Assembly: GCA_007129945.1 (NCBI GenBank)
Contig: SKUN01000056.1
Span: 1-36,333 of the forward strand
Direction of reading: 5' to 3'
DNA from: Bacteroidales bacterium
GTDB lineage: Bacteria > Bacteroidota > Bacteroidia > Bacteroidales > UBA7960
Length of the DNA: 36,333 bases
Shown here: one piece after another, positions 1 to 36,333 of the stretch
Position numbering within the stretch: the stretch's first letter is position 1
Layout of the letters: each line of letters starts with the position of its first letter
Made by a program: the position numbers and the translations under genes
The notes under the pieces: model-generated
The model's input: the letters and a program-made list of their open reading frames with translations, nothing else
The model's database searches: none
What the model was told of the DNA's origin: nothing

Positions 1-1527
<1,527 letters not shown>

Positions 1528-1580
1528 TCACAGAAAAAACGAGGGATTTTTCATATCTCAAATTGCTGATAAACAATTTA

Positions 1581-3368
1581 TTAGAAGGCGTATGAAATGC
1601 CTCCCAGCAGGCTGAAACCCTGGGTGGGATAATCCATCCATCTTTCATAGGATTCGTTCTGCACATTGTACAGGTTCAGGAAAACGGAAAGATTCCTGGT
1701 ATACCGGTATTCAACTCCCAGGCTTGCATCTATATAGAAATCCTGAATCTTATGGGTATGCTGTGAATAGGACGTTTCAGCAGGGATCCAGGTGGAGGAG
1801 CTCATGTCGGGGTAATGCCGTGAGATCCCCCAGGTTTCATCACGGCCGGTCAGCGCTGCGGTAAAAATGACTTTATTCCGGAAGCTGTATTCCATGTCAA
1901 GGGATAGCAGGAGATCGGGCTGATGAGGCACAAAAGGCAACTCATCGGTACTGATGTCAAAATAATCACCCCGCAGCCTCAGGGAGAACTGCTGCCCGAA
2001 ACGGGTAAACAACTCACCACTTAGCTGAAGTTTACGGATGTCGTCATATAATACCGCAAACTGCTGGTTGGCAATGGGGTAGTAATTTTCCTCTGCCTCA
2101 CCTGTCAGGATGAAATACTGGCGTCCGAACATGGAATAGTTGTCGATCCGGCTATCTTTCACCGAAAAATTATATGACAGCCTGTCACCGAAAGAACCCC
2201 TGATCCCTCCGCCTATGGCATGCCTGGTGTCGCTGAACTGCATCAGTGGAACTGATTCAACAAACGGGTTTTCTGCCGAAAGCTTTCGCCATGATTGCCG
2301 CTGCATGCCACCCGAAAGTTGCATATAGGCTACCAGGCTGTTGCGTATAATATTCACCTCCAACCCGGCGAGCGGATAAGCATTTAACTGATGATCCCCG
2401 TCCGATCCGTCCACACTCATGTTTACGCCAATGTGAAACTGCAAATTGTCCAGGTAGGAGTGGAGGGTGGGTTTCAGGGTGTAGAGGGCCGATGCTGTTG
2501 TGTCGGCAGGGTCGCTGTTGTGATAGTAATCGGCCGATACATCCACCGCCAGGTATTGCCTGCGGGCAATACCGAAGGGGTCGGCCCCGATTTCGCTGCC
2601 GATGTTGCCATCCATGCTGAGGTGGTGCTCCGTACCATCATATCTGTCGCTGAGCCAGTGGTGTCCGGCTTCAATCCTGTATCCCAGGCGGGATGAGTCG
2701 GTATGATGAGTGCCGAATCCGAGCTGTGAAGACAGGAAATCGTATCGCTGGCGGAGGTCGCCGGCACCCGGTAAGAGGGTGTCCGGGGGCAGGAAGGTGG
2801 CAGCATAGGTTGAGGGGAATCCATAGTAATGGACCATATGCCTGTTGAACTTTACATCAGCGTTCAGGGCTGTGCGGTCAAAAAAGCGGGTACCGTAGAC
2901 ATTTGCCAGGCTATGGCTGTAGGTGCTGTGCGGATGATCGTCAATTTCCTCGCCGGAAGAACGGTGCTTCAGGTGCAGCCCCAGGGCATAGCTGTCTGAT
3001 TGCAGTGAGTTGTAGAAGCCTTCAAAATAGGGTGTCTGATAACTGCCGTATCCTCCCCTGACCAGTCCACGGCTTAGCTGCCGGGGAGGTTCTGAACGCA
3101 TCCGCGCAGGGGTCAGCGGCCCGGGCCGGAGGTGTGTGACCAGTTTCAGCGGCCGGAGCCTGTAATCGAAATCCATGGCCACGGTCACCGTGTCCCGGAT
3201 GACCGGGTTAATATTGATCTTAAAGGCATCTGAAATGCTTGGCTCATAAGGAGCCACTACCTGTATCTCATCAATATCCCTGATTTGCTGCCCATAAAGG
3301 GTGTTTGCCCCAAGAATCAGGGTGAACATCCATATGCCGGCGGCCTTGAACAAATTTTTGTCAGTCAT
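1581..3368 (-). CDS. Outer-membrane beta-barrel protein, TonB-receptor-like, no plug domain
   Basis: A 595-residue protein with a signal peptide (about residues 1-27, ending LYGQQ). A short N-terminal stretch contains IDEIQVVAPYEPSISDAF. The rest is amphipathic, aromatic-rich beta strands ending in Phe (GGISYAF), the usual C-terminal signature of outer-membrane barrels. Such proteins are often labelled TonB-dependent receptor, but I see no plug domain and it is shorter than true receptors. It starts 49 bases after the large TPR gene on the same strand, so the two are probably co-transcribed and may work together at the outer membrane. Function is unknown; transport, assembly or scaffolding are all possible. 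The family resemblance is from memory of similar Bacteroidota sequences, not from a search. Confidence 0.8.
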   Translation of the reverse strand: MTDKNLFKAAGIWMFTLILGANTLYGQQIRDIDEIQVVAPYEPSISDAFKININPVIRDTVTVAMDFDYRLRPLKLVTHLRPGPLTPARMRSEPPRQLSRGLVRGGYGSYQTPYFEGFYNSLQSDSYALGLHLKHRSSGEEIDDHPHSTYSHSLANVYGTRFFDRTALNADVKFNRHMVHYYGFPSTYAATFLPPDTLLPGAGDLRQRYDFLSSQLGFGTHHTDSSRLGYRIEAGHHWLSDRYDGTEHHLSMDGNIGSEIGADPFGIARRQYLAVDVSADYYHNSDPADTTASALYTLKPTLHSYLDNLQFHIGVNMSVDGSDGDHQLNAYPLAGLEVNIIRNSLVAYMQLSGGMQRQSWRKLSAENPFVESVPLMQFSDTRHAIGGGIRGSFGDRLSYNFSVKDSRIDNYSMFGRQYFILTGEAEENYYPIANQQFAVLYDDIRKLQLSGELFTRFGQQFSLRLRGDYFDISTDELPFVPHQPDLLLSLDMEYSFRNKVIFTAALTGRDETWGISRHYPDMSSSTWIPAETSYSQHTHKIQDFYIDASLGVEYRYTRNLSVFLNLYNVQNESYERWMDYPTQGFSLLGGISYAF

Positions 3369-3417
3369 ATCTTGTGTGATTGTCTTTCAGTGAATGAACT
3401 TGGTTCTCTTACAGGAT

Positions 3418-6400
3418 TCAGTTATCCGGATTATCAGATCCGGGTTCCGCTGATTGCTGCTCCTGCTGCCGGACAAAATTCAGCCTGCTGCGGGCCTCTT
3501 CGAGGATCTCCCGGCCGTCGTAATTCTCAATAAGGCTCTCCAGTGTTGCCCTGGCCTGGAAGGTGTTTTCAGTTTCGATATACACATCCGCAAGCAACAA
3601 AAAAGTTCTGGCCAGCCAATCGTCATAGGCTGACATCTGATTGCTGTATTCAAAGATCTGTTCCTCGGCTTTTTCGTAATCACCTTCCCTGAATGTGATC
3701 AGCGCAAGGTGATACATGGCTTCAGCCGAACGTCTGTTGGTGGTGATTTCCTTTACCCTCTCCAGGGCGGTAACGGCCACCGCATTGTTGCCGGTTTCCA
3801 TGGCGGACAAGCCCCTTACCAGGTAGGCCTCCTGCTGTGCGTCCTGGTCGGCCCGGTCTGAATCGATTACGCGGAGGGCTGCTTCCTGGGCGGCATCATA
3901 CTGTTCAAGCCTGTAAAGGCAGCGCATTGTCCCCTTTCTTGCAACCAGCAGGTTGTTCCGGTTTTCGGCCACCTCTTCAAGTTCAGAAAAGTGAGACAGG
4001 GCGGTTTCGTAATGGCCTGCATTGTACTGGATGGCAGACGCTCTCAGAAGGGCGTTTTCCCTGAATTGGGAACGTGGCCGTTCAATGACGTATTGGTATC
4101 CTGCCAATGCCCGCTGTTGCTGGTTGGTGCGGTAATAGCATTCCGAGCGGTAGAAGTTTGCATGGGCGGCAAAGATCCCGTCCGGGAAACGGTCGAGGTA
4201 TCCGGAGAAACTCTGGATCGCTTCGTTGCAATCCCCCTGCATGTAGCGGTTTTCCGCGGCCTGGTAAGTCAGGGAGTCTTGCTGTGCAGCCGTGATGTCA
4301 GCCATCCCCCGGCTCTCTGAAAACCGCACAAATTCATCCACCCTGTCCAGATCTACATAGATATTGCGCATGGCCATCAGGGCTTCCCGGGCCTGGGTGG
4401 TGCCCTGGTATTTTTCGATGACCTGACGAAACATGTCAAGGGCCTCCTCGTCTTCGTTATTGTTGTAGTGAATAAGGCCTGTCTTCAGCATGGCACTTTG
4501 CACATAGGCACTGTTTGGGTGCTGACTGATTACCTGTGAAAAATAGTCTTTTGCCCGGCTGCTGTTGCTCAGCAGTAGCCAGGTGTTTGCGATTTCGTAT
4601 TTCCCGTCATCCAGGAATGAAGACCGGGGGTGGTTGCTGATCAGTTCCTGCATGGTACTGATCTTTTGCTCATAATTACCCAAAATGCCTTCCACGAGTC
4701 CTTTCTGGAATACGGCATAATCCGTATCGATCACGTCCATGCTGATGGCTCGCTGATACCAGTTCAGGGCCGGCTGGTATTGTTTGCTCATGAAGTAAGC
4801 ATCCGCGGTTCTCAGGGTGGCGTCGTTTACCATCCGGGCATCATCGCTGGTTTCACTGATGTAATTTCTGAACGGGGAGATGGCCTGGCTGTACCTGCCC
4901 AGCTTGAAATGGGCATAACCGAGGCTGTAGTGGGCACGGTTGAAGTAATCCAGCGAGAAGGCCCCCGGGGTAACGAGAAACTCTTCATGGGCCCGGATGC
5001 TTGCCGCATACTCCTCTATCCTGTAATACGCTTCGCCCTGCCAGTAAAAGCTGGCTGCGGCAAGTTCCCGGTTTTCAGTAAAACGCCGGGTTCGTGAAAA
5101 CAGGTCTATGGCATTCCGGAAGTCCCCGTTGTTGAACAGTTCCACACCCCTGTAATAAGTGACGCGCTGATAGGCCTCCCTGAGTCTTGGGGTATCCAGA
5201 GAGGTGTTTTCCAGTGAGCTGAGTGCATCTGAATAATTATTGGTGGTCAGATAGAGGTCCACCAGGTAGCCGTAAGCTTCTTCTGTTCTGGGTGAATCGG
5301 GGTATTCCCTGATATATTTCTGAAACGACAGGATGGCCTCATTGTAGGGGTCGTAGGCCATTTCGAATGACAGTAGGGCGTAGTGAAAGAGTGCTTCTCT
5401 GGCGATGTCTTCGTGGAACCCGAGTTCATGTGCCTGCGTGAAGGCATTCCGGGCATAACGCTGCTGACCGGCCTCTATATAGCAGGAAGCAAGATGGTAA
5501 TAAGCATTTTGTGCCAGGGCATCCTGCTCCCCGGCGGCCTGCTCCAGGTGCGGGATAGCTTCCTCATAACGACCTGAAATATAATAGGAAAAGCCCAGAT
5601 GGTAGTGATCCTCCCTGCTGCTCTCTGTTCGGGAGGCTTTTATAAAGGTCTCCAGGTGCGGGATGGCTTCCGTGTAGTCTGAACGGTGAAAATAAGCACT
5701 TCCGATCAGTCTTGATATTTCCGGAACCTGTTGCGGAGGAGCTTCCTCAAGCAACGGGGGAGCGTATTCAATGAGGGCATCGTATCGCTCCTGCATATAA
5801 AAGATGTGTGCAATATAAAACGGGACTACATCACCGTACTGCCGATCATTCTCCAGTGTCCTGAAGGCCCGCATGGCTGCATCATAGTCGCTGTTCAGGT
5901 AGTCGATATGACCACTGTAATAGGTGGCCGGGGTATGGTATCCGGAAGAGGGATCGGTGATTTGGTTGAACAGCCGCTGAGCCGTAGCATGGGAATCTGT
6001 CATGAAATGGCTGTAGCCTTTTTTAAACAGAAACTCATTGCGTCTTTCCCTTTCCATATCCTGAACGTTCAGCCGGTTGTACCATCTGACCGACTGCCGG
6101 TAGCTCCTTTCCTTATATTTCAGATTTCCCATCTGAAACCAGGCCAGTTTTTGTCCGGCATGGGTCGGATGTTTGTCCAGGAAGGTAAGCAGCAGTTTTT
6201 CGGCATCGGGGTTGTCCAGTTCCGCAGCACATAATGCAGAATAGAGCGTAGCGCTTGCCCGGATTTCGCTCTGCGGATCATCAATCTGCCGGATGGTCTG
6301 CAGAAACAACTGCCTGGCTGCTCCGTATTTTTCATTGCTGAACAATGCCCTTGCCTCCCGGTAAGTGGCCTCGGGTTCGTCATGGGCGGCTGTTTGCTGG

Positions 6401-6468
6401 CCGGCGGCCTGTTGCGTTATGAGCAATGTCGTCAGCAATATCAGCAGGAAAGAGAACTTTTTCGTCAT
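3418..6468 (-). CDS. Large periplasmic tetratricopeptide-repeat protein
   Basis: A 1016-residue protein with a signal peptide (about residues 1-24, a hydrophobic LLILLTTLLI core ending AAGQQ), followed almost entirely by TPR-like helical pairs. Repeated signatures include YHLGFSYYISGRYEEAI, AYYHLASCYIEAGQQ and FWQGEAYYRIEEYAASI-like units at about 34-residue spacing from residue 30 to 1000. The C-terminal tail is rich in Q, E and D. This kind of array resembles periplasmic scaffolds such as BamD/YbgF, only much longer. It lies between rnpB and the barrel gene, with only 36 bases after rnpB and no recognisable -7 box there, so its transcription start is unclear. The role is inferred to be protein-protein scaffolding in the periplasm with the downstream barrel protein; no enzyme motif is seen. 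Confidence 0.85.
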   Translation of the reverse strand: MTKKFSFLLILLTTLLITQQAAGQQTAAHDEPEATYREARALFSNEKYGAARQLFLQTIRQIDDPQSEIRASATLYSALCAAELDNPDAEKLLLTFLDKHPTHAGQKLAWFQMGNLKYKERSYRQSVRWYNRLNVQDMERERRNEFLFKKGYSHFMTDSHATAQRLFNQITDPSSGYHTPATYYSGHIDYLNSDYDAAMRAFRTLENDRQYGDVVPFYIAHIFYMQERYDALIEYAPPLLEEAPPQQVPEISRLIGSAYFHRSDYTEAIPHLETFIKASRTESSREDHYHLGFSYYISGRYEEAIPHLEQAAGEQDALAQNAYYHLASCYIEAGQQRYARNAFTQAHELGFHEDIAREALFHYALLSFEMAYDPYNEAILSFQKYIREYPDSPRTEEAYGYLVDLYLTTNNYSDALSSLENTSLDTPRLREAYQRVTYYRGVELFNNGDFRNAIDLFSRTRRFTENRELAAASFYWQGEAYYRIEEYAASIRAHEEFLVTPGAFSLDYFNRAHYSLGYAHFKLGRYSQAISPFRNYISETSDDARMVNDATLRTADAYFMSKQYQPALNWYQRAISMDVIDTDYAVFQKGLVEGILGNYEQKISTMQELISNHPRSSFLDDGKYEIANTWLLLSNSSRAKDYFSQVISQHPNSAYVQSAMLKTGLIHYNNNEDEEALDMFRQVIEKYQGTTQAREALMAMRNIYVDLDRVDEFVRFSESRGMADITAAQQDSLTYQAAENRYMQGDCNEAIQSFSGYLDRFPDGIFAAHANFYRSECYYRTNQQQRALAGYQYVIERPRSQFRENALLRASAIQYNAGHYETALSHFSELEEVAENRNNLLVARKGTMRCLYRLEQYDAAQEAALRVIDSDRADQDAQQEAYLVRGLSAMETGNNAVAVTALERVKEITTNRRSAEAMYHLALITFREGDYEKAEEQIFEYSNQMSAYDDWLARTFLLLADVYIETENTFQARATLESLIENYDGREILEEARSRLNFVRQQEQQSAEPGSDNPDN

Positions 6469-6504
6469 TTTATTTCAGCTATTAGATCATCAATTCATTA
6501 AAAG

Positions 6505-6885
6505 AAAAAGGCAGGCCTGTAAGCCGGGTTCTGTTGCATGCCAGGGGCATGCCTCCTGTCATTTGTCTTGGGCAGTGCTCACGCAATGCCTCCAACGGCC
6601 TACCCTCCGGGATCGGGCGAGCAACCCTCAAACCCCGGTATATTTGGCCTTTCAACGCATAAGGTTTGCCCCCCTGTCCGGTCACCCGGACAGGGCGTGA
6701 GCCCTTACCTCACGTTTTCACCCTTACCTGCCCGGCATAAGCCTGAGGCAGGCGGTTGTTTTCTGTGGCACTTGCTCTCAGCCTGCAAATGCAGACCGGC
6801 TTCCCGTTAGGAAGTATGCTGCTCTGTGTTGCCCGGACTTTCCTCCTCCCGCTGAACGGGAAGCGACAGGACGGCCTGCCTTTTT
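6505..6885 (-). ncRNA. rnpB: RNase P RNA, bacterial class A
   Basis: Catalytic RNA that trims 5' leaders from tRNA precursors. Read on the minus strand it has the conserved GAGGAAAGTCCGGGC block near the 5' end, GGTAAGGGTGAAAACGTG and GGTAAGGGCTCACG in the middle, and AACAGAACCCGGCTTACAG near the 3' end. The two ends form a perfect 13-bp P1 helix (6873-6885 with 6505-6517), which sets the boundaries at about 381 nt. The U-run of the 3' strand of P1 could also help end transcription. It starts 10 bases after the stop of the upstream Smr gene, so its promoter must lie in that gene's coding end or the RNA is cut from a longer transcript. Together with its short flanks it fills the 6469-6895 gap. 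Confidence 0.96.
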
Positions 6886-6895
6886 CAATGAGCGT

Positions 6896-7978
6896 TTATT
6901 GGTGCGAGCCGGACCGGTATAGTTTTACTTCAGTGGCTCCCATGCCGTAACGTGCATAAGGCGCATCAAAGTATTCCAGCCCCTCCGTATTTTTGAACAT
7001 CTTCAGCAAAGCCTGTTTCAGGGTACCATTGCCTACCCCGTGAATAAATACCAACTTGCTTATATGTTGTTTTCTTGCCTCTTCCAGGCAACGTTTTACA
7101 TAATCCATCTGCATATTGAGCATGTCGGCATTGGTCATATTGATGGTGTTGTCGGTTAATTCCACAATATGCAGGTCAATTTCCGCTATGTTGTCGCCAA
7201 CCATATGTTTCTCCAGTATCCCCTTGCTTTTTCGTTCGCTTACGGGTTTGTGGGTGTTGCGCTCCTCCTCCTCCTCTTTCATGTGCTTCACCGAATCCGG
7301 TACATCAACCTCCGCAGTTTGCCTTTCTTTCTGTTTTCCGGGGGCTGTCACAGATATTGTCATGGCCTTTTGGTGCAACATGGGCGAAAATGTAAAGCTT
7401 TCTTCTTTGTAGATTTTTACCGGTTTAAACACGATATAGTCAGCTGCCGGCGGAAGCAGTTCCGTTTTCCCCTCCCTGAAAAAGAGTGTCTGGAGCATGG
7501 CGTGTGCCCATTCTTCGATGTCCGTGCGCTCCACCTTGCCCAGGTGATGCCTGGTACCGGGATCCATCGCGCCGGTTGCTTTCCCGTAGAAGTTGCCTGA
7601 TTTGTTGATAAACAGGGCAAAAGAAACACGGTACCCGGTGTGGTTCAACAGGAAAAAATCCATGGCACTGGCCAGCACCTGGTCCTGGTTTCTTGGTACC
7701 ATTGCCAGGTATACACCGGTTGATATATCCTCGGTCTGGTGGGGAAGAATGTACAAACCGGCTGTTTTTTCATCTTTTGCAGGTGTCGGCCTTTTCGGCG
7801 CGGTAAGCGGCCGGTCCTCCTCCATATTGCCTGCTTTGATTAGATCAGTAACCGCGTAGGGGATTTCAAACCCATCTTCCACAGCTACATGAACAATCTG
7901 TTCATCCTCCACACGGGTAACGACTCCGCCACCTTTTTCATTCAAAAACAATACCTTGTCGCCTACTTTAAATTGCAT
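6896..7978 (-). CDS. DUF2027 protein with C-terminal Smr domain
   Basis: A 360-residue cytoplasmic protein. The N terminus (about 1-50, KVGDKVLFLNEKGGGVVTRV) looks like a small beta-barrel with a KOW/Tudor-like character. The middle (about 80-210) matches what I know of DUF2027. A Lys/Glu-rich linker (about 215-245) precedes the C-terminal Smr domain (about 265-355) with DLHIVEL and the IHGVGNGTLK loop that is the Smr signature. Smr domains are found in MutS2 and in nucleases acting on stalled ribosomes or branched nucleic acid. The function of this Bacteroidota-type fusion is not established. The MutS2 in this window carries a second Smr domain. The gene ends 10 bases before rnpB. Confidence 0.9.
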   Translation of the reverse strand: MQFKVGDKVLFLNEKGGGVVTRVEDEQIVHVAVEDGFEIPYAVTDLIKAGNMEEDRPLTAPKRPTPAKDEKTAGLYILPHQTEDISTGVYLAMVPRNQDQVLASAMDFFLLNHTGYRVSFALFINKSGNFYGKATGAMDPGTRHHLGKVERTDIEEWAHAMLQTLFFREGKTELLPPAADYIVFKPVKIYKEESFTFSPMLHQKAMTISVTAPGKQKERQTAEVDVPDSVKHMKEEEEERNTHKPVSERKSKGILEKHMVGDNIAEIDLHIVELTDNTINMTNADMLNMQMDYVKRCLEEARKQHISKLVFIHGVGNGTLKQALLKMFKNTEGLEYFDAPYARYGMGATEVKLYRSGSHQ

Positions 7979-8062
7979 TTTATAATGGTTGTTTCCGGAA
8001 GTTTCCCAACGTTATGATAACGCTTAAAAACGCCGATTTATATCTGTAATCAGGAAAATATG

Positions 8063-8070
8063 CAAAAATA
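8063..8070 (-). promoter_or_regulatory. Candidate -7 box of the DUF2027-Smr gene
   Basis: TATTTTTG on the minus strand, which would give a leader of about 80 bases. The leader holds a near-perfect dyad at 8010-8022 (CGTTAT-G-ATAACG). No good -33 element is seen. The 7979-8250 intergenic stretch otherwise holds only the divergent flippase promoter. Confidence 0.4.
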
Positions 8071-8168
8071 ACAGAAATCATCCGAATATATGGCTAATTT
8101 TCAGGGTTATGTATTGGTTATTTGACGTAATCAACACATAAAACATGCCAGATCATCCCAAAAGTTTA

Positions 8169-8176
8169 TAATTTTG
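8169..8176 (+). promoter_or_regulatory. Candidate -7 box of the flippase gene
   Basis: TAATTTTG, predicting a transcript start near 8181. No TTTG is seen at the expected -33 distance. Confidence 0.5.
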
Positions 8177-8250
8177 ACTGAAGCAGCAAACCGTTTTACG
8201 GAAGCTTGTGAGAATTTTTGCCCAACAGCCCCAAAGCCACGGTCAGCGCA

Positions 8251-9732
8251 ATGCAGGGAAAATTTGTAAAAAACCTTACACTCTTGCTGGTGCTTAACCT
8301 CCTGGTTAAGCCTTTCTGGATCCTCGGTATTGACCGCTCAGTTCAAAATACCGTAGGAGCAGAGGAGTATGGTTTTTATTTTGCGGTGTTCAACTTGTCG
8401 TTTTTATTCAACGTCCTTCTTGACTTCGTGATTACCAATTTCAATAACCGGAATATTGCACAGAACAACCAATTGCTCACCAAGCACCTTTCGAACCTGC
8501 TTGTGGTGAAGCTTATGTTTTTCTTTGGCTACCTGATAATCACCTTTGGCACTGCCTTATTTATCCAATACAGCCAGGAACAGATCCGGCTGTTGTATTT
8601 TCTTGCCATCAACCAGTTTTTGCTTAGCTTCATCCTCTACCTGCGCTCGAACCTGGGTGGTCTTCATCTGTTCCGGACCGACAGTATGATCTCAGTGCTG
8701 GACAGGACGCTGATGATCGTGATCTGTGCCATTCTTCTGTGGGGCAATGTGGTCAATGAGTTTCGCATTGAATATTATGTGTATGCACAAACGGGCGGGT
8801 ATCTGCTCACGGCCGTCACTGCATTGTGGCTTGTGCTGCGGAGGACAGAAAGGAAGTGGCTCAGGCTGAGCTGGAATTTCCCCTTTTTACTTGCCATTGT
8901 CAGGCAAAGTTTTCCTTTTGCCATACTGGTATTGCTGATGACTTTTTATAATCGCATTGACAGTGTGATGCTGGAACGTTTGCTGGATGATGGTGCCCGG
9001 TACAGCGGTATTTATGCCTCGGCCTACCGTTTGCTGGATGCCGCAAACATGATCGCTTACCTGTTTGCCGTGTTGCTGCTTCCGATCTTTGCCAGGATGA
9101 TCAAGCAAAAGCAATGTGTGGAACAGTTGATCCGCCTGTCATATACCCTGATCACTGTGCCTGCCGTTGTGATTGCGGTGGCTGCTTTTTTCCATGCCGG
9201 TGAGATCATGGAATTTCTTTATCCGGTCCATGCTGTGGAAACAGAGGCTGCATTTCTTTATCGCATAGAGGAGTCTGCCAGGGTATTCGCGATTCTGATG
9301 GCTTGTTTTCTGGCGACATCGACCACTTATATCTTTGGTACTCTGTTGACTGCCAATGGTAGTCTGCGAAATATGAACCTGATAGCTTTCGGGGGGATGC
9401 TGCTGAATATTGTGCTGAATCTTCTGATGATCCCGGTTTACCAGGCAACGGGGTCCGCCATAGCCAGTCTGTTTACGCAGATTCTGGTGGCACTGCTGCA
9501 GGTATGGGTGGTTAAGCGTCTGTTTGGCCTGGGTGCCAATTATTCTTTCCTTTCCCGCCTGGTGATCTATGCAGCAGGTGTGCTTTCCATCGGATTTGTA
9601 TCAGGTTTTGCCTCTTTTTCCTGGCAGATCAATATAATGATCTTGGGCGTTGGTTCGCTGGCGCTGGCATTGGCGGTAAAACTCATCAGCCTGAGGCACA
9701 TCTACCAGCTGATCCGGTTCAGGGAGGGGTAA
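8251..9732 (+). CDS. Polysaccharide flippase (MOP/Wzx-like)
   Basis: A 493-residue integral membrane protein with about 12-14 hydrophobic segments. It resembles oligosaccharide-lipid flippases (Wzx/RfbX type of the MOP superfamily), which move lipid-linked sugar units across the inner membrane. Family-like features are the N-terminal NLLVKPFWILGIDRSVQN segment, FNNRNIAQNN between the first helices, and the paired YNRIDSVML segment in the middle. The frame is open back to a TTG at 8218, but the ATG at 8251 gives the N terminus expected for the family and leaves a 70-base leader after the -7 box at 8169. A Wzz-like and a Wzy-like gene follow, which fits export and polymerisation of a surface glycan. 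No glycosyltransferase lies next to it. Confidence 0.88.
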   Translation: MQGKFVKNLTLLLVLNLLVKPFWILGIDRSVQNTVGAEEYGFYFAVFNLSFLFNVLLDFVITNFNNRNIAQNNQLLTKHLSNLLVVKLMFFFGYLIITFGTALFIQYSQEQIRLLYFLAINQFLLSFILYLRSNLGGLHLFRTDSMISVLDRTLMIVICAILLWGNVVNEFRIEYYVYAQTGGYLLTAVTALWLVLRRTERKWLRLSWNFPFLLAIVRQSFPFAILVLLMTFYNRIDSVMLERLLDDGARYSGIYASAYRLLDAANMIAYLFAVLLLPIFARMIKQKQCVEQLIRLSYTLITVPAVVIAVAAFFHAGEIMEFLYPVHAVETEAAFLYRIEESARVFAILMACFLATSTTYIFGTLLTANGSLRNMNLIAFGGMLLNIVLNLLMIPVYQATGSAIASLFTQILVALLQVWVVKRLFGLGANYSFLSRLVIYAAGVLSIGFVSGFASFSWQINIMILGVGSLALALAVKLISLRHIYQLIRFREG

Positions 9733-9759
9733 TTGTCGTATGTTTTTTCCTTAATTTTG
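9733..9759 (+). promoter_or_regulatory. Candidate promoter of the Wzz-like gene
   Basis: TTG at 9733-9735, then 16 bases, then TAATTTTG at 9752-9759. It would start transcription near 9764, with a leader of about 66 bases. It sits directly after the flippase stop codon, so the downstream pair may be made independently of the flippase. Confidence 0.5.
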
Positions 9760-9829
9760 CCGCAACGCTTCAAATAACAGGATAAACAGTTCGTTACAGA
9801 ATAACAAACAAGTTCAAACCACATACAAC

Positions 9830-10876
9830 ATGGATCCTAAAAACAATGTCTTTGATTCTTCCAACGTATTTTTGTTTATCATTCGCTGGTGGAAGCATTT
9901 GTTTATTATTTGCCTGGTAGCAGCCATTGCAGCCGCCATCTTTTCCGCACCATTTTTTATTACACCGAAATTTCAGTCGTCGGTCATCATGTTTCCGACC
10001 ACTTCGGGCAGTCTTTCGCGGACGGTACTGGTGGGGGCCGAATGGGCACGCCAGGATTTCCTTGATTACGGAGAGGTGGAGGAGGCGGAAAGAACCCTTC
10101 AGGTGCTGGAGTCAGGCAATGTGCGGGATCGCATCATTGAACGTTTTAACCTGATGTCTCATTATGAGATCCCTGAAGATGCCCGGTATCCCCGGTCGCA
10201 GATCACAGAAGAGTATAACAGCAATATTTCATTCCGTCGTACCCAGTACGGAGCGGTGGAGATCAGTGTGCGTGACAAGGACCCGGCCATGGCTGCCGAT
10301 ATAGCCAATGAGCTTGCAGCCCTGGGTGATACGGTCCAGAATGAGCTGCGCAGGGAAAGGGCAGAGCTTGCCTATGAGGTGGCCAAAGGACAGTACGAGA
10401 ACCTCCAGGCACAGGTCAAAGAAGTGGAGGATTCCCTGCGAAACATTATGGAACTGGGGGTTTATGATCTGGAGGGGCAGTCGGCGATGCTTACACGTCA
10501 GCTTGCTCAAGACCTTTCGGCAGATAATCAGGCGGGTGTAAGCCGGCTGGAGGACCGGTTACGGTTGCTGAGCGAGCATGGAGGGTCATACGTGTTTCAT
10601 ACCGCCTATCTGGATGACATCAGTGACCACCTGATATCAAGCCAGCGGCGATACCAGGAAGCCAGAGCCGACCTGGAAAATTTCGTTCCCTTCAAGTTTG
10701 TGCTCGACCGGGCTTACGAATCTGAACGGAAGGTGTATCCTGTTCGCTGGCTGATTGTATTTTTATCAGTGTTTGCCGCCGGGATTGCGGGGGTCATGAT
10801 CCTGATGCTATATGAGAACCTGCGCAACAAAGACATCATAAAGGAAAAGAAAGCAAAAAACCTAAAAACTTCTTAG
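9830..10876 (+). CDS. Wzz-type chain-length determinant protein
   Basis: A 348-residue inner-membrane protein. It has the Wzz topology: a cytoplasmic start, TM1 at about 22-41, a large periplasmic region with coiled-coil helices (about 160-300), TM2 at about 306-328, and a basic cytoplasmic tail. TM1 is followed by a PKFQSSVIMFPTTSG-like stretch, the expected start of the Wzz domain. There is no fused tyrosine kinase after TM2, so this is the separate, kinase-free type. In this family the protein controls the length of the sugar polymer made by Wzy. The next gene starts 4 bases after its stop, so the two are tightly coupled. Confidence 0.88.
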   Translation: MDPKNNVFDSSNVFLFIIRWWKHLFIICLVAAIAAAIFSAPFFITPKFQSSVIMFPTTSGSLSRTVLVGAEWARQDFLDYGEVEEAERTLQVLESGNVRDRIIERFNLMSHYEIPEDARYPRSQITEEYNSNISFRRTQYGAVEISVRDKDPAMAADIANELAALGDTVQNELRRERAELAYEVAKGQYENLQAQVKEVEDSLRNIMELGVYDLEGQSAMLTRQLAQDLSADNQAGVSRLEDRLRLLSEHGGSYVFHTAYLDDISDHLISSQRRYQEARADLENFVPFKFVLDRAYESERKVYPVRWLIVFLSVFAAGIAGVMILMLYENLRNKDIIKEKKAKNLKTS

Positions 10877-10880
10877 CCGG

Positions 10881-12308
10881 GTGTTGAAAGAAAGCAGGCT
10901 TCAGTGGCTCTACGGGGGCAGCCTTGTGTTTGTTGCCCTGAACATGGTGATGATGGTTCAGGGAATTTACTGGCTGTCTGCACTTCCTTTTGCACTCGGC
11001 GTGATGCTGTTGTTGTTCTTTTCCCTGGATAAACTGATCCTGTTGCTTGTTTTTCTGACGCCCTTTTCGTTTAAGTACATTCATGAAGAGCTCGGGTTTA
11101 CAATGGATATTCCCACAGAGCCTGTTATCGTGGCCATCATGCTGCTTTTCTTTGTGAGGCTGCTATATGAGGGAGGTTATGACAAACGGGTATTGCGTCA
11201 TCCGGTGACGATGATTCTGATCATACAATTATTGTGGATGTTCATAACTACCGTCACCAGTGAAATGCCAATGGTGTCATTTAAATTCTTTATTTCCCGT
11301 CTTTGGTTTGTGACAACTTTCTTCTTTCTTGGTGTGTATTTGTTTCGCGAGCGGATAAATATGCACCGCTTCATGTGGCTGTTCGGATCGGCGCTGGCCA
11401 TTGTGGTGGTAATGTCGACTTATAACCACTATCTTCACGGGTTTGAGCGGGAGGTGGGATATGCGATGGTCCGGCCGTTTTTCAATGACCACACCCATTA
11501 CGGGGCTGTATTGGCCCTGGTGGCGCCTTTTTTTGTTGTGATGGCCTTCAACCGCAATGGTAGCGTGCTGCGCAGGCGGCTTGCCATGATGGTGTTTTTC
11601 TTGTTTTGTGCGGGCATTTTATTCAGTTATAGCCGTGCCTCCTGGCTGAGCCTGATTGTGGCAGCCGGTGGGTTTGTGATTCTGGTTTTTCGTCTGAAGT
11701 TTCGCTTTATTCTTGCCGGGCTGATTCTTTTGCTGGGTGTCTTTGCCCTGTACCAAACGGAGATTGTGATGCGCCTGGAACGCAATCAGCAGGAGTCGTC
11801 CGGTGATTTTTCCGAGCATGTGCAATCCATCACCAACATCACCTCGGACGCCTCCAACCTGGAGCGGATCAACCGCTGGAGGTCCGCCTACCGCATGTAT
11901 GAGGAAAGACCGGTATTTGGCTGGGGACCGGGTACCTATCAGTTTGTGTATGCGCCTTTTCAGCGATCGGAGGATTACACCATTATCACCACCCATTTTG
12001 GTGACCTCGGGAATGCCCACAGTGAATATATCGGTCCGCTTTCTGAGAGCGGGCTCCCCGGAATGCTTTCCTTTATCGCCCTGGCCCTGGCGGTGCTGGC
12101 TACAGGGGTGAAATTGTATAAGAAAGCAACTGACAGGGAAATGCGCCTTATTGCCCTGGGCTTAACCCTGGGCTTCATCACTTATCTGACGCACGGGCTG
12201 TTGAATAACTTTTTAGATACAGATAAGGCTTCAGTACCCTTTTGGGGAATGATGGCCATTCTGGTTGCCATGGATGTGTTTTACTCCAAACGGGAACAAA
12301 GGGCCTGA
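10881..12308 (+). CDS. O-antigen polymerase / ligase family protein (Wzy/WaaL-like)
   Basis: A 475-residue membrane protein with about 10-12 helices, resembling the O-antigen ligase/polymerase superfamily. The large periplasmic loop (about 300-395) follows SYSRASWLSLIVA and contains RINRWRSAYRMYEERPVFGWGPGTY and NAHSEYIGPLSESGLPGML; the GxGPG-like and HSEY motifs are typical of this loop. The start is probably the GTG at 10881, 4 bases after the wzz stop; no ATG lies near the N terminus before residue 20. The product could polymerise repeat units (Wzy) or join polymer to a lipid (WaaL); sequence alone does not decide. The flippase and Wzz next to it favour a polymerase. Confidence 0.85.
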   Translation: MLKESRLQWLYGGSLVFVALNMVMMVQGIYWLSALPFALGVMLLLFFSLDKLILLLVFLTPFSFKYIHEELGFTMDIPTEPVIVAIMLLFFVRLLYEGGYDKRVLRHPVTMILIIQLLWMFITTVTSEMPMVSFKFFISRLWFVTTFFFLGVYLFRERINMHRFMWLFGSALAIVVVMSTYNHYLHGFEREVGYAMVRPFFNDHTHYGAVLALVAPFFVVMAFNRNGSVLRRRLAMMVFFLFCAGILFSYSRASWLSLIVAAGGFVILVFRLKFRFILAGLILLLGVFALYQTEIVMRLERNQQESSGDFSEHVQSITNITSDASNLERINRWRSAYRMYEERPVFGWGPGTYQFVYAPFQRSEDYTIITTHFGDLGNAHSEYIGPLSESGLPGMLSFIALALAVLATGVKLYKKATDREMRLIALGLTLGFITYLTHGLLNNFLDTDKASVPFWGMMAILVAMDVFYSKREQRA

Positions 12309-12314
12309 GGTTTA

Positions 12315-12346
12315 TTTGTAAAGCACTTGATTATCCTTTAATTTTG
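12315..12346 (+). promoter_or_regulatory. Promoter of the nitroreductase gene
   Basis: TTTG at 12315-12318, a 20-base spacer, and TAATTTTG at 12339-12346. This is the best full match to the Bacteroidota consensus in the window. Predicted transcript start is near 12351, with a 38-base leader. Confidence 0.7.
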
Positions 12347-12388
12347 TGCCCGAACAATTTTGTGGCCGAATAAAATATACTTAATACT

Positions 12389-13147
12389 ATGGAAACCATC
12401 AAAACACTTCTGAATCACCGGACAATCCGTAAATATAAAACGGACCCCATCGACGACCGGGTGCTGAACGAGGTACTTGAAGCCGGCTTTCGGGCTTCAA
12501 CCACCGGCAATATGCAGGTGTACAGTGTCATTGTGTCCAAAGATGAACAAAAGCGCAAGGAACTCTGCAAGCTGCATTTCGGGCAACCGATGGTGGAGCA
12601 GGCTCCTGTATTGCTTACATTTTGTGCCGATTTCAATCGTTTCAATAAATGGTGCCGGCAAAGGGATGCAGATCCCGGCTATGACAACTTTCTTTCATTT
12701 TTTACGGCTTCCATTGATGCCCTGCTGGTTTCACAGAACGTGGCGGTAGCCGCCGAGGCTCACGGGCTGGGGATTTGCTACCTGGGAACCACCACTTACC
12801 AGGCAGATAAGCTGATCGACTTTTTTGACCTGCCGGAAGGTGTGGTGCCTGTGACCACACTGGTAGTCGGATACCCTGACGAAGACCCGGAGCAGGTTGA
12901 CCGCCTGCCGGCCGAAGGGGTTGTGCATCACGAAACTTACAAGGATTACAGCCGTGAAGATATTGACAGGATCTACCATGAAAAGGAAAATCTGCCACTT
13001 ACCGCAGACCTGATCCGGGAGAATCAGCTGGAGAACCTGGCGCAGATCTTCACCCTGAAACGGTACACCAAAAAAGACAACATCCACTTCAGCAAGGTAA
13101 TGCTGGATGTTCTGCACAAGCAGGGATTCATGAATCACGAAGACTGA
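12389..13147 (+). CDS. Nitroreductase family NAD(P)H-dependent flavin oxidoreductase
   Basis: A 252-residue cytoplasmic FMN enzyme of the nitroreductase superfamily, nearest in layout to the NfsA/Frp branch. The N terminus LLNHRTIRKYKTDPI is the family's RSxRxF-like FMN contact, followed by ASTTGNMQVYSVIV (about 37-50). GLGICYLGTT (about 125-134) and VPVTTLVVGYPDE (about 151-163) are also typical. Such enzymes reduce quinones, nitroaromatics or flavins; the natural substrate cannot be told. It has its own strong promoter, and the gene end faces the GDSL gene with an 11-base gap. Confidence 0.9.
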   Translation: METIKTLLNHRTIRKYKTDPIDDRVLNEVLEAGFRASTTGNMQVYSVIVSKDEQKRKELCKLHFGQPMVEQAPVLLTFCADFNRFNKWCRQRDADPGYDNFLSFFTASIDALLVSQNVAVAAEAHGLGICYLGTTTYQADKLIDFFDLPEGVVPVTTLVVGYPDEDPEQVDRLPAEGVVHHETYKDYSREDIDRIYHEKENLPLTADLIRENQLENLAQIFTLKRYTKKDNIHFSKVMLDVLHKQGFMNHED

Positions 13148-13158
13148 TCAACTCCAGG

Positions 13159-14442
13159 TCAGGGAAAGGTGATGCCCGCAACCTGGCTCACCGCTACTTT
13201 TGGAATGGTGGCGTTAAACTCCTGGTTGATGGCCTCAATGAAATCATTGGCCACAATGGCGCTCCCCCTTTTGCTCAGGTGAATCCCGTCCAGAGAGAAG
13301 ATCCCTCCTGTAATAAAAGATGAACCGAAGGCGATGCCATCAATGTAAATGCCCTGCCCGGCCTCCTGCAGTCTCTGGTGCATATCAACATGTGCAAGTC
13401 CTTTTTCACTGGCGGTTTCCCTGATCAACTGGTTGTAGGCCGTGGTGGCTTCACGGACTTCTGTAACCTGGTTCCCGGACAGGTAATGTGTTTCCGGCAA
13501 CGGAACCTGGCTGCCCCAGCCTTGCTGTGTGATCCCGGCCAGGGCTGTAAGCAGCACGAGTTCTCCCTCTTCCAGCTGTCTGACCCCGGCCGGATGGGTG
13601 TTGTCCTCTGCCACCAGGGCATTCATCCCCAATGAGAAACTGATATGAGGTGCTTCCTGGTAGGCACTGTTGAGCTGGTCCACTACTGCCTGTTCCGTTA
13701 AAGGGAGTGCATTGAAGGGAACGGTTGTAAAAAACGGGATACTGGTAATGTCCGGGATATTGGCAACCACCCCTTTGGCCCCCGCTTGTGTAAGTTGAGA
13801 CGTAAGCATTTGATAGAAAGAGGCAAACTCCCCCACGGGGGTAATGCCTTCTCCTTTGCCTCCGCTGGTGGCAAAGCCCAGGATGTCATTGTTCCCGGCC
13901 CATAAGCTGAAAAAGGTGGGCTGAAGGGCCATGGCATCGGATAAAACGCTGCTGGTGGCCGGATTGGCGGCAAAACGTCCGAAGTAAGGATTCAGGGTCC
14001 CATACCCCTGGAACAACAAGTGCTGCACCTTTGCCCCCGGGACACCGAGGTTGTGAAATGGGCCTTCTGTGTCGAAAATGTTTTCACTGTTGTCAGGATC
14101 CGGATTGCCTGGTGCCGGTACCGGCATCAGTGAGCCCCCGGCTTCTGCCAGAACCAGCCGGTTTCCGAACCCCAGTTCATCCTTCATCAGGGGCTGAGAA
14201 AAAGATGAGAGCCCCACATACATAAGCTGGCCGGCCATGAGGTTGGCCAGGGAATGTTCCTGGCCGTTCCTGAATAACTCCCCGTCTTTAAAGCCTGCTG
14301 TCAGGGAATTGCCGATTGCTGCAAAAGTGGTGAAGTCAGCTTCGCCCGTTTGCGGATCAGGCTGATCTATTTCAGGCTCACATCCGGGAATGATCCAAAA
14401 GAGGAAAATCAGAAGCAGGTATTTGCGTGTTGTATGGTTCAT
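13159..14442 (-). CDS. SGNH/GDSL-family hydrolase lipoprotein
   Basis: A 427-residue lipoprotein with a type II signal peptide: hydrophobic LLLIFLFWIIPGC with Cys at residue 21 as lipidation site, followed by an acidic EPEID start. The mature part has the SGNH blocks: AAIGNSLTAGF with nucleophile Ser46, AGNNDILGF as the GxND block, and DGIHLSKRG near the C terminus supplying the Asp-His pair. It should be an esterase or lipase anchored in the outer membrane or facing the periplasm. It begins 21 bases after the FadL-type gene on the same strand, suggesting that acyl groups it releases are handled by the porin. That link is inference; a glycan deacetylase role is also possible. Confidence 0.88.
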   Translation of the reverse strand: MNHTTRKYLLLIFLFWIIPGCEPEIDQPDPQTGEADFTTFAAIGNSLTAGFKDGELFRNGQEHSLANLMAGQLMYVGLSSFSQPLMKDELGFGNRLVLAEAGGSLMPVPAPGNPDPDNSENIFDTEGPFHNLGVPGAKVQHLLFQGYGTLNPYFGRFAANPATSSVLSDAMALQPTFFSLWAGNNDILGFATSGGKGEGITPVGEFASFYQMLTSQLTQAGAKGVVANIPDITSIPFFTTVPFNALPLTEQAVVDQLNSAYQEAPHISFSLGMNALVAEDNTHPAGVRQLEEGELVLLTALAGITQQGWGSQVPLPETHYLSGNQVTEVREATTAYNQLIRETASEKGLAHVDMHQRLQEAGQGIYIDGIAFGSSFITGGIFSLDGIHLSKRGSAIVANDFIEAINQEFNATIPKVAVSQVAGITFP

Positions 14443-14463
14443 TGGTTGAGGTATTGGGGGTTT

Positions 14464-15696
14464 TTATAATCTGTAACTGATGCCGATGCCCGGTATCACT
14501 GCCCTTGTACTGTATGTGCCGCCAAAGTTTTCCGGACTGTAAGCAGCCTCTTTTTCCAGCCCCATGATAAAAAGCAGGCTGGCGTCTATACTGAGGTTAC
14601 GGGTTGGCATATAAGTGAGTCCTCCGGAAAAGGCGAGGTTGTCCAGGCTGGGTGTTTCCGGGGAAAAATAGTCCTCATGGACCGGGCTGGGGTCGAAATA
14701 GGCACCTGCCCGTACAAACAGATCCGGGTTTACCCTGTATTCACCGCCTATTCTTGCGATGAGGGTGTTGCTGTAATTCCTGGGGTTACGACTGTCTGCC
14801 AGGGTGGGTGTGTTGGTTTCAAAGTCGAAATTCAACTCCTCATACACATCCCAGAACACATAATTCAGTGAAATCCCCGCCATAAAGTCGCGGGTAAACT
14901 GGTATGACAGCCCGAAATCCAGGTTGGCCGGCAAAGGCAGGGTGACCGCCACGCTGTTTTCGGCCGGAAAATTCCCCGCAAGGGAGGAAGGTACGCTGAA
15001 TAAAGCATCCGCATCTTCCAGCTCCATGTCAATATGTGAACGATAACTGAGCCCGGCTTTCAGCCCCCCGGGATGGGAGAATTGTATTCCGGCATTAAAC
15101 CCGTAATTGGCTGTGCTGCCTTCAATGCTGACCCGGCCTTCTCCATCGGGTCCGGTAACCGGCAAAGCCTGTGTCATATCGACCGAGCCGAAGGTATAAA
15201 CAAAGCCTGCGCCAACCGATAACATGTCGCTGATCCGGTAAGAGAGTGTGGGCTGAATGGTAATGGCACGCAGCGAGATATCCTGTATCAGGAAGCGTCC
15301 GGCCCAGCCTTCCTCCCATGAAAGGCTGTTTCCATAGGGGGTGTTGACTGCCACACCGGCAGCCAGCCTGTCAGTTACCATGGCAGCCGCATAAAAATAG
15401 AAAGGCGTTCCCGGCGGGTTATCTGTTTTGGCCTGGTATACGGAGGGTTGCTCCATCCGGAATGCGGTGCTGGCAAAAATGCCGCTGGCACCCCCGAGAA
15501 TACTTACCTGCTGAGGCATCATGGCCAGTCCCCCCGGATTAAAGAACATGGTGCTTGCATCCATGTGGAGGGAGGTTCCGATCAGGCCCATCCCAGTTTG
15601 TCTCTGCCCGTGCAGGCTTACCTGGTAACCTCCGGCAATTGAGAGTGAAGCGGAGAACAGCAGGAAAGCTGCTCCAAATAAAAAAAAGCGTATCAT
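14464..15696 (-). CDS. FadL/OmpP1/TodX-family outer-membrane transport protein
   Basis: A 410-residue outer-membrane protein of the FadL family, channels for long-chain fatty acids and other hydrophobic compounds. It has a signal peptide (about 1-21, ending SIAGG), the N-terminal hatch region with MDASTMFFNPGGLAMM, equivalent to the family's NPAG signature, and barrel strands with family-like stretches such as VAVNTPYG, WAGRFLIQ and LSYRISDMLSVGAGF. It ends in a barrel-type YRL. It is the first gene of a two-gene unit with the GDSL lipoprotein. The 200-base region upstream carries two inverted repeats but no TAnnTTTG match, so its promoter is not assigned. Confidence 0.92.
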   Translation of the reverse strand: MIRFFLFGAAFLLFSASLSIAGGYQVSLHGQRQTGMGLIGTSLHMDASTMFFNPGGLAMMPQQVSILGGASGIFASTAFRMEQPSVYQAKTDNPPGTPFYFYAAAMVTDRLAAGVAVNTPYGNSLSWEEGWAGRFLIQDISLRAITIQPTLSYRISDMLSVGAGFVYTFGSVDMTQALPVTGPDGEGRVSIEGSTANYGFNAGIQFSHPGGLKAGLSYRSHIDMELEDADALFSVPSSLAGNFPAENSVAVTLPLPANLDFGLSYQFTRDFMAGISLNYVFWDVYEELNFDFETNTPTLADSRNPRNYSNTLIARIGGEYRVNPDLFVRAGAYFDPSPVHEDYFSPETPSLDNLAFSGGLTYMPTRNLSIDASLLFIMGLEKEAAYSPENFGGTYSTRAVIPGIGISYRL

Positions 15697-15740
15697 GTTG
15701 GGTTGGTGGTTTGGTTAACACTGACAAAAAACGCATCGCC

Positions 15741-15758
15741 CGCGTTAAGAATAACGCG
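15741..15758. repeat. Perfect inverted repeat upstream of the FadL gene
   Basis: CGCGTTA-AGAA-TAACGCG: a 7-bp perfect dyad with a 4-base centre, 45 bases before the FadL start codon. It is unusually GC-rich at its ends for this AT-rich spacer and lacks an adjacent T-run. It could be an operator or a leader hairpin. Confidence 0.5.
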
Positions 15759-15781
15759 CACAAAAAGACAGCGCAATATAT

Positions 15782-15811
15782 AAAAAAAACAAATGCATTA
15801 AACATTTGTTT
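15782..15811 (-). terminator. Probable terminator of the nucleoside kinase gene
   Basis: Read on the minus strand: a 9-bp stem AAACAAATG / CATTTGTTT with a 7-base loop, followed directly by a run of T. It is 85 bases beyond the nucleoside kinase stop. The stem is AT-rich, so strength is uncertain; as a dyad upstream of the FadL gene it could alternatively bind a regulator. Confidence 0.5.
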
Positions 15812-15895
15812 ATTCCGGAGCCGGTTCCGGCATACCACTGAACAGGCTTTCCTGAAGGCAGTATTTGCTTGTCTTCCCAGAAAAATCTGACATTT

Positions 15896-17431
15896 TCAGC
15901 TGTATTGAAAACTGCTTCCGCCGATGAATTCCCTGAGGATGGAGGTGGGCGGAATATCCAGCGGATTAATGGGGATGAGCAGTGAGAGAATCCTGTTCAG
16001 TCTTTTAATTTCTTCACGGATCTGTTCATTTTCCGCCTTTTCAGGATCGGCAATGGCCGGGGCATAGTGGGCAAAAACAGCCAGTTCATAAATCAGTGCA
16101 GAGTTGAAAATGGCGTGCGCGCTTTCCTGGAAGGGGAATATACTGTGATATTCATTTTGCACGACGTCGGGCCAGCGTCTGATGGTTTCGTTGAAACTGT
16201 ACCCCCGAAACAGATGATCCCGCACAAGCCTGCGGATCAATCTGTGATCGGATGTGGACAACGGAAGGTGGTCATGAATGTTCAATGTGCTCAGTGCAGA
16301 CACATACAGGCGGTATGAGGGGATCTCCATGGTTTTATCCCACAACTCGGGGTTCAGGCCATGTATTCCTTCTACAATAATATAGGTATCCGGGCTGATC
16401 CTGGTGGGGTTCTTGTCGGGTCTGGCTCCCCGGCCATCGAAATGATACCTGGATAAATACACTTCTTTGCCATCCAGCAGCTCACTGATCTCTTTATTAA
16501 ACAGTTCCAGGTTGAGTGCGGTGATCTGTTCAAAATTTTTGATCCCTGTTACCGGGTCGTCAGGGATGGCACTATGCGGATGGTAATAATTGTCCAGTGA
16601 CAGGATAAGCACCTCTTTTTTCATTACCTTCAGCTCTATGGCCAGGCGATTGGCCGAAGTGGTTTTCCCGGAAGAAGTCGGCCCGGCCAGGAAAACGAGC
16701 CTGGGGTTGCCGGGGTGGTTGAGAATGTTTTCCGCAATCAACGATATACGCCGGGCCTGCCAGGCCTCCGATAGCTTAATGAATTCAGGAAGCCTTTCCT
16801 GCCTGATGATATCGTTCAGTTCTGCAAAACTCCCGATGCCCAGGTGCATCATTGTTTGTTCCGTTTCCTCAAACCCGTGGAAATACTTGCTTGTTTCAGG
16901 TTTTGGCGGCATGACTCTGTCAAAAAAATCCGGGTCGGCTATCAGGAAAAAGCCTTTGTGAAAGGGGATGAGGCGAAAGCTTTCCAGTTGCCTGTAGTTT
17001 TTTTGTATGTGATTGAGTAATAGTTCTCCGAAGCCATTGAGGTGTGCCAGGCGAAGTCCTTCGGGCTCTGTTTCAAAAGACTTTGATTTGATAAGATGGA
17101 TGACGTCTTTTCGCTGATTGGCTTCGAAATACCGAAGAATCTTTTCCAGGGGAAGCATTTCATGCCGGAAGTTTTCCCGCTGCCCGATCATTTTGCGGAT
17201 GCGTCCGGCAATAGCCTCCAGCTCCCCGGTGCTGACGCTGTGGTTTTTGAAATAACCATAAACCCCTCCCGGTATACTGTAGGCAATATAAAACTGTTTG
17301 TTTTTCAGCACCATCCCTGCAGCCTTATTGAAAAGGACAAGCAGGGGCTCCATCAGGTTTCGGAAAGATTGTTTCAGGGCTTCCGGCGGCTTGCTGTCGG
17401 TGGTATAAAGCCCTGTGTCCTGGAAATTCAT
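15896..17431 (-). CDS. Nucleoside (uridine-kinase-like) kinase with ThrRS-like N-terminal region
   Basis: A 511-residue cytoplasmic protein. The C-terminal half is a P-loop kinase of the phosphoribulokinase/uridine kinase family: LAGPTSSGKTTSANRL with Walker A at 250-257, LILSLDNYY after it, YHFDGRGARPD, and VEGIHGLNPEL. It continues with the family's SALSTLNIHDH and PFQESAHAIFNSALIYEL stretches. The N-terminal half resembles the threonyl-tRNA-synthetase second additional domain found in this fusion family, but the usual leading TGS domain is absent. The frame is open to a GTG at 17506, but the -7 box at 17483-17490 lies inside that extension, so the ATG at 17431 is the likely start. Expected role: phosphorylation of a nucleoside such as uridine; the substrate is inferred from the family. 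Confidence 0.88.
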   Translation of the reverse strand: MNFQDTGLYTTDSKPPEALKQSFRNLMEPLLVLFNKAAGMVLKNKQFYIAYSIPGGVYGYFKNHSVSTGELEAIAGRIRKMIGQRENFRHEMLPLEKILRYFEANQRKDVIHLIKSKSFETEPEGLRLAHLNGFGELLLNHIQKNYRQLESFRLIPFHKGFFLIADPDFFDRVMPPKPETSKYFHGFEETEQTMMHLGIGSFAELNDIIRQERLPEFIKLSEAWQARRISLIAENILNHPGNPRLVFLAGPTSSGKTTSANRLAIELKVMKKEVLILSLDNYYHPHSAIPDDPVTGIKNFEQITALNLELFNKEISELLDGKEVYLSRYHFDGRGARPDKNPTRISPDTYIIVEGIHGLNPELWDKTMEIPSYRLYVSALSTLNIHDHLPLSTSDHRLIRRLVRDHLFRGYSFNETIRRWPDVVQNEYHSIFPFQESAHAIFNSALIYELAVFAHYAPAIADPEKAENEQIREEIKRLNRILSLLIPINPLDIPPTSILREFIGGSSFQYS

Positions 17432-17482
17432 ATATAAAAAATCAATTGTTGCAAAATAATTGAAAACAGATGCCTGGACAGA

Positions 17483-17490
17483 CAAAGATA
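17483..17490 (-). promoter_or_regulatory. -7 box of the nucleoside kinase gene
   Basis: TATCTTTG on the minus strand, transcript start near 17478 and a 47-base leader before the ATG at 17431. It decides against the upstream GTG at 17506. No TTTG at the -33 position. Confidence 0.6.
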
Positions 17491-17508
17491 CGGCTTTATA
17501 AAACACCT

Positions 17509-17540
17509 GCGTTTTGCTTTATTTGCCATTGGCGTTTTGC
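17509..17540. repeat. Direct repeat between divergent promoters
   Basis: GCGTTTTGC occurs at 17509-17517 and again at 17532-17540, 23 bases apart (about two helical turns), with a GCC-ATT-GGC dyad between them. The first copy overlaps the expected -33 region of the nucleoside kinase promoter. It may be a paired regulator site; chance similarity is possible. Confidence 0.35.
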
Positions 17541-17573
17541 CTCGTTTGACCGGATCCAATGTGTAATTTTTTA

Positions 17574-17604
17574 TTGTGAATTTCAGAAAATTCATGTAGG
17601 TTTG
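17574..17604 (+). promoter_or_regulatory. Promoter of the dihydroorotate-dehydrogenase-like gene
   Basis: TTG at 17574-17576, a 20-base spacer, and TAGGTTTG at 17597-17604. Transcript start is near 17609, which puts the GTG at 17614 too close and supports the ATG at 17656. Confidence 0.6.
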
Positions 17605-17655
17605 CTTCAATAAGTGACACCAAAAGGAAGTATCCATTATAAAACCATACCACGC

Positions 17656-18642
17656 ATGATTGACTTATCGACCACTTACATGGGCCTTCAGCTGAAAAGC
17701 CCCCTGATTGTTGGCAGTTCCGGTTTGACAAAAAGTATCAGCAACCTGGAACAAATGGAGGAAAAAGGCGCAGGTGCTGTCGTTCTGAAATCTCTTTTTG
17801 AGGAACAGATCAAAGTTGAGATCCGGAAGGTTTTTTCCTATGACGAGGCGCATAATGCGTATACCGAAGCGGAAGATTATATCAGGAATTATGCACGTGA
17901 ACATACCCTGGACGAATACCTGAACCTCATTCAGGAGGCCAGGAGCAAACTTTCAATTCCCGTTATTGCCAGCATCAACTGCACCACTGCACAGGAGTGG
18001 CCGGCCTTTGCCAAAAATATTCAAAAAGCCGGGGCTGATGCCCTGGAGTTAAATGTATTTGTGTTGCCCGCTGACATTGAAAGGGAAGGGCGGGAGTATG
18101 AACAATTGTACGTGGATGTGGCGGAGAAGGTTCAGAAAGAAGTCAGCATTCCTGTTTCACTGAAGATCTCCAACTATTTCTCCGGTCTTGCGCATATGGT
18201 CAAAAAACTAAGCTGGACGGGGGTTCAGGGCGTGGTATTGTTCAATCGCTTTTTTAATCCGGAAGTGGACACAGCGTCATTTAAGATCACCCCCGGTCAT
18301 TTGTACAGCAACCCGGAAGAAATCACACATTCACTTCGCTGGATCGGGATTCTTTCAGGACAGATCAAAACGGACCTTTGCGCTTCTACCGGTGTGCACG
18401 ACGGGAAAGGAGTCATCAAACAGCTGCTTGTAGGTGCCCGGGCCGTTCAGGTATGCTCTACCCTTTATAAGAACGGATTGGGTCAGCTGGATGTGATCCG
18501 TGACGAAATGCTTGAATGGATGGAACAGCACAACTACACGAAGATCTCCGATTTCCGGGGGATCATGAGTCAGAAAATGACCGAAAACCCTGCAGCGTTC
18601 CTCAGGGTGCAGTTCATGAAGCATTTTGCCGGAATTGAGTAA
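17656..18642 (+). CDS. Dihydroorotate-dehydrogenase-like flavoprotein
   Basis: A 328-residue TIM-barrel protein resembling class 1 dihydroorotate dehydrogenases and related FMN oxidoreductases. MIDLSTTYMGLQLKSPLIVGSSGLT is the expected first strand, followed by GAGAVVLKSLFEEQI (the conserved Lys region), PVIASINCTTAQEW, GADALELNVF, PVSLKISNYF and, near the end, STGVHDGKGVIKQLLVGARAVQVCSTLY, which forms the phosphate-binding loop. The typical catalytic-loop pattern of true PyrD (NxSxPNxxG) is not seen, so pyrimidine synthesis is not assured and another substrate is possible. The start at 17656 is chosen because the longer frame begins only a few bases after the predicted transcript start. A strong terminator follows. 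Confidence 0.85.
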   Translation: MIDLSTTYMGLQLKSPLIVGSSGLTKSISNLEQMEEKGAGAVVLKSLFEEQIKVEIRKVFSYDEAHNAYTEAEDYIRNYAREHTLDEYLNLIQEARSKLSIPVIASINCTTAQEWPAFAKNIQKAGADALELNVFVLPADIEREGREYEQLYVDVAEKVQKEVSIPVSLKISNYFSGLAHMVKKLSWTGVQGVVLFNRFFNPEVDTASFKITPGHLYSNPEEITHSLRWIGILSGQIKTDLCASTGVHDGKGVIKQLLVGARAVQVCSTLYKNGLGQLDVIRDEMLEWMEQHNYTKISDFRGIMSQKMTENPAAFLRVQFMKHFAGIE

Positions 18643-18660
18643 CCGGAATCAACCAAGTAG

Positions 18661-18675
18661 TACCCCGTTGGGGTA
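18661..18675. repeat. Perfect short hairpin in the 3' region
   Basis: TACCCC-GTT-GGGGTA, a 6-bp perfect stem with a 3-base loop, 19 bases after the stop of the dihydroorotate-dehydrogenase-like gene and 21 bases before its terminator. It has no T-run. It may stabilise the 3' end of the message. Confidence 0.4.
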
Positions 18676-18696
18676 ATCACACTGAAAGCATTGCTG

Positions 18697-18727
18697 AAGG
18701 CCGGATTCCCGGCCTTTAGATTTTTTT
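18697..18727 (+). terminator. Intrinsic terminator
   Basis: AAGGCCGG-ATTC-CCGGCCTT, an 8-bp GC-rich stem with a 4-base loop, followed within 5 bases by seven T. It ends the dihydroorotate-dehydrogenase-like transcript and isolates it from the thioredoxin genes. Confidence 0.88.
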
Positions 18728-18793
18728 AACACCTCAAGGTTTGCACCCAACAAAATATATTGATACCTTTATACTTTGAAAATATAATATATT

Positions 18794-18801
18794 TATTTTT
18801 G
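18794..18801 (+). promoter_or_regulatory. -7 box of the membrane-anchored thioredoxin gene
   Basis: TATTTTTG, transcript start near 18806. The TTG at 18809 would be nearly leaderless, so the ATG at 18836, giving a 30-base leader, is preferred. The surroundings are extremely AT-rich. Confidence 0.5.
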
Positions 18802-18835
18802 TAAACGCTTGATAAACAATAGAAAACGAATTACT

Positions 18836-19297
18836 ATGGCAAATAAAACGAAACTTTTTTCTCTTGGAATAACGCTGGGCGTTGTTTTGTTGGTGTTTTT
18901 GGGTTATTCTTTAACAGCTCCCGGAACAACCGGCGCGGAAGAAGCTACAACCGGCTCTGCCGACAATGCAGCAGACGCTTCCGATTTTGTAGTGAATCTT
19001 GATACAGAAGGGTTTGATGAAGCCATAGCCGAAGGAGTGGTCCTTGTTGATTTCTGGGCCACGTGGTGTCCGCCCTGCCGTATACAGGGGCCGATCATTG
19101 ACGATCTTGCCGCTGAAATCAGTGACAGGGCTACTATATCCAAACTGGATGTGGATGATCATGGCAGCATTGCCTCCCGCTACGGAATCAGCAGTATCCC
19201 CACCCTGCTCCTTTTTAAGGACGGTGAAGAAGTGGAGCGCTTTGTGGGCGTTCAGCAAAAAGAGACATTGCTGACAGTCATTGAACAACACCTCTGA
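18836..19297 (+). CDS. Membrane-anchored or secreted thioredoxin-family protein
   Basis: A 153-residue protein with an N-terminal hydrophobic segment (about residues 8-28, LGITLGVVLLVFLGYSL) that is either an uncleaved anchor or a signal peptide. A low-complexity Ala/Thr/Glu linker follows, then a thioredoxin fold (about 50-153) with the active site ATWCPPCRIQGP, a conserved GISSIPTLLLF containing the cis-Pro, and FVGVQQKE. WCPPC rather than WCGPC is common in extracytoplasmic thioredoxins. It should act as a thiol-disulfide oxidoreductase on the periplasmic side. It sits 66 bases upstream of a cytoplasmic-type thioredoxin gene and may share its transcript. Confidence 0.9.
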   Translation: MANKTKLFSLGITLGVVLLVFLGYSLTAPGTTGAEEATTGSADNAADASDFVVNLDTEGFDEAIAEGVVLVDFWATWCPPCRIQGPIIDDLAAEISDRATISKLDVDDHGSIASRYGISSIPTLLLFKDGEEVERFVGVQQKETLLTVIEQHL

Positions 19298-19363
19298 ACA
19301 TTGAACATCATCACTGAAGTGTAATTAAACAAGTAATCATTATAAAGTATCATCAAATTAGTT

Positions 19364-19720
19364 ATGGAAAACTTAACCAAAGAAAATTTTAAAGAAAAAG
19401 TATTCGATTTCGAAAACAAGAAAGAATGGGAATTTGCGGGTGACAAGCCTTGTATCATTGACTTCTATGCCGACTGGTGTGCACCCTGCCGGACGCTGAC
19501 CCCTGTTATGGAGGAGCTTTCGGAAGAATATAAAGGCAAGGTAGACATTTACAAGATCGATACCGAAAAAGAGCAGGAGCTTGCCGGGATGTTTGGTATC
19601 CGCAGTATTCCGTCCATTTTATTCGTTCCCAAAGACGGTCAGCCCCAGATGGCTTCAGGTGCACTTCCCAAAGAAACCCTGGAGAAAGCCATCAAGGACG
19701 TGTTGGCTGTTGAGGCGTAA
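19364..19720 (+). CDS. trxA: Thioredoxin
   Basis: A 118-residue thioredoxin with no signal peptide, hence cytoplasmic. Active site FYADWCAPCRTLTPVM, cis-Pro in GIRSIPSILF, and the terminal KAIKDVL helix are all present; WCAPC replaces the classical WCGPC. Expected role: general protein-disulfide reductase fed by thioredoxin reductase, which is not in the window. The first 25 residues are Lys/Glu-rich and slightly longer than in E. coli TrxA. The DUF6132 gene follows after 19 bases, probably on the same transcript. Other thioredoxins probably exist in the genome, so the symbol is by family only. Confidence 0.9.
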   Translation: MENLTKENFKEKVFDFENKKEWEFAGDKPCIIDFYADWCAPCRTLTPVMEELSEEYKGKVDIYKIDTEKEQELAGMFGIRSIPSILFVPKDGQPQMASGALPKETLEKAIKDVLAVEA

Positions 19721-19739
19721 TCATTGAAATCCCTACGCT

Positions 19740-20003
19740 ATGGAAACTGAAAATATGGGAAAACAGTCCAATCCGGGGCAGGAAAAAAAGAATTTCCTGC
19801 CCCGGCATTTGTCCCGGGGTAAATACCTCCTCTTTATCGGGGTGTTTGCCTTTGTCGGGGCAGCCGGAGGTTATCTGTATTATGCCCTTATCGGTTGCAA
19901 TACCGGTTCCTGCGCCATAACCTCCAACCCTTATATGAGTATCGCCTGGGGAGGGCTGCTGGGATACCTGCTGCCCGATTTCTTCGTGAAAGAAAAGAAA
20001 TAA
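19740..20003 (+). CDS. DUF6132 family small membrane protein
   Basis: An 87-residue protein with a charged, cytoplasmic N terminus (about 1-27), a first membrane helix (about 29-48, LLFIGVFAFVGAAGGYLYYAL), the conserved loop IGCNTGSCAITSNPYMS with two Cys, and a second helix (about 65-80). The GCxxGxCxITSNP loop is the family hallmark as I know it. Its function is unknown. Two Cys next to a membrane face, encoded 19 bases after a thioredoxin gene, suggest a redox or thiol-related role, which is inference. The stop codon lies inside a hairpin shared with the convergent permease gene. Confidence 0.82.
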   Translation: METENMGKQSNPGQEKKNFLPRHLSRGKYLLFIGVFAFVGAAGGYLYYALIGCNTGSCAITSNPYMSIAWGGLLGYLLPDFFVKEKK

Positions 20004-20022
20004 CGGGCATTCGCCTTATTTC
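19997..20022. terminator. Hairpin between convergent genes, possible bidirectional terminator
   Basis: GAAATAA (19997-20003) pairs with TTATTTC (20016-20022), with an inner GGC-ATTC-GCC stem. It covers both stop codons. There is no strong T-run on either side, so termination efficiency is doubtful. Confidence 0.4.
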
Positions 20023-21095
20023 GGGGCCTTTCTGATCAGGTATATTCCGAGTAAGCCGAACAGGATGTTGGGAATCCAGACGGCCATCATGGGATGAAGG
20101 TTCCCCTGGGTTGCAAAAGTGGTGGTAACCTGCATAAACAGGATAAATGTGAAGCTCAGGGCAATTCCTGCGCCCAGGTGCAATCCGATACCGCCCCTGA
20201 CCTTCTGACTGGAAAGTGCGACCCCGATCAGGGTTAGCACAAGTGTGGAAAACGGGAAGGCCATCCGGCGGTGCCGCTCCACTTCGTAAAAGCTGACGGC
20301 TTCGGATCCTTTTAATCTTTCGTTGGCAATGAATTCATTCAACTCCCTGAAATTCATCGTTTCCATGTCTTTGATGTTGTGGATGAAATCACGGGGTGTA
20401 AGGGGCAGTACGGTGTCAAGCGTCCTGCCGAAGCTGAGTTTCTCTTCCAGGCCGTGTATTTCCCGGATGTTGTAATTTTCAATACGCCACTTGTCTTCCT
20501 CTTCATCATACCTGGCAAGGTCTGCAAACAATTTGTACTGCAGTTCTTGCTGTTCAATTTTTTCCAGCGAGAAATGATAACCCGTTTGCGTCCTTTCATT
20601 GAATGATTCCAGGTAAATAAAAACACCAGGGCGAATCTGCATATGAATGTGGCGCCCTGCTGACAGGTTGGGTGACCGGACATATACATACTCGAATTCA
20701 AGCCTTTTTTCGTTGGCTGCCGGAATCATTACATTGGAGAGATACACCGATACCAGGGCCAGTAGCATGGCCGATATCATATACGGGACCAGCATGCGCC
20801 GGAAACTTACCCCTGAGCTCAGAATGGCAATGATTTCCGTATTGAAAGCCAATCTGGAAGTGAAAAAAACCACTGCGATGAAGGTGAACAGGGGGCTGAA
20901 CAGATTGATGAAGTAAGGAACAAAATTGAGGTAGTAAACAAAGATGATATCGTAGAAGGGAGCCTGGTTGTCAATGAATTTGTCAATCTTCTCCGACAGG
21001 TCGAAGATGACCACAATGAGAATGATCAGCGTGATGGCATAGACAAAGGTTCCCAGGAACTTTTTAATGATATAGATGTCCAGTTTTTTCAGCAT
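20016..21095 (-). CDS. LptF/LptG-family permease (LPS transport)
   Basis: A 359-residue inner-membrane protein of the YjgP/YjgQ family, the permease half of the LptBFG ABC transporter that extracts LPS and feeds the periplasmic bridge. N-terminal MLKKLDIYIIKKFLGTF is the family's first amphipathic helix. There are three helices in the N-terminal half (about 13-35, 57-77, 97-120), a large periplasmic beta-jellyroll domain (about 130-265), and three helices at the C terminus (about 273-355). LptF and LptG cannot be told apart here. It lies 75 bases downstream of tgt on the same strand and has a candidate promoter of its own. Confidence 0.92.
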   Translation of the reverse strand: MLKKLDIYIIKKFLGTFVYAITLIILIVVIFDLSEKIDKFIDNQAPFYDIIFVYYLNFVPYFINLFSPLFTFIAVVFFTSRLAFNTEIIAILSSGVSFRRMLVPYMISAMLLALVSVYLSNVMIPAANEKRLEFEYVYVRSPNLSAGRHIHMQIRPGVFIYLESFNERTQTGYHFSLEKIEQQELQYKLFADLARYDEEEDKWRIENYNIREIHGLEEKLSFGRTLDTVLPLTPRDFIHNIKDMETMNFRELNEFIANERLKGSEAVSFYEVERHRRMAFPFSTLVLTLIGVALSSQKVRGGIGLHLGAGIALSFTFILFMQVTTTFATQGNLHPMMAVWIPNILFGLLGIYLIRKAPK

Positions 21096-21154
21096 GCCTG
21101 TCCGGGCCCTTGTTGACTTTGGTTTACTCGGGGTTTAATTTCGTGAGAACGGGG

Positions 21155-21162
21155 CAAATATA
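21155..21162 (-). promoter_or_regulatory. Candidate -7 box of the LptF/LptG-family permease gene
   Basis: TATATTTG on the minus strand between tgt and the permease; leader of about 55 bases. The -33 element is not clear, so the gene may also be read from the tgt promoter. Confidence 0.4.
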
Positions 21163-21170
21163 CTTTTATT

Positions 21171-22301
21171 TTACAATCTCTGTGCCAAACTAACGGTGAC
21201 AGACTGCCTCCATCCTTCAAAATTATCATGGTGGATTTGCCTCCTGGCTTCTTCCATAAGCCATGTATAAAACCTCAGATTATGCAGGGTAGCGATAATG
21301 GGACCGAGCATTTCCCCGGCTACGAAAAGGTGACGAAGGTAGGCTTTGGTGTACCTGCCGTCAACAAATGCATCTCCCAGCGGGTCTATGGGGGAAAAGT
21401 CGTGTTGCCACTTCCTGTTCCGGATATTGATAATCCCCTGCTGTGTGAAGAGCATCCCGTTTCTTGCGTTCCGGGTGGGCATCACACAATCAAACATATC
21501 GACCCCCAGGGCGATACATTCGATGATGTTTTGCGGCGTGCCCACCCCCATCAGGTAGCGGGGCCTGTCCGCCGGCAATATGTCACAGACCAGCTCAGTC
21601 ATTTCATACATCACTTCAGCCGGCTCTCCTACAGAAAGCCCTCCGATGGCATTTCCTTCCCTGTTGCAGTCCCGGATAAAAGAGGCCGATTCCCTGCGAA
21701 GGTCTTTATAGGTGCTTCCCTGGACAATGGGGAAAAGGCTTTGTGAATAATCATACTCCGGCTGTGCATTGTCAAAGTGGGTGCAGCAGCGTTCCAGCCA
21801 GTCGTGGGTCAGGTGCATCGATTTCCTGGCATAAGTGTAGTCGCAGGGATACGGGGTACACTCATCAAAAGCCATGATAATATCTGCTCCGATCATTCGC
21901 TGAATATCCATCACCTTTTCGGGGGTAAATGTATGTCTTGACCCGTCAATGTGGGACTGGAACTGAACGCCCTCCCGGCTGATTTTTCTGCGGTCGGTAA
22001 GGGAATAGACCTGGTAACCCCCGCTGTCGGTGAGCACTGGTTTTTTCCACGACATAAAGCGGTGAATGCCACCTGCCTCATGCAATACTTCCAACCCCGG
22101 GCGAAGGTAAAGGTGATATGTATTGCCCAGGATGATATCCGGACGGACCTCATTTTCCAGGTCCTTATGGTGAATGGCCTTGACCGTGGCAGCGGTTCCG
22201 ACAGGCATGAATGCCGGGGTCTCTATTTCTCCGTGATCTGTGGAAAGAACCCCTGCTCTTGCTTTGCTGCCTTTATCCTGCGCCGAAATGTCAAACTTCA
22301 T
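21171..22301 (-). CDS. tgt: Queuine tRNA-ribosyltransferase
   Basis: A 376-residue TIM-barrel enzyme that swaps guanine 34 of GUN anticodons for preQ1, a step of queuosine synthesis. Conserved parts: TPAFMPVGTAATVK near the start, LTDSGGYQVYSL with the general acid/base Asp92, and MGVGTPQNIIECIALGVDMFDCVMPTRNARNG with nucleophile Asp271. In the C-terminal zinc region the E. coli-type CxCxxC is replaced: G309, A311 and D314 stand where the Cys would be, while the following YTKAYLRHLF and ATLHNL with its His are kept. To my memory this is shared by other Bacteroidota Tgt. The start ATG has a -7 box 20-27 bases upstream. Confidence 0.96.
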   Translation of the reverse strand: MKFDISAQDKGSKARAGVLSTDHGEIETPAFMPVGTAATVKAIHHKDLENEVRPDIILGNTYHLYLRPGLEVLHEAGGIHRFMSWKKPVLTDSGGYQVYSLTDRRKISREGVQFQSHIDGSRHTFTPEKVMDIQRMIGADIIMAFDECTPYPCDYTYARKSMHLTHDWLERCCTHFDNAQPEYDYSQSLFPIVQGSTYKDLRRESASFIRDCNREGNAIGGLSVGEPAEVMYEMTELVCDILPADRPRYLMGVGTPQNIIECIALGVDMFDCVMPTRNARNGMLFTQQGIINIRNRKWQHDFSPIDPLGDAFVDGRYTKAYLRHLFVAGEMLGPIIATLHNLRFYTWLMEEARRQIHHDNFEGWRQSVTVSLAQRL

Positions 22302-22320
22302 CTGGGGTGCTATTTTTTAT

Positions 22321-22328
22321 CAAAGATA
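22321..22328 (-). promoter_or_regulatory. -7 box of tgt
   Basis: TATCTTTG on the minus strand, transcript start near 22316 and a leader of about 15 bases. The divergent glycosyltransferase -7 box starts 24 bases away, so the -33 regions overlap. Confidence 0.6.
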
Positions 22329-22351
22329 GAAACTATTACCTTAGATTGTGG

Positions 22352-22359
22352 TAATTTTG
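22352..22359 (+). promoter_or_regulatory. -7 box of the membrane glycosyltransferase gene
   Basis: TAATTTTG, transcript start near 22364 and a leader of about 22 bases. Its -33 region falls on the tgt -7 box, so the two divergent promoters cannot easily be occupied together. Confidence 0.55.
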
Positions 22360-22385
22360 TCTTCCTGTAAATCTCCGAATACACT

Positions 22386-23546
22386 ATGGATTCAATAACG
22401 GGAATGATTGAAGGAGCTGCCCTGCCCCGGGAGTGGTTGTTATTTTCATTATTTGCACTGGTAACACTGATTCACCTCTGGTGGCACTGGTATTACTTTC
22501 GTCGCATTGCTTTCTCAGACCCGGAGAGCCATCATGAAAGTGGCGCTTTAACTCCGGTTTCTGTTGTGCTTACTGCCCGCAATGAATATGACCATCTCAG
22601 CCGTCATTTACCTTTGCTGCTCGGGCAGGATCATCCCGAATATGAAGTGGTTGTGGTGAATGATGCTTCCAATGATGGCACAGATCAATTACTGCGGGAG
22701 ATGCAGCGGAGTAATACTCACCTGAAAGTGGTCAATCTCAATAGCAGCGTCAGTTTTATGCAGGGGAAAAAACTCCCCCTGTCGGTGGGGATCCGCTCTG
22801 CAAAACATGAATTATTGCTCCTTACAGAGGCTGCTTCTTATCCGGCGGATAAGGCGTGGGTAAGCCGTATGGCTGCTCAGCTTGAGCAAGATAAGGAGAT
22901 TGTACTGGGCTATGGGGCCTTTGAGAAAAAGCCAGGCTTGCTGAATAAGCTGATCCGGCTCGACAACCTGACCACAGCGCTTAATTACATGGGAATGGCT
23001 GCAGCGGGACGTCCTTTCATGGGATCAGGCAGGAATCTGGCATATACCCGTTCACTGTTTTACCGGCTAAAGGGGTTTACCTCCCATTATAAGATAGCAG
23101 CGGGTGATGATGATCTTTTTATCAATTATGCCGCCCGGAAAGACAATACCGTTGTGGAACCGGCTCCGGCCGCCCATACTGTTTCTGTGCCGGATACGAC
23201 TTTTGCGGGATGGCTCCGTACAAAAAAGCAATGGCTGAGCAGCCGCAGGTATTACAAAAAACGTGACAGGCGTATGCTGAGGCTGTATAAGTGGGCTCAG
23301 CTGTTGTTCTATCCGTTGTTTGCCGTCAGTATGATTGTTTCGGGGTTTTCCACCGCCGGTCTTTTGGTGCTGGGTGTTTTTCTGTTGCGCACGACAAGTT
23401 ATCTGATGATCATACGTATGGGGGCAAAAACACTCAGGGAAGGTAAAATTTGCTTATTTTCGCTTCCGGGTGAATTGATACTGATGGGGTGTTCATTGCT
23501 TTTATCTCTGTCGCCGGTTTGGATGAAAAAGAATAAATGGAAGTAG
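22386..23546 (+). CDS. Membrane-anchored family 2 glycosyltransferase
   Basis: A 386-residue protein with an N-terminal helix (about 16-36), a cytoplasmic GT-A domain (about 55-275) and two to three C-terminal helices (about 300-385), the layout of cell-envelope GT2 enzymes. Conserved parts: PVSVVLTARNEYDHL, EVVVVNDASNDGT, and GSGRNLAY plus the GDDDLFIN block. The position expected to hold the metal-binding DAD in such proteins reads LLLTEAASYP, so both Asp are replaced (E and A). The codons ACA GAG GCT GCT TCT are clear in the sequence. The enzyme may use another metal ligand or be inactive. The gene overlaps the sigma-factor gene by 10 bases, indicating translational coupling. Confidence 0.88.
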   Translation: MDSITGMIEGAALPREWLLFSLFALVTLIHLWWHWYYFRRIAFSDPESHHESGALTPVSVVLTARNEYDHLSRHLPLLLGQDHPEYEVVVVNDASNDGTDQLLREMQRSNTHLKVVNLNSSVSFMQGKKLPLSVGIRSAKHELLLLTEAASYPADKAWVSRMAAQLEQDKEIVLGYGAFEKKPGLLNKLIRLDNLTTALNYMGMAAAGRPFMGSGRNLAYTRSLFYRLKGFTSHYKIAAGDDDLFINYAARKDNTVVEPAPAAHTVSVPDTTFAGWLRTKKQWLSSRRYYKKRDRRMLRLYKWAQLLFYPLFAVSMIVSGFSTAGLLVLGVFLLRTTSYLMIIRMGAKTLREGKICLFSLPGELILMGCSLLLSLSPVWMKKNKWK

Positions 23547-24145
23547 AAAAGCAACATACCGAAAAAGCGAAACGTGACCTGAAACTTGTGCGAAATGCCG
23601 CTGATAAAGGCTGCCAGCAGTCTTTTGCCGAACTGATGCGGATATACCGTGATACGATTTTCTACATGTTGCTGAAAATGACCGGGAATGTCCAGGATGC
23701 AGAAGACCTGACCATCGAAACTTTCGGCAAGGCTTTTGTGAATATCCGACAGTATAACGAACAATATGCATTCAGCACCTGGTTGTTTAAAATTGCATCC
23801 AATAATTGTGTGGATTTTATCAGGAAAAAGAAAAAAAATGTATTGAACCTGGAAGCCAATGAAGAGCTGGATGACCCTGATGATAAGTTCAACTTTGTGG
23901 TGGATATGATCAACCCGGAAGAGCGGTTCATCAAAAGCCAGAAGGTTGGTATGATCAGGCAGGTTGTTGAAACCCTGAAGCCCAGGTACCGGACGCTGAT
24001 TGTGATGCGTTATTTTGATGAACGTTCTTATGAAGAGATTGCCGAAGAACTGGATTTGCCGCTGGGAACTGTGAAAGCCCAGCTATTCAGAGCCAGGGAG
24101 TTTCTCTACCGTTCCCTGAAAAATATGAAAGAAAAGTTGTATTAA
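23537..24145 (+). CDS. ECF-type RNA polymerase sigma factor
   Basis: A 202-residue sigma-70 family protein with only regions 2 and 4. Region 2 (about 25-95) contains DAEDLTIETFGKAFVNI and FSTWLFKIASNNCVDFIRKKKK; region 4 (about 140-195) contains YRTLIVMRYFDERSYEEIAEELDLPLGTVKAQLFRAREFLYR, a helix-turn-helix. The acidic linker (about 105-130) is longer than usual. It would direct RNA polymerase to a specific gene set. No FecR-like or other anti-sigma gene is next to it; the following gene encodes an unknown exported protein. The start overlaps the glycosyltransferase stop, so both are made from one message. Confidence 0.93.
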   Translation: MEVEKQHTEKAKRDLKLVRNAADKGCQQSFAELMRIYRDTIFYMLLKMTGNVQDAEDLTIETFGKAFVNIRQYNEQYAFSTWLFKIASNNCVDFIRKKKKNVLNLEANEELDDPDDKFNFVVDMINPEERFIKSQKVGMIRQVVETLKPRYRTLIVMRYFDERSYEEIAEELDLPLGTVKAQLFRAREFLYRSLKNMKEKLY

Positions 24146-24162
24146 CCCATAAATCCAAACCC

Positions 24163-24597
24163 ATGCGCGCTGTAATATTTCGATTTTTTGTTGCGGGCCT
24201 TTTTATCATTGCAGGAAAAACCGCATTTGCACAGGTAGAGTATCATGTGCACGACACCATTGAGGAGGTCAAGGTGGAATACCGCTGGCAGCGGGAACGT
24301 TTTTTCGGGAGTGATCCGAATGCGGTACTGAATATTCGTCTTACCAATCTGTCGGGCGATTATGTGGCCTTTTCTTTTGTGCCTGCCTACTATCGTGACG
24401 GGGTTATTATGTATGAAACCCCTGAATTTACTGCATGCCTTGCTCCGGGTGAAACCATCAGGGGTGGCCGTGCCGGACTTCGTTTCGTGGCGGACGGAAT
24501 CACCATGTCGATGGTTGAGCAGGAGTGGTTTTCCTGGGATATTTTGTATGTCAGTGCAGCAATTGTTGATGATTGTGAAAACCGGGATGATGAGTAA
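24163..24597 (+). CDS. Unknown exported protein
   Basis: A 144-residue protein with a signal peptide (about 1-24, FFVAGLFIIAGKTAFAQ). The mature part is about 120 residues, mostly predicted beta strands (VLNIRLTNLSGDYVAFSFVPAYY), with two Cys in the mature region and an acidic C terminus (DDCENRDDE). The strand pattern and the phrase LAPGETIRGG recall Ig-like sandwich proteins, but I do not recognise a family. It lies 17 bases after the sigma-factor stop with no promoter between, so it is probably co-transcribed. It could be a sensor or a target of that sigma factor; no evidence beyond position. Confidence 0.7.
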   Translation: MRAVIFRFFVAGLFIIAGKTAFAQVEYHVHDTIEEVKVEYRWQRERFFGSDPNAVLNIRLTNLSGDYVAFSFVPAYYRDGVIMYETPEFTACLAPGETIRGGRAGLRFVADGITMSMVEQEWFSWDILYVSAAIVDDCENRDDE

Positions 24598-24644
24598 ATG
24601 CCGGGTTTGTATTTTTATTTAATCTGACAAAAGAGAGATTGCAT

Positions 24645-26657
24645 ATGTCTGATTCAGGATTTCAACAAGCGATTATTCAGGGAATCCCCGACGAACTTCC
24701 GGAGCCCAAACCTTATGATCCTTCTGTAAATCATGCTCCGCGCCGCAAAGAGATCCTTACTGCGCCTGAAAAGCGCCTGGCGGTTAAAAATGCACTTCGT
24801 TACTTTCCGGAAAAATTTCATGCTGAACTGGCGGTGGAATTTGCAGATGAACTGGAAACCTACGGCCGGATTTATATGCACCGTTTCCGGCCTGATTACC
24901 CCATCCATGCCAGACGAATTGAAGACTTTCCCCACCGGTCGCGCCAGGCTGCTGCCATCATGCTTATGCTGAGCAATAATCTGGATCATGCGGTGGCCCA
25001 GCATCCGCATGAGTTGATCACTTACGGGGGCAATGGGGCTGTATTTCAGAACTGGGCCCAGTACTTGATTACAATGCAATACCTGGCAGAGATGACAGAT
25101 GAGCAAACCCTGGTATTGTACAGCGGTCATCCGCTGGGGATTTTTCCCTCTCATTCCGAAGCACCGCGTGCTGTGGTGACCAACGGAATGATGATCCCCA
25201 ATTATTCTTCCCCGGATGACTGGGAGCGTTTCAACGCCCTGGGGGTAACACAATACGGACAGATGACAGCCGGATCCTTCATGTATATCGGGCCTCAGGG
25301 GATTGTACATGGCACCACCATCACGGTGTTGAATGCCGGCAGGATGGTATCCTCCCAGGGAGAGGATCTTGCAGGTAAGGTGTTTGTGACAAGCGGTCTG
25401 GGCGGAATGTCAGGTGCCCAGCCAAAAGCAGCAGTGATAGCAGGGGCCATTGGCGTGGTGGCAGAGATCAACCCAAAGGCTACGGAAGTTCGGCATTCGC
25501 AGGGGTGGGTTGATGAGGTGTACGACGACCTTGATGCGCTGTTGTCACGGACCCGTGAAGCAAAAACCAACAAGGAAGCCGTATCATTGGCCTACCAGGG
25601 AAATGTGGTTGATCTGTGGGAGAAATTTGCAGATTCAGACCTGGAAATTGAGCTGGGGTCGGATCAGACATCCCTGCATAACCCTTACGCCGGGGGGTAT
25701 TATCCGGCAGGTATGGGTTTTGAGGAGGCCAATGAAATGATGGCGCATAATCCTGAACTTTTCAAAGAGAAAGTGAGAGCTTCTCTGATCCGGCAGGTAA
25801 AAGCCATAAACAAACTGGCCGAAAGGGGAATGTATTTCTGGGACTATGGCAATGCCTTTTTGCTGGAAGCCGGCCGTGCAGGTGCAGATGTTTTCAATGA
25901 AGACCGGTCGTTTCGTTTCCCGTCGTATGTGCAGGATATCATGGGGCCAATGTGTTTCGACTATGGATTCGGGCCGTTCAGATGGGTATGCGCTTCCTCC
26001 GATCCGGAAGACCTGCGTGCCACCGATCGCCTTGCCGCCGGGGAGATCCGGGAGATGATGCAACAGGCCCCTGAAGAGATCAGACAGCAGCTTGCAGATA
26101 ACCTCCGCTGGATCGAGCAGGCGGAAGAGAACAAACTGGTTGTCGGCTCGCAGGCCCGTATCCTTTATGCCGATGCTGAAGGACGGATACGAATTGCAAA
26201 GGCTTTCAATAAAGCCATACGGGAAGGCAGGCTCAGGGGGCCGGTCATCCTTGGGCGCGATCACCATGACGTAAGCGGCACTGACAGCCCTTACCGTGAA
26301 ACCTCCAATATCTATGACGGTTCACAGTTCACTGCCGATATGGCGGTCCAAAATGTGATCGGTGACAGTTTCCGGGGAGCCACCTGGGTGTCTCTTCACA
26401 ATGGCGGAGGTGTTGGCTGGGGTGAAGTGATCAACGGCGGATTCGGCCTGTTGCTGGACGGCAGTAAAGATGCTGATCGCAGGCTGGAAAATATGCTTTT
26501 CTGGGATGTGAATAACGGCATTGCCCGTCGTAGCTGGGCGCGAAACAAAGAAGCTGTTTTTGCCATCAGGCGGGCCATGGAATCTGAGCCCGGGCTGAAA
26601 GTAACTTTACCCAATGTGCCTGGCGATGAGTTGCTGGACGGATTGTTTCGTGAATAA
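24645..26657 (+). CDS. hutU: Urocanate hydratase
   Basis: A 670-residue enzyme of histidine breakdown: urocanate plus water to 4-imidazolone-5-propanoate, using tightly bound NAD+ as electrophile. Conserved parts: ELITYGGNGAVFQNWAQY, LYSGHPLGIFPS, VTSGLGGMSGAQPKAA (the NAD+-binding glycine-rich loop), DQTSLHNPYAGGYYP, and MGPMCFDYGFGPFRWVC with the active-site Cys. It is longer than the usual 550-residue HutU, matching the long form I know from Bacteroidota. The start is the ATG at 24645; the frame opens two codons earlier with a TTG. No hutH, hutI or ftcD homologue is in the window, so the pathway is completed elsewhere. Confidence 0.96.
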   Translation: MSDSGFQQAIIQGIPDELPEPKPYDPSVNHAPRRKEILTAPEKRLAVKNALRYFPEKFHAELAVEFADELETYGRIYMHRFRPDYPIHARRIEDFPHRSRQAAAIMLMLSNNLDHAVAQHPHELITYGGNGAVFQNWAQYLITMQYLAEMTDEQTLVLYSGHPLGIFPSHSEAPRAVVTNGMMIPNYSSPDDWERFNALGVTQYGQMTAGSFMYIGPQGIVHGTTITVLNAGRMVSSQGEDLAGKVFVTSGLGGMSGAQPKAAVIAGAIGVVAEINPKATEVRHSQGWVDEVYDDLDALLSRTREAKTNKEAVSLAYQGNVVDLWEKFADSDLEIELGSDQTSLHNPYAGGYYPAGMGFEEANEMMAHNPELFKEKVRASLIRQVKAINKLAERGMYFWDYGNAFLLEAGRAGADVFNEDRSFRFPSYVQDIMGPMCFDYGFGPFRWVCASSDPEDLRATDRLAAGEIREMMQQAPEEIRQQLADNLRWIEQAEENKLVVGSQARILYADAEGRIRIAKAFNKAIREGRLRGPVILGRDHHDVSGTDSPYRETSNIYDGSQFTADMAVQNVIGDSFRGATWVSLHNGGGVGWGEVINGGFGLLLDGSKDADRRLENMLFWDVNNGIARRSWARNKEAVFAIRRAMESEPGLKVTLPNVPGDELLDGLFRE

Positions 26658-26681
26658 TCAATCACGATTGCCCGGACAGGT

Positions 26682-27122
26682 TTACTCCCGGGGCAGGGTT
26701 TCTTCCGGTAATGGAGCTTCCCTCATCTCATCCATTGGGAGCAATTGTTCCTCTTCTGTTTCCATGACGCTGAGCCGGTTGAGCATCATCTCATGTATCA
26801 GGTCCATCTCCCGTCTGTCGAGCAGATAGCACTCCAGGGCTGCCTCAAATTGCTCAGGTTCAACCCCGTGGCGGTCAAACAATCCGGCGTAATAATATTC
26901 TGAGGAATCCCTGACACCCCTTTGTACATGTTGATATTCAACCAGAAAGGCTTCCAGCAGGTACATATCACTGAGCACATCCACCATGGTTTCCCTTGAC
27001 AACAGTTTGTCGCAGTCGTCTCTGCCCGGGGCCCTGAAAAAATTGCATGAGGAAAACAGCAACATGGAGGCTGCCAGCCCACAAAATGCTAAAAATCTGA
27101 AGTATCCGGGTATTCGCGTCAT
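26682..27122 (-). CDS. DUF4296 family lipoprotein
   Basis: A 146-residue lipoprotein: type II signal peptide with LAASMLLFSSC, Cys at residue 26. The mature part contains DKLLSRETMVDVLSDMYLLEAFL and YYAGLFDRHGVEPEQFEAALECYLLDRREMDLIHEMMLNRL, the DUF4296 pattern of helical segments ending in a long helix. A Glu/Pro-rich tail follows. Function unknown. The longer frame opens at a GTG inside the dihydroorotase gene; the ATG at 27122 is chosen because it places the signal peptide at the N terminus. It starts 40 bases after the dihydroorotase stop and is the last gene of the unit. Confidence 0.88.
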   Translation of the reverse strand: MTRIPGYFRFLAFCGLAASMLLFSSCNFFRAPGRDDCDKLLSRETMVDVLSDMYLLEAFLVEYQHVQRGVRDSSEYYYAGLFDRHGVEPEQFEAALECYLLDRREMDLIHEMMLNRLSVMETEEEQLLPMDEMREAPLPEETLPRE

Positions 27123-27162
27123 ATTCGGTATTTTTTGCCGATACCTGTAAAGGTGACGGAGC

Positions 27163-28518
27163 CTATCGTGAGAATTGCAAAGCCTCACCCTTCACCTCAT
27201 CATGGATCGTGCCATTCTCATAAACGAGATGACCATTCACAAAAGTATATTTGACGGTTGCTTTCAGCTCTTTACCTTCCAGCGGTGACCATTTGCATTT
27301 ATACAGGATGTTTTCCTTGTTTACGGTGAATGATGTACCCGGGTCAATGGCCACAAGATCGGCGGCGAATCCCTCTCTGATGAACCCCCTGTTTGCCACG
27401 TTAAAGCAAATGGCAGGATTGTGGCACATGAGGGTTGCAATTTTTTCAAGCGGGATCTGCTGTCTTTCTGCCAGTGTGATCATGGCTGGCAATGCATGCT
27501 GAACCATGGGGCCGCCCGAAGGGCACTTCAGGTAGCTGTTGCTTTTTTCCTCCAGGGTATGGGGTGCATGGTCTGTGGCGATCACATCGATAAAGCCCTT
27601 CCTGACTCCATCAATCAGCGCCATCCTGTCCTCTTTGAATTTTATGGCCGGATTCCATTTGATCATCCCCCCTTTATCTGCATAATCTTCTGCCGAGAAC
27701 CAAAGATGGTGTACACATGCCTCTGCAGTGATCCGCTTTTCTGCCAGTGGTGTACTGTTCTCAAGCATTCTGAGTTCTTCTGCGGTGCTCAGATGCAGCA
27801 GGTGGAGCCTGGTTCCGTATTTTTCTGCCAGTGAAACAGCCAGCCGCGAAGAGCGTTCACACGCCTGGTGGTTCCGTATTCGCAGGTGCATGGCCATGGG
27901 GATGTCTTCACCATAGGTTGCCTTTGCCGCTGCCAGTTGTTTTCTGATGGTTTCCTCGTCTTCACAGTGAACCGCAACGGGAAGTTTTACATCACGAAAA
28001 ATTCCGTTCAGTGCACCGGGATCATCCACCAGCATATTCCCGGTTGAAGATCCCATAAAAATTTTGATTCCGCAAACCTGCTTCGGGTCGGCCGCTATAA
28101 GCTCCGATTTATTGGTATTGGTGGCCCCCATATAAAAAGAGTAATTGGCGAGGCTTTTCTCCTGACCCAGCCTGAATTTTTCTTCCAGCAACTTCCCGGA
28201 GATGGTTTGCGGGTTTGTATTGGGCATTTCCATGAAGCTGGTGATACCACCTGCCACCGCAGCCTTTGACTCTGTAGCGATATCACCCTTGTGGGTCAGC
28301 CCCGGCTCTCTGAAATGAACCTGGTCATCAATGACTCCCGGGAATAAAAGCATTCCTTCAAGATCAACCGACCGGCCCGATTCCTCGTTGAACCTTCCCT
28401 GGTGACCCCCGGGATAGATTTTCTCAATCACTTTATTGTTGATTACAAGGTCTCCCTGAAAGGTCCGCCCTTCGTTGATGATCTGTGCATTTTTCAGCAG
28501 CAGTGGTGTGCCCCGCAT
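27163..28518 (-). CDS. pyrC: Dihydroorotase
   Basis: A 451-residue amidohydrolase that closes carbamoyl aspartate to dihydroorotate in pyrimidine synthesis. Visible: FPGVIDDQVHFREPGLTHKG (residues 59-78), EMPNTNP, GIKIFMGSSTGNM with Lys152 as the likely carboxylated metal bridge, AVHCEDE (His184), LLHLST (His242), and VIATDHAPHTLEEK with Asp316. The first metal site, usually HxH, reads QVH (Gln66, His68); the same DDQVHFREPG occurs in other Bacteroidota dihydroorotases as I recall. Allantoinase-like relatives are possible, but the pyrimidine role fits the conserved operon: mannosyltransferase, dihydroorotase, DUF4296 lipoprotein. Confidence 0.92.
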   Translation of the reverse strand: MRGTPLLLKNAQIINEGRTFQGDLVINNKVIEKIYPGGHQGRFNEESGRSVDLEGMLLFPGVIDDQVHFREPGLTHKGDIATESKAAVAGGITSFMEMPNTNPQTISGKLLEEKFRLGQEKSLANYSFYMGATNTNKSELIAADPKQVCGIKIFMGSSTGNMLVDDPGALNGIFRDVKLPVAVHCEDEETIRKQLAAAKATYGEDIPMAMHLRIRNHQACERSSRLAVSLAEKYGTRLHLLHLSTAEELRMLENSTPLAEKRITAEACVHHLWFSAEDYADKGGMIKWNPAIKFKEDRMALIDGVRKGFIDVIATDHAPHTLEEKSNSYLKCPSGGPMVQHALPAMITLAERQQIPLEKIATLMCHNPAICFNVANRGFIREGFAADLVAIDPGTSFTVNKENILYKCKWSPLEGKELKATVKYTFVNGHLVYENGTIHDEVKGEALQFSR

Positions 28519-28569
28519 AATTGATTGTTTTGTGAAATAAAAAAGCAGAACGGATTTGAGCGCAGCGGG

Positions 28570-29322
28570 TCAGGAAGGTTTCTGATACCTTTTCGGGTTC
28601 GTAATACTTCTCCATCTGAGTTTGATCACGCCCAAAACGGCTTCCTGAAAAATGCCGGAACTCATTTTGGATTCCCCTTCCGTTCGGTCAGTAAATACAA
28701 TAGATACTTCCGTTATATTAAATCCCATTTTCCAGGCAGTGAACTTCATTTCTATCTGAAATGCATAGCCGGTGAACCTGACGCTGTCAAGATCAAGGGC
28801 TTCGAGCACCTCCCGCCTGTAGCATTTAAAGCCTGCCGTGGTGTCGTGTACGGGCATTCCGGTGATCATTCGAACGTAAATGGACGCAAAATAGGACATC
28901 AGGACCCTGCCCATAGGCCAGTTTACCACATTCACCCCGTCAATGTATCGGGATCCGATCGCCAGGTCATAACCGTTCTCTGCACATTCCCGGTAAAGCC
29001 GGACCAGATCCCCGGGGTTGTGGGAAAGGTCTGCATCCATTTCGAAAATAAACCGGTAATCTCTTTTGAGCGCCCACTTAAACCCGTGTATATAGGCGGT
29101 TCCGAGCCCGAGCTTTCCTTTCCTTGATTCCATGAAAAGTTTACCCGGGTATTTTTCCATGAGTTGACTGACCAGTCCGGCAGTGCCGTCCGGTGAACTG
29201 TCGTCTACGATCAGCACATGGAAGTCTTTGGGAAGGGAGAATACGATTTGCAGAACCTTCTCAATGTTTTCCCGTTCGTTGTAAGTGGGAATTATAACAA
29301 GACTGTCGCTCACTTCTGCCAT
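28570..29322 (-). CDS. Polyprenol-phosphate mannosyltransferase (DPM1-like)
   Basis: A 250-residue family 2 glycosyltransferase resembling polyprenol monophosphomannose synthases, which move mannose from GDP-mannose to a polyprenyl phosphate on the cytoplasmic face. Conserved parts: LVIIPTYNERENIEKV at residues 8-23, LIVDDSSPDGT, KLGLGTAYIHGFKWAL, FIFEMDADLSHNP with the metal-binding DAD, and TGYAFQIEM plus FTDRTEGESKMS. It has no C-terminal membrane helices, like the short DPM1 type. The frame continues upstream to an ATG at 29430, but the -7 box at 29398 lies inside that extension, so the start at 29322 is used. It is the first gene of the unit with dihydroorotase and DUF4296. Confidence 0.9.
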   Translation of the reverse strand: MAEVSDSLVIIPTYNERENIEKVLQIVFSLPKDFHVLIVDDSSPDGTAGLVSQLMEKYPGKLFMESRKGKLGLGTAYIHGFKWALKRDYRFIFEMDADLSHNPGDLVRLYRECAENGYDLAIGSRYIDGVNVVNWPMGRVLMSYFASIYVRMITGMPVHDTTAGFKCYRREVLEALDLDSVRFTGYAFQIEMKFTAWKMGFNITEVSIVFTDRTEGESKMSSGIFQEAVLGVIKLRWRSITNPKRYQKPS

Positions 29323-29364
29323 TTTTTGATGGTACGTCCGGGGTTTACAGACCGGGGTGTATGC

Positions 29365-29380
29365 AATACAAATTTGTATT
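29365..29380. repeat. Perfect 16-bp palindrome in the divergent leader region
   Basis: AATACAAATTTGTATT equals its own reverse complement. It lies 13-28 bases downstream of the predicted start of the mannosyltransferase transcript and about 105 bases before the cysteine desulfurase ATG. Its position suits a repressor operator on the minus-strand transcript. Confidence 0.5.
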
Positions 29381-29397
29381 CCCAGGCAAATCCAACT

Positions 29398-29405
29398 CAA
29401 AAGTA
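29398..29405 (-). promoter_or_regulatory. -7 box of the mannosyltransferase-dihydroorotase-DUF4296 unit
   Basis: TACTTTTG on the minus strand, transcript start near 29393, with a leader of about 71 bases that contains the 16-bp palindrome. Confidence 0.5.
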
Positions 29406-29471
29406 CATTTTTTGCCCAACATATGGCCACTATCCATTCGATTTTATTGTTTATTTGCTGCAGTTATTGGT

Positions 29472-29479
29472 TATTTTTG
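29472..29479 (+). promoter_or_regulatory. Candidate -7 box of the cysteine desulfurase gene
   Basis: TATTTTTG with a TTG 22 bases upstream (29447-29449). The box ends only 5 bases before the ATG at 29485, so the transcript would have almost no leader if this promoter is used. Confidence 0.4.
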
Positions 29480-29484
29480 CCTGC

Positions 29485-30618
29485 ATGAAAACACCGGTGA
29501 TTTATTTTGACAATGCCGCCACAACACGGCCCGACCAGGATGTGCTGGACGAAGTCATTGCCTGTATGAGCGAAGAATACGGCAATCCGTCATCTGTACA
29601 TGCATTGGGCCGGAGGGCCCGGGTCAGGATCGAAGAATCCCGCCGCACCGTCGCGCGCCTGCTGAATGTGTCTCCGGCAGAGATTTTCTTTACATCCGGG
29701 GGGACGGAGGCGAACAATGCCATATTGTGGGGCTGCTGCCTGGGGCTGGGCTATTCGGACGTGATCACCAGTCCCGTTGAACATCCTGCTGTGCTGAACC
29801 CTTTGGTCTGCCTGGCAGAAAAGGGAATACGGGTACATCACCTGCGGGTTGATCAAACAGGACACATTGACCTGGCTCATCTGAAAGCGTTGCTCGCCGA
29901 ATATCCGCGTTCACTGGTCAGCCTGATGCATGCCAACAACGAGATCGGCAACCTGCTTCCGGTGAAGGCTGTGGCTTCATTGTGTACTGCTGCCGGTGCG
30001 TTGTTTCATTCCGACACCGTGCAAACGATCGGAAAGCTGCACATGGACATGCAGAAACTGGGAATGGATTTTGCCGTCGGAAGTGCCCATAAATTTTACG
30101 GATTGAAAGGAGCCGGCTTCATGTACGTGCGCTCCGGTAAATTTTTCCCCCCTTATTTGCTGGGAGGGGGGCAGGAGCGTAATATGCGTGCAGGCACCGA
30201 AAATATTTATGGCATCGCAGGGATGGCTAAGGCCCTTGAGCTGGCACATCAGCGAATGGAGGAAGACCAGCACCATTGCAGGTCGCTGAAGGAAGCCTGT
30301 ATTGACCTGCTGCGCAATGAGATCCCCGATGTTCATTTTAACGGGGATGCAGAAGGAAGTTCACTGCACACCATACTCAATGTTTCTTTGCCTCCCACGG
30401 TGGATGCTGAAATGCTGCTGCCCAGCCTGGATATTGAGGGCATTTGTGTGTCTTCGGGAAGTGCCTGCAGCTCCGGAAGCAGTCAGGGATCGCATGTGCT
30501 GAATACACTGGGGGCCGATGAAACCATGCCCTCATTGCGTGTATCATTCGGAAGGCATAATTCCATGGAGGAAGTGCGTAAACTGGTGCAGGTTTTGGCA
30601 AATATCGCTCTTCCCTGA
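29485..30618 (+). CDS. Cysteine desulfurase (NifS/IscS family)
   Basis: A 377-residue PLP enzyme that takes sulfur from cysteine to form a persulfide for Fe-S clusters or tRNA thiolation. Conserved parts: VIYFDNAATTRPDQDV at the N terminus, FTSGGTEANNAILWG, SLMHANNEIGN, VGSAHKFYGLKGAGF with PLP Lys203, GGGQERNMRAGTENI, and VSSGSACSSGSSQGSHVL with the catalytic Cys328. The long active-site loop around the Cys fits the group I (NifS/IscS) type. The open frame extends upstream to 29218 antisense to the mannosyltransferase, but the family-like start is the ATG at 29485. No IscU-like scaffold gene is adjacent. Confidence 0.94.
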   Translation: MKTPVIYFDNAATTRPDQDVLDEVIACMSEEYGNPSSVHALGRRARVRIEESRRTVARLLNVSPAEIFFTSGGTEANNAILWGCCLGLGYSDVITSPVEHPAVLNPLVCLAEKGIRVHHLRVDQTGHIDLAHLKALLAEYPRSLVSLMHANNEIGNLLPVKAVASLCTAAGALFHSDTVQTIGKLHMDMQKLGMDFAVGSAHKFYGLKGAGFMYVRSGKFFPPYLLGGGQERNMRAGTENIYGIAGMAKALELAHQRMEEDQHHCRSLKEACIDLLRNEIPDVHFNGDAEGSSLHTILNVSLPPTVDAEMLLPSLDIEGICVSSGSACSSGSSQGSHVLNTLGADETMPSLRVSFGRHNSMEEVRKLVQVLANIALP

Positions 30619-30658
30619 AAATTTTTCCACAGAAGTACCTCTTTTTGGGTAAAATGCG

Positions 30659-30666
30659 TATTTTTG
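30659..30666 (+). promoter_or_regulatory. Candidate -7 box of the small basic protein gene
   Basis: TATTTTTG, transcript start near 30671 and a 22-base leader. The -33 region has no clear TTTG at the right distance. Confidence 0.45.
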
Positions 30667-30692
30667 GATGACACCGAAAAAAATGCCTGATT

Positions 30693-30959
30693 ATGGCTGA
30701 TCATACTGCACCAAAATACAGAACCGGGACGGCAGGGAAAAGAAAGCGCATCAAATACCGGCAGATGGGCTTTAAGCTGACCGACGGGCAAAAAAAAGCC
30801 CTGGAACACTATTGCAAGGTGCACAGGGTAACCCCGATCCGTTTTATCAAAAGTCTGGTCAATAATCATGTGGCCCGTTATCGCCCGGGTGACCCGCCGC
30901 CATCCTATGTGACGGAAAACCAGCTAGACCTGTTTGACGAGGATGAGATGCGGGATTAG
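30693..30959 (+). CDS. Small basic protein, possible ribbon-helix-helix fold
   Basis: An 88-residue protein. The N terminus is very basic (KRKRIKYRQ, about residues 16-24). The middle, MGFKLTDGQKKALEHYCKVHRVTPIRFIKSLVNNHVARY (about 25-63 in parts), has the strand-helix-helix pattern of ribbon-helix-helix DNA-binding proteins: one short strand, a helix, a turn at VTP, then a second helix. The C terminus is acidic and ends in an ENQLDLFDEDE tail. I have seen similar uncharacterised proteins in Bacteroidota but know no function. Its stop overlaps the mutS2 stop by 4 bases on the other strand. DNA binding is a fold-based inference. Confidence 0.75.
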   Translation: MADHTAPKYRTGTAGKRKRIKYRQMGFKLTDGQKKALEHYCKVHRVTPIRFIKSLVNNHVARYRPGDPPPSYVTENQLDLFDEDEMRD

Positions 30960-33400
30960 TTAAAATCCACGATGGTGATCCCGGCACCTCCCCGGTCGGG
31001 ATGTTCATCCCTGTACCGGTTTACCTGCGGCACAGCGGCCAGGAATTTCCGGACTGCCGGTCGCAGCACACCCTCACCTTTTCCGTGAATGATCCGGATT
31101 TGCGGCATTCCCAGCAGAAATGCATCGTCAATATGATTCTGAAGTGCTTTGAGTGCTTCTTCTGAATTTTTTCCCCGCAGGTCAATGTCGGGATTGAATT
31201 TGATCGCCTTTTCGTGGATGTCGAATGATAAACGGTTGTGTCCTTTTGTTGACTTTTTTCTGGCAGCCCCTTTCCTGAGTTTCACCAGGCCTGGCAGTGA
31301 TGTCCTCAGTTTGATGCTTCCAAACACCACAAGGGCTTGTTTGCCCGAGATTTCGGCCACCTCGCCCCGGCTTTGCTGCCCTTTGATCCTGACCACATCC
31401 CCGACTTTAATTGGCGTCGGGTCGATTTCGTCTGTTACAGGAAGGGGGTTTTGCTTTTTCCGGGACTTTCCGGAAGGGGTGGGCGACAGGGTTTCAGGGT
31501 CTTTTTCATGCTCCAGGGTGAACTTTTCCAGTTTACTCCGGGCTTCCCTTGTTTTCTCTCTTTCTGCCCCGGCTTCCTTAATTTCACGGATGGTGTTTTC
31601 AATCATCCTGTTGCTTCCTGCCAGAATATCTTTTGCCTCTTTGCGGGCTTCCTGCAGTATTTCGGTTTTGCGCGCCTCAACCTCTCCATGGAGCTTCTCA
31701 TATTTATCAATGAGGTCAGACAGCAAATCATCTGCCTGCCGCAGTTGCCGTTCTTTGTTATCCAGCTCCTCTTTCCTTACTTCAAGATTTTGGAGTTCCA
31801 CATCAAAATCCAGGTCCTGTTGCCCGGCAAGCAGGGAGGCATTGTTCAGGATATACCCGGGAAGTCCGATGTTTTTCGCAATCTCAAAGGCAAAACTTGA
31901 CCCGGGTGTGCCGGTCTTCATCTTATACAGCGGTCGGATCTTTTCCGTATCGAAAAGCATGGATCCGTTGACCATGCCCTCATGTTTTCCGGCCATGAGC
32001 TTCAGGTTTGCATAATGGGTGGTGATGACCCCCATGGCCCTCAGTTCATTGAGCCGGGTCAGGATCGACTCTGCGATTGCACCACCGATACGCGGTTCTG
32101 TGCCCGCTCCGAACTCATCGATCAGGAACAGCGTTTTTTCATTGCTGTGACCCAGGAAATATTTCATGTTTACAAGGTGGGAGCTGTAGGTGCTCAGGTC
32201 ATTTTCCAGTGACTGCTCATCTCCGATATCAATCAGCAGCTGCCGGAATATGCCGGCAGTGGACTGGTCGTCCATGGGCACAAGCAATCCGCATTGCAGC
32301 ATATACTGAAGCAGGCCGCAGGTTTTGAGGCAAACGGATTTACCGCCTGCATTCGGCCCTGATATGACCAGTATTCGCTGATCGCGGTTCAGGTCGACAG
32401 TCAGGGGGACGACCTCCTTTTTTTGTTTTTTATAGGAAAGAAACAAAAGGGGATGCCTTGCATTGATCCACTGCAACCGGGCCTCATCAGTGATCTTTGG
32501 TTTCATGGCCTCCATGTCGAGGGCAAGATAAGCTTTTGCCCGAATCAGATCCATTTGCCCCAGCATATGGTAGGCCTTCCGCAGCTCCGGGATCATGGGG
32601 CGGAGATGGTCTGCAAAGTCTTTCAGGAGGCGGACAATCTCCTGTCTTTCGTCTGCTTCCAGCTCACGGACCTGGTTGTTCATTTCGAACACCTCTTCGG
32701 GTTCCACAAAGGCGGTTTGCCCGGTGGCCGAATGATCGTGGATGAACCCCCGCAGTTTACGCTTGTAAGCTACCGGTACCGGAATTACCTGCCGGCTGTT
32801 GCGCAGGGCAAGTTCCTCATCCTTTCTGATCCATCCCTGCTGTTTGCCCTCATTCAAAATCCGCTGTATCTGCCTGTTTGCCCTGACATACAGTTCATCT
32901 TTCTGCTTCCTGATCGCAGCAAGTGCAGGAGACGCACTGCTGCGCACACTGGCCTTTTCGTCAATGAGCCGGTTAATGGTTCCCGGAAGCGTGTCATCTA
33001 TGCTGAGCCCGTCTGTGAGGTCCGAAAGCCGGGGGTATTTGGGCAGGTCACTGTCATTGGTGCGGGAAAGAAAGCTGATGATCGCCAGTATGGTTTCCAG
33101 GGAAAGTTTCAGATCCAGCAATACTTCCGGTTCTGCAAATGTATCTTTCAGCCGCAGCCGGTCAAAAATTTCATCAGGGTCATAGTAATTGGCACCGGGA
33201 AATTGTTCTCCTGCAAGCAGAATCTGCCGGAATTCCTCTGCCTGGCAAAGCAGCCGTTCAATGCTGTCCTTATCGGTAAGAAAAGCGATTTCAGCAGCCT
33301 GCTTCTGCCCCAGGCTGCTGAAACAATGCTTGTCTATCATCTCCCGGATGCGGTCAAAGCCGGTCTTCTCTTCAAAATTTACCGGATAGGTCAGCTCCAT
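30956..33400 (-). CDS. mutS2: MutS2 family ATPase / Smr-domain protein
   Basis: An 814-residue MutS2. The lever and clamp region (about 1-330) contains QKQAAEIAFLTD and RGFIHDHSATGQTAFVEP. The ATPase domain has ISGPNAGGKSVCLKT with Walker A at 348-355, FLIDEFGAGTEP as Walker B, and ITTHYANLK. A long charged coiled coil follows (about 520-625), then a KOW-like stretch with VGDVVRIKGQQSRGEV, and the C-terminal Smr domain (about 735-814) with DLRGKNSEEAL and IIHGKGEGVLR. There is no mismatch-recognition domain, as expected for MutS2. Family roles: suppression of recombination and, in some bacteria, rescue of collided ribosomes. The ATG at 33400 is used because the TTG at 33424 precedes the predicted transcript start. 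Confidence 0.95.
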   Translation of the reverse strand: MELTYPVNFEEKTGFDRIREMIDKHCFSSLGQKQAAEIAFLTDKDSIERLLCQAEEFRQILLAGEQFPGANYYDPDEIFDRLRLKDTFAEPEVLLDLKLSLETILAIISFLSRTNDSDLPKYPRLSDLTDGLSIDDTLPGTINRLIDEKASVRSSASPALAAIRKQKDELYVRANRQIQRILNEGKQQGWIRKDEELALRNSRQVIPVPVAYKRKLRGFIHDHSATGQTAFVEPEEVFEMNNQVRELEADERQEIVRLLKDFADHLRPMIPELRKAYHMLGQMDLIRAKAYLALDMEAMKPKITDEARLQWINARHPLLFLSYKKQKKEVVPLTVDLNRDQRILVISGPNAGGKSVCLKTCGLLQYMLQCGLLVPMDDQSTAGIFRQLLIDIGDEQSLENDLSTYSSHLVNMKYFLGHSNEKTLFLIDEFGAGTEPRIGGAIAESILTRLNELRAMGVITTHYANLKLMAGKHEGMVNGSMLFDTEKIRPLYKMKTGTPGSSFAFEIAKNIGLPGYILNNASLLAGQQDLDFDVELQNLEVRKEELDNKERQLRQADDLLSDLIDKYEKLHGEVEARKTEILQEARKEAKDILAGSNRMIENTIREIKEAGAEREKTREARSKLEKFTLEHEKDPETLSPTPSGKSRKKQNPLPVTDEIDPTPIKVGDVVRIKGQQSRGEVAEISGKQALVVFGSIKLRTSLPGLVKLRKGAARKKSTKGHNRLSFDIHEKAIKFNPDIDLRGKNSEEALKALQNHIDDAFLLGMPQIRIIHGKGEGVLRPAVRKFLAAVPQVNRYRDEHPDRGGAGITIVDFN

Positions 33401-33421
33401 AACAAAGTTTCGTGTTTTTGA

Positions 33422-33429
33422 CAAAATTA
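33422..33429 (-). promoter_or_regulatory. -7 box of mutS2
   Basis: TAATTTTG on the minus strand, transcript start near 33417 and a 17-base leader. The -33 region lies in the T-run of the tRNA terminator, with no clear TTTG. Confidence 0.55.
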
Positions 33430-33440
33430 CATAAACCCTA

Positions 33441-33474
33441 TAAAAAAACCTGTTTGCCTCAGGACAAACAGGTT
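33441..33474 (-). terminator. Intrinsic terminator of tRNA-Met
   Basis: On the minus strand: AACCTGTTTG, an 8-base loop, CAAACAGGTT, then a T-run. The 10-bp perfect stem begins 7 bases beyond the tRNA 3' end. Confidence 0.85.
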
Positions 33475-33481
33475 CGGAATG

Positions 33482-33555
33482 TAGCGGGGACGGGAGTTGA
33501 ACCCGTGACCTTCGGGTTATGAATCCGACGCTCTAACCACCTGAGCTACCCCGCC
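33482..33555 (-). tRNA. tRNA-Met (anticodon CAT)
   Basis: A 74-nt cloverleaf: acceptor GGCGGGG / CCCCGCT with a G1-U72 wobble, D arm GCTC...GAGC, anticodon loop TTCATAA, T arm ACGGG-TTCAACT-CCCGT, discriminator A. The 3' CCA is not fully encoded (A-C-A-T follows). The closing pair of the anticodon stem is A31-C39, a mismatch. The first pair is not the C1-A72 mismatch of initiator tRNA, so this is elongator Met; tRNA-Ile with a lysidine-modified CAT cannot be excluded by anticodon alone. Confidence 0.88.
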
Positions 33556-33587
33556 GGTTAAAGGTGGTGCAAAATTATAAAACAATT

Positions 33588-34517
33588 TTAAAACACAAGG
33601 GGTTTTCCTGAATTTTTCCGTTCTCTTTGTCTCCGCCGCAAATTTGAAATCTGTGTCATCATCAAACCGGCAATGACGATCAGCATACCAACGATCCTGC
33701 TGAGGTCAATAACTTCCTTCAGGAAAATAAACGAGGTAATTGCGGTAACCACTGGAATGAGGTTGGCAAAAATGGCAGTCCGGGCGATTCCGATCGAACG
33801 GACCGCTGATGTATAGAACATGAAAGCCAGGGTGGATCCGAAAATGGCCAGTGCCAGGAGTGAAGCAACCACTTCCCACGAGGGGCGGATGTGGATGAAG
33901 TCCCTGAAATCCATGATCAGAAACAAGGGAAGAAAGAAAATAGCCCCCAGAATATTTTGCACCAGAATGATCGTGAAGGAGGAGTACTTTGCAGCCAGTT
34001 TTTTTAAAAAGACGATGTTGATCAGGGCGGAAAACACCGCAAAAAACAACCAGAAAATACCAACAGGGGAAGCGGTGAATTTAAAGCCGGCATCCATGAC
34101 CATGATCAATACACCCGTGAACGATACAACAAACCCAAGAATATTTACGGGGGTGACCTTTTCGCGGAAAGCCACGTAGGCCAGAATCGGGGAAAAAACC
34201 GGTATGGTGGCAATAATCACGGATGCCACGGTGGGAGACACATGATATACCCCGAAATTTTCCCCGATAAAAAAACAAAACGGGGAGAAAAACGAGAGGA
34301 TGATAAAATTTTTGTAATCAGATCTGTCGACGCGCTCACCGAGTTTTCTGATCCTGAAGATTGCCAGCATCAGCAGGGAGGACATGCTGAGGCGGATCAG
34401 CATGACGGTAATTGGTTCATAGGCTGTAAAGGCCATTTTGGTCCAGACATAAGAAACCCCCCAGAAGGTAACGGCCATGATGGCATAAAGGTATATATGC
34501 AGAGGCGCTGATTTCAT
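33588..34517 (-). CDS. EamA/DMT-family transporter
   Basis: A 309-residue inner-membrane protein with about ten helices in two EamA repeats. Repeat 1 (about 8-140) contains AIMAVTFWGVSYVWTKMAF and PTVASVIIATIPVFSPILAYVAFREKV; repeat 2 (about 150-290) contains ALLALAIFGSTLAFMFY-like and RTAIFANLIPVVTAITSFIFLKEVI. The end of the second repeat matches the usual xxxPVxxxxxxxxxLxE pattern. The C-terminal tail is strongly basic (RRRQRERK), a cytoplasmic end. DMT proteins export or import amino acids, nucleotides or drugs; the substrate cannot be read from sequence. The leader region holds tandem repeats. Confidence 0.9.
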   Translation of the reverse strand: MKSAPLHIYLYAIMAVTFWGVSYVWTKMAFTAYEPITVMLIRLSMSSLLMLAIFRIRKLGERVDRSDYKNFIILSFFSPFCFFIGENFGVYHVSPTVASVIIATIPVFSPILAYVAFREKVTPVNILGFVVSFTGVLIMVMDAGFKFTASPVGIFWLFFAVFSALINIVFLKKLAAKYSSFTIILVQNILGAIFFLPLFLIMDFRDFIHIRPSWEVVASLLALAIFGSTLAFMFYTSAVRSIGIARTAIFANLIPVVTAITSFIFLKEVIDLSRIVGMLIVIAGLMMTQISNLRRRQRERKNSGKPLVF

Positions 34518-34531
34518 GTAAAAATGGCGGT

Positions 34532-34600
34532 GATTGTCGGTTATCAGGCAAATACGATTGCCGGTTGTCAGGCAAAAGTAATCAAATGCCGGTTATGGGT
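34532..34600. repeat. Imperfect tandem repeat in the transporter promoter region
   Basis: Two adjacent 24-base units begin at 34532 and 34556; both carry GATTG(T/C)CGGTT(A/G)TCAGGCAAA. A third, degenerate copy of the ATGCCGGTTAT core follows at 34586. The second unit contains the -7 box of the transporter gene at its edge; the first copy lies in the leader. Confidence 0.6.
34573..34580 (-). promoter_or_regulatory. -7 box of the EamA transporter gene
   Basis: TACTTTTG on the minus strand, transcript start near 34568 and a 51-base leader made largely of the repeat units. Confidence 0.5.
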
Positions 34601-34663
34601 AAAACCCGGGGTGCTGATTTATTTTTTTGTATATTGCATGAAAGATGACCAAATGACACTGTC

Positions 34664-35047
34664 ATGAGCGTTCTTAAAAAATTCACCATGGAGTACGGGT
34701 TCAAAACCACTCCAAGGCTTTTGTATACAGCCATAGCCACACCCGAGGGATTGTCCCGCTGGTTTGCTGACCTGGTTGATATTGAGGATGATGTTTTTCA
34801 CTTCAAATGGGAAGGATCGGAACAGAAGGCCCGCCTTGTGGATTACAAAGAGAATGAGTTCATCAGACTCCTGTGGCTCGATGACCCTGATCAGGTGCAT
34901 TTCTTACAGATGGAAATTATCAATGACCCTCTTTCTTCCAGTGTAGCGTTAATCGTCACAGACCACGCCGAAGATGTTGACCTGGATTTCAGTCAGCGGG
35001 TATGGGATGCGCAGGTGAAAAAATTACAGCGATTATTCAATGCCTGA
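34664..35047 (+). CDS. START/AHSA1-like domain protein
   Basis: A 127-residue soluble protein spanning one START-like (SRPBCC) domain. Seen: FTMEYGFKTTPRLLYTAIATPEGLSRWFADLVDIEDDVFHFKWEGSEQKARLV, where TPEGLSRWFAD is the typical AHSA1 motif, and a C-terminal helix (about 108-126, FSQRVWDAQVKKLQRLF). Such domains bind hydrophobic ligands or act as Hsp90 co-factors in other organisms; here the function is unknown. It starts at the ATG at 34664; an ATG eight codons later is possible. Its end faces the aminotransferase end with a 12-base gap. Confidence 0.85.
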   Translation: MSVLKKFTMEYGFKTTPRLLYTAIATPEGLSRWFADLVDIEDDVFHFKWEGSEQKARLVDYKENEFIRLLWLDDPDQVHFLQMEIINDPLSSSVALIVTDHAEDVDLDFSQRVWDAQVKKLQRLFNA

Positions 35048-35059
35048 AGGCGCAGTAAC

Positions 35060-36333
35060 TCATTGCCGGGGGGCGGGCAGCGTAAACCAGTCTCTCACCA
35101 TATCTGCGTTATCAGCAGGTGCCGACCTGTGCATGAATTCATTTTTCCTGGTCAGGTAATTGTATTCTTCCATCCAGGTCTTATGGTGTTTCTGAATCAT
35201 TTTCAGTGCCTCAATGATTTTGTATGCTTCTTCGTTGGTTGTGGTTGGGTGCAGTGAAATTCTTATCCAGCCCGGTTTGTCTGACAGGTCACCGGTATTG
35301 ATCTTTTCCGTGATCATGTGAGAACGTTCGTAGTCCACGTTGAGAAGGAAGTGACCATATGTTCCGGCACAGGCGCATCCTCCCCTGACCTGGATACCGA
35401 ACTTGTCACTGAGTAACCTGACCACCAAATTGTAATGAATATGCTCAAAATAGAAGGAAACCACAGCCAGCCTGTCTTTGACATTGCCGGCCATGATCCG
35501 GGCGTCAGGGATTCCCTCCAGTCCTTCAAACAGGATGTCAAGTAATTCTTCTTCACGTTTTCGGATGTTGGTGGTGCCCATCTGGTTTTTCAGGTCGATA
35601 CACAATGCAGTTCGAATGGCCTGTAAAAATCCGGGAGTACCCCCGTCTTCTCTGAGTTCAATATCGTCAATGTATTTATATTCCCCCCAGGGGTTGGTCC
35701 AGTCTACCGTTCCTCCTCCCGGGTTATCGGGCACTTTGCTGTTATAAAACGCCGAATCAAAAATAAGCACACCCGAGCTTCCCGGTCCTCCGAGGAATTT
35801 GTGGGGGGAGAACATAATGGCATCCAGTTTTTCCATGGGATCTTCCGGGTGCATGTCAATGTCCACATAAGGTGCCGAAGCTGCATAATCGGCCACGCAT
35901 ACTCCACCGTGGGCGTGCATGATCGCAGCCAGTTCGTGTAGTTGTGTTTCAATGCCGGTCACATTACTGCAGGCGGTGAAGGAACCGATTTTCATTTTGC
36001 GGTCCTTGTATTTTTCCAGTTGCCGGCGCAGTTCTTCCGGGTCGATCACCAACCCCTTGCCCGGCCTGAGCTGGACAACGTCGGCATTGGTTTCGAACCA
36101 TGAGGTGTGGTTGCTGTGGTGTTCCATATGGGTGATAAACACAACCGGCCGTTCCGATTCTTTGATGCAGGGCCTGCTTGACAATTCTCCGCATACCCTT
36201 AGCCCCAGCATACGCTGGAATTTATTGATGACAGTGGTCATTCCGCTGCCCGCGGTGATGATCACATCTTCCGGGCCTGCATTTACGTGCTTTTTGATCA
36301 GCTGATGGGCATGGTGGTAAGCATTGGTCATCA
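35060..36333 (-). CDS. Class V aminotransferase-fold PLP enzyme (cysteine desulfurase / selenocysteine lyase-like), N-terminus outside the window
   Basis: The frame runs into the right edge; 423 residues are visible from a Met at 36331 which is probably internal. Seen: DVIITAGSGMTTVINKFQRMLG (PLP-phosphate loop), ITHMEHHSNHTSW, GSFTACSNVTGIETQLHEL, VCVADYAASAPYVDIDMH with the PLP-pairing Asp, MFSPHKFLGGPGSSG with the Schiff-base Lys at visible residue 178, and RGGCACAGTYGH with Cys at the site used by cysteine desulfurases. The whole protein is probably near 490 residues, longer than SufS. The substrate is uncertain: desulfurase, selenocysteine lyase, or another class V reaction. It is distinct from the NifS-type enzyme at 29.5 kb. 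Confidence 0.88.
   Translation of the reverse strand, partial: MTNAYHHAHQLIKKHVNAGPEDVIITAGSGMTTVINKFQRMLGLRVCGELSSRPCIKESERPVVFITHMEHHSNHTSWFETNADVVQLRPGKGLVIDPEELRRQLEKYKDRKMKIGSFTACSNVTGIETQLHELAAIMHAHGGVCVADYAASAPYVDIDMHPEDPMEKLDAIMFSPHKFLGGPGSSGVLIFDSAFYNSKVPDNPGGGTVDWTNPWGEYKYIDDIELREDGGTPGFLQAIRTALCIDLKNQMGTTNIRKREEELLDILFEGLEGIPDARIMAGNVKDRLAVVSFYFEHIHYNLVVRLLSDKFGIQVRGGCACAGTYGHFLLNVDYERSHMITEKINTGDLSDKPGWIRISLHPTTTNEEAYKIIEALKMIQKHHKTWMEEYNYLTRKNEFMHRSAPADNADMVRDWFTLPAPRQ

Follow-up and report, generated by a model that had tools for sequence, protein, structure and literature searches.

The gene pair and its products

The window, a stretch of 36,333 nucleotides from a Bacteroidales bacterium (contig SKUN01000056.1), carries two open reading frames on its minus strand, each with an ATG start and separated from each other by 49 bases. 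The first (3418..6468) encodes a TPR superhelix protein of 1016 residues and the second (1581..3368) an outer-membrane barrel protein of 595 residues. The original prediction had described an exported TPR protein and a plug-less barrel encoded back to back, and both frames and the gap were confirmed. Since the barrel profile recurs across genomes of the phylum, the two frames can be regarded as genuine and not as products of chance. The gyrB gene (1..1503, minus strand; assigned by Pfam and NCBIfam) starts 77 bases downstream of the barrel gene and runs off the window; it is a lineage-specific neighbour, and a gyrB-like gene is found downstream in 16 of 41 loci. On the other side, the RNase P RNA (6504..6882, minus strand; Rfam RF00010, 280.3 bits) lies between the TPR gene and an smr/DUF2027 gene, past which an O-antigen-type cluster is located on the opposite strand. 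Two genes of this cluster were seen again at 9 and 8 of 41 loci and not more widely, and a role of the pair as an exopolysaccharide exporter was rejected on this ground.

The TPR protein matches Pfam TPR_6 (6.6e-49) and many further TPR models, and the AlphaFold2 model of an orthologue from the same genus consists of a continuous helical repeat array with a pLDDT of about 94, in agreement with the TPR pattern seen originally. A profile of the family scored orthologues with 575-1168 bits, compared to at most 144 bits for other TPR proteins. Most of the non-alanine invariant residues (F533, R553, D556 and Y571) fall within a central block, residues 514-594 (4687..4929, minus strand), with invariant or nearly invariant columns in alignments A2 and A7. 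Both proteins of the pair start with a hydrophobic stretch followed by an invariant glutamine, Q24 in the TPR protein (two alignments of 35 and 24 rows) and Q27 in the barrel (33 rows). In the accessible part of PMC10653852, the Bacteroidetes 'Q-rule' is presented as a feature of type I signal peptidase substrates; both glutamines fit this rule and we therefore read the two proteins as exported, as the signal peptides of the original prediction implied.

For the TPR protein, the CpoB/YbgF-type model TIGR02795 gave 231.5 bits, above the cutoff of 90.1 but summed over nine stretches, and the CpoB model PRK10803 reached 69.9 against a cutoff of 383. Structural comparison (VIA) returned mostly generic TPR proteins, a list from which the lack of a family does not exclude that family. 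SprE of the type IX secretion system (T9SS; 8gl8_I) was among the matches with a Z-score of 20.2, but with an rmsd of 22.3 over 474 aligned residues. SprE/PorW and the SprA translocon resemble the pair in that a long periplasmic TPR protein accompanies an outer-membrane barrel complex, and SprE/PorW is associated with a motor driven by the proton motive force (PMF). The T9SS barrel is, however, a different one, and the NCBIfam equivalog model for PorW/SprE (NF052312) scored 74.3 bits on the TPR protein, far under its cutoff of 250. For the BAM machinery, the subunit lists published for two Bacteroidota purifications, as far as their accessible text goes, name no TPR partner, and the role in assembly envisaged originally was not supported. 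An auxiliary part of BAM or T9SS is thus a very unlikely identity for the pair.

Among individual proteins, we considered TprA of P. gingivalis (PG1385) as a candidate for the TPR protein; its T. forsythia homologue has a mass of 46.5 kDa and TprA is not this protein. PG0448/PG0449, a FadL-type protein of 434 residues and a TPR protein of 441 residues, are not this pair either. In T. forsythia, the TPR protein Tanf_06055 (114.5 kDa) and the TonB-linked outer-membrane protein Tanf_06060 (68.4 kDa) were both detected in vesicles; these neighbouring locus tags are candidates for the pair by size and order.

The barrel, which ends in 'SYAF', matched no Pfam family, and a PDB search with its profile gave just weak C-terminal matches to TonB-dependent transporters (TBDTs) at E-values of 0.03 or worse. 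The model of residues 98-595 (1584..3077, minus strand), in contrast, superimposes in VIA-align on residues 159-714 of FhuA (Z 22.2, rmsd 3.0, 422 aligned) and on residues 135-594 of BtuB (Z 22.1, rmsd 3.4, 387 aligned), and Foldseek found FhuE at 5.8e-17. It spans the TBDT barrels from directly after the plug to the C terminus, and no plug or TBDT family of Pfam was matched in any of the 27 aligned members (27/27, E<=0.1). The barrel is thus, as judged from its predicted fold, a TBDT barrel that has lost its plug, and the 'plug-less' of the original description held. Such a recast barrel would put the fold to a new use.

In place of the plug, the protein has a conserved tail (residues 27-97, alignment A1), and residues 20-97 are predicted to be disordered in the model of the barrel alone. 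Shortly past the predicted cleavage site at Q27, a TonB-box-like motif, DEIQVVA (residues 33-39; 3252..3272, minus strand), is conserved in A1. With a pattern chosen post hoc, 62 of 83 tails were TonB-box-like, compared to a mean of 37 and a maximum of 47 for shuffled tails; the likeness is weaker in some lineages. The motif is followed by a conserved segment, YEPSISDAFKININPVIRDT (residues 41-60; 3189..3248, minus strand). In one artificial read-through chain with the TPR protein of the same-genus orthologue, this segment had pLDDT values, our only measure here, of 62 and 77 compared to 42 and 44 in the barrel-only model. The read-through model also aligned with the TPR domain of KLC1 bound to a cargo peptide (6swu_F; Z 17.4, rmsd 4.3, 232 aligned), and this alignment extends to tail residue 1083. 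These predictions suggest that the segment docks in the groove of the TPR protein.

Conservation and co-inheritance of the pair

Rare adjacency of the two genes in other genomes had been named as grounds for dismissing the original prediction. In 80 of 83 loci, the TPR gene was found directly upstream of the barrel gene and on its strand, and in the other three the two genes are both present but separated; both are retained, unlinked, in four genomes belonging to a single family (G066, G117, G129 and G302). Among 31 genomes that, like the 83 loci, were hand-chosen from search results, with several from one family, and are thus not independent samples, the TPR gene was present in 11 and in none of the 19 lacking a strong barrel. 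These 31 leave out the barrel-positive G061 and include one ambiguous genome, G045, with a weak barrel match (1.8e-21) and no TPR gene, which was counted among 20 barrel-weak genomes in the TolB and SusD comparisons below. In the closed genome G309, both genes are gone and their site is cleanly empty between conserved neighbours. The TPR and barrel genes are thus inherited together across Bacteroidota. They belong together, because they are adjacent in 80 of 83 loci, co-inherited where unlinked and lost together in one genome. Of the outer-membrane complex proposed originally, the association of the genes therefore stands, and an interface is suggested by the AlphaFold confidence values.

The barrel profile A6 matched 286 of 296 genomes of the phylum at E<=1e-3, many of these being weak C-terminal cross-matches to ordinary TBDTs; a first search with A1 had matched 159 of the 296, many at the C terminus only. 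At E<=1e-70, A6 matched 72 of the 73 genomes of the own order and class within this set, and at E<=1e-40 the barrel was found in 53 of 59 relatives, the exceptions being G011, G034, G039, G040, G365 and G366. No fused TPR-barrel gene occurred among the barrel matches listed, and the open frames of the strong matches measure roughly 530-690 residues. By these profile matches, the pair appears near-universal in its own class. It is also dispensable: whole genomes, one of them closed, lack both genes.

This distribution bears on the possibility that surface lipoproteins are taken across the Bacteroidota outer membrane by this pair, acting as the missing general flippase. Such an exporter is stated to be unidentified in the accessible text of PMC12578637, and a near-universal pair would suit the role. 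Of the 20 genomes lacking a strong barrel, however, 10 encode SusD/RagB, including G309 with 35 SusD/RagB matches despite its empty pair site, and SusD went unmatched in 4 of the 19 that are barrel-positive. A general exporter of the Slam type would be present wherever SusD-type lipoproteins are made, which is not the distribution found for the pair. Flipping of surface lipoproteins as a general role was rejected on account of these pair-less genomes, and we give the flippase as such hardly any credence. Because 10 of the 20 pair-less genomes encode SusD, general display of surface lipoproteins is disfavoured, and the surface display considered originally is weakened.

Motor, transducer and SPOR genes downstream of the pair

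Within 4.5 kb downstream and on the strand of the pair, models each seeded from 7-13 of the 83 loci detected ExbB in 29, ExbD in 29, a TonB-like transducer in 34 and a SPOR protein in 29 of the 83 loci; five loci with less than 4.5 kb downstream (L052, L054, L059, L061 and L063) were scored as misses. ExbB, ExbD and TonB occur together in 27 of the 83 and all four in 21. The same models found none of the four in the mirrored upstream windows and on the opposite strand of the 83 loci, and chance neighbourhood was rejected on this basis. Independent Pfam checks on neighbours from far loci identified SPOR in 10/10 and TonB_C/TonB_2 in 10/10, and further checks matched ExbB, ExbD, HU-CCDC81 and SPOR; the SPOR protein often has an N-terminal HU/CCDC81 domain. 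In another set of transducers, TIGR02794 (tolA_full) matched 2 of 5, at best with 2e-7. Families of the own class (f19, f26 and f27) share the arrangement with families outside it. At such loci, the pair clusters on one strand with motor and SPOR genes.

This downstream set of other families is not visible from the window alone. The order to which the window belongs, like the families that lack motor neighbours, has neither motor nor SPOR genes adjacent to the pair, and membership in such a cluster would there be by descent only. An energy-free tether or scaffold between outer membrane and peptidoglycan, with the motor genes as chance or historical neighbours, is in keeping with the many genomes that retain the pair without motor genes alongside, and a long TPR rod could bridge the periplasm. 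We consider it improbable: motor, transducer and SPOR genes are found repeatedly on the strand of the pair and always downstream of it, in families from more than one class, with none in the mirrored windows, and the tail retains a TonB-box-like motif.

The barrel could instead be an energised export channel with the TPR protein as periplasmic substrate receptor, the motor driving secretion of protein, lipoprotein or glycan rather than constriction. Exporters that combine a TPR part with an outer-membrane barrel exist (AlgK/AlgE, PgaA, BcsC and Slam), and large cargo could fit through an unplugged lumen of TBDT size. In Myxococcus, secretion of PopC depends on the TBDT Oar, according to the part of PMC6434023 available. 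Unlike in Slam and AlgK/AlgE, the barrel of the pair is of the TBDT type, with no Pfam match to DUF560 (Slam) or an export family in 27/27 members (E<=0.1), and no substrate gene or synthase recurs beside the pair across families. The frequent extra partner, SPOR, points to peptidoglycan, and surface lipoproteins as general substrate are disfavoured by SusD in pair-less genomes. An export channel is thus an unlikely reading, though the least so of the alternatives to a Ton/Tol-type machine.

Proposed interpretation as a Ton/Tol-type machine

We favour, with a probability of roughly 55%, a reading in which the two proteins form the outer-membrane half of a dedicated, PMF-driven trans-envelope machine of the Ton/Tol type in Bacteroidota. 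The plugless, TBDT-derived barrel would sit in the outer membrane, with its conserved tail of about 70 residues hanging into the periplasm and presenting first the TonB-box-like motif and then the segment that may dock in the TPR groove. The ancestral operon would also have comprised the SPOR protein, an ExbB-ExbD proton channel and the TonB/TolA-like transducer. Pulling by this transducer would act on the assembly of tail and TPR protein, with the SPOR protein positioning the machine at denuded peptidoglycan of the septum. The outer membrane could thereby follow the constricting wall, a job like that of Tol-Pal done with different outer-membrane parts. The machine as such is well supported; contact with the transducer, action at the septum, transmission of force and constriction are what we infer from its predicted parts.

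In Proteobacteria, Tol-Pal (TolQ-TolR-TolA-TolB-Pal-CpoB) couples constriction of the outer membrane to division. In part of the phylum, the pair resembles it in that one cluster comprises an ExbB/TolQ and ExbD/TolR motor, a TonB/TolA-like transducer, a periplasmic TPR protein and a peptidoglycan-binding partner; ExbB and ExbD of this type lie downstream in 29/83 loci and are absent at the window's own locus. Unlike in Tol-Pal, the outer-membrane part is a TBDT-derived barrel instead of the Pal lipoprotein, SPOR stands in place of the OmpA-like domain, and the TPR protein has about 1000 residues compared to 263 positions in the CpoB model. TolB_N, the N-terminal domain of TolB, was found in just 1 of 19 barrel-positive genomes and in only 3 of the 20 with no strong barrel; by these matches, the pair and TolB systems do not clearly replace each other. 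With TonB-dependent transporters and their ExbB-ExbD-TonB complex, the pair shares the barrel fold and, as far as the post hoc pattern goes, a TonB-box-like N-terminal motif, but its barrel has no plug domain and is accompanied by a constant TPR partner and a SPOR neighbour.

According to the accessible part of a 2025 survey (PMC12204202), Bacteroidetes have no tol-pal loci, and more systems that stabilise the outer membrane are to be expected. PorE, the tether between outer membrane and peptidoglycan proposed there, is offered for the same gap and has a CpoB-like TPR part, but in the available text it is a single lipoprotein of several domains, Pal-like and TolB-like ones among them, and has no barrel. 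The machine described here is perhaps the Tol analogue missing from the phylum. A full Bacteroidota counterpart of Tol-Pal, in which plugless barrel, TPR protein, SPOR (plus HU) and a private ExbB-ExbD-TonB set bring about PMF-driven constriction and HU-SPOR may link the nucleoid to the septum, is a more tentative proposal, to which we give somewhat less than even odds. A near-universal unnamed pair that in several lineages has a motor cluster of its own provides concrete genes for the question of what replaces Tol-Pal, and these candidates are relevant to both gut and environmental Bacteroidota.

The TPR and barrel genes and their inheritance

The window corresponds to contig C41 in a draft genome of 2.4 Mb, the closest named relatives of which are Bacteroidales MAGs. 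As described in the original prediction, two ORFs lie back to back on the minus strand, one for a 1016-aa TPR protein (3418-6468) and, 49 bases 3' of it, one for a 595-aa barrel protein (1581-3368). Searches against Pfam matched TPR and TPR-like repeat models to the TPR protein and identified a DUF2027/Smr gene upstream of the TPR gene and gyrB downstream of the barrel gene. The interval between the smr/DUF2027 and TPR genes contains a complete RNase P RNA of class A (6504-6882, minus strand, 280.3 bits), and the small ORFs called there are probably spurious. Beyond the smr gene, flippase-, Wzz- and O-antigen-ligase-like genes, so named by eye from the sequence, open a surface polysaccharide cluster (8218-12308, plus strand); the flippase gene recurs on the strand opposite the pair in 9/41 loci and the Wzz gene in 8/41.

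The TPR gene is located directly upstream of the barrel gene, on the same strand, in 80 of the 83 barrel-carrying loci, which bears out the expectation that the pair is conserved side by side across Bacteroidota. In Winogradskyella ludwigii, a 181-aa ORF with a lipoprotein-like start lies between the two genes (L035:7330-7872). The three non-adjacent loci (L116, L117 and L121, from genomes G129, G066 and G117) all belong to one family outside the class; in these, the genes for the barrel, the SPOR protein, ExbB, ExbD and the transducer stay clustered and the TPR gene is on a different contig. These three genomes and a fourth one of that family, G302, each encode a clear TPR orthologue on a contig separate from the barrel. 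Orthologues were recognised by a gap in the profile scores (575-1168 bits, approximately 1000 aa, versus at most 144 bits for the other TPR proteins listed). Among 31 chosen genomes, the orthologue was present in 11, all of them barrel-positive, and absent from 20; 19 of these are without a strong barrel, and the remaining one (G045) gave a weak barrel match that is ambiguous. The closed genome G309 retains the genes that border the pair elsewhere in its family, namely those for HU-CCDC81, DoxX and a thioesterase-like protein (compared with loci L079 and L082), with only about 120 bases left between the HU-CCDC81 gene and DoxX where the pair would sit (L135:10189-11391). This is a clean natural loss in which the two genes disappeared jointly. 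The TPR and barrel genes are partners.

Barrel fold and predicted contact of the tail

The barrel protein matched no Pfam family, and none of the 27 aligned homologues matched a plug or TBDT family. In an AlphaFold2 model with these homologues in the alignment (pLDDT 75, pTM 0.71), strands make up most of the chain apart from residues 20-97, which are disordered. Residues 98-595 aligned with FhuA 159-714 (Z 22.2, rmsd 3.0, 422 aligned) and BtuB 135-594 (Z 22.1, rmsd 3.4, 387 aligned), in both cases beginning at the end of the plug, and Foldseek agreed with the match to TBDT barrels. The protein is a TBDT-type barrel with the place of the plug taken by a conserved tail some 70 residues long. 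This tail reads DEIQVVAPYEPTISDAFKIN in the relatives of the window's organism, VNVIKPYTPTISDAFKI in a named Winogradskyella and, in certain families from outside the class, ELPDFVITG. Its first part resembles a TonB box. A TonB-box-like pattern, picked after viewing the data, occurs in 62/83 tails versus a mean of 37 and a maximum of 47 in shuffled sequences.

At locus L050 of the same genus, the two genes share a reading frame and only one stop codon separates them, so translation under NCBI table 6 gave a read-through chain of the TPR protein plus barrel tail that could be folded. Its TPR part reached a pLDDT of about 94; within the tail, the increase is confined to barrel residues 41-60, whose blocks average 62 and 77 versus 27-44 for the neighbouring linker and tail blocks. 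The same residues have pLDDT values of 42 and 44 in the barrel-only model, a comparison between different species and alignments that uses a single chain. The read-through model matched 6swu_F, a KLC1 TPR domain with cargo peptide (Z 17.4, rmsd 4.3, 232 aligned), up to model residue 1083, which is within the 41-60 segment. These models are suggestive, and suggestive only, of a contact between tail residues 41-60 and the TPR protein.

Downstream genes and a possible energised machine

In three families of the window's class (f19, f26 and f27), the pair is followed on the same strand by genes for an HU-CCDC81/SPOR or other protein, ExbB, ExbD and a TonB-like transducer. Outside the class, these motor genes follow the barrel in 12/20 far loci; in genome G043 they do so without transducer. 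Pfam detected SPOR in all ten neighbours scanned at loci outside the class, and TonB_C or TonB_2 in all ten transducers scanned, nine of them above the curated cutoff. Local profiles found ExbB in 29, ExbD in 29, the transducer in 34 and SPOR in 29 of the 83 loci, with ExbB, ExbD and transducer together in 27 and SPOR in addition in 21, counts that are partly by construction since the profiles were seeded from some of these loci. Neither the mirrored window upstream nor the opposite strand contained any of the four (0/83 each). At five loci (L115, L118, L126, L131 and L133), genes for a SPOR-type protein and a TonB-like transducer come after the pair, with no ExbB-ExbD at the locus. In the window's order and in families without these neighbours, motor genes do not adjoin the pair in the loci fetched and the HU-SPOR genes examined are in other genomic contexts, so the window holds a stripped version of the locus. 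The window's own genome encodes an HU-CCDC81 protein beside a kdsB-like gene, away from the pair (L104:1242-2336).

In the proposed machine, ExbB-ExbD would energise the transducer, the transducer would pull on the tail of the barrel or on the TPR rod held by it, and the SPOR protein would carry the machine to denuded septal glycan. SPOR is described as binding amidase-processed peptidoglycan (PMC7822825). The logic would be that of Tol-Pal, with the barrel standing where Tol-Pal has Pal. According to a 2025 survey (PMC12204202), tol-pal loci were not found in Bacteroidetes, PorE is proposed as a tether there and more outer-membrane-stabilising systems are expected to be found. TolB_N was detected in 1/19 barrel-positive versus 3/20 barrel-weak genomes, which does not show a clear swap between TolB and the pair.

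Alternative roles, distribution and earlier notice

Surface display had also been suggested for the pair. As general surface-lipoprotein export, this role is disfavoured, since 10/20 genomes without a strong barrel still encode SusD; G309 has 35 SusD matches, and such matches are absent in 4/19 barrel-positive genomes. The general exporter is described as still unidentified in PMC12578637. Export of another substrate through the open lumen is possible. The portions of published BAM accounts examined gave no support for the pair as a BAM member, and the TPR protein scored far below the model cutoff for PorW/SprE.

The barrel was found in 72/73 own, order and class genomes (E<=1e-70), near-universal within the class sample, and in 53/59 relatives (E<=1e-40), which marks it as core but dispensable. 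No paper on the pair or its operon was recognised in the literature searched, the scope of which excluded preprints and most subscription papers. A vesicle proteome of T. forsythia (PMC4604654) includes a TPR protein of 114.5 kDa and a TonB-linked outer-membrane protein of 68.4 kDa whose locus tags are adjacent, and these probably correspond to the pair. If so, both proteins of the pair have been shown to be made.
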